NCBI GenBank assembly: GCA_017451025.1
Contig: JAFSSM010000011.1
Coordinates: 1-64,000, forward strand
Source: Synergistaceae bacterium
GTDB taxonomy: Bacteria; Synergistota; Synergistia; Synergistales; Aminobacteriaceae
Length of the DNA stretch: 64,000 nt
Reading direction: 5' to 3'
Shown here: one piece after another, positions 1 through 64,000 of the stretch
How positions within the stretch are numbered: the stretch's first letter is position 1
Layout: each line of letters opens with the position of its first letter
The notes under the pieces: generated by a model
Seen by the model: the letters and a program-made list of their open reading frames with translations, nothing else
The model's database searches: none
What the model was told of the DNA's origin: nothing
Program-made: the position numbers and the translations under genes

Positions 1-1
1 A

Positions 2-580
2 ATGCTTGAGGAGTTCAGGAGGCATTATGATGATGAGGGACTGACGCATGAGGATGTGTTCTGCTATGTGTACGGAGTGCTGAGTTCGCGGGAGTATGCA
101 TTGCGTTTCGGGAACGACACGAGGAGGGTGCTTGCGCGTGTGCCGATGGTGAAGGGGCGAGAGAGGTTCAGGAGGTTCTGTGAGGCCGGGCGTGAGCTAG
201 GGAGACTGCATGTGAATTATGAGTCTGCGGAGATATACCCGTTGACGCTTGAGGGCAATGCTGACGGCCTGACCATCAGGAAGATGCGGATAGTTGAACG
301 CGGAGGCGAGAAGGTTATTCGGTACAACGATGGGCTGACGGTCGGGGGGATTCCTGCTGAGGCGTGGGAGTATGTGGTGAATGGGAGGAGTGCGCTTGGG
401 TGGATAGTGGAGAGGTATCGTGATGAGGTTGATGTGAAGAGCGGGCTGCGGAATGACTGTAATGCGTGGGGACGGGAGCGGGGGAATGAGGGGTATGTGC
501 TTGACTTGATTGGTCGGGTAGTGAGTGTGAGTGTGAGGACGATGGAAATTTTGGGGGATATGCCGGAGTTAGGAGTGTGA
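2..580 (+). CDS. Type ISP restriction-modification enzyme, C-terminal part (5' end outside window)
   Basis: These 192 residues are the end of a gene that enters from the left, so no true start can be given; the first ATG at position 2 is only where the window opens. The segment FCYVYGVLSSREYALRFGND near residues 20-39, followed by an R-V-P motif, resembles the C-terminal specificity region of type ISP (LlaBIII-like) restriction-modification proteins. That family joins nuclease, helicase, methyltransferase and DNA-recognition parts in one chain of about 1500 residues; only the recognition end is visible here. The stop codon overlaps an extended -10 box of the small module that follows. Family assignment is from remembered similarity; activity cannot be judged. 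Confidence 0.75.
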   Translation: MLEEFRRHYDDEGLTHEDVFCYVYGVLSSREYALRFGNDTRRVLARVPMVKGRERFRRFCEAGRELGRLHVNYESAEIYPLTLEGNADGLTIRKMRIVERGGEKVIRYNDGLTVGGIPAEAWEYVVNGRSALGWIVERYRDEVDVKSGLRNDCNAWGRERGNEGYVLDLIGRVVSVSVRTMEILGDMPELGV

Positions 581-586
581 TATAAT
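578..586 (+). promoter_or_regulatory. Extended -10 promoter facing small gene 1
   Basis: TGA-TATAAT is a perfect extended -10 element, and it overlaps the stop codon of the restriction-modification gene. A transcript from about 593 would begin with a hairpin (GGGGGAAGC... pairing with ...CCCCC) and run into the 3' end of the opposing small gene. No good -35 box is visible. Confidence 0.5.
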
Positions 587-652
587 CTGAGAAGTGGGGG
601 AAGCGAAGGAAGCTAGCTGAACCCCCGTTATGAGCTAAAAGCTCCACCAGTA

Positions 653-790
653 CTAGTTGCAGAACCTATCCCACAGTAGTAGGACAAGTCTTACGAACCA
701 GTAGAGAGTAGCGAGTTTGTGAGTCAACCCGGTCAGGCGATCACCTCGCTGCTTTTTGCTGGTGTGCTTGTGTCCCTTTTTGTGAGCCAT
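653..790 (-). CDS. Small basic membrane peptide, copy 1 (45 aa)
   Basis: The reading frame starts with ATG at 790, six bases behind an AGGTG ribosome site, and ends at TAG. The product has a Lys/His-rich N-terminus (MAHKKGHKHTSKKQ), a central Leu-rich segment and the ending LLLWDRFCN. It aligns along its whole length with the products at 1000-1143 and 1357-1500: shared positions include KKG, T, Q, D, L, the hydrophobic run and LWDRF. Conservation across three diverged copies, each with a ribosome site and promoter, is the reason to call it a gene despite its size. Function is not known; a type I toxin-like role is inferred only from size, charge, membrane segment and the facing promoter. Confidence 0.65.
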   Translation of the reverse strand: MAHKKGHKHTSKKQRGDRLTGLTHKLATLYWFVRLVLLLWDRFCN

Positions 791-873
791 AGCGTTCACC
801 TGCCAATCTGCAGGAATGATCCCCGTGGACTTGAAGAGTCCCTGCGCCTCTCTGGGGCTTCCTCTGAGTGAGT

Positions 874-882
874 ATTATAGCA
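874..882 (-). promoter_or_regulatory. Extended -10 promoter of small gene 1
   Basis: Read on the minus strand this is TGC-TATAAT, about 85 bases upstream of the ATG at 790. The same nonamer, preceded by AAACTTTTTC, recurs at 1226-1234 and 1582-1590 upstream of the other two copies. Confidence 0.6.
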
Positions 883-937
883 GAAAAAGTTTTTGGACTT
901 GATTTTGCGGTGGTATGCCTGAGTTAGGAGTGTGATG

Positions 938-946
938 TGGTAGAAT
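938..946 (+). promoter_or_regulatory. Extended -10 promoter facing small gene 2
   Basis: TGG-TAGAAT sits in unit 2 at the place of the TGA-TATAAT box in unit 1. The predicted transcript starts near 953 with a G-rich stretch that can pair with itself (GGGG at about 950 and 963, CCCC at 974) and runs antisense to the end of the gene at 1000-1143. Confidence 0.45.
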
Positions 947-999
947 ATAGGGGCAAGGTCGAGGGGAAACCCTACCCCAAAAAGTGGAACAATTAGCTG

Positions 1000-1143
1000 T
1001 TAGCGACTAAATCTGTCCCAGAGGAAACAGGCCAGACGTACGATAACAGATGCGAGTGAGGCGAGATAATACACTGTGCGGAGTGCGTCCCGCCTCTGTT
1101 TTTTGTCGGTGCGCTTGCGGCCTTTGCCTTTCTTGGCAGCCAC
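1000..1143 (-). CDS. Small basic membrane peptide, copy 2 (47 aa)
   Basis: A GTG at 1143 lies five bases behind a GGGGGTG ribosome site, and the homology with copy 1 begins exactly there; the same frame stays open upstream to an ATG at 1308, but that extra part has no match in copy 1 and crosses the promoter. The product begins VAAKKGKGRKRTDKKQ, continues with a 19-residue hydrophobic segment containing one Arg, and ends FLWDRFSR. Calculated by eye it is strongly basic. Past the stop, the minus-strand transcript meets a G-run/C-run hairpin near 960-980 that could act as terminator. Confidence 0.65.
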   Translation of the reverse strand: MAAKKGKGRKRTDKKQRRDALRTVYYLASLASVIVRLACFLWDRFSR

Positions 1144-1225
1144 GCTAACACCCCCTTTCCACAGGGCGGATCTCCTTTTGGTGCACGAGCCCCTGTAACT
1201 CACTCGGAGCCCCTCGTTGCGGAGT

Positions 1226-1234
1226 ATTATAGCA
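1226..1234 (-). promoter_or_regulatory. Extended -10 promoter of small gene 2
   Basis: TGC-TATAAT on the minus strand, 83 bases upstream of the GTG at 1143. The leader between them contains two direct AGGGGCTC repeats near 1190-1212, also present in copy 3. Confidence 0.6.
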
Positions 1235-1289
1235 GAAAAAGTTTGCGGGATTGATTTTGCGGTGGTATGTCTGAGTTGGGAGTGTGATG

Positions 1290-1298
1290 TGGTAGAAT
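1290..1298 (+). promoter_or_regulatory. Extended -10 promoter facing small gene 3
   Basis: TGG-TAGAAT in unit 3, in a block nearly identical to unit 2 (about 1252-1322 against 900-970). Its transcript would oppose the gene at 1357-1500. Confidence 0.45.
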
Positions 1299-1356
1299 AT
1301 AGGGGCAAGGTCGAGGGGAAACCGTGCTCCCTGAAACCGACGATAAAGTCAGTTAT

Positions 1357-1500
1357 TTATTTGTGAAACCTGTCCCACAAGAAGAAGAACAGCTTCACGA
1401 CCGATAGAGCAGCAGAGGCGAGGTAACTCAATAGGCGGAGAGTATCTCGCTTCTGTGTTGTCTTGGTGTGCTTGCGGCCTTTGCCTTTCTTGGCAGCCAC
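1357..1500 (-). CDS. Small basic membrane peptide, copy 3 (47 aa)
   Basis: GTG start at 1500 behind GGGGGTG, as in copy 2. The product begins VAAKKGKGRKHTKTTQ, has a hydrophobic run (LLSYLASAALSVVKLFFFLW) and ends DRFHK. N-terminal 10 residues are identical to copy 2, while the middle has drifted but keeps its hydrophobic character, a pattern expected when protein rather than DNA sequence is selected. An in-frame ATG at 1560 would give 67 residues but is less likely for the reason given for copy 2. Confidence 0.65.
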   Translation of the reverse strand: MAAKKGKGRKHTKTTQKRDTLRLLSYLASAALSVVKLFFFLWDRFHK

Positions 1501-1581
1501 ACTAACACCCCCTTTCCACAGGGCGGATCTCCGTTTGAAGCACGAGCCCCTGTAACTCACTCGGAGCCCCTCGTGCTGAGT

Positions 1582-1590
1582 ATTATAGCA
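1582..1590 (-). promoter_or_regulatory. Extended -10 promoter of small gene 3
   Basis: TGC-TATAAT on the minus strand, about 82 bases upstream of the GTG at 1500, in the same context as the other two copies. Confidence 0.6.
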
Positions 1591-1694
1591 GAAAAAGTTT
1601 GCGGCCTAATTTTTCCGGGCTAAGGCTGAAGCAATGAAATTTCTGAGATACTGAGGAAGTTTTTCAACTACTTTTACAACTACAAAAAGTTCAC

Positions 1695-2192
1695 CTAAAT
1701 ACTGAGTACATCTATCTTTACAGGCCATGCTTCCGAAATTAAACTTGCAATCATTTCACGCACACCCTTTCCGTTTTCAGGGTGCCTCCACCCGTCAGGC
1801 AGTATCTCGCTCAGCGGCACAAGCACAAACATTCTCTCGGGTATCCTTATGTGCGGAATATCCAGCTCTTCAGAGTGGTACACCACATCGTCAATCAGCA
1901 GTATATCTATGTCGATTTTCCGTTCTCCCCACCGAACCGACGGAACACGCCCAAGCTCCGCTTCAAACCCCTTCACTTTACGCAAAAGCTCCACAGGCTC
2001 AACCCCGCCGTCAACTTCAACCTTAACGCAGGCGTTCAGATAATCAGGCTGTGGAACTCCTCCCCACGCAGGAGTCTCGTACACACTGCTAACTGCCTCA
2101 ATCTTGCCGAGCATCGCCAGTTTTGCGAGCGCATCACGCAAGTTCCGTAACCTGTCGCCAAGATTTGACCCTAAGCCAAAATATATATGCAT
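1695..2192 (-). CDS. folK: HPPK: 2-amino-4-hydroxy-6-hydroxymethyldihydropteridine diphosphokinase
   Basis: The enzyme transfers pyrophosphate from ATP to 6-hydroxymethyl-dihydropterin in folate synthesis. The chain begins MHIYFGLGSNLGDR, the usual HPPK start, and carries the family signature around RWGERKIDIDILL (substrate and Mg binding Asp pair). At 165 residues it has the normal length. ATG at 2192 is chosen because AAGGAGTG lies nine bases upstream and the family N-terminus starts here; an upstream ATG at 2240 would add 16 unmatched residues. It is divergent from treB with about 70 bases between them. No other folate gene is nearby. Confidence 0.93.
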   Translation of the reverse strand: MHIYFGLGSNLGDRLRNLRDALAKLAMLGKIEAVSSVYETPAWGGVPQPDYLNACVKVEVDGGVEPVELLRKVKGFEAELGRVPSVRWGERKIDIDILLIDDVVYHSEELDIPHIRIPERMFVLVPLSEILPDGWRHPENGKGVREMIASLISEAWPVKIDVLSI

Positions 2193-2262
2193 AGTATCTA
2201 TCACTCCTTGTATAATTTGCATTATCCCAAAACAATACAATTATTACACGGAGGCGAAATTC

Positions 2263-4182
2263 ATGGGCAAATTTGCATCAGAAGCTAAGGAACTCCTCGC
2301 CGCAATCGGTGGCAAGGAAAATATTGTTGCAGTCTCTCACTGCATCACACGAATGCGCTTCGTTCTCGGAGACCCGAAGAAGGCTGACATCAAACGTATT
2401 GAGGCCATAGGGTGCGTAAAGGGCACATTCACGCAGGCCGGACAGTTTCAGGTCATAATCGGGAACGAGGTAGCTGACTTCTACAACGACTTCACGGAGG
2501 TTTCGGGAGTCTCGGGAGTCTCGAAGTCTGAGGTTAAGAGCATGTCGAAGCAGAACCAGAATATTCTTCAGTGTCTAATGACCTCAATAGCTGAGATTTT
2601 CGCACCGCTGATACCTGCAATAGTAGTCGGCGGTCTCATTCTGGGCTTCAGAAACGTCATCGACAGCATGGAGATTTTCGGCGGACAGACCCTCGTTGCG
2701 CAGAGCCAGTTCTGGGCAGGAGTGGATCATTTCCTGTGGCTGCTGGGCGAGGCAGTCTTCCATGTGGGTATACCCGTCGGAATCTGCTGGACCATCATGA
2801 AGAAGATGGGCGGCACCGAAATGCTCGGTATCATTCTGGGATTGACCCTAGTATCCGGCCAGCTCACTAATGCCTATGCTGTAGCAGGTGCACTCGCCAA
2901 CGGAACGATCAACCAGTGGAATTTCGGCTTCATAAAAGTGAACATGATAGGTTATCAGGCTCAGGTCCTGCCTGCAATGCTGGCGGCATTCACCCTCGCG
3001 TACCTGGAAAGATTCTTCAAGAAGGTGATTCCCCAGATTGTGCAGATGATACTTGTTCCGTTCTGCAGTCTGTTGCTCGCGATAATGGCAGCTCATTTTG
3101 TGCTTGGCCCGATCGGCTGGAAGATTGGCTCGTGGATTTCTGCGGCGGTCTATGCTGGAATTTCAGGGTCTTACCGCGTTGTGTTCGGAGCAATCTTCGG
3201 GTTCTTCTACGCTCCGCTGGTAATCACCGGACTTCACCACATGAGCAACGCAATCGACCTCCAGCTAATCGCGGATTTTGGAGGGACTATGCTTTGGCCG
3301 ATGATAGCACTCTCTAATATCGCGCAGGGCAGCGCAGTTCTCGGAATGATATTCCTGCAGAGGAAGAGCGCGAAGGCTAAGGAGCTTAACATTCCTTCGT
3401 GCATATCCTGTTATCTCGGCGTAACCGAACCCGCAATGTTCGGCGTAAACCTCAAGTACGTTTTCCCGTTCATCTGCGGAATGGCTGGCTCGTGCTGTGC
3501 GGCAATAATCAGCACCATGAACGGAGTAGCCGCGTCGGCAATCGGAGTCGGCGGACTTCCCGGAGTCCTGTCGATTCAGCCCGCACACATCGCAACGTTC
3601 ACGCTGTGCATGTGTGTAGCTGTGGTTGTGCCGTTTGTGCTGACCTACGCGGCGGGCAAGCGCAAGGGCATCGACAAGGAAGCTGACGAGGAAGCAGCGG
3701 CACTTGAGGCGGCAAACGGACCTGTAGAGTTCAGAGCGTTCCTGTCGGGAAAGACCATAGCAATCACGGAAGTACCTGATGCAACGTTTGCGGAAAAAGT
3801 GCTCGGCGACGGGATAGCGATTGAGCCGACGGACAATATACTTGTTGCGCCGGTCGACGCAGTTGTTGAGCAGACAATGGAGGGCAGCAACCACGCAATA
3901 GGTCTCGTGATGGCGAACGGGTTAGAGATTCTGTTGCACATAGGTCTTGACACTGTGGAAATGAAGGGCGACGGCTTTACGATTCACGTTGCGGAAGGCG
4001 ACAGGGTGAAGGCCGGGCAGGAACTGATAACGTTTGACCCCGATAAGATTAAGGCGGCAGGACATCCCCTCACAACAATAATGGTAATTACGAACGATGC
4101 GGATTACGGTCTGACGTTCAACGCTGGGCTTGATGTCAAAGCGGCGGACCACGTCATAGCTAACGGCAAGAAGGGGGAATAA
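2263..4182 (+). CDS. treB: Trehalose PTS permease, EIIB-EIIC-EIIA fusion
   Basis: A phosphotransferase permease that imports trehalose as trehalose 6-phosphate. Residues 1-80 are EIIB with the phosphorylated Cys27 in SHCITRMRF; about 105-475 are the membrane EIIC part, close to E. coli TreB in segments such as GEAVFHVGIPVGICW and YAPLVITGLHH; the last 130 residues are an EIIA domain with His544 and the active His559 in EILLHIGLDTV. E. coli TreB lacks the EIIA part, but the fusion is common in other bacteria. A GGAGG site precedes the ATG at 2263; longer frames upstream run through the folK promoter. The next gene, treC, starts three bases after the stop, which supports the substrate. No EI/HPr genes or treR are in view. 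Confidence 0.92.
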   Translation: MGKFASEAKELLAAIGGKENIVAVSHCITRMRFVLGDPKKADIKRIEAIGCVKGTFTQAGQFQVIIGNEVADFYNDFTEVSGVSGVSKSEVKSMSKQNQNILQCLMTSIAEIFAPLIPAIVVGGLILGFRNVIDSMEIFGGQTLVAQSQFWAGVDHFLWLLGEAVFHVGIPVGICWTIMKKMGGTEMLGIILGLTLVSGQLTNAYAVAGALANGTINQWNFGFIKVNMIGYQAQVLPAMLAAFTLAYLERFFKKVIPQIVQMILVPFCSLLLAIMAAHFVLGPIGWKIGSWISAAVYAGISGSYRVVFGAIFGFFYAPLVITGLHHMSNAIDLQLIADFGGTMLWPMIALSNIAQGSAVLGMIFLQRKSAKAKELNIPSCISCYLGVTEPAMFGVNLKYVFPFICGMAGSCCAAIISTMNGVAASAIGVGGLPGVLSIQPAHIATFTLCMCVAVVVPFVLTYAAGKRKGIDKEADEEAAALEAANGPVEFRAFLSGKTIAITEVPDATFAEKVLGDGIAIEPTDNILVAPVDAVVEQTMEGSNHAIGLVMANGLEILLHIGLDTVEMKGDGFTIHVAEGDRVKAGQELITFDPDKIKAAGHPLTTIMVITNDADYGLTFNAGLDVKAADHVIANGKKGE

Positions 4183-4184
4183 TT

Positions 4185-5810
4185 ATGCTGGACAAGTACA
4201 AGAACAGTGTGGTCTATCAGATCTACATAAAATCATTCTGCGATTCCAACGGCGACGGAATTGGCGACCTCAACGGAATTCGCTCGAAGCTGCCCTACAT
4301 TGCGAGTCTGGGAGTCAAATATATATGGATAACTCCGTTTTTCTGTTCTCCGATGGTCGACAACGGCTACGATGTTGCAGACTACAGGAACGTCAACCCT
4401 ATGTTCGGGACAATGGCGGACTGCGAGGCACTCATCAAGGAAGCTGACGCTCTGGGAATAGGCTTGATGTTCGACATGGTGTTTAACCACACATCGAGCC
4501 GGCACGAATGGTTCAAGCGTGCGCTTGCTGGCGAGAAGGAATACATGGACTACTACATCTTCAGGGACGGAGACAAGGACACTCCTCCGAGCGAATGGAC
4601 GGCGGCTTTCGGGACTGGTGCGTGGGATTATGTGCCGTCGCTGGGGAAATGGTATCTTCACCTGTTTGCGCCGGAACAGCCGGATTTGAACTGGGAGAAT
4701 CCGAAGGTGCGTGAAGAGTTGAAGAATGTGATTCGTTTCTGGAAGGATAAGGGAGTGAAGGGATTCAGGTTTGACGTGCTGAATCTCATATCCAAGCCCG
4801 CAAGCCTCACCGAACCCAAAACAGGAAGCGGCCCTCGTTTCTGCAAGGACGGCCCGCACGTTCACGAGTTCATCAGGGAGCTTGTTACTGACACAGGGAT
4901 TGAGGACATGATTACTGTGGGGGAAATGTCATCGACCACGCTTGAGAACTGCATAAAGTACTCTGACCCTGCGCGTCATGAACTGTCGATGTGTTTCAAC
5001 TTCCATCACCTGAAGGTTGACTATAAGGACGGCGACAAGTTCTCGCTGATGCCTCCTGACCTGAAACTCTTACGGAATTACTTTGCGGAGTGGCAGGAGG
5101 GAATGGCAGCCTCTGACGGATGGAGCGCGGTGTTCTGGTGCAACCACGACCAGCCGCGTATTGTCTCACGTTTCGGCGACGAGGGGCAGTACTGGAAGGA
5201 GTCGGCCAAGATGCTCGGGACGTTCGTGCACTTCCTGCGCGGAACACCGTATATCTATCAGGGCGAGGAACTGGGAATGACGAACGCGCATTACACGAGC
5301 ATTGAGCAGTACGATGATGTGGAGGCCAAGAACTACTACAAGATTCTGCTTGAGAGAGGACAGAGCGAGGCTGAGGCACTTAACGTTCTTGCGCAACGTG
5401 CTCGGGACAATTCGCGCACGCCTATGCAGTGGAACGCTGGGAAATTCGCGGGGTTCTCAGAGGGCGGTGCGTGGCTGAGTATCCCTGATAATTACACGAG
5501 CATCAACGCCGAAGCTGAGGACTCAGACCCCGATTCAGTCCTGAACTATTACAGGGAGCTTGTGAGGCTGAGGAAGGAACATCCTGTGATTGCTGAAGGC
5601 CGGATAAAATTCCTCGATACTGGCTGTGATGATGTGCTTGCTTATGAGCGCGAGGGCAACGGTGAGCACATCGTGGTAATCTGCAACTTCAGCGGAGAGG
5701 AACGGACGGCTAAGGGCCTGGAGTTTCAGGGCAAAATGTTAATCGGGAACTGGAAAGGTTCTCACAAGATGCTGAAGCCGTATGAAGCTGTAGTAATGCT
5801 CGTGAAGTAG
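4185..5810 (+). CDS. treC: Alpha,alpha-phosphotrehalase (GH13)
   Basis: A cytoplasmic GH13 hydrolase that splits trehalose 6-phosphate into glucose and glucose 6-phosphate. The 541-residue chain has the catalytic triad Asp197 (GFRFDVLN), Glu247 (TVGEMSS) and Asp322 (NHDQPR), plus the DMVFNHTS motif at 97-104. No signal peptide is present. A related GH13 module is fused to GH3 at 30522-33311, but this one pairs with the permease: its ATG lies two bases after the treB stop, with its AAGGGGG site inside the end of treB. Trehalose specificity rests on the neighbour; oligo-1,6-glucosidase is the alternative. Confidence 0.88.
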   Translation: MLDKYKNSVVYQIYIKSFCDSNGDGIGDLNGIRSKLPYIASLGVKYIWITPFFCSPMVDNGYDVADYRNVNPMFGTMADCEALIKEADALGIGLMFDMVFNHTSSRHEWFKRALAGEKEYMDYYIFRDGDKDTPPSEWTAAFGTGAWDYVPSLGKWYLHLFAPEQPDLNWENPKVREELKNVIRFWKDKGVKGFRFDVLNLISKPASLTEPKTGSGPRFCKDGPHVHEFIRELVTDTGIEDMITVGEMSSTTLENCIKYSDPARHELSMCFNFHHLKVDYKDGDKFSLMPPDLKLLRNYFAEWQEGMAASDGWSAVFWCNHDQPRIVSRFGDEGQYWKESAKMLGTFVHFLRGTPYIYQGEELGMTNAHYTSIEQYDDVEAKNYYKILLERGQSEAEALNVLAQRARDNSRTPMQWNAGKFAGFSEGGAWLSIPDNYTSINAEAEDSDPDSVLNYYRELVRLRKEHPVIAEGRIKFLDTGCDDVLAYEREGNGEHIVVICNFSGEERTAKGLEFQGKMLIGNWKGSHKMLKPYEAVVMLVK

Positions 5811-5836
5811 AGCAGGAAATTTTTGCGAGGGGAGCA

Positions 5837-5863
5837 GGGAGTATGACTGTTTCCCTTTTTTGA
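5837..5863 (+). terminator. Probable terminator after treBC
   Basis: AGGGA and TCCCT form a short stem around a nine-base loop, followed by TTTTTT. The stem is weak, so this is tentative. Confidence 0.45.
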
Positions 5864-5911
5864 TGCCGGTGTATAATACATGACACTATGAACATTTAAG
5901 GAGTGGTAAGA

Positions 5912-6112
5912 ATGGCGACATCGAGCATATTCCACAATGTAATATTGAGGACTCCCGAACAGGTCGAGGCGTTCATCAATGCGGCGGAGGCTTCGCTGGC
6001 TGACCCTTACGTGAGGCCGGAAGGTATTCCTGAAACGAGACCGATAACTGACCCTGAAGAACTCGACAGGTTATGGAAACTTCGCGAGAAGAATATGAAG
6101 GTGCACTCATGA
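5912..6112 (+). CDS. Small antitoxin-like partner of a GNAT protein
   Basis: A 66-residue protein starting MATSSIFHNVILRTPEQVEA behind AAGGAGTGG. It overlaps the following GNAT gene by four bases (ATGA), the layout of a toxin-antitoxin operon. Short proteins of this kind, with the ending ...DPEELDRLWKLRE, are often seen directly upstream of GNAT-fold toxin-like genes. No DNA-binding fold can be recognised by eye. An alternative GTG start at 5903 would lie inside the ribosome site. Confidence 0.6.
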   Translation: MATSSIFHNVILRTPEQVEAFINAAEASLADPYVRPEGIPETRPITDPEELDRLWKLREKNMKVHS

Positions 6113-6687
6113 ACAGAGGGTACATAAACATTCTTGACGAACTTGAGAACAAAGGTGAAGAGAACGTAAGGAGATATATATCCACGTTCTCCAGCCCTAT
6201 AAGCCCTAAGATTGAGAACTTTCTCAAGAACAGGGCAATAGATTTTTCACGGCGCAAAGTGTCAATAACATACTTAGTTAGTGACTTAGATGACGGCTCT
6301 TTGCCGGGCTTCTTTGCTCTGACACACAAAGCTGTGCTGATACCTTCTTCAACGCTGAGTAACACAATGCGCAAGAAGATAGACAGGTTCGCGCGCCTTG
6401 ACCGTGCGGCCGGCGAATACATGGCTTCTGCGTTCCTGATTGCACAGTTCGGCAAGAACTACGACATTGACAACGGCAAGCGCATAACCGGCCAGGAACT
6501 TATGAGCGTAGCAAACGATGTACTTGTTCGCATCCAGCACATGATAGGCGGCGGAATAGTGTATCTTGACTGCGAGGACGTGGAAAGCCTGAAACAGTTT
6601 TACACACGCGAGCACTTCCACAAGTTCGGCGAACGTTTCGCAGAAGAAGAGGCAGAGAATTTCATTCAGTACATGAGATTGCTTTAA
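6109..6687 (+). CDS. GNAT-fold acetyltransferase, possible toxin
   Basis: A 192-residue GNAT-fold protein. The core shows GFFALTHK (beta strand 4 region), RKKIDRFARLDR, SAFLIAQFGKNY and, near the end, GGGIVYLDCEDVESLKQFY, the order seen in GNAT proteins of toxin-antitoxin type, some of which acetylate charged tRNA. The start at 6109 overlaps the stop of the small gene upstream, so translation is probably coupled; an ATG at 6073 would overlap it further. A cluster of charged residues (EEEAEN) precedes the C-terminus. Substrate is unknown, and a non-toxic acetyltransferase remains possible. Confidence 0.65.
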   Translation: MNRGYINILDELENKGEENVRRYISTFSSPISPKIENFLKNRAIDFSRRKVSITYLVSDLDDGSLPGFFALTHKAVLIPSSTLSNTMRKKIDRFARLDRAAGEYMASAFLIAQFGKNYDIDNGKRITGQELMSVANDVLVRIQHMIGGGIVYLDCEDVESLKQFYTREHFHKFGERFAEEEAENFIQYMRLL

Positions 6688-6795
6688 ACATACCCCCTCA
6701 ATTTCAGCACAGACACCATCAGTTTCGTATATCCCCCCAAATCGTAATATAATACCCTCCAAATCCGACACACAATCATTAAGGAGCTGACAATC

Positions 6796-7836
6796 ATAAT
6801 CAGATTCGAGACAGACTATCAGGAGGGAGCACACCCCCGAATCCTCGAACGTCTCTCGCTCACCAACTATGAGCAGACTTCAGGCTACGGCGTTGACCCT
6901 CACACTGAACGCGCAAAGCAGCTCATACGTTCTGCACTTGGCCGCCCTGACGCTGAGGTGTTCTTCCTTGTTGGAGGCACCCAGACCAACGCAACGGTCA
7001 TCAAGTTTTTGCTCGCACCCTGTGAGGGAGTAATCAGTGCTGCTTCCGGGCACATCAACGTCCACGAATCCGGAGCTGTCGAGGCAACCGGCCACAAGGT
7101 GCTTGCTCTTCAGGGGTGCAACGGACTCCTTGAGCCTTCTACGTTGCGAAAATACCTTGAGGACTTCTACGCAGACCCGACGTATGACCACATGGTACAG
7201 CCCGGAATGGTCTACGTGTCCTATTCGTCGGAACTTGGGACTCTCTACACTAAGGATACGCTTGCGGAAATTCGCGCAGTGTGCGATGAGTACGGCTTGA
7301 GTCTGTTTGTTGACGGAGCACGGCTCGGAGCGGGCCTGACATCAGAGGCTTCCGACATGACCATAGCGGACATAGCGGAACTGTGTGATGTGTTCTACAT
7401 CGGCGGCACAAAGACCGGAGCACTCTTCGGTGAAGCTGTGGTGTTTCCGCACCCTGAGAGGTTCGACCTCCGGAATTTCCGCACTCTCGTTAAACAGCAG
7501 GGAGGACTTCTCGCAAAAGGAAGGCTGTTAGGGATTCAGTTCGAGGTGCTGTTTGAGGACGGCCTGTACTTCGAGAACGCAAAGCACTCAAATGTTCAGG
7601 CCATGAAGATTAGGCAGGCATTTGCGGAGAAGGGTATACCGTTCCTGATAGACTCGCACACAAACCAGCAGTTCCCGATTCTGACAAAGAAGCAGGACGC
7701 AATTTTGCACGAAAAATTCAGCTATGAATTGTGGCAACCGATGGACGACGGAAGAGTCGCCGTGAGATTCTGCACGAGCTGGGCTACTACTGACGAAGCA
7801 GTCAGTGAATTAATGGCGGCAATCGAGAAACTATAG
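6796..7836 (+). CDS. ltaE: Low-specificity L-threonine aldolase, apparent ATA start
   Basis: A PLP enzyme that cleaves L-threonine to glycine and acetaldehyde. The PLP lysine lies in GGTKTGALFG, and HINVHESGAVEATGHK is typical of the family. The coding frame clearly reaches upstream of the first usual start (GTG at 6958), because family-like sequence IRFETDYQEGAHPRIL and TSGYGVDPHTERA is encoded before it. In this frame no ATG, GTG or TTG is present behind the AAGGAG site at 6781. ATA at 6796, nine bases after that site, falls exactly where relatives begin M-I-R-F-x-x-D-Y. The product would be 346 residues, normal for the family. Either ATA is used, or an ATG was changed by mutation or sequencing error. 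Confidence 0.85.
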   Translation: MIRFETDYQEGAHPRILERLSLTNYEQTSGYGVDPHTERAKQLIRSALGRPDAEVFFLVGGTQTNATVIKFLLAPCEGVISAASGHINVHESGAVEATGHKVLALQGCNGLLEPSTLRKYLEDFYADPTYDHMVQPGMVYVSYSSELGTLYTKDTLAEIRAVCDEYGLSLFVDGARLGAGLTSEASDMTIADIAELCDVFYIGGTKTGALFGEAVVFPHPERFDLRNFRTLVKQQGGLLAKGRLLGIQFEVLFEDGLYFENAKHSNVQAMKIRQAFAEKGIPFLIDSHTNQQFPILTKKQDAILHEKFSYELWQPMDDGRVAVRFCTSWATTDEAVSELMAAIEKL

Positions 7837-7846
7837 AGGAGATAAC

Positions 7847-10522
7847 ATGACTACAAGAAAACGCAACAGAAATTTGGACAAGAATTACTCACCGGATAAC
7901 ATCGAGCAGAAATGGTATGCACAGTGGCTTGAACACGGACTGTTCAACGCAGAGATTAACCCCGAAGCAAAAGCCTTCTCGATCGTAATTCCACCGCCGA
8001 ACGTAACCGGCTCTCTTCACGTCGGACACGCATTCGACCACACCTTCCAGGACATCATGTGCAGAACTAAACGCATGGAGGGCTATAGCGTCCTGTGGCT
8101 GCCTGGCACCGACCACGCAGGCATAGCGACTCAGAACGTCGTGGAGAAGGCACTTGCGAAGCAGGGAATATCCCGCTACGACTTGGGGCGTGAGGAGTTC
8201 GTCAAAAGAGTCTGGGAATGGAAAGCGGAATACGGTTCAAGGATCATCAACCAGATGAAGAGGCTCGGCAACTCCTGCGACTGGCGAAGAGAACGCTTCA
8301 CCCTCGACGATGGACTCTCAAAGGCAGTGCGCGCGGTTTTCGTGAGGCTCTACAAGAAGGGACTCATCTATCGCGGAAAGTACATCGTCAACTGGTGTCC
8401 GAGATGTGCAACCGCAATTTCCGACCTTGAGGTCGAGTACGAGGAGAGTCAGGGCAATTTCTACTACGTCAAATATCCGCTTGTCGAAAAGGACTGCGGC
8501 GAGAAATACATTCTTGTTGCGACAACGAGACCCGAAACCATCATAGGCGACGTAGCAATCGCAGTTCACCCGCGCTCTGAAAAGTACAAGCACCTCATCG
8601 GAAAGCACGTAATCGTTCCGCTGGCTAACCGTGTGATCCCCATCATCGAGGACAATATGGTTGACCCTGAGTTCGGGACAGGCTGTGTGAAGATTACCCC
8701 CGCACACGACCCTAACGACTTTCTTGTGGGACTCAACCACAACCTCGAACAGATTCAGGTCATCGACTCTCGCGGCATAATGAACGAGAACGCCGGCAAG
8801 TACAAGGGCATGACGATTGAGCAGGCCCGCCGTGAATCGGTGAAGGACCTCGAGGAACTTGGCCAGCTCCTTAAGACTGAGCAGATTACGCACAGTGTCG
8901 GGCACTGCCAGCGTTGCGGGACAACGGTTGAACCCTACCTCTCCGAGCAGTGGTTCGTGAAGACCAAGCCCCTCGCGGACAGGGGAGTACAGGCAGTGAA
9001 GGACGGACGGATTCGCTGGGTGCCGGAGCAGTGGGAAAAGACATATTTCAACTGGATGGAGAACATCCGGGACTGGTGCATCTCGCGTCAATTGTGGTGG
9101 GGACATAGAATCCCCGCGTGGGAGTGCAAGGACTGCGGACACATAACCGTTGCGGAAGTTGACCCGACGGAGTGCGAGCACTGCCACAGCAAAAATATCG
9201 AGCAGGAGAGCGACGTACTGGATACCTGGTTCAGTTCTGCGCTGTGGCCTTTCTCTACAATGGGCTGGCCGGAGGATAAGCCGGAGCTGAAGTATTTTTA
9301 CCCGACATCGCTGATGGTTACGGGGTTCGACATCATCTTTTTCTGGGTAGCTCGTATGATCATGATGGGCCTTGAGTTCATGGACGATGTGCCGTTCAGG
9401 GACGTGTACATTCACTCGCTGATAAGGGACGAACACGGCAAGAAGATGAGCAAGACGAAGGGCAACGTGATTGACCCGCTCGTGATGATTGAGCAGTACG
9501 GAGCTGACGCACTGAGAATGACTCTTGCGGCACTTTCTGTACAGGGCAGGGATATTCTGCTCTCGTCAACGAGGATTGAGACCTACCGTTTCTTCATGAA
9601 TAAGCTGTGGAATGCCTCACGCTTTGCGCTGATGAACCTCGACGACGAAGTGAGGGAGATTGACGCTGAGCAGCTGCATCTTCACGACAAGTTCATACTC
9701 ACCCGCACTCAGGAAGTGGCCAAGCGCACACGCGAGCTGATAGATTCCTACGACATAGGCACGGCGGCAAGAGGACTGTACGATTTCGTCTGGGGCGATC
9801 TGTGCGACTGGTACCTGGAGATGAGCAAGCCCGCCCTCAAAGGCGACGAAGGAGAAGCCCGCAAAGCAACGACTCAGGGAGTACTCGAGGAAGTCTTCAG
9901 GACGACGCTGCCTCTTCTGCACCCGTTCATTCCGTTCGTTACGGAGGAACTGTGGGCGGCGTTCGGGTTCAACGGCGACTACATTATGCGCACATCTTGG
10001 CCGGATGCGAAGGACGAATACACGTTTGCAGGAGTTGTTGAGGAAATGTCGGTGCTTCAGGACGCGGTGAGGGCACTGCGCAACCTGCGGGCAGAGGCTC
10101 ACGTTCCGCCACAGCAGAAATTATCGCGTGCAGTTATTCGTGCGGTGAAAGACTCCAGCGCGGCCAAGATACTTGGAGCTTCGCTGAACCAGATAGAGAA
10201 TCTCTGCAGGGTGAGCGAGGTTGTGCTTGAGGCTCCTGCTGATGAATGGACGCACGGGCCTTCGCTGTCGGGAATGAGCGGTGAGGCTGAGGTGAGGCTT
10301 CCTGTTGGAGATGTGCTTGACGTTGAGAAGGAGATAGCACGTCTGACTCAGGAAGTCGCGAACATCGAGAAGGCTGTTGCGTCAAGCCAGGCCCGACTCG
10401 ACAAGCCGAGTTTTGTTGAACGAGCACCTGCTGAAGTTGTTGAGAAGGAGCGGGGTAAGGTGGCTGAAGGTCAGGCACAGATAGCAAGGCTTAAGGCGAA
10501 CCTCGAGAGCCTGAGCAGGTAA
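7847..10522 (+). CDS. valS: Valine-tRNA ligase
   Basis: Charges tRNA-Val. The 891-residue chain has the class I signatures HVGH (58-61) and KMSKT (533-537), a large editing domain between them, the anticodon-binding region after about 640, and the C-terminal coiled-coil arm (from about 815, LDVEKEIARLTQEVANIEKA) that marks ValRS. ATG at 7847 follows AGGAGATAAC; it starts 10 bases after ltaE and is probably cotranscribed. No T-box leader is seen, as expected inside an operon. Confidence 0.98.
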   Translation: MTTRKRNRNLDKNYSPDNIEQKWYAQWLEHGLFNAEINPEAKAFSIVIPPPNVTGSLHVGHAFDHTFQDIMCRTKRMEGYSVLWLPGTDHAGIATQNVVEKALAKQGISRYDLGREEFVKRVWEWKAEYGSRIINQMKRLGNSCDWRRERFTLDDGLSKAVRAVFVRLYKKGLIYRGKYIVNWCPRCATAISDLEVEYEESQGNFYYVKYPLVEKDCGEKYILVATTRPETIIGDVAIAVHPRSEKYKHLIGKHVIVPLANRVIPIIEDNMVDPEFGTGCVKITPAHDPNDFLVGLNHNLEQIQVIDSRGIMNENAGKYKGMTIEQARRESVKDLEELGQLLKTEQITHSVGHCQRCGTTVEPYLSEQWFVKTKPLADRGVQAVKDGRIRWVPEQWEKTYFNWMENIRDWCISRQLWWGHRIPAWECKDCGHITVAEVDPTECEHCHSKNIEQESDVLDTWFSSALWPFSTMGWPEDKPELKYFYPTSLMVTGFDIIFFWVARMIMMGLEFMDDVPFRDVYIHSLIRDEHGKKMSKTKGNVIDPLVMIEQYGADALRMTLAALSVQGRDILLSSTRIETYRFFMNKLWNASRFALMNLDDEVREIDAEQLHLHDKFILTRTQEVAKRTRELIDSYDIGTAARGLYDFVWGDLCDWYLEMSKPALKGDEGEARKATTQGVLEEVFRTTLPLLHPFIPFVTEELWAAFGFNGDYIMRTSWPDAKDEYTFAGVVEEMSVLQDAVRALRNLRAEAHVPPQQKLSRAVIRAVKDSSAAKILGASLNQIENLCRVSEVVLEAPADEWTHGPSLSGMSGEAEVRLPVGDVLDVEKEIARLTQEVANIEKAVASSQARLDKPSFVERAPAEVVEKERGKVAEGQAQIARLKANLESLSR

Positions 10523-10530
10523 GATTGATG

Positions 10531-10567
10531 AAAGCCCCCGATTGCTGAAGTCGAGGGCTTTTGTTTT
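10531..10567 (+). terminator. Terminator after valS
   Basis: AAAGCCC and GGGCTTT(T) pair around an 18-base loop and are followed by a T-rich run. Confidence 0.8.
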
Positions 10568-10647
10568 GCGGTTGCTTATAGCTGCTCTGATTTAGTGGTA
10601 ATAAGTGAAAAAACCCGGCATAACTCAAAGCCTGGCACCACATAAAC

Positions 10648-10683
10648 CCAAAAAGTCCCTCCGGCCGCAAAGACCAGAGGGAC
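10648..10683 (-). terminator. Terminator after hpf
   Basis: On the minus strand GTCCCTC pairs with GAGGGAC and is followed by TTTTT, just past the stop of hpf. Confidence 0.8.
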
Positions 10684-10703
10684 AAATTTTCTCCGCTTGC
10701 CTT

Positions 10704-11243
10704 TTACCTGACCGGCTCAAGCAGTCCGTAGCTGTTCCCGCCACGCTTGTACACTACGTTGATTTCACCTGTCGCTGCATTCTGGAACATGAAGAACTCA
10801 TGCCCCACAAGCTCCATCTGCATCGCCGCCTCCACAGGGTCCATCGGGTGAACTTCCACCTTCTTGGCCTTGTCGATCACAGGAGCGTTGCCCTCTGCTT
10901 CCGGAGCTTCTTCCTCAATGCTGAACGAGAACGCCTCAGCAGTTCCGAGCTGTGCCTTGTCCTTCAGGTACGAATTATACTTCTTGATTCTGCGCTCAAG
11001 ATTCTTCAGCGACTGGTCAAACGCTGTGCGCATATCCGCCGCATCTTCCTCCGCACGCAGAATTACTCCGTTGGCATTTGCCGTTGTCTCAACGTTGAAG
11101 CTGCCCTTGTGTTCAGTAACAACTATCTGGCAGTTCAGTATTTTGCGGAAAAACTTCTCAAGTTTGGAGATCTTCTTCTCCATGTAGTCCCTGAGCTTGT
11201 CGTCTACATTAGCACCGCCGCGCTGTACAAACCGAACTTCCAT
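10704..11243 (-). CDS. hpf: Ribosome hibernation promoting factor, long form
   Basis: Binds the small ribosomal subunit and drives formation of inactive 100S ribosomes when growth slows. The N-terminal domain (about 1-105, MEVRFVQRGGANVDDKLRDYMEKK...) has the S30AE fold pattern, and the C-terminal domain (about 125-179, with MDPVEAAMQMELVGHEFFMFQN) is the dimerising ribosome-associated domain, so this is the long HPF type of 179 residues. ATG at 11243 follows AGGAGGTG at the right distance; an upstream GTG at 11255 is inside that site. Convergent with valS, with a terminator on each side. Confidence 0.95.
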   Translation of the reverse strand: MEVRFVQRGGANVDDKLRDYMEKKISKLEKFFRKILNCQIVVTEHKGSFNVETTANANGVILRAEEDAADMRTAFDQSLKNLERRIKKYNSYLKDKAQLGTAEAFSFSIEEEAPEAEGNAPVIDKAKKVEVHPMDPVEAAMQMELVGHEFFMFQNAATGEINVVYKRGGNSYGLLEPVR

Positions 11244-11301
11244 AATACACAGCACCTCCTGGAAAAAGTTGAAAAGTTGCTTGCAGTTATTATACTAGAT
11301 T

Positions 11302-12360
11302 TTACGCGTTAAGCCCCAGTGAAATAACATGCTCCAAATCTTCAGCCTTTACCTGTTTTACCTCGCACCTGCCTATCTCCGCAGGAACTACCACATCAAT
11401 AACTTTGCCCCACGATTTTTTTGCCGCCTGCGCAATCTCAGCGGCCCTATATTTCACGCAGTTATCCGGAAGGTTATTCCTGGCCAGTGCACCCAGAATC
11501 TCATTCATTGTGTCCGAACTGCACCATCCCAGTTTTGCCGCCGAACGCGCAGTTATCCCGATTCCCTGTGCCGTCGCAAGTCCGTGCTGAATACCGTAAC
11601 CGCTCAATGTCCCTATTGCGCTTCCGACGACGCACCCTAGCTTCAAGCCCCTGATCCTCTCAGAATTTCCGGCAATCTCCGCCCGGAACTTTATGCACTC
11701 CTCAATCACCCGCTCGATATTTTCCTGCCCGACACCCCGCGCAAACATTCTGAACATTTCGCCGCCGCTGACTATTGCGGTCTTGAGTGCTTCCGCCAGC
11801 CCGCTCCTGTACTCATCGTCCGGAAGAGTCTTCAGGCACTCAGTGTCGCACAGCACCAGAGAAGGAGTGCAGGACATTCCGGCCAAGTTCTCGCCTGCGC
11901 TGAGATTCACACGAGCTGAATTTCCCGCACTGGCTTTGACCATCGCCGCAAGTGTCGTCGGCACGAGCACAAGCCTCACACCTCCCATGTAGCACCCCGC
12001 CGCAAAACCTGCCGCATCGCACACCACTCCGCCGCCAAGTGCAACAACAACGCAGTTCTTCGACAGTCCAAGCGAGGCCATATCCTCGATCAGTTTCGCG
12101 ATAAGCCCGAAATTCTTGGTCTCTTCGTGTGAATTTATCAGTACCTCGCAGATTCGCAGCCTGGTACCTTCAGGTTTAGGGCATTGCTGGGCATTCATGA
12201 TTACCTGCTGAAGATAAAGCCCTGATACTTTTTCGTCCGTGATTAACGCTATTTCGTGCTCGCTCTCGTCGCTTAAACGGAGAACCTCAAGCCCTAATCT
12301 CTCCACAAGACCCTTGCGTATCTTGATGCTGTACGTGCTTGTTTTTACGTTTGCCGGCAT
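11302..12360 (-). CDS. 3-dehydroquinate synthase-like protein, divergent active site
   Basis: A 352-residue member of the AroB/glycerol-dehydrogenase fold. Typical AroB sequence is present: ALGGGVVCDAAGF (107-119, NAD binding), VPTTLAAM (133-140), DTECLKTLPDDEYRSGLAEALK (172-193). AroB would close the shikimate ring to 3-dehydroquinate. Several conserved residues differ: the usual D-S-S-V-G-G-K-T-G is K-A-S-A-G-N-S-A-R at 142-150, so the substrate lysine of GGKTG is missing; and the metal-ligand motif G-H is G-Y in LSGYGIQHG, although Glu190 and the last His remain. It may be a weak or altered enzyme. ATG follows GGGGAGTG. It is the only gene behind a long structured leader (12388-12631). Confidence 0.8.
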   Translation of the reverse strand: MPANVKTSTYSIKIRKGLVERLGLEVLRLSDESEHEIALITDEKVSGLYLQQVIMNAQQCPKPEGTRLRICEVLINSHEETKNFGLIAKLIEDMASLGLSKNCVVVALGGGVVCDAAGFAAGCYMGGVRLVLVPTTLAAMVKASAGNSARVNLSAGENLAGMSCTPSLVLCDTECLKTLPDDEYRSGLAEALKTAIVSGGEMFRMFARGVGQENIERVIEECIKFRAEIAGNSERIRGLKLGCVVGSAIGTLSGYGIQHGLATAQGIGITARSAAKLGWCSSDTMNEILGALARNNLPDNCVKYRAAEIAQAAKKSWGKVIDVVVPAEIGRCEVKQVKAEDLEHVISLGLNA

Positions 12361-12387
12361 TGTCTCTCACTCCCCGTGAATATAACA

Positions 12388-12429
12388 AGGCACCCTCCGA
12401 AACCGTTTTGCTGATTCCGGAAGGTGCCT
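12388..12429 (-). terminator. Strong hairpin in the leader of the AroB-like gene
   Basis: AGGCACCTTCCG and CGGAGGGTGCCT form a 12-base-pair stem (one G-U) with an 18-base loop, 28 bases before the start codon. On the minus strand it is followed by TGTTATATT rather than a pure T-run, so it may be an attenuator or a translation-control stem. There is no gene upstream needing a terminator here, which favours attenuation. Confidence 0.45.
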
Positions 12430-12467
12430 CTAAGTGTTCTGTGTGTATTTTTGTGCAGTCAGCGTAC

Positions 12468-12548
12468 CCTTACGTCAGCAAACGATAACCTACCCTCTGG
12501 AAGTTATACCAGCGGGTAAAGCTAAAGCCGAAATATGCTGATGTAAGG
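12468..12548 (-). ncRNA. Candidate structured leader RNA (possible riboswitch)
   Basis: A 12-base arm at 12468-12479 pairs with 12537-12548 (CCTTACATCAGC with GCTGACGTAAGG on the minus strand, one G-T pair). Inside it a second stem pairs TACCC (12491-12495) with GGGTA (12514-12518), extended by CTGG/CCAG (12497-12500, 12509-12512). The single-stranded joints are purine-rich. It lies between a good minus-strand promoter and the hairpin at 12388-12429, ahead of the AroB-like gene: the order promoter, folded domain, hairpin, gene. I could not match it to a riboswitch class I know. On the plus strand it would lead only into the end of the convergent gene. Confidence 0.5.
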
Positions 12549-12602
12549 TTCAATTTATGCACTGCGAATACTTTCTCCTACAATAAATATCTGGATAGAC
12601 GA

Positions 12603-12631
12603 ATAATCACACAACAGCCACTAAATGTCAA
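12603..12631 (-). promoter_or_regulatory. Sigma-70 promoter for the AroB-like gene leader
   Basis: On the minus strand TTGACA (12631-12626) is 17 bases from GATTAT (12608-12603). Transcription would begin near 12596, about 235 bases before the start codon. A long leader like this is unusual among the other genes of the window. Confidence 0.6.
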
Positions 12632-12635
12632 GCGC

Positions 12636-12673
12636 AAAAAAAATCACCCCGCCTGAATTTCAGGCAGGGCGAT
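12636..12673 (-). terminator. Terminator after secreted protein A
   Basis: On the minus strand ATCGCCCTGCCTGAA pairs with TTCAGGCGGGGTGAT and is followed by eight T residues. It closely resembles the terminator of the paralogous gene at 15815-15848. Confidence 0.85.
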
Positions 12674-12687
12674 AATTGTTCGTTGCA

Positions 12688-15648
12688 CTACTTTTCTTCA
12701 GCGGCGATAACGGGCTGGTAAATCACTCCTGCCCTCAGCCACGGAGCAGCGGTGATATTCTTTTCTGCTGGAACTGCCTCAATTTCTGCTCCTGTCTCAT
12801 CGTAGAAATCTGCGATTCTGTCATCGTCGGTCTCCTCTGAATTTTGCGGGAAGGCGAGCCAAACCAGTTTTGCACCCTCCGGAGAGTTTTCATCAAGCAC
12901 AACTGCAATATCCTGCTGTCCGTCAGTATTGGCCGTAATCTCAGGCAGTACTGCAATTACCGTATAGCCCTTGCTTTCGATGAACGCCTTCTGTCCTTCT
13001 GTCAGGTCAGACGCAGTTCTCGGCGCGCCGAACGTCAGCAACGACTCTGTGAGGCCTTCGCTCCCGGTATCGGCTAGGGCATCAACGGTCTGCTCTGCAG
13101 TTTCGTAGGATGCCGTGTAATTGCCAGTCTTCGACGAAAATGCGGAATCCAGGACTGCACCGCTTACAGAAACATCAATCGGGAGCTCTCCTTTCAAACC
13201 ATTTTCCTTGTTGATTACGGTTACAGTAGCAATACCGCTGTAATCGTCAGTGTACTTTGATTTCGCCGTAATCTTCAATTCAGCACCATATTTGCCGCTG
13301 GAACTAACCTTTGCAGTTATACCCTTAGATGTAGGGTTAAGTTTTACTGACCAGCTGAGTTTAGGGTTATCACTTGTCGGTTTGGTTTCGTCAGTAACCT
13401 TGAGCTTAGTGGTCCCGGTAACCGAGCCTTTAGCACTTGCATAAAGTGCAAGATCACTATCACCATCTATTTCGATTTCTGGTGCCGGGTCTGTGATGAC
13501 GACCGTAACAGTACCAGTGTTATACGCTCCCAAGTTCTCGAGAAGCAGCTTAATCTTCGTCCCCTTCGTAGCTTTCAGTGTGTCTTTGTCGATTATCCTG
13601 ATTACCCCTTTGTTGCGTTCTCCGTCAGCAAGTTCAAGCCCCAAAGCCTCGAGAGCTTTTGCATTCGCATCATCAACCGAGTACTTGATATTGTTGTCCT
13701 CGTCCTCCTCTGTAACTGCTTTTTTCGCAATTTCACAGGACAATGCGAACTCCTCATCCTCTGTGTCATACGGAATAGTTATAGTCTTTGAAGAGTTTGC
13801 GAGCGTCGGTTTGGCACCAGTTATACCTATCAGCGCGCGGACTGTGGCTGTTTTGCCCGTGCCGTTGGTGGCCTTAACAGCAATATCGAGGGACTCGAAA
13901 TCACCGCCAGACTGAGTCGGAAGAGTCGGAAGAGCCTTCTTAGTCCTTGCATTCTTCAGGGCAACTATCGTTCCTTTCACGCAGTCGAACGAAAGATTTA
14001 CCGCGTTCAGAGCCTCCAAGTCTTCCTCGCTTATGCTGTAAGTTATGGTCTTGGAGCCTTTGGCCGCAAACTTTACGCTGGGAACTTTTCCTGCCTCTAC
14101 CCTCTTTATGCCGGTAAGATATTCAGGGGCGTCCTCGTCGGCATCTTCGAGCGGCATGGTCTTCTTCGGATCAAAGTACGGGGAAACTTTGCCGATCACT
14201 ACAGTCTTTAGGGTGGATTTCTTGGACGATGCTGCAACAAGCGATACGGTAACTTTATCTTCCTTAAGATTGCCGCTTTTGTCCGTAACTTTTGCCGCTT
14301 CAAATTCGCCGCCTATCACTACGTACCCGGGCGTCATCACCTCGCCGTATTTGTTCAGCACGGACTGGTAAACATTTACAGCTACGCCGTCTTTAGTCTG
14401 GGGCTTGGCAGTGATCGTGTAGGCCGAATCACAGCTGACAGTATAGGTTGTGTTGGGTATTTTCCGCGAGTACGAGAGCCGTGCTACGATGTTTTCTGTT
14501 ACCTTGTTCCCGATGATTGTTCCGTCTGAAGCTGTCCACTGGGGAAGCGAATTCGGGCTGACTATGTCGATCTTGTATGTCTTCGTCACGGCCTTTTTCC
14601 CCTTTGTTCCACCGTTTTCGGCTGAAATCGTCAGAGGAAATCCCTTGTACGAAACATACGCGCCATTGTAAGCAATGGTGATGTAGTGCTTAGCGGTCTT
14701 GTCCTGATTTGCTGAAGTATCAAAGTTGCAGCTCTTTACCCTGAAGGGCAGCTTATACTTCAGTATGTTTTGCTGGGTCAGGCTGATGTTGGATGTGAAG
14801 GTGTCCTTGCTGAGAGGCCATAACTTCTTCGCATTCTTGTATGTGATGTAGACATCTACTTTAGGTGTGGGGCCGTCAATCTCTATCGTGAAGTCTGTGG
14901 ATACTCCTGCGGTCAGAACTTTTGCTTTGCTGGGATAGAAAGTGAGCGAGCTGGTTGCAATCTTGGGTTTATTCTTGGAGTCTCCCTGATCTCCGCTCCC
15001 GACCGGAAGCACTACGCCGTCCCAATTCGCATTAGTGCTCGCCGGGTCCGCCGGGCCGCCATCCAGAATTGGCCTGCTGTCATGAACTGCTACCTTGGCG
15101 ATTTCCGGGCCGAACTCGTCGTCATCGTGCTCATCATACCCCTCTTCCTCGCTGAGCTCTATTTCGGCTGTCTGTTCAAGAATCTCCGAATCGCTGTTCT
15201 CTGTTTCCGCTGGATCAAACGCCGAAGTAAGCAGTTTAGCTGTAACCGTAATCGTACCGGGGCCCGCTATTTTACCTGTGAGCTCTACATCATAAGATGC
15301 TACATCCACGTCCAGGTCGAAACGCACTCTATTTCTTGGTGTGTTATTTGTGTTATTCCCTGTACTGCTGCTAAGTGCCAAGTCTGTAACTACGTCGTCG
15401 TCAGCTTCAGCCTCCAACTGCAGCACGGCAGCATTAGCACTCATAAGTTTATTATTTGATTGGCTAGATGAAAAGATGTACGTCCTAATTTTAATCTTGA
15501 GCGGTTTACCCGACTCGTTCTCGACGTTGTACAATGTCGTGTAGTTCAGCTTAATCTCGTCGATTGCATACGAAGCAGCCCAAGCAGAGACATTTAACGA
15601 CAACACCAGCACCACAGCAACAACCAGCAAAAATATACGCTTCATCAT
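12688..15648 (-). CDS. Large secreted repeat protein A
   Basis: An exported protein of 986 residues of unknown function. It opens with a clear signal peptide (MMKRIFLLVVAVVLVLSLNVSAWA) behind an AGGGGAGG site nine bases before ATG 15648; longer frames (to 15789) lack a ribosome site. The body is Thr/Ser/Lys/Val-rich and looks like a string of beta-sandwich, immunoglobulin-like modules (for example VEAGKVPSVKFAAKGSKTITY near 530 and TLANSSKTITIPY). An acidic stretch DEHDDDEFGPE lies near 185. The final 110 residues (FGAPRTASDLTEGQKAF... to VIYQPVIAAEEK) match the end of the next gene's product almost line by line. No sorting tail or anchor is present. Paralogue of 15867-19268, with which it sits in tandem. 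A cell-surface or S-layer-like role is a guess. Confidence 0.8.
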   Translation of the reverse strand: MMKRIFLLVVAVVLVLSLNVSAWAASYAIDEIKLNYTTLYNVENESGKPLKIKIRTYIFSSSQSNNKLMSANAAVLQLEAEADDDVVTDLALSSSTGNNTNNTPRNRVRFDLDVDVASYDVELTGKIAGPGTITVTAKLLTSAFDPAETENSDSEILEQTAEIELSEEEGYDEHDDDEFGPEIAKVAVHDSRPILDGGPADPASTNANWDGVVLPVGSGDQGDSKNKPKIATSSLTFYPSKAKVLTAGVSTDFTIEIDGPTPKVDVYITYKNAKKLWPLSKDTFTSNISLTQQNILKYKLPFRVKSCNFDTSANQDKTAKHYITIAYNGAYVSYKGFPLTISAENGGTKGKKAVTKTYKIDIVSPNSLPQWTASDGTIIGNKVTENIVARLSYSRKIPNTTYTVSCDSAYTITAKPQTKDGVAVNVYQSVLNKYGEVMTPGYVVIGGEFEAAKVTDKSGNLKEDKVTVSLVAASSKKSTLKTVVIGKVSPYFDPKKTMPLEDADEDAPEYLTGIKRVEAGKVPSVKFAAKGSKTITYSISEEDLEALNAVNLSFDCVKGTIVALKNARTKKALPTLPTQSGGDFESLDIAVKATNGTGKTATVRALIGITGAKPTLANSSKTITIPYDTEDEEFALSCEIAKKAVTEEDEDNNIKYSVDDANAKALEALGLELADGERNKGVIRIIDKDTLKATKGTKIKLLLENLGAYNTGTVTVVITDPAPEIEIDGDSDLALYASAKGSVTGTTKLKVTDETKPTSDNPKLSWSVKLNPTSKGITAKVSSSGKYGAELKITAKSKYTDDYSGIATVTVINKENGLKGELPIDVSVSGAVLDSAFSSKTGNYTASYETAEQTVDALADTGSEGLTESLLTFGAPRTASDLTEGQKAFIESKGYTVIAVLPEITANTDGQQDIAVVLDENSPEGAKLVWLAFPQNSEETDDDRIADFYDETGAEIEAVPAEKNITAAPWLRAGVIYQPVIAAEEK

Positions 15649-15814
15649 GAAAAATAACCTCCCCTTTAGATGTAATCCAGTTTTATCAGTGTAGCATATC
15701 TTGGTGCAAATATCATTAATTCTACAGTTGAAGATAGAGAAAAGAATTATGCTTTTCACCCTTGTATGTAATTTTCGGAGTTCGCGCAATTAATCTTTAC
15801 GCGTCAGGGTTAGC

Positions 15815-15848
15815 AAAAAAATACCCTGCCGGATTTCTCCAGCAGGGC
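15815..15848 (-). terminator. Terminator after secreted protein B
   Basis: Minus-strand GCCCTGC-TGG pairs with CCG-GCAGGGT and is followed by seven T residues. Confidence 0.85.
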
Positions 15849-15866
15849 AATAATTGCAGGGTTAGT

Positions 15867-18800
15867 TTACTTGTCCTCTGCGGCGATTACAGGCTCATAG
15901 GTTACGCCTGCTCTGAACCACGGAGCTACAGTGATGTTCTGTCCTGCGGGGACGTTCTCGATTGCCTCTCCTGCTTCATCGTAGAAGTCAGCGATCTTGT
16001 CGTCGTCCGTCTCTTCAGCGTTCTTCGGGAACGGTATGTACACGAGTTTTGCGCCTTTCGGAGCGTCCTCGATGAGTTCAACCGCTATCTCGGCCTGGCC
16101 GTCAGCGTCTGCTGTAACTTCGGGCAGTACTGCGATTACGGTGTAGCCCTTCTCCGCGAGGAATGCCTTCTGTGCTGCGGTGAGGTTTGCTACTGTTCTC
16201 GGTGCACCGAATGCCAGTTTGGGCTCGTCGGCCTCTGCTTCGGCTTCAGTTCCAGTGTACGCCTCGTAGCTGCCGCCACTGTTCTTTGCCGCCGCTGTCT
16301 GCACCGTTGAAGGTCTGCCTGCTACGGCGACAGGAGCCGCTACTACCGGCTTGGTCGGGTCTCCGCCGTCCTTAACGTCGTTCTTAATGATGACCTTGAT
16401 CTTGCCCTTGTTGGTTGCGCCTAAGTTCTCGAGGGCGAGGTCGATTGTCTGGCCCTTGTTGGCCGTCTTGTCGCTGGAGAGCTTCGCGATGGCCGCGGGG
16501 TCAACTACCTGAAGGAGGCCCTGATTCTTGTACCTAGCATCTGCGGACTTGACCCATTTGTCGCCGCTGAGGAGCTTTAAGCCATCAGAGCCGGCTTTGT
16601 AGCCAGTTACAGTCTCGCCATCCTTAACTTCGGCCACGCTACCGTCGACTATCTTGGATTTTGCCGCGTTATAACCCGAGATTGGTGCTCCAGCCGCAAA
16701 TGTATAGTCTCTGCTGGCAAGGACATCCATCGAGTCCCACGTTACCAGCTTAAGCCCCAGAGCACTTGCCTTAACCTTCGACGCGCTGGCCTCAGTGGCC
16801 TTGATGTTCACTCCTGCTGTCGTTGCTGTTGCATCAGTCTTACCAGCCTTCAGCTTGAAGGGGATCACATCGCCCACCTTAACAGTTCCGGTTACATTAG
16901 CTTCCTTGTCGGACACTGCCGGTTTCGCACCAGTTATTGCCACGTGCGACCATGCCTGATCTACTCCAACACCATTGAACGCCGTAACCACGATGTCCAG
17001 CGACTGGAAGTCCGTGCTTGTTGCGTTGAGCGTCGGGAGAGTGTTCTTGTCGGACTTGTTAAGCAGGGCTACTGCACCCTTCTTTTTGTCGAACGAGAGC
17101 TTCAGGCCCTTCAGCTTATTCTCAAGCTCGGCGTTGAATGCCTCCGCGAGTTCATCATACTCGTCTTCCACGTCGTAGTCCTCAAACGCATCGTACTCGT
17201 CATCGTCGCCGTGCACATAGTAAGTAAGATAGTCATAAACTCCCTCGCCATCGGGCATAAGCTCATACTCGTCATCATCGTTCATGTCGTACCTATAAGC
17301 TCCAAGATAGTACTCGATAGTCTTCGTGCCCTTCGCCTTGAACTTCACGCTAGGGACTTTTCCGGCTTCGACTCTCTTCGTGGCGTACCTCTTGTGCGTG
17401 TCCGTGTCAGTAGGGGCATACTTGAATGTGCCTGCCTTCTCGAACACCGGCTGTGTTTTGCCGATTACCGTAACCTTCGCCGTGCCCTTCTTATTGGTTG
17501 AAGGGTTCGTTACCGTGAGGGTTACCGCCTCTTTGGTCTCCTTAGCCTTCTCCTTAGGTGTACCGTCAATAGTTACATAGCCGCGTTCGGTCATTCTGCC
17601 CAAGTAGTCGAAAGAAGCCTGTGCAAGCGAAACTACGTCAGACGTACCAACTTTTTGGCCGCCCTTCGCGGTGATTAAGAGCGGAGCATCTCCGCTGATG
17701 TAGAATTTACCATAAAACTCGGTGTAGTCATTAGCGTTGTCTGGGTTGACCTTTGCCGAAACTTCGGGTTTGTCCTTCTTGCCGATCGTCTTCCAGGTTT
17801 CGAACTTGCGATACCAAGATGATGGTGTTCCATCTTGGGTTGCTTCGTATACTTTTGTATCGCCCTTAAGAGCGTAGTAGCCTGCATTATGGTCGTCATT
17901 GCCCTTGAAGTAGAAGTAGTGCGGGCTATTACTTGAACCCTGGTCGGTTGTCTGGCCGAAATCAGACAGTGAAGCACCGCTGACTTCTGAACCTGCCTCG
18001 TAGGTATAGGTATAATCTTCTATACCCACATCAAGGATCGAGAGCTCCTCTGAGCCGTCCTGCGCATCCCACGCCTCATTCCACGCGGTATATGTAGCCT
18101 CTGTTGCGGTAACCTCTTTCGAGACTACCTTTGTCATCCACTCGGGAAGCACCTTGCTCTTGGGGTCGCCGACGTTGAGCTTCACTGCCTTAGCCGCGGG
18201 CTTGCTGGAGTTGTTCTTGTTCCACGCGGAGACCGTGATCGGGTAGCCCTTGAGTGCGTAGTTACCGCCGTTGAAGGCTATTGTTACTGTGGTCTTGGAT
18301 TCCTTGTCGGACTTTGCGCCGGTGGCTTTGTTGTCCGCCGAGTTGATGGATACTACTCTGAACGGGATATTGTACTGCGCAACGTTCGCGCTTGTCAGAG
18401 GGATATCCGCCGCACCCTTTGCGAGGCCGAACAGCTTGACAGCGTCCTTGCCGGCGATGTAGACGTTGATTCCCTCTACGGGGCCGGTTACTGTGGCTAC
18501 GACGGTGTCTGTTGACACACCGGGCTTGAAGTCGTTGGGCTTGGGCCAGGTTACCTTCGGCTTCAGCTTGCCGACATCCGAGCTGCCAGTCGCGAAGCCG
18601 ATGGGGCTGAAGGGCGGGAAGAGGCCGTTCCACATGACGCTCTCGGGGTCGCGGGGATCGAGGGTGTCAGTGTCGATGTCGATGGTTTGGAACGACTCGC
18701 CCTCCAGCAACGGGAAGTTGGGGTTGAGCGTTTCCTCATAATCTGTTGTTGAAAACTCTACATTGCATGTTGTTGTTCTGCTACCTGCATCAGTACCATT

Positions 18801-19268
18801 TGCATCCGTAGTAGCATCCTTCATCAGCGCAACGGTAACTGTAACAGTACCCGATGCACGGATTATGCCGCTCAGTGTGGCCGTAAGCGTCGCAGGTCCA
18901 GAAACATCGTCCAGAGCGTACTCTCTTGTGGTAGTACCTGCTACACTGCTTATAGTTAAGCCTTCAATGGGGTTAGTTCCGCCCGTCTCTGTCGGGGACT
19001 GCGTAACCGTCCACTTGAGCTTTGTGGCATCTGTAGAATACTCATTCTCAGTGTCGTTAGTAGCTTCTGCTATCTTGGCTCTGACCCGTATAAAAATTTC
19101 TTTGCCGGCTCTCTCGGTTACTTTGTAGACCGTAGCATACTCGGCTCCAACTTTATTGTTGAGAATCATCAGGCCAGTACCGAAAGTAGAGTCACCTGCC
19201 CACGCAGAAGCACCGAACGACAGCACGAACGCCGCCAGCATCGCCAGCATTAATACGCGCTTCTTCAT
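15867..19268 (-). CDS. Large secreted repeat protein B
   Basis: An exported protein of 1133 residues, function unknown, paralogous to protein A. Signal peptide MKKRVLMLAMLAAFVLSFGASAWAG; the ATG at 19268 follows AAGGAGG by eight bases, better placed than ATG 19289. Beta-rich modules recur, with shared phrases in both proteins such as RVEAGKVPSVKFKAKGTKTI. Near residue 650-680 it has an acidic insert (DMNDDDEYELMPDGEG... DDDEYDAFEDYDVEDEYDE) absent from protein A, which may bind calcium or another cation. Many Val-Thr-Val strands and few Cys. The C-terminal 110 residues, ending APWFRAGVTYEPVIAAEDK, are the conserved shared module. A terminator follows, so each paralogue is its own transcription unit. 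Confidence 0.8.
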   Translation of the reverse strand: MKKRVLMLAMLAAFVLSFGASAWAGDSTFGTGLMILNNKVGAEYATVYKVTERAGKEIFIRVRAKIAEATNDTENEYSTDATKLKWTVTQSPTETGGTNPIEGLTISSVAGTTTREYALDDVSGPATLTATLSGIIRASGTVTVTVALMKDATTDANGTDAGSRTTTCNVEFSTTDYEETLNPNFPLLEGESFQTIDIDTDTLDPRDPESVMWNGLFPPFSPIGFATGSSDVGKLKPKVTWPKPNDFKPGVSTDTVVATVTGPVEGINVYIAGKDAVKLFGLAKGAADIPLTSANVAQYNIPFRVVSINSADNKATGAKSDKESKTTVTIAFNGGNYALKGYPITVSAWNKNNSSKPAAKAVKLNVGDPKSKVLPEWMTKVVSKEVTATEATYTAWNEAWDAQDGSEELSILDVGIEDYTYTYEAGSEVSGASLSDFGQTTDQGSSNSPHYFYFKGNDDHNAGYYALKGDTKVYEATQDGTPSSWYRKFETWKTIGKKDKPEVSAKVNPDNANDYTEFYGKFYISGDAPLLITAKGGQKVGTSDVVSLAQASFDYLGRMTERGYVTIDGTPKEKAKETKEAVTLTVTNPSTNKKGTAKVTVIGKTQPVFEKAGTFKYAPTDTDTHKRYATKRVEAGKVPSVKFKAKGTKTIEYYLGAYRYDMNDDDEYELMPDGEGVYDYLTYYVHGDDDEYDAFEDYDVEDEYDELAEAFNAELENKLKGLKLSFDKKKGAVALLNKSDKNTLPTLNATSTDFQSLDIVVTAFNGVGVDQAWSHVAITGAKPAVSDKEANVTGTVKVGDVIPFKLKAGKTDATATTAGVNIKATEASASKVKASALGLKLVTWDSMDVLASRDYTFAAGAPISGYNAAKSKIVDGSVAEVKDGETVTGYKAGSDGLKLLSGDKWVKSADARYKNQGLLQVVDPAAIAKLSSDKTANKGQTIDLALENLGATNKGKIKVIIKNDVKDGGDPTKPVVAAPVAVAGRPSTVQTAAAKNSGGSYEAYTGTEAEAEADEPKLAFGAPRTVANLTAAQKAFLAEKGYTVIAVLPEVTADADGQAEIAVELIEDAPKGAKLVYIPFPKNAEETDDDKIADFYDEAGEAIENVPAGQNITVAPWFRAGVTYEPVIAAEDK

Positions 19269-19503
19269 GTTATTAACCTCCTTGTTCATTCTTTCCCGTC
19301 TCCGGGATAATTTCCTTGAGCACCACAATTTCCTGTGCCCGCCAACTTGCGCACAATTTCTCTAAATATGCGCACTCACCTCCTGAAACATCCTCTATGT
19401 ATTGCAGACACACCGGCTTCCACAGATTTCCCTTCCTCCTGAAAAGAACACTTCCGCTTCTCACGAAATATGCCCTGCTACACAACTTTCATCCTGTTGA
19501 CCC

Positions 19504-19537
19504 GCACAGGGGGTTGAAGGAAATTTCCTCCCTGTGC
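19504..19537 (-). ncRNA. Right-end hairpin, possible omega-RNA scaffold
   Basis: Eight paired bases on each side (GCACAGGG/CCCTGTGC) enclose a loop with its own GGAAATTTCC palindrome. In this superfamily the omega-RNA covers the end of tnpB and the right end, with the guide just beyond it; if that holds, the guide would be read from about 19500 downwards on the minus strand. Confidence 0.4.
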
Positions 19538-19615
19538 TGTCAAACCTCCAATTACCCGAATCCTTTCAGCCTGAATCTGCTCATCCAGGCATCGCATACC
19601 CCGCTTACGTATGGC

Positions 19616-20851
19616 CTATACGGGCGCAGGTATGGCAGATTCCCGCAAAGCACGCAAGAATATTCCGCGCGCACCGTTGTAATCCCTATCCAGCGTTACC
19701 ACGCCGTCCCGGATATACCTTCCGGCAGTCCTCATCTCTCCGTTCCACGAGCATGTACCTGATGTTCCCGACTCGTCCTGCACAATGACCTTCACACCGT
19801 ATTCACGGGCCTTCGCCCTCAAAAATTCCTGAAATACCGTGTGCGCATTCCCCGCTATCTCCCTTAAGGAGCCGCTCCCGAAATCCTCTGCTCTGAACTC
19901 CGGCAGCGCAATTACGTCAAAGTTCTTCACGAGAAATAGTGCCGTCTTGTGCTGAAGCTCCTCCAGCAGATTCCGAATCCTCCAGCGCAGTCTGTCAGCC
20001 GCCTTCCTCATCTTGTACCTCTGCCTGTGACTCACTCCTGACATTCTCGCGTTGAGATCGTCAAGATAACCGCACAGGCTGTGTATCCTCGAGAAAGCTC
20101 CTCTGCCGGCTTTTCCGCAGGAGTCCAGTCCGTAGAAAGTAACAAAACTCCTGAAACCAGGGTCAACTGCCGCAACCTTTCCGGTCATCTCTTCGTACTC
20201 GATGACGCTGACCGGAACACTAACAAACCACCTGCCGCCGTCCAGAATGACCCGGCAATCGCCGATAACTTCCGGCAATTCCTCCGCGTAATCCATTTTG
20301 CCGAGATAACGCGTATACACTCCTCTGCGGCTCGCTGAAGCCTTCGGGACAAACAGGCTCTGCTTTGAGCTTCTTCTGGCCCTGAACTTCGGCCCTCCCG
20401 CATTGTGGAAGGTTATGCACGCATCACGGACTGCTATTGCCTTAATCTGGTAGGGTACTTCTTCCATCCAGTCAGGCAAATTTTTGAGGATTACTGCCTT
20501 GACCGTGAGCCACTCTGTTTTTCCGCTCTTCGCGACATACTCCGTCGCCTCATTGTACACGTAGCGCGCCGCCCTCATCCAGTGCATGAGAATTTCCCTC
20601 TGCTTTGCGTCAGGATAGATGCGTATCTTCCTGGTGCGCCTGGCCTGCGAGCACTCCTTGCGCTCACTTTTCCGGCAATGCTGGCTGTACGGAAGGGAAT
20701 ACATCTGCGACTCGAACCACGTACCTTTAAGCGGGGTAACGTCCTCAAAATTCGCTTCTGATTCCTTTATACCGTCAAGCACTTTCACTGACGGAAGCCA
20801 CAGGAACGGCGAAATTGCCTCACAGCGTTTGTCCCAATAAGTGCTAGTCAT
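19616..20851 (-). CDS. tnpB: TnpB RNA-guided nuclease-like protein with degenerate zinc ribbon
   Basis: A 411-residue TnpB. After an unusual N-terminal extension of about 70 residues, the normal family start appears (RRTRKIRIYPDAKQREIL, 71-88). The RuvC-like residues are in place: Asp230 (AAVDPGF), Glu318 (ALPEFRAED) and Asp388/Asp390 (LDRDYNGARG). The zinc ribbon that normally has four Cys keeps only Cys367 (TSGTCSWNGE), so metal binding there is unlikely. The start ATG at 20851 has its AAGGAG site inside the left-end hairpin, which may limit translation. Family members cut DNA using an omega-RNA guide; activity here is unproven. Confidence 0.85.
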   Translation of the reverse strand: MTSTYWDKRCEAISPFLWLPSVKVLDGIKESEANFEDVTPLKGTWFESQMYSLPYSQHCRKSERKECSQARRTRKIRIYPDAKQREILMHWMRAARYVYNEATEYVAKSGKTEWLTVKAVILKNLPDWMEEVPYQIKAIAVRDACITFHNAGGPKFRARRSSKQSLFVPKASASRRGVYTRYLGKMDYAEELPEVIGDCRVILDGGRWFVSVPVSVIEYEEMTGKVAAVDPGFRSFVTFYGLDSCGKAGRGAFSRIHSLCGYLDDLNARMSGVSHRQRYKMRKAADRLRWRIRNLLEELQHKTALFLVKNFDVIALPEFRAEDFGSGSLREIAGNAHTVFQEFLRAKAREYGVKVIVQDESGTSGTCSWNGEMRTAGRYIRDGVVTLDRDYNGARGIFLRALRESAIPAPV

Positions 20852-20854
20852 GAT

Positions 20855-20873
20855 GCCAAAGCACTCCTTTGGT
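20855..20873 (-). repeat. Left-end hairpin of the TnpB element
   Basis: ACCAAAG and CTTTGGC pair around GAGTG. The stem and loop include the AAGGAG ribosome site for tnpB, four bases before its ATG. Confidence 0.5.
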
Positions 20874-20961
20874 ATTCTGTATACGATGTGCGGTACGGAA
20901 ACTTGCGCGAAGAAAAGAGTTTGATGCTACTAATTTTGTCTGCCGAAATTTTGAGCATAAG

Positions 20962-20984
20962 TCTGCTCTGCTCTGCTCTGCTCT
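20962..20984. repeat. Pentamer microsatellite (TCTGC)4
   Basis: Four full TCTGC units plus TCT, between the TnpB element and the cupin gene. The rest of the 318-base gap from 20852 to 21169 holds the left-end hairpin and the cupin promoter; nothing else was recognised. Confidence 0.9.
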
Positions 20985-21120
20985 AAGTTTATTAGTTTAG
21001 CACATTTCGGCATTAATATCACCCGCTTTCTTGCTGAATGTTAGGATAAAGTTCTAAAAGTTCTTGTCTCTTACCCTTTCACATACCTTTTCGGAGATTG
21101 CGCACCCATTCTTTAGCACT

Positions 21121-21129
21121 TGATATAAT
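21121..21129 (+). promoter_or_regulatory. Extended -10 promoter of the cupin gene
   Basis: TGA-TATAAT, 41 bases before the ATG at 21170. No convincing -35 box. Confidence 0.6.
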
Positions 21130-21169
21130 TGCTACGTCATATTTGCAATTTGAGGAGGGTATTTTTCTC

Positions 21170-21547
21170 ATGATTCGTGATGTTGTTGCAACGGAAGTTG
21201 AGGGAGGATTTCCCGAGAGCAAGGGCAAACGCTACATGTACCACGTTCTCACAAAGGAAGAGCTTAACGGGCATGGAAGGCTTTATGCGCGCGTGGTTCT
21301 GCCTGCAGGTTCGAGCGTAGGGTGGCATCAGCACGTCCGCGACACTGAGCCGTACTACATTCTGAAGGGCGAGGGAGAGTTCAGCGAGGGAGATTCGGAG
21401 AATGGTGAACGCAGGAAATATCACGTTCACGCGGGGCAGGTCTGCATAATTAATGTAGGACAGTGGCACAGCATCGAGAACACTTCCAGCGAGGATATGG
21501 AGCTTATGGCGTTAATCTACAACGAGCCTGGCTACGACAACAGATAG
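21170..21547 (+). CDS. Single-domain cupin protein
   Basis: A small beta-barrel protein of 125 residues. The first cupin motif appears as GSSVGWHQHVRDTEPYYILKGEGEF (two His and a Glu for metal binding), and the second as GQVCIINVGQWHSIEN. A GAGGAGGG site lies ten bases before ATG 21170; the upstream frame to 21098 crosses the promoter. It stands alone between convergent genes, so substrate cannot be inferred; sugar isomerase, dioxygenase-like or sensor roles are all possible. Confidence 0.85.
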   Translation: MIRDVVATEVEGGFPESKGKRYMYHVLTKEELNGHGRLYARVVLPAGSSVGWHQHVRDTEPYYILKGEGEFSEGDSENGERRKYHVHAGQVCIINVGQWHSIENTSSEDMELMALIYNEPGYDNR

Positions 21548-21745
21548 CTATTCGTATGCGGGCTGTGAGGTGTTCACGGCCTGCCGCTCTTTATCTGCAA
21601 GCTGCAGGGTTATGCACTCTATCCTAAAACGGCAATTCGTGCCTATGATATTTCCCGTTTACTGATACAATCACTATTCTTACCAACATTCACCCATCGC
21701 AAAAGATATTTAGCATTCATACCTGTACTAGTTATCCTGTTTGGT

Positions 21746-21841
21746 AATATACATGCGGTTTATACGGCGTATTACGATTCAGGCAGGAATGGGGACAGCT
21801 GGGGAAATTCATGTGGAGTGGTTCTCCTCAGAAAGAAGTAG
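21746..21841 (+). pseudogene. Possible remnant of a surface-protein C-terminus
   Basis: After a stop, 31 codons read N-I-H-A-V-Y-T..., then GDSWGNSCGVVLLRKK and TAG, which looks like the end of a secreted protein with no beginning. Nothing else was recognised in the 344-base gap 21548-21891 apart from the terminator at 21851 and a weak hairpin at 21557-21579 after the cupin gene. Confidence 0.2.
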
Positions 21842-21850
21842 CACAAACAC

Positions 21851-21886
21851 AAAAATACCCCCTCGAAAGTGAGGGGGACTTTTTTT
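21851..21886. terminator. Bidirectional terminator
   Basis: CCCCCTC and GAGGGGG form a tight stem flanked by A-run and T-run; it serves the aminopeptidase gene on the minus strand and possibly plus-strand transcripts. Confidence 0.85.
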
Positions 21887-21891
21887 GACGG

Positions 21892-22995
21892 CTAAATCTC
21901 TATGATGCTCTGGTTGTCGTTCACGGTCAGGCATTCCGCACCGTCCTCCGTTATCAGGTAGTCATCCTCTATTCGAAGTCCTCCCCAGCCCTCAATGTAT
22001 ATTCCAGGCTCAACAGTAACTACATCACCAACCTGCAGAATGTCCTTCGAAGTCTTCGAGAGTCTCGGAGCTTCGTGAACCTCAAGTCCCAGTCCGTGCC
22101 CAAGACCATGCACAAAATTTTCACCGTATCCTGCATCAGCAATAACCTTCCTCGCAATTGCGTCTGCCTCTCGCCCGGGAATACCCGGCCTCAGTGCTTC
22201 AGCCGCAGCTTTGTGTGCACGGAGAAGAATTGCGTTAACCTCTCTGGCCTTGTCGCACACCCGGCCAAGCACAAAATTCCGGGTAATGTCGCTCATATAC
22301 CCTTCAACCATTGCCCCATAGTCCGCAGTAACAGTATCGCCAAAGCAGAAAGGTTTTCCTGTGGCCTGAGCGTGGCACATTGCGCTCCTAACTCCTGACG
22401 CTACGATGAAGTCATCGTGTGCCCAGCCTTTTTCTGCACCGAGCCTCTTAATTTTGGCCATAAGCCTCGACGAAAATTCTACCTCCGTCATTCCTGCGTG
22501 TGCTTCTTGAAGGACAGCCCCGAATGCCTCGCGACCGATACGTCCTGCTTTGCGGATAAGTTCAACCTCATGCGAATCCTTAGTCCGTCTGAGCGAGGGG
22601 ATCATGCCTGATGCGTCAAGCCATTCTGTTTTTACCGGAGCGAAGTGTTCTGTGAAGGTCGCGTGAGAGATTTTCTTGGCCTCAAAGCCCACACGCGCAA
22701 AGTCTGATTCGTTTACGGCCTTAGCGATAAATTCAGGAAGAGACAGCTCGGACTGAATGATTATCTTGAAGGGAGTCTGAGTTTTGGCCTGAGTGGTATA
22801 GCGTCCGTCGGTGATGAGGGTTGCGTCGTTCGGAGTGATTATGAGTGCGGCAGAACTTCCTCTGAAGCCCGAAATGTAATGACAGCTCTCGGAGTTTGCT
22901 CGTTCTTCGACTAGCAGGACGAAAGCATCAAGTTTTTGTTGGGACATCAGGGCGCGTAATTTATCTGTGCGCGAAGTGATTATGTCAGTGTTCAT
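21892..22995 (-). CDS. M24 family Xaa-Pro aminopeptidase
   Basis: A cytoplasmic metallopeptidase that removes N-terminal residues before proline. The 367-residue chain has an N-terminal creatinase-like domain (1-130) and the pita-bread catalytic domain with all five metal ligands: Asp225 (TADYG), Asp236 (SDITR), His300 (GHGLGLEVHE), Glu329 (VEPGIY) and Glu343 (RIEDD). The start overlaps the end of the leucine-rich gene upstream by 11 bases, so the two are cotranscribed. It could equally be named PepQ or YpdF-like; specificity cannot be read from sequence alone. Confidence 0.92.
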   Translation of the reverse strand: MNTDIITSRTDKLRALMSQQKLDAFVLLVEERANSESCHYISGFRGSSAALIITPNDATLITDGRYTTQAKTQTPFKIIIQSELSLPEFIAKAVNESDFARVGFEAKKISHATFTEHFAPVKTEWLDASGMIPSLRRTKDSHEVELIRKAGRIGREAFGAVLQEAHAGMTEVEFSSRLMAKIKRLGAEKGWAHDDFIVASGVRSAMCHAQATGKPFCFGDTVTADYGAMVEGYMSDITRNFVLGRVCDKAREVNAILLRAHKAAAEALRPGIPGREADAIARKVIADAGYGENFVHGLGHGLGLEVHEAPRLSKTSKDILQVGDVVTVEPGIYIEGWGGLRIEDDYLITEDGAECLTVNDNQSIIEI

Positions 22996-23842
22996 TCTGT
23001 GTTACTCCTTTGCTGAATACAAACATTATAGCCGCCAGAGCGAAGATACTCCACCCCGAACTGCACCCTCCGCAACTTTTTGACGAATCATCCTCTGAAT
23101 CAGCAGCTTCCGTCTCTCCTGTTAGTGTTACGTCCATAGAAAGAGTCGCGTCTTTGATGTAGCTGACGTTATAACCGTATATTATTTTCTTCGGGTTATA
23201 TGCTGTAACAACAACGCCGCTCCTGTTGTCAAAAATAATTCCGTCAATAACATCACCGCTTTCGTCTTCGGCTGTAACGTCAGTGATTCTTTCCGTGTCC
23301 AGAACATATTTGCCGAGATTAACGTTAAAACCATCTTCATCTTGGGAGACCGTAAGATTATTGAGCGTTTGCGTGTAGCACTTCACATAGCTCAAATTTA
23401 CGTTCCTGCTTAAATCCAATTCAGAAAGATTATTCACTTCGCATTCAAGATTCTGCAAGTTCGTGTTATTACTCACGTCCAGTTTTGTCAGCTTGTTGTT
23501 GTCGCATTCCAGCAACAATAAGTTTTTGTTGCCGCTTAAGTCCAGCTCCGTTAGATTATTGGTGTAGCAGTATAACTCCTGAAGAGCGGAAAAATGCTCA
23601 ATACCTTTCAGGCTGTCTATATCCTTCTCGAAAATTTCCATGACCGTTATTGAAGATATTTCCTCATCGCTCAGGTAGCCATCATGATTTGTGTCCGCTT
23701 CAGAGAGAATGTATTCGCGGAAATTTGCATCAGGGAAATTATCAGCCGTTATTGCAACCTCAGAAAAAACAGGGGAAACAGCGGTGAAGATGAACAACAC
23801 CGCCGCTGAAATGACAAAAAATTCTTTTGGCTTCAACCTCAT
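22985..23842 (-). CDS. Leucine-rich surface protein with Synergist-CTERM tail
   Basis: A 285-residue exported protein. It has a signal peptide (MRLKPKEFFVISAAVLFIFTAVSPVFS), a segment like a calcium loop (EADTNHDGYLSDEEI, about 48-62), then short leucine-rich repeats of the form L-x-x-L-x-C-x-x-N-x-L-x-x-L-D-L-S-x-N (about 80-165). The end has SCGGCSSG, a hydrophobic helix (WSIFALAAIMFVF) and a short basic tail, the layout of the Synergist-CTERM sorting signal. It starts 14 bases after the stop of the giant surface gene, behind GGGAGG, so they form one operon. Likely cell-surface binding protein; partner unknown. Confidence 0.82.
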   Translation of the reverse strand: MRLKPKEFFVISAAVLFIFTAVSPVFSEVAITADNFPDANFREYILSEADTNHDGYLSDEEISSITVMEIFEKDIDSLKGIEHFSALQELYCYTNNLTELDLSGNKNLLLLECDNNKLTKLDVSNNTNLQNLECEVNNLSELDLSRNVNLSYVKCYTQTLNNLTVSQDEDGFNVNLGKYVLDTERITDVTAEDESGDVIDGIIFDNRSGVVVTAYNPKKIIYGYNVSYIKDATLSMDVTLTGETEAADSEDDSSKSCGGCSSGWSIFALAAIMFVFSKGVTQNEH

Positions 23843-23856
23843 AGAATATGACCTCC

Positions 23857-25689
23857 CTACAAATCTTTCTTCTTCAAGAGCATACCCATCATTATAACGA
23901 GTCCTGCTGTTCCAATTCCCGCGTTGCAGCCGCCCTTCTTTGAAACATCGTCCTGCGTTTCGGATGACTGCTCTTCTTTCACGTCTTCACCAACCGTTAC
24001 GTCCATAACTATATTGTTGAAATTAGTCTGGTAGCCGTAAGAGACTTTTGCGGGTGATGAAGCGAACGTCGCTGTACCTGTTGACGGGTCATACGATGTC
24101 AGTTCAATGGGATTCCCTGCGTTGTCGTAGCCCTTGACGTTTACTATATTGCCAGCACTGAATGCTCCGGTTACACCTGATGTGTTCTCAGAAGACGAAC
24201 CTCTTAAAGATGCCGCATATCCCGACAAGTAATAAAGCATATTCACCTGGAAAGCTGAACCGCTCCTGTTCACGATCATGTCCCTGATCTTTTGACCGTA
24301 GCACTTCAACATCTGAAGTTTTGAGAATACACCTCGATCAATTTCGAGAGCCCCCATACCGTTATTCTGACAGTCAAGCCTCTGCAATTGTCTGTTTTCC
24401 TCAAGGTCAAGAGTTTGCAGTCTGTTATTGTCGCATACCAGCCATTCCAATTTTTGAACCGGCAGCTCGAGCGTCTGAAGATTATTGCTGTAACAATACA
24501 GCCTCGTGAGATTCAGACAGCCCCTTATACTAAGTTCGCTCAGACTGTTATAACTGCAGTCCAGCGTAACAAGCTCTTCACAGTCATCAACGACCAGTTC
24601 ATCGAGATTATTACTCGAGCAGTCCAGCGTTCTAAGGCCGGAACAATTGCTCACATCAAGTGTTCGGAGTGAGTCACAGCCATTGATACTGATTTGCTGA
24701 ACTGTACTGTTGCTGCTCAGGCCAGTTACTTCGGTCAGCGACAAGCAGCCATCTAAATTAACTTCAGAAAGGTTATCGCAACCGGAAAGATTTAGTGATT
24801 GCAGTGATTCGCTGAGCTGTATATCAACCTTTTCGATGTTAGAACAGCCGCTCAAATCAAGCGTAGTAAGAGATGGCAGTTCTTCAAGAATCTTCGAGAG
24901 CTCTGAAGCGGTCAACGAGCTTTTCTGCGAATCCGTTAAACCGATTTCTGTAACATTTTGCTTCTGTGCCTCGTCAAGATTGTCAATAAATTCATTGACA
25001 GACATTGTTTCAGGAACGACTACCTTTAAGCCGTCGCCTGTTTCATTGTTGGAAATAGTATTAGGCTCTTCAGGATTTTCATTAGTGTTGGTATCAGGTA
25101 TTTCGCCAGGTGTTTCGGGTACTTCATCAGAAGGTACAGGAGAATCCGGAGTATTTGGCGATACATCAGGATTTGTGTCAGGGGTTCCATCCGGTGAGGT
25201 ATCGGGTTGTGCGGGCTGTGCATCGGGACTGACCACCAACTGCGGCTCAGACGGCGATGAAGGCTCCGGTTCCGAAGAAGGCTGCTGTGAATTATATCCA
25301 GGCGACGAAGGCGAGGAATTACCGGAAGCATTCACCGTTATCGTTACATCCTTGCTGGCGTAAGCCTTTAGTGCGGGAATATCTGCATCATAATTCTCGA
25401 CCTGTATCATCGCGTTGAATAATGCCTTGCCTGTAGACGACGGCGTTCCTGTGATGACTAGCACATACGTAAACTCATTCATACCTGCAGAAACTATGTC
25501 AATGCTGTCAATGTCGCCTGATACACTCATTCCATCAGGACACTTCACATCCATCGAATACGAGTAGTAAGGGAAATTTCCGTCGGCCAGCCACAGCTTC
25601 ACGTCGACGCTGACAGTCTTAGTGAGCGAAGCACCCGCCGTAACCGTAAACACATCAGCTTCCGTTATGATTGAGACATCTGCTGACAC
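23857..25689 (-). pseudogene. C-terminal part of giant surface protein (after in-frame stop)
   Basis: These 610 residues have no signal peptide or ribosome site of their own; the same frame stays open upstream to the TAA at 26020, so they are the continuation of the protein encoded at 26020-30060. Order: beta-sandwich strands, a Pro/Ser/Glu linker (about 110-205), leucine-rich repeats with Cys in LDCS-type motifs (about 255-440), and a tail with GGCNAGIGTAGLVIMMGMLL and KKKDL, a clear Synergist-CTERM signal. If TAA 26020 is real and not read through, the surface protein loses its leucine-rich part and its anchor. GTG 25689 as an independent start is unlikely. Confidence 0.75.
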
Positions 25690-26019
25690 CGCAACCGTAC
25701 CAGCATTATCACTGAATAATGTCCTCGTGGTTGTTACGCTGTTTCCGTTCTCATCCTTCGAGGTTACGGGTGCCTCAGAGTCTCCGTGATAAGTTTTACC
25801 TGTGTTTGCATCAATCTTGATGTTTATCGTTACGTCTGTGCTCTTCTCTCCGTTTGACGCTGTTATCGTTATAGAGTAATCACCCGAAGTTGCCGTTACC
25901 GTTCCGCTGAGCGTGTAGACATTGCCTGCGTCATCAGCTTTTCCCTCAACGCCGGAGACATCCCCGAGCTTTGTCCAGGTCAGGCCGTTCTGATTTGCGG
26001 TTATCGTGATTGAGAGAAC

Positions 26020-29000
26020 TTAATCCTCAGAGACCGAAACAGTCGTTGATGGCGCAACCGTGAGTTCGGGCGCAACAGCCTCAACTTTCGCGGGATTCAC
26101 CTTCACAGCTACAGTGTGTGTATCCGTACCGGTAATACTTCCGCTTGTTGCTGTGGCTGTCAGGGTTACTGTGTATTCTCCTGCAATCGTCTCGGCTCCA
26201 ACAAGCAGTTTCTCATAGTCGAAGGAGATTCGGTCAGATGCAGGCTCAACGCTGACTTTCCACACAGGGACAGCAGATGATTTTATGTCTGAACTGCTCC
26301 CGTCTGAGTACGTACCTGTTACTGCTACGTAAAGCGGCATATCCTTTGAGGTCCCTGCTGTTGTCTCAAGCAACGTGTCGCCGGAAATATCTACACTTAT
26401 TGATGACAAAGTAGCAGCCCTAACCTTAATCTGGATATCCTTATTCGCAGTTGAGACTAATGTTAGCTTGCTGTTCGACACATTGATAACCGGCTTAATA
26501 TTTACCTGTGAATCGGCTGACTGTGTCGGAGTTCCTGTTATGCTGAATACATGCCGGAATACATTTACGCCGTTCACAACCTTATCGGTACTCGTTAAGT
26601 CGCCGTCCGCTTTAAGTCCTTCAGGCAGTCCTGTTACATCGAGAGAATAAGCGTAATTCTTGAAGTCAGGGTCTGCAACATCGACGCTAACATCAACTGT
26701 TACGACAGTCGAAAACTCTGCGTTGACAATTGCGGCAAAATCTGTTGCTTCTGCGGCAACGGCTATCTCAGTCTCAAGGACCTTGCTAGTCCCGCTCTTG
26801 AACTCGGTCTTAGTGGTAGTTACGAACTTATCGCCCACTATTGAGATGCTCTCATATCTGGGGATGCCCTCATACGTGCCTTCGGTGATGAGTTGAGTAT
26901 TGCCGTCCTCCTCAACTGTTATTCCGCTGCTGACTATGACTTTCACTTCTGCACTGGAGGATAAAACTTCTGAGTTTGTGTTCGCCACCTGCACCGTGCA
27001 TGTGTACGTACCTTCAGCAATAGATACTGGAGGGTTTGCGGTTATTGCGGCCTGTCCGTCAGAGTTTTTCGTGAGCGTAACCCATTCAGGAGCATTGCTT
27101 AGAGTCCAGTTGCGCGAGCCTGTACCGGTGCTGTCATTCATCACGAGCGTTTGAGTCTGGCCCTTCAAGACTGTAATGCTAGTATCTGCAATTTCAGAAG
27201 CCGCGTCGGATATTTTTACTGTTATGAGGACTGGATCTGTGTCATTATGATTATTGTCCCCTTTAACTTTGTACCACACACGATAAGTGCCTGCGTTAAT
27301 AGCGGTGGGAATATCTGCTCTCCAGGCTGTGCTGTCTGCGGCCGGTTCAGTCTCGGACAAAGCATAATACATAGTTCCTCCGACAACATTTCCGGAGATT
27401 GTTAGAAGCGGGCGTTCTGTTTTGTCATAGACTCTGTCGCTCTTAGCAACATTAGCAGGGGCGGAATTTGCCTTGTTGACGGTAACAGCTGCTATGTTAG
27501 AGGTTGCTGTTGCTGTTTGGCCGTTGTCTTGACGTGTGGCGGTTACAACGCAGTAATAGTAGTACGTGCCGACATCCTTACCAGTTGGGATTATGTAGTT
27601 AGAGGAATTTGCGCCGTCTATGAGTGTGCCGCCGGTGCTGCTTCCCGTAGAACTGGAATACCACTGATAGGCTAAGTCATAAGTAGTGTCTGTTGAGGCG
27701 GCAGCCGTAACGGTGATACTGCCTTCTGAGTAGCCGTAGGTTAAAGAGTTGTCGGCGGTCAGAGCGGTTACGCTGCTGATTGTTGGGGAGGCGGCGGCGA
27801 TATCCTTCCATTGAGCATAAAGATTAGTCGTATTGCCCAGCGTTATCCTTGATTTATCGTAATAAGTAGTTCCGTGATTCGTCTCTGTTGGGTTAGCTAA
27901 TGTGTTCCAGCCTGTAAAAGTTTTCCCGTTCGGAGCGATGAAGCTGTTGGCATTCAGTATATATTCTATGTTCTCGGGAACATCCTGCGGTTCCATTGTT
28001 CCTGATATGCTGTCGTTATTTGCGTTGAAGGTTACTTTTACTGGGCGTGCAACAAGATAGGGATAGTCCTTGCTTTCCTCATCGATATTGTCAAAAACTT
28101 TATAGTCTGGAGCAATATAGCTAGCCTTGAGGAGCCTAGTGTATTTGCCACCGGTAATTATGTGAGTCCTAGCGTTTCCATCAGTATCAATCCCACTTTT
28201 AAATTTACCCGCACTGATGGTTATTGAAGTCTCTTCTACTCTATGACTGTCATGATAAAAATTTATTGATCCGTTTACAATGCCGCCCATTATATTGACT
28301 TGATCGTTGGCACAATACATATGAATAGTCTCTATATTATTTACAAGTTCACCGCCGCTCATACGAATTACCGAATAAGAGTTAGGATAAGAGTAACCAT
28401 CAAGGTCCCCTATACTGCCGATTTTGCCGTCATAAATAGTTAGCACAGACGGTTTATTATTTGTGTATGCGCCTGTGAGGATTGAGAATCCTTTTGGCGC
28501 GATAATTTCCGTGTCCTCACCATATATAGTTATTTCTGCACCATCCACACAGATTCCATAATTAGAAATTTCACCGATAATCTTTACATTATTCAAGGTT
28601 AGTTTGCTTTCCTTAGCTTTTATTCCGTACGGAGTGTTGGAACCGCTAACATTAAGATTTTGCACTGTAACGGTTTTATTTGCCGGAATAGTCAGATAAG
28701 CATTTGTTCCGGACAATGTGATAGTTTTGCTGTTGCCTTCCAGTGTTATGTTCTTATTAATGGAGACCTCTTCTATCAAAGTAATATTGTCTAAAAGAGT
28801 AACTGTATTGCCGTCCCTTGCAGCTTTGATTGCTAAGGCTAGGGTGTTGTAGTTGGTTACTATATCGCCGCTGGTTACGCTGGCTGTTGGTCCATAGATA
28901 GCATATAACTTGATAGTAGTTACAGCAAAATTAGCACCAGAGCTATAAGCTGTACCATCGCCGTTAGGGGAAGTGTTCCACTCAATGAAGGTTTTGCCAT

Positions 29001-30060
29001 CTGGTGCGGTAAAGCCCAATCCTGTAAAAGTAGACAAAGAAATATTTGTACCAACCTTATCCTGCGTATAGGTGTGCCTGACATCTTCAAGTGTACTATC
29101 CCAGCCATTAGAATAATAAAAAATTATTGCACCGGGCTTAACAGTCCAAGTTTTTGATTCTGTATTATCTTCAAACGGGGCATTTCTGTTAGCAATCCAA
29201 TTCAAATTAGGCATGGAACTAAAAGTACCGCCGGAAATAAATTGAGAAGCTTCATTATACAAAAACAGTCCTTCTGTGTTACCTATAAAAGTGCCACCGG
29301 TTATTGTAAGATTTGTAGATGTTGTATATATACCGTAAGTACCGCCTGAGAAAGTACCACCAGTGATGTTGATAGTTGCGGCTCCCTGTATTTGAGCTCC
29401 ATAAGTAGCACCGATGAACATTCCTCCCGTGATAGTAAGAGTCTTACCTGAAAATATATTTGTCTGAAGTCCATATGTACCACCTTGTAATTTACCTTTA
29501 TTAATTTCTAATTTTGCACCATAAGCAAAATAAACGCCAACACTTGCTGTAGAGATTATTTCGACATTTTCCCCATCAATAATAAGGGTACTGTTTGTCT
29601 TGCTAGTGGATATCGCCTCTTTTCCATTCGCCTTAATTGTTCCGCCATATATACCAATATTACTGTTGGTGCCATCAAAGAAAATTGCTCTGCCGTAGCC
29701 TGTATTCTCAATAGTACCTTTGTGTTCAGAGTCGCAATCATAAATATTCAGCGTCGAGTTTGCACCGATCTTGATGGTATTTTCGCTTGAAGAGGTTCCG
29801 CCTGAATAGGAAATTTTGTGCCCATTTAGGCAAAGGTTCGTTGTACCGCTTGGAGCACTCCACGTAGCAGACAACGTTACATCATTAGTCAGATAGTAGC
29901 TTCCTGCTGTGTCTGGCAGGGCATTTTTGGGAGTCCAGTCGGATATGTTATCGTGAGTAGTATGTTCGTCAGCAAATGACTGTGCCGGGAAAATGCCCGC
30001 GACCATAAACAGAATAAGCATTAGGGATAAAGTTTTCGTCTTCATTGCCATTAATCTCAT
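26020..30060 (-). CDS. Giant beta-helix/InlB-repeat surface protein, N-terminal part
   Basis: About 1346 residues up to a TAA. The signal peptide MRLMAMKTKTLSLMLILFMVAGIFPAQSFA fixes the start region at 30060-30045; a longer frame from ATG 30138 adds another hydrophobic stretch and has a GGGAG site, but 14 bases away. Residues 60-300 are a parallel beta-helix with repeated GGTF/ITGG turns; two InlB B-repeats (GKTFIEWNTSPNGDG, GKTFTGWNTLANP) flank a second helix; then immunoglobulin-like modules and Ca-like strands follow. This type of protein is usually an adhesin or glycan-binding surface protein. The frame continues without shift past TAA 26020 into the leucine-rich part, so the native protein was about 2067 residues. 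Confidence 0.8.
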   Translation of the reverse strand: MRLMAMKTKTLSLMLILFMVAGIFPAQSFADEHTTHDNISDWTPKNALPDTAGSYYLTNDVTLSATWSAPSGTTNLCLNGHKISYSGGTSSSENTIKIGANSTLNIYDCDSEHKGTIENTGYGRAIFFDGTNSNIGIYGGTIKANGKEAISTSKTNSTLIIDGENVEIISTASVGVYFAYGAKLEINKGKLQGGTYGLQTNIFSGKTLTITGGMFIGATYGAQIQGAATINITGGTFSGGTYGIYTTSTNLTITGGTFIGNTEGLFLYNEASQFISGGTFSSMPNLNWIANRNAPFEDNTESKTWTVKPGAIIFYYSNGWDSTLEDVRHTYTQDKVGTNISLSTFTGLGFTAPDGKTFIEWNTSPNGDGTAYSSGANFAVTTIKLYAIYGPTASVTSGDIVTNYNTLALAIKAARDGNTVTLLDNITLIEEVSINKNITLEGNSKTITLSGTNAYLTIPANKTVTVQNLNVSGSNTPYGIKAKESKLTLNNVKIIGEISNYGICVDGAEITIYGEDTEIIAPKGFSILTGAYTNNKPSVLTIYDGKIGSIGDLDGYSYPNSYSVIRMSGGELVNNIETIHMYCANDQVNIMGGIVNGSINFYHDSHRVEETSITISAGKFKSGIDTDGNARTHIITGGKYTRLLKASYIAPDYKVFDNIDEESKDYPYLVARPVKVTFNANNDSISGTMEPQDVPENIEYILNANSFIAPNGKTFTGWNTLANPTETNHGTTYYDKSRITLGNTTNLYAQWKDIAAASPTISSVTALTADNSLTYGYSEGSITVTAAASTDTTYDLAYQWYSSSTGSSTGGTLIDGANSSNYIIPTGKDVGTYYYYCVVTATRQDNGQTATATSNIAAVTVNKANSAPANVAKSDRVYDKTERPLLTISGNVVGGTMYYALSETEPAADSTAWRADIPTAINAGTYRVWYKVKGDNNHNDTDPVLITVKISDAASEIADTSITVLKGQTQTLVMNDSTGTGSRNWTLSNAPEWVTLTKNSDGQAAITANPPVSIAEGTYTCTVQVANTNSEVLSSSAEVKVIVSSGITVEEDGNTQLITEGTYEGIPRYESISIVGDKFVTTTKTEFKSGTSKVLETEIAVAAEATDFAAIVNAEFSTVVTVDVSVDVADPDFKNYAYSLDVTGLPEGLKADGDLTSTDKVVNGVNVFRHVFSITGTPTQSADSQVNIKPVINVSNSKLTLVSTANKDIQIKVRAATLSSISVDISGDTLLETTAGTSKDMPLYVAVTGTYSDGSSSDIKSSAVPVWKVSVEPASDRISFDYEKLLVGAETIAGEYTVTLTATATSGSITGTDTHTVAVKVNPAKVEAVAPELTVAPSTTVSVSED

Positions 30061-30344
30061 AACTGCCGCTTCTTCGTCTCTCAAAAAATACAGCACTAAA
30101 AGCACGTTCAACAAAATTATATGCAGAAAAATTGTCATGATTCTGAAAACTTCTCCCTTCTTGTATATAATAACCTTTTGGCAGTTACGAAGCGAAGTTA
30201 CGAGGATTTATGTATATAAAAAATTCCTTCATTCACATGTGCCATAACTGCACATAGCAAATAAAGGAATTTATTTACATCTAAATTTTGATTTTGTGTT
30301 CGTTATTGAAATTATGATTGGGCGGATAAAAGTCAAAAAGATAT

Positions 30345-30379
30345 GCCAATAGCCAATAGCCAATAGCCAATAGCCAAAT
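30345..30379. repeat. Heptamer tandem repeat (GCCAATA) x 4.7
   Basis: Perfect seven-base repeats lie in the 461-base gap 30061-30521 between the giant surface gene and the GH3-GH13 gene. The same gap holds an inverted repeat AAATTCCTT/AAGGAATTT at about 30221 and 30264, and a direct repeat AGTTACGA at about 30183 and 30196; the promoter of the surface gene should lie near 30150-30200. Confidence 0.95.
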
Positions 30380-30521
30380 TTTACACACTTCATTTCTTTT
30401 TGACAATCCACCTTTCTACTTATTTTTTTAACTTAAAGTTTTTTCAGAGACTAAGCGATGTTGTAATTATATAACCCGCTGGCTGTAATTTCTACAATTT
30501 TTTGACGTCCTTTTTTCTTTC

Positions 30522-33311
30522 TTAGCGGTATATCCTTGCCTCTAATCCCGCAAGTTCCGCCGAAATAGTCTCACCCTCACTGCTCAGCAGCATTTCCCTT
30601 CCCAACAGTTCATCAGGCAACTTCACAGGCTCGCCCGAAAAATTCACCGCAACGTAAATTTTCCTGCCCTCATGTTCCCTCACAAAAGCAAATACCTTCT
30701 CGTTCTCAGGCTCAATCTCACGCCAACTTCCCGCCAATAACACAGAATCACTCCTCCTCAGCGCAAGAAGTCTCCTGTACCACGAAAGCACTGACCCGGA
30801 ATCCCTTTCCTCTTTCTCTGCGTTGACCGCTGTGTAGTTCTCGTTGACCGGCAGCCATGAATCACCTAACGTGAAGCCTGCGTTATGTGAAACATCCCAC
30901 TGCATCGGTGTACGCGCATTATCCCGCGTGAAGTACCGGATAAATTTCATCGCCTCTTCCGGCGAAAATCCCTCCTTCAGTGCAAGGTCATACTGTCCTC
31001 GCGTCTGGACATCATTTATCTCGTCAATGTCCTTCCAGAACCTATTAGTCATCCCAAGTTCCTGCCCCTGATATATAAACGGCGTACCCCTCGTTGTCAG
31101 AAGTATAGTCCCAAGACACTTGGCCGCCTTCACCGGGTCAGCACCTTCCGGCAAAAAGTGATTCACGCTCCGGGGCTGATCATGATTCTCGAAGAACGCA
31201 GGATACCAGCCGTTATTGGCGGTGGCTTTCTGGCTGGCTGAGAGCGCGCGCTTCAGGTCTGTCAACGTCCACTTCACAGGATAGCACCAGATTTCCGCAT
31301 CCCCGAACGGCAGCGTTACGTGGCTGAACTCGAACAGCATATCGAACACCCCGTTATCGCCAACCCAGTCCGGCAATTCATCAGCACTGACACCGTTAGC
31401 CTCGCCTACAGTGAATATGTCGTGCCCGTCCCTCACTTCGCGCTTGAACTCCCTCAAAAAATCCAGAATGCCCGGTGTGTTTGCGGTCATCGTGTGGACG
31501 TTCACAGTGCCGTCCTTCGCGTCAGGCTTCCCGTCAAGAAACTCTGCGGGCTTCTTGATGTAGGTGATTGCGTCAATTCGGAAGCCGCCTACTCCCTTAT
31601 TCAGCCAGAATTTTGCTGAGTCATAAAGTGCTTTGCGTACTTCGGGGTTCTCCCAGTTAAGATCAGGCTGTTCCGCCGCAAATGTGTGAAGGTAGTATTG
31701 GCCACGTTCAGGGCAGAACGTCCACGCACTTCCGCCGAAAATGCTCCTCCAGTTCGTGGGAGGTTCGGGTTGTCCGCTCGGCATGCCTTCGCGTCCAACC
31801 TCCCGCCCCCCCGCCCCCTTCGGGTCCCTCCAGATATACCAGTCAGCTTTTGGGTTGTCGCGCGAGGATTTGCTCTCCAAGAACCATTTGTGCTGGTTCG
31901 AGCTGTGGTTGAACACCAGGTCCATCACTATTTTGATGCCGCGTTTTCCCGCCTCACTCACCAGCTCGTCAAAATCCGACATCGTGCCGAAACGCTGGTC
32001 TATCCCCGTGTAATCCGCAATATCATAGCCGTTGTCGACCATCGGCGAAGGATACACAGGAGTCATCCACACAGCATTAATGCCCAGCTTCTGCAGGTAA
32101 TCCAGCCTCGTGATTATTCCCCTGATGTCCCCTGTTCCTGAACCTGTCGTGTCCTGAAAACTCTTCGGGTATACCTGATACACCGCTCCTGTCTGCCACC
32201 ATTTTTGTGCGCTCATAACGTATTTCTCCTTCAGCTTCATGATTCTGTTCACACTCTCGTCAATTCGAGCTTCGGTGATTCGTCCGTCCTCAATTGCCGC
32301 AACAATTCCGTCAAAGGCTTCACGATAATCCTGCGGCATCAGCAGAATATCACACCCCGTCTCCAGCGCAAGAACTGCTGCCTCTGCACTCGTGTAGTGA
32401 TTCGAAATCGCCTTCATCATTAGTGCATCAGCTATCACCACTCCGTCATAGCCCAGTTCTCCGCGCAATTTTCCCGTAATCAGTTCATGAGAGAGAGTCG
32501 CGGGCAAATTGTCGCTCGTAACATCCTTCATGGTTATGTGCGCAACCATCACGGAATCTGTTTTCTTCAGATTGTCGATGAATGGAATCAGCTCACACCT
32601 CAGGAGTTCCGGCCAAGTCTTCGTTACAGCCACAAATCCAGTGTGCGTGTCGCCCTTAGTGTCCCCGTGCCCGGGAAAGTGCTTGATGCTCCCGGCTATG
32701 CCCTGAGAGTGCAGGCCGTCTAGATAGTCGCTGACCATTCGCGAGACAATTTCAGGGTCTGACCCGAAGGCACGGTCGCCAATCACGATATTTTCAGGGT
32801 TGGTGTTGATGTCGGCGACGGGCGCAAAATCCATGTTGAAGCCGTAGTCTTTAAGGTATGACGCGATATACTCTGCGGCTTTACGGACTTGGCCGCCCTC
32901 TGCCATAGCTTGAGCACTCGCGTATTTCTTGAGTTTGAAGGATTTGTGATTGGCTATGCGGGCAATTCTTCCGCCCTCCTCGTCGACAGCCATTAAGGGA
33001 GAAATTTTGCACGCGGCCTTCAGTTCAGAATTGAGTGCACGAAGCTGCTTTGGAGAGTCTAGATTCTTGCGGAAAATCACAAACCCTCCGGCAGGATAGT
33101 CCTTCAGTGTCGCAAGCATCGTCTTGTTCACGGACTTAACGCCTTTTGCGTCTACTTTGTCGTTATGAATCTGCTCAAGGGTTAATGACGTGTCCAGCTG
33201 GTCGGGCCTGATCATGAACAGCTGGCCTATTTTTTCGCGCAGGGTCATAGCCTGAGCCTTAGAAGCCAGCGCAATAACGGTGAATATCAGTAAAAACTTT
33301 GTGTACTTCAT
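30522..33311 (-). CDS. Fused GH3 beta-N-acetylhexosaminidase and GH13 alpha-glucosidase
   Basis: A 929-residue fusion. A signal peptide (MKYTKFLLIFTVIALASKAQA) is followed by a NagZ-type GH3 domain (22-365) with KHFPGHGDTKGDTH at 210-223 (acid/base Asp221-His223 pair) and nucleophile Asp295 (VIADALMM). From Met366 a full GH13 enzyme begins (MSAQKWWQTGAVYQVYPKSF), with GFRIDAIT, VGEANG and FENHDQPR active-site motifs. The junction keeps an AAGGAG site nine bases before the codon of Met366 (ATG 32216), so two once separate genes are now in frame without a stop, and free GH13 (564 residues, cytoplasmic) could still be made. GH3 would act on peptidoglycan or chitin fragments, GH13 on alpha-glucosides. 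Confidence 0.9.
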   Translation of the reverse strand: MKYTKFLLIFTVIALASKAQAMTLREKIGQLFMIRPDQLDTSLTLEQIHNDKVDAKGVKSVNKTMLATLKDYPAGGFVIFRKNLDSPKQLRALNSELKAACKISPLMAVDEEGGRIARIANHKSFKLKKYASAQAMAEGGQVRKAAEYIASYLKDYGFNMDFAPVADINTNPENIVIGDRAFGSDPEIVSRMVSDYLDGLHSQGIAGSIKHFPGHGDTKGDTHTGFVAVTKTWPELLRCELIPFIDNLKKTDSVMVAHITMKDVTSDNLPATLSHELITGKLRGELGYDGVVIADALMMKAISNHYTSAEAAVLALETGCDILLMPQDYREAFDGIVAAIEDGRITEARIDESVNRIMKLKEKYVMSAQKWWQTGAVYQVYPKSFQDTTGSGTGDIRGIITRLDYLQKLGINAVWMTPVYPSPMVDNGYDIADYTGIDQRFGTMSDFDELVSEAGKRGIKIVMDLVFNHSSNQHKWFLESKSSRDNPKADWYIWRDPKGAGGREVGREGMPSGQPEPPTNWRSIFGGSAWTFCPERGQYYLHTFAAEQPDLNWENPEVRKALYDSAKFWLNKGVGGFRIDAITYIKKPAEFLDGKPDAKDGTVNVHTMTANTPGILDFLREFKREVRDGHDIFTVGEANGVSADELPDWVGDNGVFDMLFEFSHVTLPFGDAEIWCYPVKWTLTDLKRALSASQKATANNGWYPAFFENHDQPRSVNHFLPEGADPVKAAKCLGTILLTTRGTPFIYQGQELGMTNRFWKDIDEINDVQTRGQYDLALKEGFSPEEAMKFIRYFTRDNARTPMQWDVSHNAGFTLGDSWLPVNENYTAVNAEKEERDSGSVLSWYRRLLALRRSDSVLLAGSWREIEPENEKVFAFVREHEGRKIYVAVNFSGEPVKLPDELLGREMLLSSEGETISAELAGLEARIYR

Positions 33312-33385
33312 GTGCGGTTTACCTCGTAAAATGAATTTGTTGTATTATTGCACAAAATCCTTACATATCAGGAGGAAATCACACA

Positions 33386-33841
33386 ATGGCCTATTCCATA
33401 AAAGAAATGTCAGAGCTTACAGGACTTCCGGCTTCAACATTGAGATACTATGACAAGCAGGGCCTTCTGCCGAATCTGCGGCGCGACAGCAATAATGTAC
33501 GGATTTTCAGCGATGAGGACTACAAGACTTTGCGACTGATAGACTGCCTGAAGCGTTCGGGACTGTCCATCAAGGACATACGCAGCTTCATAGATTTGGC
33601 AAGACAAGGAGATAAAGCCCTGGCGGAAAGGCGGGATATATTCACGAAACGGCGGGAAAATCTCAAACAGGAACTCGCAAATCTTCAGGAGGTGCTTGGA
33701 GTGATTGAATATAAGTGCTGGTACTACAGCAAAGCCTGCGAAGCCGGGACTGAGTCTAACATGAAGAATATGGCTCTGTCGGAAATACCTGAAGAGTACC
33801 GCGAAGCCAGAAATTATTTGCTGGGAATATACCAGCATTGA
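33386..33841 (+). CDS. MerR family transcription regulator
   Basis: A 151-residue regulator. Residues 1-70 are the winged helix (YSIKEMSELTGLPASTLRYYDKQGLLP), followed by a long dimer helix (about 75-115) and a short end with Cys110 and Cys117 (KCWYYSKAC). AGGAGG precedes the ATG. It is followed by an aldo/keto reductase 58 bases on, a pairing often seen for MerR regulators that control oxidoreductases in response to electrophiles, so that gene is its likely target. Confidence 0.92.
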   Translation: MAYSIKEMSELTGLPASTLRYYDKQGLLPNLRRDSNNVRIFSDEDYKTLRLIDCLKRSGLSIKDIRSFIDLARQGDKALAERRDIFTKRRENLKQELANLQEVLGVIEYKCWYYSKACEAGTESNMKNMALSEIPEEYREARNYLLGIYQH

Positions 33842-33899
33842 TTAATTCTTAGTTCAACCGGCTATAATGGCCAAAAATTCCAGAGGGGGATAAATATTC

Positions 33900-35051
33900 A
33901 TGAATTACCGCGAACTTGGGGCAACCGGCCTCAAAGCCAGCGAAATAGCTTTAGGCTGTGAGGGCATGACCGAAGAAAATTACGGCATGTGCGCAAAACT
34001 CTTTGACTTGGCCGAACAGAAGGGCATCAACTACTTTGACCTGTATTCGCCGGACCCGGAATTGCGCTCGGCGATTGGGAGAGCACTTAAGGGCCGCAGG
34101 GAAAAATTCATCATTCAGTCTCACCTGTGCTCGGTGTGGCAGGACGGACAGTACAAACGCTCAAGGAATCTCGACGAGGTAATTTCCGCTTTCGAGGACT
34201 CGATGAGACTTCTGGACGTTGACTGCATTGACGTGGGAATGATTCACTATTGCGACGCGCTGAGTGATTGGGAGGACATAATCAGCAACGGCATTCTCGA
34301 TTATGCCCGCAAGCTGAAAGCCTCCGGAAAGATAAAGCATATCGGCTTGAGTTCGCACAACCCGCAGGTAGCGTTGAAGGCAGTGGAGAGCAAAAGTATC
34401 GAGGTGCTGATGTTCAGCGTGAACCCGTGCTATGACCTTCAGCCCGCAAGCGAGGACGTGGAAGACTTGTGGGCTGACGAGAACTATGCATCACACTTGA
34501 CGAACATGGACCCAGATCGCGAGAAGCTCTACGAGACCTGCCAGCGTATGGGCGTGGGAATTACGGTCATGAAGTGTTTCGGGGGCGGAGACCTGCTGAA
34601 CGCAGAACTATCACCAGCCGGAGCAGCACTCACCGTGAACCAGTGCATAGCCTACGCTCTCTCGCGTCCCGCAGTTGCGTGCGTTCTGTGCGGTGCGCAT
34701 TCAGTGAAACAGCTCGAGGCGTGCACGGCATATGAGGACGCTCCGGTGAGTGAGCGCGATTACGCACTGGCCTTAGCGTCTTTCCCAAAAATAAGCTGGG
34801 AAGGACATTGCATGTACTGTTCGCACTGCGGGCCGTGTCCGATGAAGATTGACATTGCCAGCGTAACGAAATTCCTGAACCTCGCCGAAGCAGGAAGCGG
34901 AAGTGTTCCTGAGACAGTGAGGGAGCATTACGCAGTTCTCGAACATCACGCAGGAGAATGCATCGGATGCGGAATGTGCGAGCGCCGCTGTCCGTTCGGA
35001 GTCAAAATCAGGAAGAACATGCAGAGGGCCAAGAATCTGTTCGGACTGTAA
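33900..35051 (+). CDS. Aldo/keto reductase with C-terminal 4Fe-4S ferredoxin domain
   Basis: A 383-residue protein: an aldo/keto-reductase barrel (about 1-290, start MNYRELGATGLKASEIALG) followed by an iron-sulfur part with CMYCSHCGPCP (about 303-313) and CIGCGMCERRCPF (about 356-368). Such fusions are common in anaerobes and probably pass electrons between ferredoxin and a carbonyl substrate or NAD(P)H. The usual catalytic Lys of the tetrad is not obvious (FIIQSHLC in place of a TK motif), so the barrel chemistry may differ. Likely regulated by the MerR gene upstream. Confidence 0.9.
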   Translation: MNYRELGATGLKASEIALGCEGMTEENYGMCAKLFDLAEQKGINYFDLYSPDPELRSAIGRALKGRREKFIIQSHLCSVWQDGQYKRSRNLDEVISAFEDSMRLLDVDCIDVGMIHYCDALSDWEDIISNGILDYARKLKASGKIKHIGLSSHNPQVALKAVESKSIEVLMFSVNPCYDLQPASEDVEDLWADENYASHLTNMDPDREKLYETCQRMGVGITVMKCFGGGDLLNAELSPAGAALTVNQCIAYALSRPAVACVLCGAHSVKQLEACTAYEDAPVSERDYALALASFPKISWEGHCMYCSHCGPCPMKIDIASVTKFLNLAEAGSGSVPETVREHYAVLEHHAGECIGCGMCERRCPFGVKIRKNMQRAKNLFGL

Positions 35052-35076
35052 AAATATTTGCCTTATCCGCCGAAAC
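35049..35076 (+). promoter_or_regulatory. Sigma-28-like flagellin promoter
   Basis: TAAA at 35049 and GCCGAAAC at 35069-35076 resemble the TAAA / GCCGATAA boxes of FliA-type promoters with 16 bases between. The -35 box overlaps the stop codon of the reductase gene. Transcription would start about 40 bases before the flagellin ATG. Confidence 0.5.
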
Positions 35077-35123
35077 TGATTAGAGATTCCTATATCTTTA
35101 AGCAGGAGGCGGATTTTTTTATC

Positions 35124-37682
35124 ATGATGATAGGAAGCATGAACACCATCAATATGACCTACAAGGCCCTGACTGCTACGAACAATGCACTCGAGAAAAC
35201 AGCGAGGGCATTATCGACCGGCCTCAAGGCAGCTCACGTGTCAGATGATGCTTCCGGCAGCGCAATAAGCACAAACATTTCTGCGCAGGTTGCCAGCGTG
35301 GACAGAGCTGTACGCAACGCTCAGGACGGAATTTCCCTGCTCCAGACAGCAGAGGGCGGGCTCAGCCAGATCAACGCGATGCTTCAGCGTATGCGCGAAC
35401 TTTCTGTGCAGGCGGCGAATGACACACTGACAGTTCAGGACAGAGGATATATCCAGATGGAGATCAACGAACTGCGGGCGAACATCAACAACGTTGCGAA
35501 CAACACGACGTTCAACAGCAAGAGGCTTCTGGACGGAAGTTCTGCGGCAACGTGGTCATCAGATAACGCGAACACTAAGCTGATTGCGGACGGAGCACTG
35601 ACCCAGATAGACCAGTTCGGGCAGAAAAAACACATGGAGGGGAATTACAGGATCGAGATCAAGGCGAAGGCCGGACAGGGTCAGGTTCAGAAGTCCTCAA
35701 TATTCACAATCGGCAAAATAGAGGACAAATCCGAATGGGACGGCTATGATTACGAGATCAATATTAACACCGGCCAAGATACCAGCACGGGCAAAACTTC
35801 CGGGATTGGCTGGGAATTCTATGATGGAGTCCTAACGATTACCAGAGGCGGCAGGTTCAGCATAGTCGGCGACACGACAGCAACTACTAACCGTGTTGTG
35901 ATTAAGGAAGGTGCGGACTCAAAAGTCAAACTGACGAACGTAAACATCACCCCGGATAATGGAAGCGCATTCCAGATTACCGGCTCAAACGTCAAAGTTT
36001 TCCTTGAGGGCGAAAATGTACTAACAGGCGGAGCCCCCGAACAGTCAGGGCTTGAAGTCAGGAACTCCCTCAACAACGGCCCTAAGGGTTCAGTTGAGAT
36101 TAACAGCATTGCGGGCTTCGGCAGCACTGAAGGCAAACTCACAGCCACAGGCGCAGGAGACGGAGCAGGCATCGGCGGATCATGCCATTTCCCGGAGGCA
36201 AATGTAGGCTACAGCGTCGGAGAAATAACCATCAACGGCGGAACTATTATTGCTAATGGGAGCTGGGCAGGAGCCGGCATCGGAGGAGGCGGCGAGTTTA
36301 TGCTTCATCCGGACGCGGAAGTAGGTCCTCACGTTCGCATAACCATCAACGGCGGCGACATCACGGCAACAGCAGGAGACAGGGGAGGAGCAGGAATAGG
36401 CAGCGGTACAGACTGCATCAATGATTCCAGAAGCGTGGACTTCATAACCATCAACGGCGGAAAAATCAAGGCAACTGCCTATGGTGGAGGAGCGGCAATC
36501 GGCGGCGGAAAAGATTCCAACAGCGGCGTAATCAGGATAAACCGGAACGCAGAGCTTGAACTCGAAGGCTGGATCGACGAGGAAAACGGACAGACCCAGC
36601 CCATAGGACGCGGCATGAACGGCGTTAGAACCGGCAAGGAGTACGACAATGTAACTTACACTTCAACGTCAACAGACCGTTATGCTACTCTGGAGGACAT
36701 ACCCGAGTTCTATAACTATGACGGCGTATTCCTCGTGAAAGAACCCCAGAAAATAACTATCTCTCAGGGCAACGGCAAAAGCACAGACGTTATCCTCTAC
36801 TCGAAGGACACTATCGAGGACGTAAGGCGCAAGTTCAACGACGCAATAGCTTTCGGTCTCGGGCAGTCAGCTTATGCCGATAACCTGGATGAGTTCGTCA
36901 GCTTTGTCTATCCTGGCGGGAATGACACTCAAGGTTCAGAGAGCGTAGAAGGTACATTTGTGGTACGTTCGGCTGTGGCCGGGAGCGCAGGGAAATTGAC
37001 GTTCGCATCGGAGAACCAGGACTTGATGAACACGTTCGGCTTCAACACTATTCAGGAAGCAGAGGACAACACATTTACGGCCTCAGTATACGATGCTCAC
37101 ACGGGGCGTGTCTTGGCCAGCAACATTGATACAGAAGGGAACACGATTAACGGAGTGCTCGGCGCAAACACCAGCATAGAGTTCGACTCGATGGCGAATG
37201 TTAAGGCATCGTGGGACGAAGGCAGCAAGCGCTATGTTCTGAGCAGTGAGGCAAAAGTATACACAACTACTCTTCACGTTCAGGACAGGAGCACGTCGTT
37301 CCAGATCGGGCAGGCCGAAGGTCAGGATATTTACCTGAACATTGGCGACATGAGATCTGAAGCACTTGGCATCGAAAAAGTAAACGTAATGACCCGCGAA
37401 AATGCATCGAAGTCGATTACGCTGCTTGATGCCGCAATCCACAAGGTAGGCGTTCAGCGTTCAAGGATAGGCGCGTACCAGAACGAGCTGGAGTACAATA
37501 TGAACAGCCTGACCCAGACGGGCCTGCACCTCCAGGAATCCGAGAGCAGGATTAAGGACGCAGATATGGCGAAGGAATACATGGAGTTCGTGAAGTTCCA
37601 GATACTCAACCAGACCGGGACATCCATGCTGTCAAATTCGAGCCAGAATGCCCGTTCAGTTATGAACATTCTCACGGTCTAG
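35124..37682 (+). CDS. Flagellin with beta-helix domain in the variable region
   Basis: A filament protein of 852 residues, much longer than the usual 270-500. The N-terminal D0/D1 part (MNTINMTYKALTATNN..., with LLQTAEGGLSQINAMLQRMRELSVQAAN) and the C-terminal D1/D0 part (NELEYNMNSLTQTG... SNSSQNARSVMNILTV) are complete and standard. Between them, about residues 230-490 repeat ITINGG and GAGIGGG-type turns, as in right-handed beta-helix proteins of the cell surface. A CAGGAGG site lies upstream; ATG 35124, 35127 or 35139 could each be used. No other flagellar genes are in the window. Confidence 0.9.
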   Translation: MMIGSMNTINMTYKALTATNNALEKTARALSTGLKAAHVSDDASGSAISTNISAQVASVDRAVRNAQDGISLLQTAEGGLSQINAMLQRMRELSVQAANDTLTVQDRGYIQMEINELRANINNVANNTTFNSKRLLDGSSAATWSSDNANTKLIADGALTQIDQFGQKKHMEGNYRIEIKAKAGQGQVQKSSIFTIGKIEDKSEWDGYDYEININTGQDTSTGKTSGIGWEFYDGVLTITRGGRFSIVGDTTATTNRVVIKEGADSKVKLTNVNITPDNGSAFQITGSNVKVFLEGENVLTGGAPEQSGLEVRNSLNNGPKGSVEINSIAGFGSTEGKLTATGAGDGAGIGGSCHFPEANVGYSVGEITINGGTIIANGSWAGAGIGGGGEFMLHPDAEVGPHVRITINGGDITATAGDRGGAGIGSGTDCINDSRSVDFITINGGKIKATAYGGGAAIGGGKDSNSGVIRINRNAELELEGWIDEENGQTQPIGRGMNGVRTGKEYDNVTYTSTSTDRYATLEDIPEFYNYDGVFLVKEPQKITISQGNGKSTDVILYSKDTIEDVRRKFNDAIAFGLGQSAYADNLDEFVSFVYPGGNDTQGSESVEGTFVVRSAVAGSAGKLTFASENQDLMNTFGFNTIQEAEDNTFTASVYDAHTGRVLASNIDTEGNTINGVLGANTSIEFDSMANVKASWDEGSKRYVLSSEAKVYTTTLHVQDRSTSFQIGQAEGQDIYLNIGDMRSEALGIEKVNVMTRENASKSITLLDAAIHKVGVQRSRIGAYQNELEYNMNSLTQTGLHLQESESRIKDADMAKEYMEFVKFQILNQTGTSMLSNSSQNARSVMNILTV

Positions 37683-37691
37683 AATAAAACA

Positions 37692-37721
37692 ATCCCCCCG
37701 AAGTCTGGGGGGGTATTTTTT
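37692..37721. terminator. Bidirectional terminator between flagellin and hemB
   Basis: TCCCCCC and GGGGGGG pair around GAAGTCT and are followed by TATTTTTT; the minus-strand side serves hemB. Confidence 0.85.
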
Positions 37722-38682
37722 ATGCCAGCCACTCCGCAATTTCCGGAGCGTGGTACGTTATGATGATATCCGCTCCTGCCCGCGCAATCGATGTTACGGC
37801 CTCGAGCACAACGCGTTTCTCGTCGAGCCATCCGTTCGCGCACGCCGCCTTAATCATAGAGTACTCTCCGCTCACGCAGTATGAACCCACAGGAACATTT
37901 ACGGATTCCTTCACGGTTTTAAGCACGTCCAGATACGGCAGGCCGGGCTTCACCATAATCATATCCGCACCCTCATGAACATCAAGCAGTGCCTCTTTAA
38001 CCGCTTCCCTTACGTTGCGCGGATCCATCTGGTAGCTTTTCCTGTCGCCGAACGCAGGAGCAGAACCAGCCGCCTCACGGAACGGCCCGTAGAACGCGCT
38101 TGCGTACTTCACAGCATACGAGAATATCAGCGTGTTGTGCAGGCCGTTTTCGTCCAGAACAGTACGTATTGCTCCGGTATGTCCGTCCATCATGTCCGAC
38201 GGAGCAACTATATCCGCACCCGCACGCGCCTGCGATACTGCAGTTTTAGCGAGAAGCTCAAGCGTTGCGTCATTGTCCACGTAATCACCCTTAAGGACTC
38301 CGCAGTGTCCGTGTGAAGTGTACTCGCACATGCACACATCCCCGATAACCGTAAGCTCCGGAAATTCGCGCTTGGCCGTCCTGATTGCCTGCTGAATCAC
38401 TCCGTCGTCATCGTAGGCTGAACTTCCACACTCGTCCTTGTGCCCGGGTATACCGAAGAATAACACAGCACCTATCTTCGCTCTCACCGCACGCTCAAGT
38501 ATACGCGGCAAAGTGTCAGGACTATAACGCTTCTGTCCGGGCATCGCCGGAATGTCCTCAATAATATTATGCCCCTCGCGTATGAACACAGGGTACACGA
38601 ACATTGAGGGGGATAACCTGGTCTCGCTGACCATATCCCTGATTGCCTGTGTCAACCTTAATCTTCTAGGCCTGATAATCAT
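37720..38682 (-). CDS. hemB: Porphobilinogen synthase (delta-aminolevulinate dehydratase)
   Basis: Condenses two 5-aminolevulinate molecules to porphobilinogen in tetrapyrrole synthesis. The 320-residue chain has the zinc-type Cys triad Cys117, Cys119 and Cys127 (DVCMCEYTSHGHC) and both active-site lysines, Lys192 (SYAVKYASAFYGPF) and Lys245 (MVKPGLPY). The start overlaps the epimerase gene by 17 bases, so it is the last gene of the greA-epimerase-hemB operon. No other heme or cobamide gene is nearby. Confidence 0.96.
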   Translation of the reverse strand: MIIRPRRLRLTQAIRDMVSETRLSPSMFVYPVFIREGHNIIEDIPAMPGQKRYSPDTLPRILERAVRAKIGAVLFFGIPGHKDECGSSAYDDDGVIQQAIRTAKREFPELTVIGDVCMCEYTSHGHCGVLKGDYVDNDATLELLAKTAVSQARAGADIVAPSDMMDGHTGAIRTVLDENGLHNTLIFSYAVKYASAFYGPFREAAGSAPAFGDRKSYQMDPRNVREAVKEALLDVHEGADMIMVKPGLPYLDVLKTVKESVNVPVGSYCVSGEYSMIKAACANGWLDEKRVVLEAVTSIARAGADIIITYHAPEIAEWLA

Positions 38683-39658
38683 TCAGAATCCTTAAGCCCT
38701 CCTCAAGATATACCGCAGGACAAAATTCCAAAATATCCTGCGCAAGCTGTATTGATGCCGAAGAATGAAGTATATCTCCTTCTCTGGGAGCTTCGTTGAT
38801 GCACCGTGCCTCAGTTCCTGGCGCAAACACAGCGTATATTTTCTCCAGAAGCTCATTCAGGCTCGTGCGAACCCCGCACCCTATATTAAAAACTCTTCCT
38901 GATGCTTCAGGAGCAGCCGCCGCAAGAATATTCGCCTTCACGACGTTCTGAACTGAGCAGAAATCACGCGTCTGTTCTCCTGTGCCGTAAATCACCGGAA
39001 TTTCTCCGCTCCTCACTGCCTCAATCCATCTGGGTATAACCGCCGCGTATGCACCGTTGGGGTCCTGGCGCGGGCCGAAAACGTTGAAGTAGCGAAGTCC
39101 TGTGCACTCAAGGCCGTAGACACGCGTGAAGAACTCCGCGTAAATTTCGTTGATGTATTTTGTGGATGCGTAGGGCGATAGCGATTTTCCCGTTATGCCC
39201 TCAACTTTCGGCATGGTCTCATCATCACCGTAGACTGCGCTCGATGAAGCATATACCACACGTTTCACCCCTGCCTCGCGCGAAGCCTGAAGCACATTCA
39301 CGAAACCGGAAACGTTGACCTCGTTGTAGCGCACAGGGTCAGCCAGCGACTCCGGAACCGACGCAAGAGCTGCATGGTGCAGGACGTAATCGCAATCCCT
39401 CACGGCTTCCCTGCAAGCCTCGATGTCCGTGATGCTCTCGTCCAAGAATCTGAACGTGCCGGCACCGCCCGAAGCATTCAGTGCAGAATTGACGTTTGAG
39501 ATGTGCCCTCTGCTCATGTCATCCAGCCCGGTAACTTCCTGCCCGACCGACAGGAGAGCTTCTGTGAGGTGCGAGCCGATAAAGCCGGCACAGCCCGTAA
39601 TCAGCCAGCGATGCCGACCCTCAACGAGTCCCGCCAGAATTTCAGGGTAACACGTCAT
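38666..39658 (-). CDS. NAD-dependent sugar epimerase, UDP-GlcNAc 4-epimerase type
   Basis: A short-chain dehydrogenase-type epimerase of 330 residues. Glycine motif TGCAGFIGSH (21-30), catalytic Ser-Ser-x-x-Tyr region (YASSSAVYGD) and YASTK (Tyr-x-x-x-Lys). The sequence follows WbpP-type UDP-GlcNAc/GalNAc 4-epimerases closely, for example the extended N-terminus before the Rossmann fold and LRYFNVFGPRQDPNGAYAAVIP. It would supply GalNAc units for surface glycans. Overlaps greA by four bases (ATGA) and hemB by 17. Plain UDP-glucose 4-epimerase is the alternative. Confidence 0.88.
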   Translation of the reverse strand: MTCYPEILAGLVEGRHRWLITGCAGFIGSHLTEALLSVGQEVTGLDDMSRGHISNVNSALNASGGAGTFRFLDESITDIEACREAVRDCDYVLHHAALASVPESLADPVRYNEVNVSGFVNVLQASREAGVKRVVYASSSAVYGDDETMPKVEGITGKSLSPYASTKYINEIYAEFFTRVYGLECTGLRYFNVFGPRQDPNGAYAAVIPRWIEAVRSGEIPVIYGTGEQTRDFCSVQNVVKANILAAAAPEASGRVFNIGCGVRTSLNELLEKIYAVFAPGTEARCINEAPREGDILHSSASIQLAQDILEFCPAVYLEEGLRILNDYQA

Positions 39659-40152
39659 TTCGCGATTGAGAGAATGCGGAGTCTCCGCGTGCCTCTGGGA
39701 ATCTTCACGAGCACTTCGTCGCCCACAAGATGACCGCTTATCGTCTGGCCGACAGGACTCTTCTGGGAGATTCTCTGCACTCCGTCAGAAGAGATCGCCG
39801 CTCCCGAAAGTTCTTCGGAACCTACAAGGTCATACGTGAAAGTTTTTCCGTCCCTGTCCAAGTCCTCGAGCGTAATTCTGAGGCCGACTCCTGCTCTGGT
39901 CGTGTCCAGCTTCTCGTCGTCAATTACGGTTACTTTGCTCAAGATTGACTCGAGGTCTAGTATTCTGTCCTCGAGCTTGGCCTGTTCTTCTTTGGCGGCG
40001 GCGTATTCCGCGTTCTCGCTCAAGTCTCCGAAAGCACGGGCCTCCTCAAGCTGTCTGGCTATCTCCTGGCGCTTCACTGTGCGCAGGTTCGTCAATTCCT
40101 CGCTGAGACGTTCGTAGCCGCTTCTGGTCATTTCGTTTTTCTTGACCGGCAA
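39655..40152 (-). CDS. greA: Transcription elongation factor GreA
   Basis: Rescues backtracked RNA polymerase by stimulating transcript cleavage. The coiled coil (about 10-80) holds the tip acidic motif ARAFGDLSENAEYAAAKE with the conserved Asp and Glu, and the C-terminal FKBP-like domain ends in PRGTRRLRILSIAK. TTG 40152 is preferred as start because AAGGTG lies eight bases before it and gives the usual short N-terminus (165 residues); ATG 40131 would cut into the first strand, and the upstream frame to 40206 would add 18 residues with no match. Confidence 0.93.
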   Translation of the reverse strand: MPVKKNEMTRSGYERLSEELTNLRTVKRQEIARQLEEARAFGDLSENAEYAAAKEEQAKLEDRILDLESILSKVTVIDDEKLDTTRAGVGLRITLEDLDRDGKTFTYDLVGSEELSGAAISSDGVQRISQKSPVGQTISGHLVGDEVLVKIPRGTRRLRILSIAK

Positions 40153-40233
40153 AATATCTTCACCTTCAATGTGTAAAATTTGTGCATGTAGTATTATATA
40201 TCGCAATCACACATTGAAAGGAAGTTATGCATT

Positions 40234-40947
40234 ATGCCGCAGTTCGAGAATTATGCTCCGTACTCCACAGGCTTTGACACTACCGAAGCTGTCAATGCCC
40301 TCTTCAGAAAAGTCTACCAGTTTATGGCTATAGGACTGATCCTCACAGCATTAGCCGCCTATTTCACAGCGTCAAGTGCTTTCATGATTAACATGCTCTA
40401 CACTTCACGGGCACCTATGCTGATAATCGCAGTCGCAGAGATAGGGTTAGTTATATGGCTTGGCGCGGGCATCAACAAGTTATCGCCGGAAGGAGCCCGC
40501 AACATTTTCTTCGTGTACAGCATCCTCAACGGAATATTATGCTCGTCGGTCCTGCTGGTCTACACCGGCGAATCGGTGTCGAAGGCGTTTTTGTCGACAG
40601 CCGGAATGTTCGGGGCAATGAGCATCTACGGTCTTTACACGAAGCGCGATCTAACCGGAATGGGAGGATTCTTGAGGATGGGACTCTTCGGGCTGATTAT
40701 AGCTATGGTGATTAATCTGTTTATGGGTTCATCGACGATGGAGCTGTACATCAGCATTTTCGGGATAATAATTTTCATGGGGCTGACTGCCTACGACACG
40801 GCCAAGATTAAGGCAATCGCAGACAGTTATGGAAATGATGAGGCCATGACCGGGAAAATAGCAGTGCTCGGTGCGCTGAGCCTGTACTTGGACTTCGTGA
40901 ACATCTTCCTGTATTTGCTTCGTATGTTCGGAAAACACAGGGACTAG
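40234..40947 (+). CDS. Bax inhibitor-1 family membrane protein
   Basis: A 237-residue inner-membrane protein with seven predicted hydrophobic helices. Typical BI-1 features include the start ...TTEAVNALFRKVYQFMAIGLILTALAAY, the middle FVYSILNGILCSSVLLVY, and YDTAKIKAI with the acidic residue of the proposed pH-sensitive pore, plus LYLDFVNIFLYLLRMFG at the end. Relatives act as calcium-leak channels or interact with FtsH (YccA). AAAGGAAG precedes the ATG. Divergent from greA, and followed by a terminator. Confidence 0.92.
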   Translation: MPQFENYAPYSTGFDTTEAVNALFRKVYQFMAIGLILTALAAYFTASSAFMINMLYTSRAPMLIIAVAEIGLVIWLGAGINKLSPEGARNIFFVYSILNGILCSSVLLVYTGESVSKAFLSTAGMFGAMSIYGLYTKRDLTGMGGFLRMGLFGLIIAMVINLFMGSSTMELYISIFGIIIFMGLTAYDTAKIKAIADSYGNDEAMTGKIAVLGALSLYLDFVNIFLYLLRMFGKHRD

Positions 40948-40952
40948 CCCGC

Positions 40953-40996
40953 AAAAAAAGTCCCCCTTCTATTTCGAGAGGGGGGCTTGTTTGTTT
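40953..40996. terminator. Terminator after the BI-1 gene (bidirectional)
   Basis: AGTCCCCCT and AGGGGGGCT pair around a loop of 11 bases, with an A-run before and TTGTTTGTTT after. Confidence 0.85.
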
Positions 40997-41058
40997 CAGT
41001 TGTCATGCGCAATCATGTGGTGTTTTTGTAGTTGTAAAAGTAGTTGAAAAAAGTGCTG

Positions 41059-42111
41059 TTATTTGCGTCCGGCGACCCAGTGAAGACCCCAGTTGTAATA
41101 TCTATCCATCTGTTCGTGCCCGTCAAAAAATTTCACCAGTTTTTCCACACTGAGAGCTGAATCGTTCACGTTCTCCAGCATAACGAGAGCGCACATCCTA
41201 TCGCGTGTGTCGTACTCGTCCATCCTGACGATAACGTCCCTGTTGCCCGGGCACTTCACCGTAACGATTCCGTCAGCCTCCCGCCAGTTCGCAATGCCCT
41301 CGTAGATGAACGTGTACACTAAGATTCGCCGGAACATGTATATCTTCCTGCCGTTGACCCTGAGATTCTCGCCGCCCTCAACGCTTCCGGTCCTGTCGTC
41401 GCCGTCGAGCGCAACATACGGAGAATTATTCAGGCTCCCGAAATGTTTTCCGAGTGCCTGCACAGAACCTTTAGTGCCGTCCTTCAGGTCGAACAGACAG
41501 CCCAAATCGAGGTCTATTGCCCCGGATTTGCCGCCGAACAGCCCGCCCAAAAATCCCGGCTTGCTCTGTCCTTTGTGCCAGTTGAGATTGATGATTATCT
41601 CTCCTGAACCGGAAGGCTTCTCCAGATTAACCTTCTGGCCCTTGCGCAGCTCTACGGGCCTTGAGCTTGATGGTGCTGGCGGCACCGAAGCTCCGTACTG
41701 CCTCATCAGTTCGCCGAGTCCTTCGTTGAAACCTGCTGCTGTTGCGGCAAAACGCCATTCACCATTTTTGCGGTACATCTCCGCCACAACTACAGCCCGC
41801 TCCTGCGAAAAATCTGCTCCCGAAAGCTGAAGGGTCATTGCGTCGTTCACAGAGAGTGCCAGCGACGATATATCCCGCATTGTGCCGGAACTCAGGATGT
41901 TTACGGTGAAGAGAACATGTGCTGTCGATGCCGGAAAGTCCGTGAGCGTGAAGGTCATGCTGTGTTCTGAGGCTGTCCCAGAATCATCCACAAGCCAGCA
42001 CTTGCACTCGTAACTGCCTGAGCCTGATACGGACATAGTTACAGTTACGGGTCTGGATATATCAACAAAATCCTTGAGCTTTGTGCGAAAACCCTTCTCG
42101 AGCTGCATCAT
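41059..42111 (-). CDS. TerD/TerA-family stress protein
   Basis: A 350-residue cytoplasmic protein of the tellurium-resistance family. The first half is a TerD-like beta-sandwich ([47 protein letters not shown]), and the second half (from about 165, [13 protein letters not shown]... [10 protein letters not shown]) is the TerA-like domain. These proteins bind calcium and take part in stress or phage-defence complexes. The ATG overlaps the stop of terD (ATGATG). Longer frames upstream lie within terD. Confidence 0.87.
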
Positions 42112-42686
42112 ACATTCACACCAAAGTTCAGGCACAGCGCACGAAGTCCTCCTTTGAAGCCGGAACCAATTGCGTTGAACTTCCACTCGCCATTATGACG
42201 GTAAATCTCTCCTACAACTACCGCAGTCTCAACCGAAAAGTCCTCGCCCAAATCGTAGTGTATAAGCTCCTGGTGAGTAACATCGTCCACAATTCGGATG
42301 TATGCGTTGCTGACCTGCCCGAAGTTCTGTCTGCGCGTCTCCGCGTCGTAGATAGTTACGGTGAAGGCCACCTTATCGACGCTCGCCGGAAGTTTCTTCA
42401 GGTCAACGCGGATTACTTCGTCGTCGCCGTCGCCCGCACCAGTAAGGTTGTCGCCGGTGTGCTCAACTGCTCCTGAGGAGTGCTTCAGGTTGTGGTAGAA
42501 GATGAAGTCCGAATCGCTGGCTACTTTTCCGTTTGAACCAACGAGGAAGGCTGAAGCATCTAGGTCAAAATCATAGCCGCCGTCGTATTTCTTCACGTCC
42601 CAGCCGAGTCCCACGAGTATCCTCGAGAGATTCGGGTTGCCCTTTGTGAGGTCTGTTTTCTGTCCCTTAACCAGATTAATAGGCAT
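42108..42686 (-). CDS. terD: TerD family protein
   Basis: A 192-residue TerD/TerE protein. Start [18 protein letters not shown]; the calcium-binding signature region appears as [12 protein letters not shown] and [19 protein letters not shown], and the end has [29 protein letters not shown] precedes the ATG. With the downstream TerA-like gene it makes a two-gene ter set; terB, terC and terZ are not in the window, so tellurite resistance itself is uncertain. Confidence 0.92.
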
Positions 42687-42752
42687 GAATAATCCTCCTC
42701 AATGTTAAAATCTTTACGTTACGCACATTATAGCAACAGGGGTGATTATTTC

Positions 42753-44636
42753 ATGGGCAGAAAATTTTTTGTGATGGTGTTTTGCGTGCTGATTGCGTCT
42801 TCTTCGGCGGCGGCAGTGCATGATGATTACGATGTAGTTGTTGCGGGCGGAGGCACAGGGGGAATCTCGGCAGCTATTCAGGCCGCAAGAATGGGAGTTG
42901 ACGTTCTGGTCGTCGAGAGCACGAACATGCTCGGAGGCCAGGCCACAGCCGCAGGGGTCTCAACGATGGACGACCTGAGCGGACAATCCAGCGGGCTGTA
43001 CCGTGAACTGATGGAGAGGGTAGAAGAATATTATTCGGCGCGCGGAAAACCGATAACAACGTGCTACTGGGATCCGCAGAACGTTGCGTTTGAGCCTCAC
43101 ATAGGGGCAAAAATTCTCGCGGACATGGCCAGAGGCGAGGATGCCCCGGATATTCTCTTCGGCTCAGAAGTTATAGCTGTCGGCACTGAAAGCACGCTCT
43201 CGGTGAACGGCGACAGCATGACCGAAGGCTTGAAGGTGAACAGCGTGGTAATTCAGACACCGCAGGGCAAACGCAGCATAACCTGCAAGATTCTGATTGA
43301 CGCAACAGAATACGGTGATGTTCTGCCCCTTGCACACGCGGAATACCGGGCCGGAAACAGCATATCACCCGCGATAAACCCAAAGGCAATGATTCAGGAT
43401 ATAACGTGGACGGCAATTATGAGGAAGTACCACGACGGGATACCCGAGCATTTGCGCCCTAAAGAACCTCTTCCCGGCTACGACTTGGCCCGCCTGAACT
43501 ATCAGGAGTACGTAACGAAAAACGGCGGGACGTTCAAGGGGACATACCCGGTCGAACAGCCTGTGAATTTTGCTACGCACAATGCATATCGCGGCGTGCC
43601 GGACTCCTTCTCAGTTGTGAATTTCTCGTCTGAATCTGGAGAGTGGGAGAATTGCACGAAGACCAGCGTAAATTGGGGCAATGATTATCCCGGTCAATAC
43701 AAGTGGGGAGAAAAATACGGCCTGCCTGTTGAATATCTGGAGAACCGTGAACTGCGCAAAAGAGTCGAACGCGATGCGCTCATCAAGACCCTGCATTTTG
43801 TGTACTACGTGCAAAATGAGCTGGGTGAATCGTGGTCGGTCGATGAGGACGAATACGGAGAACTCCCGGAGGCCGCAAAAATTCTCCCTGCTGAGTGGCA
43901 GGAGGTAGCGCGCCACATGCCGCCAATCCCTTATGTCAGGGAATCCCGCAGAATTGCCGGTGAACGCACCCTCACCTCAGAGGAACTCTACAAGAACTCC
44001 CTTAGCTACCACAGGGGGAATAAGAGCGCGGAATTTCCGAACGCAATTGCGATTGGACGTTACACTCTGGATTTGCATCACGCCAGATTTGACGAGGATA
44101 TGGATATGGGCGAAAAAGAGGACTACATGATCTCGCGTATGCCTGTGGGGAATTTTCAGGTGCCGCTTGACGTGCTGATCCCCAGAAATGTTGACGGACT
44201 TATAGCCGCCGAAAAGAATATCTCCGTTTCGAGGCTGACCGCCGGAGCACTGAGGCTTCAGCCAATCACCATGATGACGGGGCAGGCCGCCGGAGCACTT
44301 GCCGCGCTTGCCGTGAAAGAAGGCAAACAGCCCCGTGAAGTGAAGGCAATACGCGTTCAGAAGGCGTTGCTCGATGCAGGAGTGAAGTTATCATTAGGTG
44401 AATACCTTGATGTTCCGAGCGGGCACAAGTACTACAAGTCCGTCCAGCTCGCGAATCTATACGGGCTGATTGAGCCGAATACCTGGCCTCACGACGGAGA
44501 AGCAGGCATCTTCGGAATTGACGAACTTATCTCCTCAGAAGAAATTGCCAGCCTCAACCAGCACGCAAAGGCCGAACTCAACGGCAACATGACGCGCGGC
44601 GAAGCTGTTGACCTCGTGATTAAGGCTATGCAGTGA
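42753..44636 (+). CDS. Exported FAD-dependent oxidoreductase
   Basis: A 627-residue protein with a signal peptide (MGRKFFVMVFCVLIASSSAAA) followed at once by the FAD-binding fold (DYDVVVAGGGTGGISAAIQAARMG, then VVESTNMLGGQATAAG). The C-terminal part contains LIAAEKNISVSRLTAGALRLQP and GQAAGALAALAVKEG, as in the FAD-dependent oxidoreductases found in gut anaerobes. The substrate is unknown. ATG 42753 follows GGGGTG; an upstream ATG at 42702 would hide the signal peptide. It converges with mfd and overlaps it by 11 bases. Confidence 0.87.
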   Translation: MGRKFFVMVFCVLIASSSAAAVHDDYDVVVAGGGTGGISAAIQAARMGVDVLVVESTNMLGGQATAAGVSTMDDLSGQSSGLYRELMERVEEYYSARGKPITTCYWDPQNVAFEPHIGAKILADMARGEDAPDILFGSEVIAVGTESTLSVNGDSMTEGLKVNSVVIQTPQGKRSITCKILIDATEYGDVLPLAHAEYRAGNSISPAINPKAMIQDITWTAIMRKYHDGIPEHLRPKEPLPGYDLARLNYQEYVTKNGGTFKGTYPVEQPVNFATHNAYRGVPDSFSVVNFSSESGEWENCTKTSVNWGNDYPGQYKWGEKYGLPVEYLENRELRKRVERDALIKTLHFVYYVQNELGESWSVDEDEYGELPEAAKILPAEWQEVARHMPPIPYVRESRRIAGERTLTSEELYKNSLSYHRGNKSAEFPNAIAIGRYTLDLHHARFDEDMDMGEKEDYMISRMPVGNFQVPLDVLIPRNVDGLIAAEKNISVSRLTAGALRLQPITMMTGQAAGALAALAVKEGKQPREVKAIRVQKALLDAGVKLSLGEYLDVPSGHKYYKSVQLANLYGLIEPNTWPHDGEAGIFGIDELISSEEIASLNQHAKAELNGNMTRGEAVDLVIKAMQ

Positions 44637-47600
44637 TGAATTTTATGTTCCGGCCAAGTGATTTGAGGTATCCTTTCACGAACGCCGGAATTTCCCTTCC
44701 TTTGTGCTTTATGCTCACCAGTCCCTTGCGGATATTCACGCTCTCAATCCCGAACCTGTCCCCGAAATTCTTGACGGCCATTACCCCGACCAAATAGCTC
44801 ACCTCCGGCGGCAGAGGTCCGAACCTGTCGCGCATTTCGTTCACCAGTGCTTCAAGTTCGTCCGGACCAATCGCGTTGAGCATTCTCCTGTAGAGCGTAA
44901 TCCTCACGTCATCCTGCGGGATATAGTGCTCCGGGATAAATCCGCTCCCTCTGTCCGAAATTACTTCGGTTATTGTCTTCTGGTTAGTGCCCCGCAGCCT
45001 GTTAAGCTCCTGTTCGAGCATCCTGTAGAAGAGGTTGTAGTTCGAGTTCTTCACATTTCCGTGCTGCTGGGTGCCTCCTGCTTCGCCTCCGCCCCGAATG
45101 TCCAAGTCCCTCCGCGCAATCTCGTAGCCGCTGCCTAATTCTGTCATCGTCGCAATCGCTTCAAGACGGTCAAGCGTGTCCTGATTCAGGCTAGCCTTGT
45201 CGGGGTAGAAGAAGTACGCAAAAGCCCGCTCGCCTCTTCGTCCGACTCTGCCTCTGAGCTGGTACATCTGCGCAAGGCCAAGTTCCTCCGAGTTGTCGAT
45301 GATTATCGTGTTGGCGCGTCCTACATCAAGCCCGCTCTCGATTATCGTCGTGGCTAAGAGTATGTCAGTTTTTCCCGAATAGAAGTCGAGCATTGCGGCC
45401 TCAAGTTCTTTTTCGGGCATCTGGCCGTGAGCTGTCCTGATGTTGGCTTCTGGGAAGAACGCACGAAGCATTTTCTCGTACTCGGGCATTCTGGAAATTT
45501 TGTTGCTCAGAAAATACACCTGGCCTCCCCTGTTCAGCTCATAAGTTATTGCCCGCCGAATAGTGCTCGGGCTGAAAGTTCCTGTGTAGGTAGTTACCGG
45601 GAGTCTGTCCTCCGGAGGGGTCGACAGCACGGAAATGCTCCGCAGTCCGCGAAGTGCCATCGCCAACGTTCGGGGGATAGGAGTTGCCGAGAGGCTCAGA
45701 ATGTCCACGCTTCCGTAGGTCAGCTTCAGGCTCTCTTTGTGCATTACGCCGAATCTGTGCTCCTCATCGACGATTAACAGCCCTAAATTCTTAAAGCTAA
45801 CTCCCTTCTGCAAAAGTTTATGTGTGCCGATTAAAATATCCGTCTTGCCTTCGGAAGTTCTGGCTACAGCTTCTTTCGCCTGCTTGGCCGTGATGAATCG
45901 TGATAGCAGCCCGATGTTCACACCAAACCCCGAAAATCGAGACTGGAACGTCGAGTAATGCTGCTGTGCCAAAATAGTTGTAGGCACCAGCACGCAAACC
46001 TGACAGCCGGACATTACCGCACGATATGCCGCCCTCATTGCAACTTCCGTTTTGCCGAAACCAACATCCCCGACTAAAAGCCTGTCCATCGGGAATTTAC
46101 TGGACATGTCGCCCATAATTTCGCCAATAGCTTTGAGCTGATCGGCGGTCTCGTTGAACGGAAAAGCCTTCACGAACTCCGAGTAAGTCTCATCTGTGGG
46201 GGAGAATGGTTCTCTGCGTTCAAGCTCACGCTTCGCGAAAATCTCCATCAGGATTTTTGCCTCTTCCTGCGCCCGTTCCTGGAGTTTCTGCGCGTTCTTC
46301 TTCCAGGCTTTGCCCTTCAGGGTGTCGAGCTTTACGGCCTCGCTCTCGTGTTCGTTTAGTGCGGTGAGTTTCTCTGACTGCAGAACAGGGATCAGCAGTC
46401 TTTGGTCGTCGGCAAATTCAATCGCCAGAACGTCAATAGGCACCCCAGAGTCCTTGATGGTCTCTATGCCGCGAAAAATTCCTGTGCCGTAATCCTCGTG
46501 AACAACCAGCTGGCCCGGCGATAATTTCCCTGTTCCGCTCCAGTCGTCAGGAGCACGTCTCTGCGTAACTGGCAGGCTTGCGTTCACTCCGGAAAGCTCA
46601 CGGTCGGAGACGAATACCTTTTGCTTGTTCTTGTCGACAAATCCCGACGACAATATCCCCTCGTGAATGTTATACGGCAATTTCCGGAACACCGGATTGT
46701 TCGTGAAAACCTCCACGCTGAAGCCGTTAGCCTGCAGCTGTTCGCACATGCCAAGAATCACGTCAGGGTCTCCGCGAAAAGCTGGGAGTGAATCCGTCAA
46801 TGTTTGAGCGTCTGCTTTTGAGGAGTCTGAAGTGATTCTTATTACGGAGTGCTGTGCAAGTTCACTGAAGACTTTATCCCAAGTTTCAGCGTAATATCCC
46901 GCCTGAATCTCCGAGAAAATTTCGCGCCACAGCCAGATAAACGACTCTGCCTGCTGTTCAGTCTTGTCGGGGTCATTGAGCAGAACGAGTGCATCTTCCG
47001 GAAGAAGGTCTGCCGGCTGTCTGGGTACGGCCTTGACCATTCCGTGAAGAGTTATCTCGTCAACGGACATAAGTTCCGCGCTGCTGGTCTGTGTGTCAGG
47101 GTGAAAACCGCCGATTCTCTCCAGCTCATCGTCCATAAACTCAAACCTGACCGGCATTGCCCGCGACGGGTCAAACACATCGAGGATAAACCCTCTCTGT
47201 ACGTATTGGCCTGGCGACCACACGAGGCTTGAGCGTTTATACCCGGAAGCCTCCAGCCATTCCTTCACGCTCTCTATGTCGAACGGCTGGGACTTGGTAA
47301 TTGTGAGTCTGCTCCCTCCTGCAAGGCACGAGGTCATTAATGCTCCTGGCGAGGCCGCAAGTACTCCCTTAGTGCTGCACCAGCGCAGGATAGTTTCGCC
47401 GCGTTCGAGCAGCAATGCAGGTAGTCCGTCCGAATCGGAAGTCAGGGGAAGCTCGTTTAGGAGGTAAGCGGGCGAATCGGGATGAAGCGTCCTGAAATCC
47501 TGAATGAACGTTCCGGCCTGCATAATGTCCGGGAAAATTGCGAGTGTGTGGAAAGCTGAGGGAGCAAGATATGCGCGGGCAGGGAGTCCTGAACGCTCAA

Positions 47601-47658
47601 GGATAGTTTTATTGCGCAAGGCTTTGGTTAATGCTTTGACTGCGGGAAGGTTCTTCAC
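44626..47658 (-). CDS. mfd: Transcription-repair coupling factor Mfd
   Basis: Removes stalled RNA polymerase and recruits UvrA to damaged template strands. The chain is 1010 residues, shorter than E. coli (1148). It has the UvrB-like N-terminal part, the RNA-polymerase-interaction domain (GQLVVHEDYGTGIFRGIETI near 395), and helicase motifs: Walker A GDVGFGKTE (about 530), DEEHRFGV, SATPIPRTL, and RGRVGR. The start is GTG 47658, seven bases after GGAG. All helicase motifs appear intact. Confidence 0.97.
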   Translation of the reverse strand: MKNLPAVKALTKALRNKTILERSGLPARAYLAPSAFHTLAIFPDIMQAGTFIQDFRTLHPDSPAYLLNELPLTSDSDGLPALLLERGETILRWCSTKGVLAASPGALMTSCLAGGSRLTITKSQPFDIESVKEWLEASGYKRSSLVWSPGQYVQRGFILDVFDPSRAMPVRFEFMDDELERIGGFHPDTQTSSAELMSVDEITLHGMVKAVPRQPADLLPEDALVLLNDPDKTEQQAESFIWLWREIFSEIQAGYYAETWDKVFSELAQHSVIRITSDSSKADAQTLTDSLPAFRGDPDVILGMCEQLQANGFSVEVFTNNPVFRKLPYNIHEGILSSGFVDKNKQKVFVSDRELSGVNASLPVTQRRAPDDWSGTGKLSPGQLVVHEDYGTGIFRGIETIKDSGVPIDVLAIEFADDQRLLIPVLQSEKLTALNEHESEAVKLDTLKGKAWKKNAQKLQERAQEEAKILMEIFAKRELERREPFSPTDETYSEFVKAFPFNETADQLKAIGEIMGDMSSKFPMDRLLVGDVGFGKTEVAMRAAYRAVMSGCQVCVLVPTTILAQQHYSTFQSRFSGFGVNIGLLSRFITAKQAKEAVARTSEGKTDILIGTHKLLQKGVSFKNLGLLIVDEEHRFGVMHKESLKLTYGSVDILSLSATPIPRTLAMALRGLRSISVLSTPPEDRLPVTTYTGTFSPSTIRRAITYELNRGGQVYFLSNKISRMPEYEKMLRAFFPEANIRTAHGQMPEKELEAAMLDFYSGKTDILLATTIIESGLDVGRANTIIIDNSEELGLAQMYQLRGRVGRRGERAFAYFFYPDKASLNQDTLDRLEAIATMTELGSGYEIARRDLDIRGGGEAGGTQQHGNVKNSNYNLFYRMLEQELNRLRGTNQKTITEVISDRGSGFIPEHYIPQDDVRITLYRRMLNAIGPDELEALVNEMRDRFGPLPPEVSYLVGVMAVKNFGDRFGIESVNIRKGLVSIKHKGREIPAFVKGYLKSLGRNIKFITA

Positions 47659-47705
47659 GGTTCTCTCCGAAAAATAATATGATTAGGAAATTATAGCATT
47701 CAGCC

Positions 47706-48617
47706 TCACTTCAGGAATAACATTGCGTAAATATCCGACAGGGCATTTCGGAACGTGGGATAGTGCTTGAAGTTCAGCACGACGAATAATGCTGCGGAAA
47801 ATGCACTGCGTTTTGTGAGCATATTTCTGCGTTTTTGCTGGAAGTCCGTCATATCATTAAGGAGTTTTACATTTTTGGGAGGTATTCCGAGTTCAGCAGA
47901 GTACTCTATGAACTGCCTGTACATATCTTGCGTCCTGAAAGTTTCGTTTATGCGCTGGTCGATGTTGATGTATGAGGAGAAGGCTGCTCCTGTTGCGGCA
48001 CGTGCATGTCTCCGCCAGTAAATGAGCTTTCGGTTCAGGAGGTAGAGCGAATCGGAAGTGATGGCGTATTTCCAGAGCATAGCATCGTGCAGAGCGTCGT
48101 CGATATCCATCACGCTGAATTTGTCCAGCAGTTTCCTTCTGAAGCAGAAGGTACAGCCCGGTCTGAGGTTAGACAGGCCCGAATCTCTGAGTCGCAGAGG
48201 TATCACTTGGCCGTCATCGCGGTCAATATATTTCATTTGGACTTTGGCGGGCTTATTGTTGACGAGAGGAATGTAGTTAGAGGTGAGAAGGGAGATTTCT
48301 GGACGTGCCTGCATGACTTGAACCATAGAGCTTATCTTATCCGGAAGCCATATATCGTCCTGGTCGCAGGTGAAGACATAATCGCCGGTGCATTTTGTCA
48401 GGGCTGCTCTGAAGTTCAGGGCTACGTCGAGATTACGTGTGTTGCGGAAGGTATGCCAATTTTTCAGGCCGTAGCGTTCAATGTAGCTGCAGCATAACTC
48501 AAATGTGCCGTCGGTGGAATGATCGTCAAAGATGATTACTTCGTCAGGAGGGAGTGTCTGTGTTCGGAGAGAATCTAGTTGTTCGGAAATGTAATTGATG
48601 CCGTTGTAGCTGGCCAA
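47706..48617 (-). CDS. GT2 family glycosyltransferase, start interrupted by heptamer repeats
   Basis: A GT-A fold glycosyltransferase of about 305 residues, probably making a surface polysaccharide (rhamnosyl- or glucosyltransferase-like). Near the start it has TTIVLASYNGINYISEQLDSL, then VIIFDDHSTDGT, CDQDDIWLPDK (DxD-type metal site), and a C-terminal region lacking obvious membrane helices. The family start lies just upstream of TTG 48617, and in that frame the codons before it encode the heptamer repeats, then a TAA, with no ATG. TTG 48617 or ATT 48623 are the only near starts, and both lack a good ribosome site. See the repeat entry and the finding on phase variation. Confidence 0.8.
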   Translation of the reverse strand: MASYNGINYISEQLDSLRTQTLPPDEVIIFDDHSTDGTFELCCSYIERYGLKNWHTFRNTRNLDVALNFRAALTKCTGDYVFTCDQDDIWLPDKISSMVQVMQARPEISLLTSNYIPLVNNKPAKVQMKYIDRDDGQVIPLRLRDSGLSNLRPGCTFCFRRKLLDKFSVMDIDDALHDAMLWKYAITSDSLYLLNRKLIYWRRHARAATGAAFSSYINIDQRINETFRTQDMYRQFIEYSAELGIPPKNVKLLNDMTDFQQKRRNMLTKRSAFSAALFVVLNFKHYPTFRNALSDIYAMLFLK

Positions 48618-48631
48618 GACAATAGTAGTGC

Positions 48632-48655
48632 GTTGCCTGTTGCCTGTTGCCTGTT
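48632..48655. repeat. Heptamer repeat (GTTGCCT) x 3.4 at the start of a glycosyltransferase gene
   Basis: Perfect copies at 48632-48638, 48639-48645 and 48646-48652 followed by GTT. On the minus strand they read CAACAGG and lie between the -10 box and the first conserved codons of the GT2 gene. Confidence 0.95.
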
Positions 48656-48658
48656 AGG

Positions 48659-48688
48659 ATTGTAGCCCGTCATGTTTTTTTGTGTCAA
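48659..48688 (-). promoter_or_regulatory. Sigma-70 promoter of the GT2 gene
   Basis: On the minus strand TTGACA (48688-48683), 18 bases, then TACAAT (48664-48659). The start of transcription would fall near 48652, inside the heptamer repeats. An ATG at 48673 sits in the spacer. Confidence 0.6.
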
Positions 48689-48746
48689 GTCCTTTCTTGC
48701 TGAATTTTCGACAAAATGATAACGATTTATCGAGCTAAAAGCAATC

Positions 48747-48755
48747 TGGTATAAT
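48747..48755 (+). promoter_or_regulatory. Extended -10 promoter of the dehydrogenase gene
   Basis: TGG-TATAAT, with a weak TTATCG 17 bases upstream; 47 bases before ATG 48802. Confidence 0.6.
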
Positions 48756-48801
48756 CGCCCTCAATATTTCCCCATATCACAATAAGGAGACAAAAATTGC
48801 A

Positions 48802-49665
48802 ATGAAGAGAATCGCGTTCATTGGTGCCGGCAAAATGGGAAAACCTATGATCCGCAACCTCGTTAAGCTGGGATTTGAGGTGCATGTGTTTGCGCGCTCA
48901 ATCATGAAGGTATACGACATAATCAGCAACGGAGCTAAATACCACAGCACAATAAATGACTGCGTGAAGGAATGCGAAGTAGTTATCTCGATAGTAGGTT
49001 TCCCTAAAGATGTTGAGGAAGTCTATTTTGCGCCGGGCGGAATATTGGACAGTGCACAGGAAGGCAGTTATGTAATAGACATGACGACGACGAGTCCCTC
49101 ACTCGCGAAAATGCTTCACGAAGAAGGTACGAGACGAGGACTTCATGTTCTGGACGCACCAGTAACCGGCGGGGTAAAGGCGGCTAAAGACGCGACGCTC
49201 TCAATCATGATTGGCGGCGGCGAGGATGATTATCGTGCATGTTTGCCGCTTTTCCGTGCGATGGGTACGAACATAAACTACATGGGCGAGCCTGGAATGG
49301 GCCAGCACACGAAACTTGCGAACCAGATAATCATAGCCGGGACATTGGCGGGAGTGTGTGAGGGAATGACGTATGCACGTAGCATAGGGCTGGATATGCC
49401 GAAATTTTTGCGTGCAGTGTCGACGGGCGGAGCGGGGTCGCATCAGCTGGACAGTGCGGGGCCGAAGATTCTGGACAGGGATTTTACGCCAGGATTCACC
49501 GTGAAGCATTTCGTGAAAGATATGCTTCTGGCGATAGATGAGGCAGGAAAAGAGGCACTTGACCTTGATGTGCTTGTAACAGTGATGAGTCACTTCAAGA
49601 AGCTGGAGGAGGATGGCAAGGGAGAGAACGGAACGCAAGTACTGATAAGGTATTACGGAGGATAA
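48802..49665 (+). CDS. Beta-hydroxyacid dehydrogenase (3-hydroxyisobutyrate/tartronate semialdehyde type)
   Basis: An NAD(P)-dependent enzyme of 287 residues. Rossmann start IAFIGAGKMGKPMIRNL, the family substrate motif DAPVTGGVKAA (116-126) and the catalytic Lys in GQHTKLANQIII (about residue 170). Candidates are 2-hydroxy-3-oxopropionate reductase (GarR), 3-hydroxyisobutyrate dehydrogenase or succinic semialdehyde reductase; sequence alone does not decide. AAGGAG lies before the ATG. The toxin-antitoxin pair that follows is 35 bases away. Confidence 0.9.
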   Translation: MKRIAFIGAGKMGKPMIRNLVKLGFEVHVFARSIMKVYDIISNGAKYHSTINDCVKECEVVISIVGFPKDVEEVYFAPGGILDSAQEGSYVIDMTTTSPSLAKMLHEEGTRRGLHVLDAPVTGGVKAAKDATLSIMIGGGEDDYRACLPLFRAMGTNINYMGEPGMGQHTKLANQIIIAGTLAGVCEGMTYARSIGLDMPKFLRAVSTGGAGSHQLDSAGPKILDRDFTPGFTVKHFVKDMLLAIDEAGKEALDLDVLVTVMSHFKKLEEDGKGENGTQVLIRYYGG

Positions 49666-49700
49666 GTTATAATCATCAGCAAAGAAGGGAGGTGAAAATT

Positions 49701-50006
49701 ATGGAAGCAGTGCTCGAGAGGAAGAAGCAGAGCTATGTGTTTGACCACAAGCTGAGTGATGAGGAGATAGATGAACTCATAGAGAACTACGACTATGACC
49801 CGAAATATCTTGACCCGGATTATGACGACGGCGGCACGGAGCTTGAGCCTGTTCATGACAGGTTCGGCAACCCTTCGGAAGCGTTGATCCGCTTAATGTA
49901 CGAAAACCGGCACGGGCTGGCTCAGTACAGCGACCCCATGACGCTTGATGAGCTTTTTGCGGAATGGACACAGATTTACGAGGAGACGAGCCATGAGGGA
50001 GATTAG
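49701..50006 (+). CDS. Putative antitoxin of a YafQ-type pair
   Basis: An acidic protein of 101 residues (many Asp/Glu; DYDPKYLDPDYDDGG in the middle). It lies upstream of, and overlaps by 14 bases, a YafQ-like toxin, so it is the likely antitoxin. It does not show the ribbon-helix-helix start of RelB/DinJ antitoxins that normally accompany YafQ. ATG 49701 follows GGGAGGTG; a GTG at 49692 is within that site. Confidence 0.7.
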   Translation: MEAVLERKKQSYVFDHKLSDEEIDELIENYDYDPKYLDPDYDDGGTELEPVHDRFGNPSEALIRLMYENRHGLAQYSDPMTLDELFAEWTQIYEETSHEGD

Positions 50007-50286
50007 AGAACGCAGCGACTTCAAGCGGGCCTTGAAGCACTTAAGCAGGGGGACATACCGCAATCTTCTTGTGAGACCTGACGGCGAACTATGGCAGGTT
50101 GTGAGGAAACTTGCGAACGATGAACAGCTTGCGCCCAAATATAGAGATCACCCTCTGCATGGAAACTTGGAAGGCAGCCGTGAGTGCCACATCAGGCCTG
50201 ATCTTCTGCTGGTGTACACGTACGAGGGCGATTACCTGATAATCCTCGACATGCTGGGGAGTCATTCTGAACTTTTCGGCCTGTAG
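49993..50286 (+). CDS. YafQ family mRNA interferase toxin
   Basis: A 97-residue RelE-superfamily endoribonuclease that cuts mRNA on the ribosome. Characteristic YafQ ending: YRDHPLHGNLEGSRECHIRP, LLLVYTYEGDYLIILDMLGSHSELF, holding the His residues and the tyrosine-rich strands of the active face. ATG 49993 lies within the last codons of the antitoxin. A hairpin (ATGGGG/CCCCAT, 50292-50319) follows and may be a terminator. Confidence 0.9.
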   Translation: MREIRERSDFKRALKHLSRGTYRNLLVRPDGELWQVVRKLANDEQLAPKYRDHPLHGNLEGSRECHIRPDLLLVYTYEGDYLIILDMLGSHSELFGL

Positions 50287-50335
50287 CATTACATGGGGGT
50301 GTACTTTTGTTCATCCCCATAATTCCCGCCTCACC

Positions 50336-50344
50336 TGATATAAT
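50336..50344 (+). promoter_or_regulatory. Extended -10 promoter of the malic enzyme operon
   Basis: TGA-TATAAT, 64 bases before ATG 50408. Confidence 0.6.
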
Positions 50345-50407
50345 TATCTCAATCCCAATTTTCACAATATATTTTCACTCAAAATTTCTGAGGAGGTAGA
50401 ACTATTT

Positions 50408-51577
50408 ATGGACTACGCAAAGGAATCACTCAGGCTTCATGAGCAGTGGAAGGGCAAGATTGAGGTCATCGCCACCGTCCCCGTCGCCACAAAAGACGAC
50501 CTGTCGCTCGCGTACACTCCCGGCGTTGCTGAACCGTGCCTCGCAATCCAGAAGGATGTAGGCAGGAGCTACGACCTCACCCGCAGGCACAACCTGTGTC
50601 TCGTCGTTACGGACGGAAGCGCAGTGCTCGGACTCGGGGACATCGGTCCTGAAGCAGGAATGCCCGTCATGGAAGGCAAGTGCGTTCTGTTCAAGGCCTT
50701 CGGCGGAGTTGACGCGTTCCCTCTGTGCGTGAAGACTAAGGACGTTGATGCGTTCGTCGAGACCGTGTACAACATCTCCGGCTCGTTCGGCGGAATCAAC
50801 CTCGAGGACATCGCCGCACCCAGATGCTTCGAGATTGAGCGCAAACTCAAGGAGAGATGCGACATTCCGATTTTCCACGACGACCAGCACGGAACAGCAG
50901 TAATCACCCTCGCGGGCCTCATTAATGCGCTTAAGGTTGTCGGGAAGGACATCGGGAACATCAAGGTAGCCGTCAACGGAGCAGGAGCCGCCGCAATCGC
51001 AATCACGAAGCTCCTCATCTCTGCGGGCCTCAAGAACGTAACGCTTTGCGACAGGACGGGCATCGTCTACAAGGGACGCGAAAAGGGCATGAACTGGATC
51101 AAGTCCGAGATGGCCGAAGTTACGAACCCCGAAGGTCTCCGTGGCGGACTTGCCGACGCAATGAAGGGCGCGGATGTCTTCATCGGCGTATCAGCACCCG
51201 GAAGCGTAACGCAGGACATGGTGCGTTCGATGGCGAAAGACCCGATAATCTTTGCATGTGCCAACCCCACGCCGGAAATCTTCCCGGACGACGCGAAGGC
51301 CGCAGGCGCAAAGGTAATCTCAACCGGCAGAAGCGATTTCCCCAACCAGATTAACAATGTGCTTGCGTACCCGGGCATCTTCAGGGGTACGTTCGACGTA
51401 AGGGCAAGCGACAACAACAAGGCAATGAAGGTAGCGGCATCCCACGCACTGGCGGATCTCGTCGACAATCCTACGCCGGTCTACATTATTCCTGCGGCGT
51501 TTGACCCGAGAGTCGGACCGGCAGTGTCGAAGGCAGTTGCTGAGGCGGCGAGGAAATCAGGAGTAGCGAGGTTATAG
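50408..51577 (+). CDS. NAD(P)-dependent malic enzyme (oxaloacetate-decarboxylating)
   Basis: Converts malate to pyruvate and CO2. The 389 residues match the short bacterial form: AYTPGVAEPCLAI (34-46), GLGDIGPEAGMPVMEGK, FHDDQHGTAVITLAGLINAL and the nucleotide fold VAVNGAGAAAIAI (about 187-199). GAGGAGG precedes the ATG. The transporter gene starts two bases after its stop, so import and oxidation of malate form one unit. NAD or NADP preference is not clear. Confidence 0.95.
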   Translation: MDYAKESLRLHEQWKGKIEVIATVPVATKDDLSLAYTPGVAEPCLAIQKDVGRSYDLTRRHNLCLVVTDGSAVLGLGDIGPEAGMPVMEGKCVLFKAFGGVDAFPLCVKTKDVDAFVETVYNISGSFGGINLEDIAAPRCFEIERKLKERCDIPIFHDDQHGTAVITLAGLINALKVVGKDIGNIKVAVNGAGAAAIAITKLLISAGLKNVTLCDRTGIVYKGREKGMNWIKSEMAEVTNPEGLRGGLADAMKGADVFIGVSAPGSVTQDMVRSMAKDPIIFACANPTPEIFPDDAKAAGAKVISTGRSDFPNQINNVLAYPGIFRGTFDVRASDNNKAMKVAASHALADLVDNPTPVYIIPAAFDPRVGPAVSKAVAEAARKSGVARL

Positions 51578-51579
51578 TC

Positions 51580-52989
51580 ATGGCAGAAGTCAACAAGGAT
51601 ATTAAGATTGAGCCGATAAACGGTTCAGGCTTCAGGATTTTTGCTCTGCCCCCGAAGTACTTTGCGGCATTTGCGGCGATAGTTCTTCTGTCCGCAATGC
51701 TCGGTGTGCTTCCGGCAGGAATGGCAGGATGTTTCGCGTTCATGATTGTCTGCGGTGCGATTCTGCAGGAACTCGGCGACCATCTCCCAATCGTCAATAC
51801 ATTCTTGGGCGGCGGGCCGGTCGTTATCATTTTCGGCATGGGCTACCTGCGCTACATGAATTTCTTCGGAGTGTTCGATGTAATCTCCGGCCTCATCGCA
51901 AAGCCGGGTTTCACAGCAACCCTCATGAAGAATATTGATACCTTCTTCAAGCCGACGGGTGCATTCCTGGACTTCTACATTGCGGCACTGATTACCGGCT
52001 CAATTCTCGGCATGAACCGCAAGCTCCTCGTGAAGGCGGCGGCACGTTACTTCCCGGCAATCTTCGGGGCTATAGCTGTGTCGTTCGGACTCGTGGCAAT
52101 CGCCGGACAGATGAGCGGTTTCGGCGTGGTGAAGGCAATCCTCCTTATCGCCCTCCCCATAATGGGCGGCGGTATGGGCGCGGGTGCTGTGCCTCTGAGC
52201 AAGATATTCGAATCGTCGGGCACAATGACCGCAGAACAGGCAATCTCCATCATGAACCCTGCTGTAGCTATCGGCAACGCGACATCAATAGTCCTCGCCG
52301 GAATCCTCACCAAGATTCTCGTCGGTAAGTTCCTGAACGGTCAGGGAGCACTCATGAAGGCAGGAGCTGGCGATGACCCGTCGGAGTTCGAGATTTCGCC
52401 GGAGATGCAGGCCAAGCGCGATAAGGTTACTGTTACGAATCTGGGTATCGGCCTTCTCGTAGCAACATCATTCTTCGCGTGGGGGTATATCGTCGCCGGA
52501 ATATGGATTAAGCTCGTCCCGTCGGTGAACATTCACGCCTACGCATGGATGATAATTTCTGTGGCAATCTGCAAAATCTTCAACCTTCTTCCTGAGTTCA
52601 TCGAGGTCGACTGCTACCAGTGGTTTCAGTTCGTGATGAAGAATCTCACCTCGATGCTGATGGTCGGAATAGGCCTGTGCTATCTGAGCCTTGATGTCGT
52701 TATCGAGAGCTTCTCGATGATGTACCTGCTTATGTGCTTCCTTGCGTGCATCGGCGCATTCATCGGCGCGGGGCTTGTTGGTGCGTTCGTGGGGTTCTAC
52801 CCTGTCGAGGCTGGAATTACCGCCGGACTGTGCATGTCCAACATGGGCGGAACAGGAGACGTTGCGGTTCTGTCTGCGGCCCACAGAATGGAGCTTATGC
52901 CGTTTGCGCAGATATCCTCGCGTCTCGGCGGTGCAATCATCCTCATAATGGGAAGCCTTATGCTCTCAACGTTAGGAAGTATGCTGTAG
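51580..52989 (+). CDS. 2-hydroxycarboxylate transporter (malate/citrate type)
   Basis: A 469-residue inner-membrane symporter of the 2HCT family (CitS/MaeN/CimH). About 11 hydrophobic helices and the two family GGxG-type loops are seen: GGGMGAGAVPLSKIFE (about 201-216) and SNMGGTGDVAVLSAA (about 426-440). It probably takes up malate with Na+ or exchanges it, feeding the malic enzyme gene just upstream. The exact substrate is an inference from that neighbour. Confidence 0.93.
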   Translation: MAEVNKDIKIEPINGSGFRIFALPPKYFAAFAAIVLLSAMLGVLPAGMAGCFAFMIVCGAILQELGDHLPIVNTFLGGGPVVIIFGMGYLRYMNFFGVFDVISGLIAKPGFTATLMKNIDTFFKPTGAFLDFYIAALITGSILGMNRKLLVKAAARYFPAIFGAIAVSFGLVAIAGQMSGFGVVKAILLIALPIMGGGMGAGAVPLSKIFESSGTMTAEQAISIMNPAVAIGNATSIVLAGILTKILVGKFLNGQGALMKAGAGDDPSEFEISPEMQAKRDKVTVTNLGIGLLVATSFFAWGYIVAGIWIKLVPSVNIHAYAWMIISVAICKIFNLLPEFIEVDCYQWFQFVMKNLTSMLMVGIGLCYLSLDVVIESFSMMYLLMCFLACIGAFIGAGLVGAFVGFYPVEAGITAGLCMSNMGGTGDVAVLSAAHRMELMPFAQISSRLGGAIILIMGSLMLSTLGSML

Positions 52990-52990
52990 A

Positions 52991-53563
52991 GTGAAGTGCA
53001 TTAACTGCAATAAACCTCAGCCTGAATACAGCTTCAGAGTCCTTGAAGTTCACACGCTTCACGTAAGGGACTTCGGGGGCGAGAAACTCATTCAGGCATT
53101 AGGGGAACAAAGAACGTTTGAAGTTTGTGCGGCCTGTGTCTCTTCGGAGATGCGGGCCTCGCTTTTTCCGGCAGGGAGGATTGCGCGCAGGTGTGCGGGG
53201 TTCGTCGGTCTGGTCTTGGCCGGAATTGCCCTGACGCTGGCACTGAGCCTACGTGATGTGATGAACGCCTTGCGTGTTATCGGTCCGCTGTGTATGTTTG
53301 TCGGGTTGTCGGGAATCGCCGGGAAGGTCAGGGATGCGCTGAGCCTGCGGAAACTTCTTGCGGGCATGAACGAGGCGGAAGCCCGGAAGTTCTGTGCGTG
53401 GCAGTGCGTCATTAGGAATGCGCCGAAAAAGTACAACGACAACGACATTACATATATCCCCGTTGACGAAGAGACTGCGGGTCTGAGTGCCCGTGAACTT
53501 GCAGAGAAATACTGCCTCATTCCTGCAATAGCGAATCAGGTGCACTCGACTATAGATAAATAG
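52991..53563 (+). CDS. Zinc-ribbon membrane protein of unknown function
   Basis: A 190-residue protein with GTG start one base after the transporter stop. An N-terminal Cys pair (CINC, 3-6) and a second pair (CAAC, about 46-49) form a likely zinc ribbon; two hydrophobic helices lie at about 68-85 and 91-108; the rest is a soluble part (to 190). Not recognised as a named family. It is translationally linked to the transporter before it and to the envelope gene after it, whose GTG overlaps its TAG. Confidence 0.7.
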   Translation: MKCINCNKPQPEYSFRVLEVHTLHVRDFGGEKLIQALGEQRTFEVCAACVSSEMRASLFPAGRIARRCAGFVGLVLAGIALTLALSLRDVMNALRVIGPLCMFVGLSGIAGKVRDALSLRKLLAGMNEAEARKFCAWQCVIRNAPKKYNDNDITYIPVDEETAGLSARELAEKYCLIPAIANQVHSTIDK

Positions 53564-53964
53564 TGAAACGTTTATTTGTGTGTGCTGTTCTCGTGCTGGC
53601 GATGAGTCTCTGTGCTCATGCGGCAGACAACAGCAGGTATGTCGTCCTCGAGAACATAGAGGGCGAAGGCAGAAACCGCGAGGAGGCCATACAATCCGCG
53701 TGGCTTACTGGCATTCGCGAGGCAGTCGGGAGCTTCATTGACTCCAGGACAGAGCTGAACAATGACCAGCTCACGGAGAGAATAATTGCCTACAACAGAG
53801 GACTCGTAGAACGCTACGAGGTAACGGGCGTTGACGACAGCAAATCCGAACATGGCATCTACAAGCTCACGATGAAGCTGTGGCTTCTGCGTGATGTTCT
53901 CAGGGACGGGCAAAGCATGTTACGGCAGGGAGCGCGGAAATCTCTTTCTCGCCGGAAAATGTGA
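53563..53964 (+). CDS. Exported protein, N-terminal fragment of a frameshifted gene
   Basis: The 133 codons start with a signal peptide (MKRLFVCAVLVLAMSLCAHA) and continue with VVLENIEGEGRNREEAIQSAWLTGIREAVG, a pattern found in periplasmic proteins of the LPP20/FlgT-like kind where the first strand is followed by an amphipathic helix. After about 53930 the coherent protein sequence moves to another frame (ISFSPENVKRRKEALDP...), so the last 15 residues here are frameshift product. GTG start overlaps the TAG of the gene before. Confidence 0.6.
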   Translation: MKRLFVCAVLVLAMSLCAHAADNSRYVVLENIEGEGRNREEAIQSAWLTGIREAVGSFIDSRTELNNDQLTERIIAYNRGLVERYEVTGVDDSKSEHGIYKLTMKLWLLRDVLRDGQSMLRQGARKSLSRRKM

Positions 53965-54512
53965 AGAGGCGCAAGGAGGCACTTGACCCTAAAGTCCTCG
54001 AAGCACGCAACGCCGCCGCCGAGACATCGAAGGCCAAAGCTCAGGCTGAACGTCGAGGTGAACTTCAACGATAAGCTCTACAAAAACTCCTTTGTTCCGG
54101 ACTTGGAGCAGGTGAAGAACGTTATACTCATCAAGCAGAAGGACTTAGCGGCCCGGACTACAGCATTGCAGTGTACGACAAGCCGGAGAGGTTCGGGGTG
54201 AGGCTGTACGGCTTCAAGTCTGGAGATGTGGAACAGATTAATGCGGTGCTGAGGAAATTTGCGGCCACTACGCAGAGAGTGCGGGGGCTTCTGCTGGAAC
54301 TTCAGGACGAGGACAGGGAGACCATCGAGACGATAGAGACACCCTTAACGTTGAAATTCCTGCTCTCCGAGAACACGGGGGATTTTGCTGTGCACAACAC
54401 AATCATGAAGAAGACGGGAAGTTCTTTCTCCGAGAGCCTGAAAATTGTTGTGCCTGTCGATATGGAACTGCCGGAAGAAGTCCTGCCCTACGTAAAGTTC
54501 TTCAAGGTCTAG
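53965..54512 (+). pseudogene. Remainder of the frameshifted envelope gene
   Basis: Three further frame changes are needed to follow the protein: KRRKEALDPKVLEARNAAAE (to about 54060), then LNVEVNFNDKLYKNSFVPDL (to about 54155), then GPDYSIAVYDKPERFGVRLY to the TAG at 54510. The final part (about 113 residues) is continuous and protein-like. Either the gene is decayed by indels or the assembly has several one-base errors here. Confidence 0.55.
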
Positions 54513-54515
54513 CTG

Positions 54516-55199
54516 ATGATTGGCGAACCTCCATCACCTGCATGGCTTGGCGCAAGTCTCGGAACTTCAAGCGGAAACAGAGGCGCAGTGATTACGTCTA
54601 TGAGATCTGACGGTCCGGCAAAAAGCGGCGGCCTGCAAGTCGGAAATATAATCACCGCAATTGACGGCAAGAGAGTACGATGCAAACGGGATAATAGCTC
54701 AGTAGTGTTAGTTGTGTTGTCGGTGTGCTCGGCGGGCCATTCTGCGCCCACATTAACCGCAGACGATTTCACCTCGCCTATTCAGGCACCAGAAGAACAG
54801 CGTGAAAAGCTGCTGGCCGTGCAGAGCCCCGATGCAGTCAAGACAGAGGATGACCCGGAACTTGAAGTGCAGGTTACGAGCGCGCTCACTGCACAGGACG
54901 CGATAAACGCAATAGTTCAGCGTCATGAAGAGGGCTGTAATATGGTCGCGATGCCCGGCGGAGGCTACGGCTTCGTTGCTACGGGAATGGGCACTTACCG
55001 CAAGGACATGAAGAACATCACGGCTCTCCGCATTGCACAGCGCAACGCATACGTTCAGGCACTCATGCAGGCGAAGGTGCAGATGGCAGGGCAAGTCAGC
55101 GGGCTGGCAATGAATGGCCGCACGAATTTTGACCAGTTTGTGAGCGCGGAGGACGACGACACGCAGAGCACAAGCAGATCGTCATCATCAAGCTCCTAG
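54516..55199 (+). pseudogene. Partial PDZ domain fused to another envelope protein, ends at in-frame TAG
   Basis: The first 55 residues are a PDZ-like piece (PAWLGASLG... GAVITSMRSDGPAKSGGLQVG, NIITAIDGKRV). Directly after comes a stretch that looks like a signal peptide (SSVVLVVLSVCSAGHSA, about 62-78), which should not sit mid-protein; the two were probably joined by deletion. The rest (ALTAQDAINAIVQRHEEG..., TALRIAQRNAYVQALMQAKV) is an LPP20-like module. It ends in a Ser-rich run and TAG at 55197. The same frame continues past this TAG with protein-like sequence. Confidence 0.55.
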
Positions 55200-55250
55200 A
55201 GCATAAGGAGCACGGTTGCGGCAGTTCTGAAGGGCTACGTAACCTACAAC

Positions 55251-55946
55251 GTGTATGACGACTTCGAGAACGGGCTGGTGTACGTTACGATAGTGAGCAC
55301 CCCAAAGACACGCGGGGCATTCAGCAGTGTAATAGACACCACGATAGCCGCAGAGAACATCAACGCCGGAATTAATGCCGTGCTCGCGGAATTGCAGAGC
55401 GGATTGATGCCGCTTGTGGGCGGGCGCATTGTTGAGGACCCTGTAACGGGAGAGATTGCGTTTGTCGGTTTCGGCAGTGCAGTAGTCAGGCAGACCAACA
55501 ACCCCGCAATGAAGGTACAGCTTTTGAGGACGGCTCAGGCTTCGGCACGCTTAAGGGCAGAGGATGCATTATGCGGAATAATTGTAGGCGACGTTACCAG
55601 AGGCATGACTCAGCTCGACGAACAGACCAGAGAGTCAATGACGAGCTGCGTCAACGCTGAGGCACAGGACCCGATGAACGGCTACGCGGCTTCTGCGGAC
55701 ATCGAGGAGGCGGAGAAGGCACAGAACGAATTTCGCACAAATATGCAGTTCAGCCAGACGATAGAGACCGCGCGAAGAGGAATATTGCCGCAGGGTGTAG
55801 GCCGTCGTGCTTGGATTGACGACGAGGGAGCTTTTGCCTACGCAGTCGCGATTTACCGTCCATCAATGACGAACGCGGCGGCACAGGCGGCGAAGGAGAT
55901 GCGCGAAACCCAGATAATACAGCCCGCAACGCAACAGGAACGGTAA
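55251..55946 (+). pseudogene. Continuation of the LPP20-like envelope protein after TAG
   Basis: These codons stay in the same frame as 54516-55199; between them lies only TAG and the readable S-I-R-S-T-V-A-A-V-L-K-G-Y-V-T-Y-N. The 231 residues after GTG 55251 include two more alpha/beta segments (VTIVSTPKTRG, TAQASARLRAEDALCGIIVGD) and a charged helix end (AKEMRETQIIQP). No signal peptide or good ribosome site is seen, so it is best viewed as the second half of one protein. Confidence 0.55.
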
Positions 55947-55961
55947 AGCAGCCTCTGTAGA

Positions 55962-56513
55962 ATGCTCATAGCAATTATTATTCTGGGGCTGTTAATCTCT
56001 CCGGCACTTGCTGTGAGTCCCGACGACGCAATGACTTTTCTGCGCGACAAGACTCCTCCGATTGTTCAGGAGAAATTCTCACGCGTTAAGATTGAGGCTT
56101 CCCCGTGTGTAGTTGAGCACGGGGGAGTTGTGTATTCGCTGGCGGCTGTACCTGTACGCGGTGCGCAGAACTCTTTTAGTATGGCGGCAGTGCGTCAGGC
56201 ATCACTTAGGGCGGCTGTGAACTTGGCCAGGTACCTCGACAACGGAAAGACCATCACGGAAGGTTACGGGGACACCGGCGCGGTCAATCATGTCCTTCTT
56301 GAACACTATGAACTTCGTGCAGGGTTCAGCTCTTCGGGAAAAGTCATCAATGACTGTGCGTTTGCCCTAGTTGCCGCCAGAAAAATCAACGCACCGATTT
56401 CACGCAAGGACTTCAACACGAAATATTGCGAATACCTTTACAACGAGGGACAGGGGTTATTCTCGTCAGGCAGGATTTTGTTCAACGCCGGGCACAAGGA
56501 TGAGGGGTTTTGA
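55962..56513 (+). CDS. Exported protein of unknown function, frameshifted near the end
   Basis: A 183-residue protein with signal peptide (MLIAIIILGLLISPALA). The body (VRQASLRAAVNLARYLDNGKTI, FALVAARKINAPI) resembles the other envelope proteins of this cluster, and the end begins a repeat-like helix (YLYNEGQGLFSSGRILFNAG). Its TGA at 56511 falls in GGGTTTTGACG; with three T instead of four the frame would run on as DVLEHAYNLRR to TAG 56545, which fits the helix better. No known family. Confidence 0.6.
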   Translation: MLIAIIILGLLISPALAVSPDDAMTFLRDKTPPIVQEKFSRVKIEASPCVVEHGGVVYSLAAVPVRGAQNSFSMAAVRQASLRAAVNLARYLDNGKTITEGYGDTGAVNHVLLEHYELRAGFSSSGKVINDCAFALVAARKINAPISRKDFNTKYCEYLYNEGQGLFSSGRILFNAGHKDEGF

Positions 56514-56576
56514 CGTTCTTGAACACGCATATAACTTGAGGAGATAGACTGTTTACTGTTCGTTCGGCTCGACAGC

Positions 56577-56613
56577 AAAAATATATCCCCCTTAAACGCT
56601 CGGGGGGATTTTG
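56577..56613. terminator. Terminator between the envelope cluster and the PIN-like gene
   Basis: ATCCCCC and GGGGGAT pair around a loop; the T-run is best on the minus strand (ATATATTTTT). Confidence 0.75.
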
Positions 56614-56633
56614 TCTGTGTTATCCGGAATGCA

Positions 56634-57506
56634 TCATAATTCCGCTACAGCCGCTCTAAGTTCCTCGATATTGCTGCAGAATTTTACCTGAGTCCCGACT
56701 CCCAGAAAGTGATACACAGCCTCGCTCTTAATCGCAAAATTCTTGTCCATAGCAATCATGACATCTGCCGCCGTTGCGTAAATGCAGTGAGTAGTGTCGT
56801 GCGTCGATGATATGGCTGTCTTAGCTTCCTTTTCCTCCCGGTAACCGCAGAAATTCAGTATCCTCATGAGAATTTCTATAGTGTATTCCAGTTCGTTGAA
56901 GGAATGTTTCAGCCGTGTGCTGTAATTCCCTCTGGATAACCGTAAATCTGCGGGCAGAGTTTTATCAACACCCAGCACCATTAGCGGGAAAACCACTCTC
57001 GGAGATGAGTTGTACTGTCTTACGATATATTCACTGTTCGCGTTGAAGTGGTCAATCTGTTCCTTAATTTTAGGGTGCTCCCAAATTTCAGCGGGAGACA
57101 GGACAGGGATCGAAAGGTTATGCTTGTCTTCCTTTCTCATCCTGCTGTAATTTTCCTTGTCAATCCGGAATCTTTCCAGGCTGTCATTCTCAACTGTCTG
57201 CCTGGTATCAATCCCCTTTACTCTTCTGTACACATCGCGCGTTCTCTCATGCCTGATAATAAGTTCTGTCATTGTTGGCAGAATTTCAGTCGAGTTTGTT
57301 ATCTCGTCAATAATGCCCCGCAGTTCGGGAGCTTTTGCGCTGTATGGAGATTCTTTCTTCATTTCTACCTGATACGTTTCCTCAATGTGAGCCGGACTAT
57401 ACAGTATCTGAATCTTCTTTCTTGCGCATTCATCAATGACGAAATTTTTTAGGTCCTTATCGTTGAGACACTTGATATAAACGTTATGGTCAAGATACAG
57501 CTTCAT
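56634..57506 (-). CDS. PIN-like domain protein
   Basis: A 290-residue protein. The start MKLYLDHNVYIKCL places an Asp at the end of strand 1, and the C-terminal part TISSTHDTTHCIYATAADVMIAMDKNFA has the Asp-containing helix and strand of PIN-type nucleases (acidic residues in H-D-x-x-H and M-D-K). Between them is a long helical insert rich in Glu and Arg (about 85-170). No antitoxin gene is next to it: its 5' neighbour is a divergent transporter 130 bases away. RNase or DNase activity is possible; the role is unknown. Confidence 0.6.
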   Translation of the reverse strand: MKLYLDHNVYIKCLNDKDLKNFVIDECARKKIQILYSPAHIEETYQVEMKKESPYSAKAPELRGIIDEITNSTEILPTMTELIIRHERTRDVYRRVKGIDTRQTVENDSLERFRIDKENYSRMRKEDKHNLSIPVLSPAEIWEHPKIKEQIDHFNANSEYIVRQYNSSPRVVFPLMVLGVDKTLPADLRLSRGNYSTRLKHSFNELEYTIEILMRILNFCGYREEKEAKTAISSTHDTTHCIYATAADVMIAMDKNFAIKSEAVYHFLGVGTQVKFCSNIEELRAAVAEL

Positions 57507-57636
57507 ACTTGTTCTTCCTCCATTTCGAAATTTATCGTGAAGCTAAAGGATTTTACAGTAAAATCATTGTCAGTCAAATTGACAATCCCGCACAGTCATA
57601 ATAATTTTATTGCACACACAGGTTGAGGAGGCTGAT

Positions 57637-58581
57637 ATGATGAGTGAGAGTTTTTTTGCGGCAATAAGGGTTGTTACACCGCTCATGCTGTTAATGGCTG
57701 TTGGTTGGTTCTCCCGTGTCAGAAAATGGATTGACCGCCCCACAATGAAGGAATATGACCGCTTAATCTTCAAGGTGTTCATGCCTGTCCTTCTGTTCAA
57801 GAATATATACGACATGGATTATTCGAAGGGTCTCGCGTGGAAGGAGCTAATCTTTGTAGCGGTGTGCCTGCTGGTGAATTTTGCGTTCAGCATGACATTT
57901 CCGAGACTGCTCACTAAGGACGGCAGGAAGTATTCAGTTCTTGGTCAGTCCACCGTAAGAGGCAACTATATACTGTTCGGAATAGCGGTATGTGAGGCGT
58001 TATACGGCGAGGGCAGGACAAGAATGGTAGTTATGCTCGGTGTGCTGGTCATACCTGCAATAAATATCTTCTCGGCAATAATCCTCGAGGCCGGTCGCTC
58101 GAAACAGGCTAACCTTCTGCAATTGTTCCTGGCAATCTTCAAGAACCCTATGATAATTGGAGCAATCGCAGGCTTCATCGTTAAGGGCCTGGGTATAGTG
58201 ATACCTGCCCCCATCTGGTCAGTAATCAGGAGTATAGCGAACTCAACAACAACGGTCAGCTTTATATCATTGGGAGTTGGTCTAGACATGGCGCAGGCAC
58301 TCAGCGATAAAAGACTTTTGCTGTGGGGAGTATTCTTGAGAATGGTTGTAGTGCCTGGAGTGTTTATGCCGCTGTCAGTGCTTGCCGGTTTCAGGGGAGA
58401 AAGTTTGTGTGCAATGATGGTTGTGTTCGCAGCTCCTGCCGCTGTTGCCTCGTACCCTATGGCTGTAGCTATGGGAGCTGACGGACAATTGGCGGGTCAG
58501 ATTGTGTGCGTAACTACTGTGCTTTCTGTGCTGACGATATTCCTGTGGACGTTCGGGTTTCATGCGCTGGGGCTGATGTGA
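57637..58581 (+). CDS. AEC family transporter (auxin efflux carrier type)
   Basis: An inner-membrane permease of 314 residues with about ten hydrophobic helices in the AEC pattern: FFAAIRVVTPLMLLMAVGWFSR at the start, ILEAGRSKQANLLQLFLAIFKNPMIIGAIAGFI mid-chain, and AAPAAVASYPMAVAMG near the end. Bacterial members move malate, other carboxylates or small organic acids. GAGGAGG lies five bases before ATG 57637. Followed by a nitroreductase 15 bases on, probably one operon. Confidence 0.9.
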   Translation: MMSESFFAAIRVVTPLMLLMAVGWFSRVRKWIDRPTMKEYDRLIFKVFMPVLLFKNIYDMDYSKGLAWKELIFVAVCLLVNFAFSMTFPRLLTKDGRKYSVLGQSTVRGNYILFGIAVCEALYGEGRTRMVVMLGVLVIPAINIFSAIILEAGRSKQANLLQLFLAIFKNPMIIGAIAGFIVKGLGIVIPAPIWSVIRSIANSTTTVSFISLGVGLDMAQALSDKRLLLWGVFLRMVVVPGVFMPLSVLAGFRGESLCAMMVVFAAPAAVASYPMAVAMGADGQLAGQIVCVTTVLSVLTIFLWTFGFHALGLM

Positions 58582-58596
58582 AAGGAGTAATATTTT

Positions 58597-59196
58597 ATGG
58601 AGTTCTATGATGTCATAAACAGGCGAAGAAGTATCAGGCAGTTTGTGGACAAAGAGATTCCGCGTGATGTGCTGGAAAGGATACTTGATGCAGGGCTGAA
58701 AGCTCCGTCGTCAAATCATCAAAGACGCTGGGAACTGCTGACACTGACGGACAAGACAATAATTCTCAGCCTTGCCAAGCTCATCAAGCCTTACCCTTGC
58801 CGCATAACTGAGCCGAAATCTCCCCAGCAGGAAATGTTCAAGATTGCTTATCCCAAGCAGCGCACAATGATTGAGGAGTCATCATGCGTGATTCTGCCGT
58901 TCTTCAAGCAGAAATATCCGCTCAGTGAAGAGAAAAATGGTTACGGCCTGATGGATTACGGTGCGACTTGGGCATTGATTGAGAACATGCTTCTTGCAGC
59001 AGCTGCTGAAGGTCTGGGGTCGGTCGTACACATTCCTGTTAAGAAAGAGCCTGAACAGATAAGGAAGTTCCTGAGTATTCCTGAAGGCTGGGGTTTGCCT
59101 GCACTTGTCATTCTAGGTTACGCAAACCCCGATGCGGAAGTCCCTGCGCAGGTTAAGGCGACTGTAGAAAATAGAGTCCGCTGGAATAAATGGTGA
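58597..59196 (+). CDS. Nitroreductase family flavoprotein
   Basis: An FMN-dependent enzyme of 199 residues. The start MEFYDVINRRRSIRQFVDKEIP with the FMN-phosphate arginines, KAPSSNHQRRWELL, and GLGSVVHIPVKKEPEQIRKFLSIPEGWGLPALVILGYA are typical. Members reduce nitro compounds, quinones or enoates using NAD(P)H. AAAGGAG precedes the ATG. The cofactor is clear; the substrate is not. Confidence 0.92.
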   Translation: MEFYDVINRRRSIRQFVDKEIPRDVLERILDAGLKAPSSNHQRRWELLTLTDKTIILSLAKLIKPYPCRITEPKSPQQEMFKIAYPKQRTMIEESSCVILPFFKQKYPLSEEKNGYGLMDYGATWALIENMLLAAAAEGLGSVVHIPVKKEPEQIRKFLSIPEGWGLPALVILGYANPDAEVPAQVKATVENRVRWNKW

Positions 59197-59264
59197 AAAG
59201 CTGGTAAACGAGTCTGCTATAATTTCAGCGAGGGGGGAAATTTTCCAGAAGGGAGATTTTCTCG

Positions 59265-59888
59265 TTGAACCTGCTAGCAAAATTCTTCAGCAATGCCCGC
59301 AAACCTTCCGGCACTCTCGGAAAGATAATGATTGCCGGAATGAATATTTTTCACTCACCCGTTGCCGCTTGGGGCCTGTCGCACGTCGATATTTCCGAAC
59401 CGTCAGAGATAGCAGAACTCGGATGCGGTGGCGGTAAGAATATCAGGGACCTGCTCACAAAATACCCGGCCGCGAAAGTTACAGGCCTCGACTATTCCCC
59501 GCTGTCAATCGCAAAAGCAATAGCCTATAACCGCGAAGCTATAGCGTCAGGGAAATGTGAGCTTGTTGAAGGTGATGTATCGGCTATGACTTTTGAGGAC
59601 GGACGTTTTGACTTGGCCACAGCCTTTGAGACGATATACTTCTGGCCAGGACTTGAGAGGTGTTTTGCGGAGGTCAGAAGGATTCTGAAGGAGGGCGGGC
59701 ATTTCGTTATAGTCAGCGAGTCCGACGGGCAGGACAAAACCAGCCTGTGGTTCAAGCAGTATATTGATGGAATGAACATGTACACTCCGCCGGAAATAGA
59801 GTACGCGTTAAAGTCTGCGGGGTTCACTAACATCAAGACAGAACATCACCCCAAACATTCGTGGATAGTAATCATCGCTGAGAAGTGA
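59265..59888 (+). CDS. Class I SAM-dependent methyltransferase
   Basis: A 207-residue methyltransferase starting at TTG 59265, nine bases behind AAGGGAG; no ATG precedes the domain. Motif I is ELGCGGGKNIRDL (about 51-63), motif II has VTGLDYSPLSIAKA, then FDLATAFETIYFWPGLERCFAEVRRILKEGG. It resembles small-molecule methyltransferases of the UbiE/Methyltransf_11 group; substrate is unknown. Convergent with neuA across a terminator. Confidence 0.9.
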   Translation: MNLLAKFFSNARKPSGTLGKIMIAGMNIFHSPVAAWGLSHVDISEPSEIAELGCGGGKNIRDLLTKYPAAKVTGLDYSPLSIAKAIAYNREAIASGKCELVEGDVSAMTFEDGRFDLATAFETIYFWPGLERCFAEVRRILKEGGHFVIVSESDGQDKTSLWFKQYIDGMNMYTPPEIEYALKSAGFTNIKTEHHPKHSWIVIIAEK

Positions 59889-59894
59889 GCACAC

Positions 59895-59935
59895 AAAAAA
59901 TCCCGGCCAAGTTCAAAGACCGGGATTAGTTCTTA
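59895..59935. terminator. Terminator between methyltransferase and neuA
   Basis: ATCCCGG and CCGGGAT pair around a 13-base loop with an A-run before; on the minus strand it gives a T-run behind neuA. Confidence 0.85.
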
Positions 59936-60607
59936 TTTGCTGTGTCTGTGCATAAATTCTTCCGCCAGTGCCCAATCAGAAGGTTCATCAAGCTCAATTC
60001 CGCAATACTCCGGCATCTCATACACGGCTATCTTCCCTGACAGCCTGCACTCTGATTCTCGGATTGCCTTCACTGTGCTGATATAGAACGCTCCGTTTTC
60101 CATCAGGGTCCCGGCGAAATCCTGCCTTCTTGGCCTGTTCATGAAGTCATAGTTTATCGGCCTTCCGTCCTGCTCCCAGAAGAAGCGTTTTGTTCGCGAA
60201 CATGTCAGCAGTGAGTCATACCCTCCTTCACGAAACAGCATCATTGCTCCGTCAATATCATGTGATTGCGTGAGAGGGCTGGTTGCCTGCACAAGAATGA
60301 ACACATCATCGTCATTCAGCCCTGCCGCGTGAATATATTCCAGCATTACGCTTTCTGTGCTGGAGCTGTCCTGAGCGTTGGCAGGGTCGCGCTCGTACAA
60401 TCTAACCTTCTTCATACCAAAAGACTCTGCCGTCCTGAGAATATCTCTGCTGTCCGACGCAATAATCACACTGTCAACACATTGAGCATCGTTTGCGGCT
60501 CTGGCTGTCCAGTACACGAGAGGATGCCCGCAAAATGGCCGTATGTTCTTCATGGGAATGGACTTGCTGCCGCCGCGCACCGGGATAAATGCTATTGTGT
60601 TCATCAC
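59933..60607 (-). CDS. neuA: CMP-sialic acid synthetase family cytidylyltransferase
   Basis: Joins CTP and a nine-carbon acid (neuraminate, legionaminate or pseudaminate) to make the CMP sugar. The 224 residues are complete: FIPVRGGSKSIPMKNI (nucleotide-binding start), IASDSRDILRTAESFG, and the substrate strands ESVMLEYIHAAG, FILVQATSPL and FYISTVKAIRE. The start codon overlaps the neuB stop (two ATG choices, 60607 and 60604). It is the only undamaged gene of the sialic-acid locus, so its product may have no donor unless another nonulosonate synthase exists elsewhere. Confidence 0.9.
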   Translation of the reverse strand: MMNTIAFIPVRGGSKSIPMKNIRPFCGHPLVYWTARAANDAQCVDSVIIASDSRDILRTAESFGMKKVRLYERDPANAQDSSSTESVMLEYIHAAGLNDDDVFILVQATSPLTQSHDIDGAMMLFREGGYDSLLTCSRTKRFFWEQDGRPINYDFMNRPRRQDFAGTLMENGAFYISTVKAIRESECRLSGKIAVYEMPEYCGIELDEPSDWALAEEFMHRHSK

Positions 60608-61505
60608 AACACCTTGCGCTTTAACTTGTCGCGCTGTACCTGCTCAATCGGGAGTATCTCAGGCTGTTTGTACCTCAGAGTCATTGACACATTCCGCAAA
60701 TCCCGCGCTAACTTCCTGATCCCGTCCGGCTCAAGACTGGCGGCGTGGTCAGTACCCTTCCATGTCCTGTCGAGCGTAAAGTGCCTCTCGAAGTATGAGG
60801 CCCCCAGCGCAAGAGCAGCTATGTCTGCCGCAATTCCCAAGTGATGCCCCGAGAAGCCTATAGCCTTTACACTCACACCGAATTTCTCGCGCAAACGTGA
60901 TACTTCCTTTACGCACAAGTCCTCAAACGGAACAGGATACCCCGACGTGCACGAATACAGCACAGTATCCTTGAGCCTGCCTCTGCGTTCAAGGAAGGCA
61001 AAAATTCTGTCCTCTTCCTCGTGCGAAGTTATGCCAAGTGAAATGTGAAGTTCTCTGCCGTATTCGTCCGCGAGATAGCCCAGCATGTCGAAATCAAGAT
61101 TGCTGGCCGAAGGTATCTTTATGAGCTTGGGATTCAGTGCCGCAATTTTTCGGGCACTCGTGATTTCCCACACTTAGGTGCTGTAATCACAGCCAACTTC
61201 TTCGCACTATTATTTGAGCTGTCTGTGCTGATCCTGCGAGAACTCGAGGTATTCACGGTGTGCTCCGTAAGTCTTGCCGTAGCTGTTGTTGGGGTTAGGA
61301 TGAGGGGCTTTGTATTCTTCTGGTGATAATAATTCTTGGGGTTCGCGTTTCTGGAACTTGATAACGTCAACCTTGCAGTTATCTCCGAAAAATTTCATTG
61401 CTCCGAGAAGTTCTATCATTCTGTGAGCAACGTCCATTTTCACGAGATGGTTGCACCCTATCTCAGCAATTACTGTGGGGGGGGGGGGGGTAATTCAAGG
61501 CACAT
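60604..61505 (-). pseudogene. neuB: Nonulosonate (sialic acid-type) synthase NeuB, disrupted
   Basis: The frame reads MCLEL from ATG 61505 (AAGGAG 12 bases upstream), then a run of 14 C. From there V-I-A-E-I-G-C-N-H, VDVIKFQKREPQE and the later VWEITSARKIAALNPKLIKI and FSGHHLGIAADIAALALGAS follow the NeuB barrel to TAG/ATG overlap with neuA. Three nonsense codons interrupt it: TAA and TAG at 61212-61207 and TAA near 61176, all in frame with the flanking coding sequence (QLK..CEEVGCDYST..VW). With 14 C the start is also out of phase by one base; 12 or 15 C would restore it. It lacks the C-terminal SAF domain and would be about 300 residues. Confidence 0.85.
61477..61490 (-). repeat. Poly-C tract (14 bases) at the start of neuB
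   Basis: Fourteen G on the plus strand, C on the coding strand, five codons after the neuB ATG. It encodes a Pro run and is the only homopolymer of this length in the window. Confidence 0.97.
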
Positions 61506-62616
61506 TTATTCTGAGGTCTCCTTTCTGTCCTGAGCCTTTATCCTGTCCGGCAGAGGTATCCTGTTCACGAATGCATCGAACAGCCGCCTTGAGGCAGGGC
61601 TGAAATGCTCAAAGTATTTGCTTTCTGTTTCACGGCCAAGCCACTCAATCCGCACATCTTCGGGAAAAGACAACGCCGCAGTCGAATTTACTGTTACTGC
61701 TTCGGTGAATTTCACCCTGCACAGGTTCAATAACTCCATTGGGGTCTGTTTGTCCCAAATCATAACATCAGGGAAAATTTCGCGGTAATTCATCGTGTTC
61801 CTGTAGTGCGTCTTCAGCAGCAGCCTCGATTTGTCATAGCGGCTGAGTATCCTGCGCATCATTTCTGCCTGTTCATCGTGCGTTATGAGGCCGTCGTCGG
61901 CTAAAGGCTGGTCAACGATGATAATATCTTTCTGCCTGAGAGAAGCAGCATCTTCCTCCGTGAGGCCAAAGAACTTCATGATGAGTGCCTTCTTTTCCGG
62001 CTCTGACTTCTCCCACAGGTCCGGCATCGATACTACGTCAAGCCCCTTCCTGCCTTGATAGCATTCCGGAATTTCTGCCATGCCAGTCAGGATTACACGC
62101 TTTGCCTGCGGCGTAACTCCCAGCCCGCGCACACCAAACGGTGCATCAAGAAATATCTGCAGCCTTCGCGCAAAAGAAGCCCTGCCTGCGTAAATGTCAG
62201 CGTTCTCGTACGTGAATAACCCTTCCTCCGGGAAAGTATATTCACTACTGCCGATTAGTGCCTTCGCCGTAGAGTAGTTGTCGTAGCAAAATATCTCCGC
62301 TATCTTAAGGAAGGGCCAGCGTAAATTTTGGGTCATCCTCAGCCACAAATACGGCAATGAATGTTTTGTGCAGAGCTGTAATGCCGTATAGAGCCTTTGA
62401 AGCAGAGCGTGTTTCCTGAACCTGATAGTGATTTGCGGCTCATTCAGAAAGTATGACTGCAGAAATATCGCGCTGGTCTTCTCTGTCTCCTGGCTTGGCC
62501 ATTTGGGATAACGCACAAAGAAGTACGCGGTGTTGTGAATATCCTGCAGGTCATTCACGAGAAAGTAGAGCAGAAGTCGTGTAAGGTGAGGTTGTTATGA
62601 GAACGTGTTTATTCAT
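61506..62616 (-). pseudogene. GT52-type sialyltransferase-like glycosyltransferase, frameshifted
   Basis: The reading from ATG 62616 (GAAGGAGTG seven bases upstream) gives MNKHVLITTSPYTTSALLS, then shifts frame; from 62558 the second frame continues VNDLQDIHNTAYFFVRYPKW and runs to TAA 61508. One extra T in CTTTCTC near 62562 explains the break. The long part has the GT52 features DQPLADDGLITHDEQAEMMR and LLKTHYRNTMNYREIFPDV before an end rich in acidic residues. GT52 members transfer sialic acid (Lst) or glucose to lipooligosaccharide. Its stop TAA is followed at once by the neuB ATG. Confidence 0.75.
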
Positions 62617-62632
62617 GAGCATCACTCCTTCA

Positions 62633-62662
62633 TAAAAATTCCCGGCCTGTTGAGACCGGGAT
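62633..62662 (-). terminator. Terminator after the flavin reductase gene
   Basis: On the minus strand CCCGGTCTC and the facing GGCCGGG form a stem followed by AATTTTT. Confidence 0.8.
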
Positions 62663-62679
62663 AATGTTTCACGCAAATC

Positions 62680-64000
62680 TTACTTGCCTGCCGCCGCGTT
62701 CCTTCCCGCGATGCGTCCGAACACTACGCCGTCAGTCAGTGCGTTTCCGCCGACTCTGTTGCTTCCGTGAATGCCGCCCGTAACCTCGCCAGCCGCATAC
62801 AGACCTGCGATAATGCTTCCGTCCTCTCTGAGCACCTGAGCTTCCGTGTTAATCTTCAGACCGCCCATCGTGTGGTGAAGCGTCGGCGAGAGAGGCACGC
62901 AGTAGAACGGAGCCTTCCCTATCGGGAGCTCTACCTCGTCCTTCTCGAAGTCAGTATCTTTACCGGCCGCAACAAGTTCGTTGTAGCGCGCAACCGTCGC
63001 CTTCAGGCCTTCGGGGTCAATCCCTGCTTTGCCTGCCAGTTCCTCAAGAGTGTTCCCCACAAACAAATACCCCTTGCTCGTGAGGTTCTCAAGCTCCACA
63101 GGAGGAAGTTCCTTCACGCCCGCGTAGAACCCGCCCTCGCTGTCGAATATCGAGTACATAATCTGTCCGGGCTGTGCTATCGTTGCGTTGGAGATTACGT
63201 CACGGCGGCCGCTCTCCTCAACAAAACGCTTCCCGTTCTTGTTCACGTAGATTGAGTTCTTAATCACGCCCGCAAAATGGCTCTGCAGTCCTCCCGTTAC
63301 GGGGTTTCCGTGCGGGTGAATCTGTACGTACTCCATTCCCTCGAGAGCAGCTCCAGCCGCAAGCCCCATCTCGATGCCGTCGCCGGTCGATGTCGGAGCG
63401 TTCGATGTCGGAAGCCCGGAAAGCCCGTTGTACTTCTTCACGAGTTCAGCACTCGCCGCATAGCCGCCCGTCGCCAGAACTACGCCCTTCTTCGCCGTGA
63501 ACTTGTAGGCCTGTCCGTTCTTGGGGTCAACAGCCTCAACACCGGAAATTCTGCCGTCAGAACCTGCAACGAGCTTCTCGGCCTTGCAGTTCAGGATGAC
63601 CTTTCCGCCGAGTTCAGCGACTCTCTTGGCCAGAGGTGCAACAAATCCGTTGAACGCAATCTTGTCCTTCTCGTCCAAACTTCTCGGCCACAGTCCGCCG
63701 ATCGTCTGGTAGACCATTTCCGTCCAGACCGTGCCGTGATCTGTGAGCCAGTGCCTCGCGTCAAGAGCATTGCGCGTCAGAACAGCGACAAGCGCAGGGT
63801 CAGCCTTGAAGTCTCCGGCCTCGAGCGTGTTCATGAAGAACTTTTCGACGCTGTCCTCAACAGGAGGATTCATTTTGCTCTGGCGTTCAGGGTCAGGAGC
63901 ATTGAGGGTTCCGCCCGCACGTGCAGTGTTTCCGCCGATCATCTCGTTCTTCTCGAGGATGATGACTGTTGCGCCGTTCTCGAGGGCTTCGGTCGCAGCA
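62680..64000 (-). CDS. Flavocytochrome c/fumarate reductase-type flavoprotein (5' end outside window)
   Basis: At least 440 residues of a FAD enzyme whose start lies to the right of the window; the first ATG seen (63942) is internal, since the frame is open beyond it with ...ALENGATVIILEKNEMIGG, the FAD-binding beginning. Substrate-site motifs TSTGDGIEMGLAAGAALEGMEYVQIHP, an active-site region NSIYVNKNGKRFVEESGRRDV and the FAD tail GLYAAGEVTGGIHGSNRVGGNALTDGVVFGR are typical of periplasmic fumarate-type reductases (fumarate, urocanate, methacrylate or caffeate). Signal peptide and FMN-carrying part cannot be seen. In anaerobes it is probably a terminal reductase for an organic acceptor. Confidence 0.9.
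   Translation of the reverse strand, partial: AATEALENGATVIILEKNEMIGGNTARAGGTLNAPDPERQSKMNPPVEDSVEKFFMNTLEAGDFKADPALVAVLTRNALDARHWLTDHGTVWTEMVYQTIGGLWPRSLDEKDKIAFNGFVAPLAKRVAELGGKVILNCKAEKLVAGSDGRISGVEAVDPKNGQAYKFTAKKGVVLATGGYAASAELVKKYNGLSGLPTSNAPTSTGDGIEMGLAAGAALEGMEYVQIHPHGNPVTGGLQSHFAGVIKNSIYVNKNGKRFVEESGRRDVISNATIAQPGQIMYSIFDSEGGFYAGVKELPPVELENLTSKGYLFVGNTLEELAGKAGIDPEGLKATVARYNELVAAGKDTDFEKDEVELPIGKAPFYCVPLSPTLHHTMGGLKINTEAQVLREDGSIIAGLYAAGEVTGGIHGSNRVGGNALTDGVVFGRIAGRNAAAGK

Follow-up and report, generated by a model that had tools for sequence, protein, structure and literature searches.

At the level of sequence, type I toxin-antitoxin systems are recognized by two features: a small peptide, usually of under 60 residues and with one hydrophobic helix, and an antisense RNA gene that has its own promoter and terminator and whose product is complementary to the toxin mRNA; in function, overproduction of the peptide is toxic and the antisense RNA counteracts it. 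In the bsrG/SR4, bsrE/SR5 and txpA/RatA systems of B. subtilis, an antisense RNA of 163-222 nt pairs over ~110-120 nt with the 3' end of the mRNA (PMC7430163). Control through the fold of the mRNA itself has been described for hok/sok, whose full-length mRNA is stable, folds with the involvement of its 3' end, and is translated only after 3' processing, and for aapA/IsoA of Helicobacter and its relatives, in which long-distance pairing between the 5' and 3' ends of the full-length toxin mRNA is conserved (PMC6733600). According to a 2025 paper, which also faults search methods that are bound to known families, no type I system had been identified outside Proteobacteria, Firmicutes and Tenericutes before the cyanobacterial msoT1/msoA1 system of Microcystis, tested in E. 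coli (PMC12390103). In line with that statement, no report of a type I system in Synergistota was found in the literature, the coverage of which was incomplete.

The stretch of DNA analysed here (the window) comprises positions 1 to 64,000 of the forward strand of contig JAFSSM010000011.1, from the Synergistaceae bacterium assembly GCA_017451025.1, and carries close to its start three modules, each with a minus-strand peptide gene faced by a plus-strand promoter (Table 1). As in the three B. subtilis systems, these modules associate a small hydrophobic peptide with a predicted convergent antisense RNA of similar size on the 3' end of the mRNA; unlike those systems, to which no sequence relation was detected, they display a closed mRNA, a pseudoknot leader and a peptide charged at its N-terminus. 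With aapA/IsoA they share multi-copy chromosomal modules, an antisense RNA (here predicted) and 5'-3' long-distance mRNA pairing, but the peptides and the phylum differ, the leader pseudoknot is additional, and whereas the 3' end of aapA masks the ribosome site, the partner of the 3' loop in the Synergistaceae mRNA is the extreme 5' end rather than the Shine-Dalgarno (SD) sequence. A closed full-length mRNA is also what links the modules to hok/sok, 3' processing being inferred in the present case. The RNA sok targets the 5' leader and the overlapping reading frame of hok, whereas the putative Synergistaceae antisense RNA covers the 3' half of its mRNA, and no homology between the two systems was detected. 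The likeness to msoT1/msoA1, compared via the paper only and not by sequence, lies in an occurrence outside Proteobacteria, Firmicutes and Tenericutes. By analogy with these systems, the family is one that combines a convergent 3' overlap of the bsrG/SR4 kind with a 5'-3' mRNA closure of the hok and aapA kind, and adds a leader pseudoknot.

The peptide genes and their family

A preliminary description of this DNA had reported three minus-strand reading frames of 45-47 residues with a LWDRF ending behind a type ISP restriction gene. All three frames were recovered, with the start codons of copies 2 and 3 corrected to GTG, and the restriction gene was confirmed as such by its match to Type_ISP_C; of this gene only the C-terminal part is visible, as the first base of the window is also base 1 of the contig. 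The three peptides have 17 invariant positions in common, those of LWDRF among them, all end in LWDRFxx, and are the only copies in their genome.

Table 1. Positions of the features of the three modules and their neighbours, numbered from the first base of the window.
Feature	Position	Strand	Remarks
Type ISP restriction-modification gene, 3' end	2-580	+	truncated by contig start; Type_ISP_C, E 5e-44
Antisense extended -10, module 1	578-586	+	TGATATAAT; its TGA is the ISP gene stop codon
Predicted antisense RNA 1	592-757	+	about 165 nt; terminator stem 707-715/745-753 and T-run in ORF; ends inferred from -10 and hairpin
mRNA 1 3' hairpin loop GCTTCCT	607-613	-	pairs with own 5' end AGGAAGC (863-857)
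Peptide gene 1	653-790	-	45 aa, MAHKKG...LWDRFCN, ATG start
Pseudoknot leader, mRNA 1	788-866	-	leader model R1, 52 bits; family covariation
Sense extended -10, module 1	874-882	-	TGCTATAAT
Antisense extended -10, module 2	938-946	+	TGGTAGAAT
Predicted antisense RNA 2	952-1104	+	about 153 nt; terminator stem 1058-1063/1091-1096 and TGTTTTTT; ends inferred
mRNA 2 3' hairpin loop CCCCTCG	960-966	-	pairs with own 5' end CGAGGGG (1216-1210)
Peptide gene 2	1000-1143	-	47 aa, MAAKKGKGRKRT...LWDRFSR, GTG start
Pseudoknot leader, mRNA 2	1141-1218	-	leader model R1, 68 bits
Sense extended -10, module 2	1226-1234	-	TGCTATAAT
Antisense extended -10, module 3	1290-1298	+	TGGTAGAAT
Predicted antisense RNA 3	1304-1464	+	about 160 nt; stem 1414-1422/1446-1454, weak T-run; ends inferred
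mRNA 3 3' hairpin loop CCCCTCG	1312-1318	-	pairs with own 5' end CGAGGGG (1573-1567)
Peptide gene 3	1357-1500	-	47 aa, MAAKKGKGRKHT...LWDRFHK, GTG start
Pseudoknot leader, mRNA 3	1498-1575	-	leader model R1, 69 bits
Sense extended -10, module 3	1582-1590	-	TGCTATAAT
folK	1695-2240		next gene after modules

The existence of homologues with a conserved frame, on which the preliminary description had in part staked its reading, was verified by searching 188 genomes of the phylum with a 30-row profile (E <= 0.01), which gave matches in 39 of the 43 searched genomes of the genus and, elsewhere in the family, in 11 genomes from six other genera; outside the family a single marginal match was obtained (E 0.006). 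A single-peptide query gave some match in 50 of 101 genomes at E <= 10. Copy number varies from 0 to 9 per genome, several genomes having 5 to 9 matches, and the homologues, which often stand in tandem arrays, occupy scattered sites and include decayed copies. The named records with matches are Synergistaceae or Synergistales MAGs, one of them labelled Fretibacterium, and nearly all of the matching MAGs are of goat, sheep or red deer origin. No peptide homologue was present in phage, plasmid and IMG/VR collections, and an origin of the modules from a phage, plasmid or virus was rejected on this basis; the genome and viral collections were scanned with a tighter alignment than the diverse family alignment. 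For the analyses below, 85 modules were extracted from 61 stretches of about 40 genomes, and all data stem from assembled genomes, mostly MAGs.

Membership in a known peptide family was rejected, since searches of Pfam, NCBIfam and PHROGs gave no significant family match and nothing significant was found in the PDB (best E 0.095). The same four libraries revealed no homology to aapA, hok, Fst/Ldr, TxpA or other named toxin families; this comparison involved library searches and no direct pairwise comparison, and some small toxins may lack models in these collections. Ka/Ks has a median of 0.44 and stays below 1 in 99% of pairs; the peptides are, by this measure, under purifying selection, with the caveat that antisense constraints act on silent sites too.

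The family consensus, in peptides that range from 40 to 53 residues, consists of a basic N-terminus and KKQRRD, followed by AAALYW-RL-LLLWDRF. The best 19-residue stretch has a median hydropathy of 1.87, and 75% of the 85 peptides exceed a KD value of 1.6; peptide 1, at 1.31, falls under the usual membrane cut-off, and its single-sequence model consists of one helix at residues 17-44 (mean pLDDT 74). The peptide feature of type I systems is therefore met, with the low hydropathy of peptide 1 as a reservation. Mean net charge is +8.5 on the N-terminal side of the best hydrophobic stretch and +0.5 on its C-terminal side, whereas the reviewed type I toxins carry their positive charge mostly in the C-terminal part (PMC8309996); the unusual N-terminal charge remarked upon earlier thus holds for the family.

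At seven loci a divergent peptide subgroup was observed which lacks LWDRF and ends in RIWTIIKNW or similar, and which retains the common leader, promoters and 3' hairpin.

Promoters, mRNA structure and the predicted antisense RNA

Nearly all modules are built alike. Upstream of the start codon, at a distance of 80-99 nt (about 90 nt), the sequence TGnTAnAAT is present in 68 of 85 modules; its counterpart on the opposite strand, 50-99 nt past the stop codon, is present in 73 of 77. In shuffled sequence it occurs at 0.03 per 300 nt, which places the observed positions far above chance, and the promoter layout is the same in most modules of other genera. The six extended -10 boxes that had been proposed for the window, one sense and one facing box per gene, were all located.

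The 5' UTR, of ~75 nt, is conserved across modules and contains an H-type pseudoknot made up of the helices S0 (5 bp), S1 (6 bp) and S2 (5 bp), of which S2 is located in the S1 loop and pairs immediately upstream of the SD. When arms were swapped among 46 leaders of less than 85% identity, S0, S1 and S2 gave z values of 5.6, 7.0 and 6.5, as compared with -2.1, 1.9 and -0.1 for wrong pairs of arms. Furthermore, in 27 leader sequences from several genera, double changes were found at 12 of 16 pairs, and 83.8% of cells were paired, versus 76% after shuffling and at most 56% after sliding. A covariance model of the leader (R1), which covers S0 and S1 only, gave the three leaders of the window scores of 52-69 bits, as against 15 for the match that came next, and its matches track the peptide genes across the family. 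Another cargo behind the leader was considered and rejected, because those leader-only matches that were inspected were relatives, broken relatives or cut copies. Neither leader nor antisense RNA has a match in Rfam at the gathering threshold, or any plausible one at relaxed E, and a known RNA family was rejected accordingly.

Downstream of the stop codon, most modules display a hairpin of the AGGGG...CCCCT type followed by ATTTTATCA, the complement of the antisense -10. The antisense extended -10 overlaps the mRNA terminator, and a single short sequence can in this manner act on both strands, as mRNA U-tract and as antisense -10; in the window the U-tract is weak, in module 1 most of all. The apical loop of the 3' hairpin is complementary to the 5'-terminal bases of the same mRNA, with 5' end/loop sequences that differ by class (GAGGGAG/CTCCCTC, AGGAAGC/GCTTCCT, CGAGGGG/CCCCTCG, GAAGAGG/CCTCTTC and GACGGAA/TTCCGTC). 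Own arms pair better than swapped arms (18.7 vs 15.9, z = 7.5), with seven other pairings lying between -2.3 and 2.3, so that the 5'-3' long-distance mRNA pairing known from aapA/IsoA is met here. Pairing of the SD region with the 3' hairpin was unsupported in the swap test (z -0.9), and masking of the SD by the mRNA 3' end, in the style of aapA, was rejected. The swap and shuffle tests ignore phylogeny; control pairs from the same sequences are near zero.

A blind scan of 1507 pairs of sub-windows along the mRNA returned as its top signals the ORF terminator stem, S0, S1, S2, the 3' hairpin and the closure, as well as a start-codon hairpin (z 5.3), and no pair fell under -4. Family-wide, the scan also detected a second stem with covariation (z 7.5) towards the 3' end of the ORF; it lies about 12-54 nt upstream of the stop codon, at 653-710 of the window for example, and may be a middle hairpin of the antisense RNA.

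Across the family, the predicted antisense RNAs measure 152-181 nt (median 162), and the mRNAs about 285 nt, all ends being inferred. The preliminary description expected plus-strand RNA up to ~660, 1010 and 1365; these spans were too short, and the predicted ends, at ~757, 1104 and 1464, are well inside the ORFs. There the antisense strand presents a GC-rich stem and a T-rich run that ends near codons 11-16; the loop of the stem, at about 22-33 nt, is long by the standards of intrinsic terminators. Between modules the stem varies on both sides (CAGCGGC/GCCGCTG, GAGGCG/CGCCTC, CGGCGAGGA/TCCTCGCCG). A perfect 7-bp stem with a T-rich run occurs in 53 of 76 ORFs, as opposed to 3-10 and 3-12 in two synonymous-shuffle nulls, and the amino acids alone are therefore insufficient as an explanation. 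The T-rich flank sits on the antisense side, with 5.3 T per 8 nt versus 3.6 on the sense strand. The core of the stem favours neither strand (8 GU vs 11 AC), and strand assignment by GU/AC asymmetry was dropped as evidence; the pair beside the T-run has a strong GU excess (38 vs 2), which may be a composition effect. Whether AAA codons are favoured over AAG at the T-run was not clear, only position -3 leaning that way (14 to 2). Judged by sequence alone, in the absence of RNA data, the modules thus possess the antisense component of a type I system, a gene equipped with promoter and terminator whose product would be complementary to the mRNA.

Proposed mechanism and alternative explanations

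Since the modules encode a conserved coding family without a known relative, bear convergent promoters and an antisense terminator constrained beyond the codons, and show covariation in the structures of the predicted mRNAs, each unit is likely to be a type I toxin-antitoxin-like module of a new family. Coding conservation, promoter positions and covarying structures are established by comparison, whereas transcription, toxicity, silencing and 3' trimming are inferred. The undescribed type I-like family that had been postulated earlier is in agreement with every sequence-level test that was run, antisense transcription and toxicity remaining unproven. Multiple copies, tandem arrangement and decayed copies, as are common among toxin-antitoxin loci, speak for this reading; against it stand the lack of RNA or growth data, the long loop of the ORF stem and the absence of strand bias in the stem core, and at the level of single modules the weak T-run of module 3, the weak mRNA U-tract of module 1 and the hydropathy of peptide 1.

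In the proposed mechanism, a sigma-70 extended -10 promoter would drive synthesis of an mRNA of ~285 nt encoding a peptide of 40-53 residues with a strongly basic N-terminus and a single hydrophobic helix; this peptide would probably be inserted into the inner membrane and inhibit growth if overproduced. The facing extended -10, over the mRNA terminator, would direct an antisense RNA of ~160 nt, with its 5' end about 60 nt beyond the stop codon and its 3' end at the terminator that the peptide codons contain, around KKQRR; this RNA would consequently show full complementarity to the 3' UTR and to the greater part of the ORF, and by pairing with the 3' half of the mRNA could block translation, lead to RNase III decay, or both. 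The full-length mRNA is predicted to adopt a closed fold, in which its 5' end is paired to the 3' terminator loop, a pseudoknot directly precedes the ribosome site and the start codon is covered by a hairpin; the closed fold and this hairpin would keep new mRNA silent until 3' trimming. With closure and antisense pairing combined, the peptide would be made only once the antisense RNA is exhausted or the 3' end trimmed. The pseudoknot could serve as a ribosome block, a folding checkpoint, a stability element or a sensor.

Toxicity is not readable from sequence, and the pseudoknot leader could sense a signal, which leaves some room for an unlikely alternative, in which the RNA anatomy is unchanged but no toxin-antitoxin system is involved: the gene would encode a small membrane protein without toxicity, such as one that regulates a transporter or an envelope enzyme, and a cis-antisense RNA would set its level. 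However, 0 to 9 copies per genome, tandem arrays, scattered sites and decay better suit a dispensable module than a housekeeping regulator, and precedents for a closed 5'-3' fold exist among toxin mRNAs (PMC6733600). A role as cationic antimicrobial peptides or bacteriocins directed against other bacteria, with production timed by the antisense RNA, is very improbable for these peptides. A strongly basic N-terminus followed by a hydrophobic helix would fit such a role, as would the rumen, a dense and competitive habitat; nevertheless, the hydrophobic, anchored form suits action in the producer cell, and the commonest neighbours among the 92 flanking ORFs scanned, a scan confined to nearest neighbours, are folK (11), AMP-binding enzymes (10) and restriction genes (type ISP 8, MmeI-like 3), with no export or immunity family among these commonest neighbours. 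That the ORF stem acts in the mRNA, through ribosome slowing or protection, and that no antisense RNA exists, the facing -10 (TGATAAAAT) being the complement of the terminator U-tract read backwards, can claim the lack of GU bias toward the antisense strand in the core stem pairs, but is scarcely tenable in view of the conservation of a full extended -10 with a TG that a U-tract does not need, of the position of this box 5-30 nt past the hairpin in many copies, and of the T-rich run behind the ORF stem, which is found mainly on the antisense side.

If the type I reading is true, type I systems extend to Synergistota, via a family absent from all libraries searched and with a conserved pseudoknot leader that is absent from Rfam. 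Paired extended -10 boxes, an ORF-internal antisense terminator and 5'-3' covariation would provide a homology-free recipe for finding such loci, and the evolution of 5'-3' closure and of antisense specificity could be tested on one compact mRNA/antisense pair, of which about 150 natural variants exist, a sufficient number.

Genomic context, possible duplication, and decay

A link of the modules to defence is possible. In several species a recurrent site was observed, at six loci, where the modules lie between a gene of 162-167 codons (folK where scanned) and one of ~1200-1440 codons (ISP-like where scanned).

In copies 2 and 3 of the window, a remnant of ~30 nt from the 3' end of the ISP gene is present (repeat families D3 and D4; sites 571-586, 921-936 and 1273-1288). 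Because of these remnants, and because the ISP stop codon lies in the first antisense -10, the sequence suggests that the array arose by tandem duplication from the ISP-proximal copy.

In three young tandem pairs (window copies 2 and 3, and the pairs at loci L033 and L041), the leader and N-terminal codons are 91-100% identical, and the part of the ORF covered by the antisense RNA is only 66-67% identical, a pattern that looks as if antisense specificity were diversifying. A speculative proposal, which we consider doubtful, is that the arrays are self-diversifying, with leader and N-terminal codons kept and the antisense-covered part replaced, such that each antitoxin would be specific for its own toxin and the pseudoknot leader would be a sensor for mRNA opening.

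Frameshifted copies with an intact leader were observed as the second copies of L033 and L042 and at two further loci; since these copies retain the leader, the modules decay through loss of the peptide frame.
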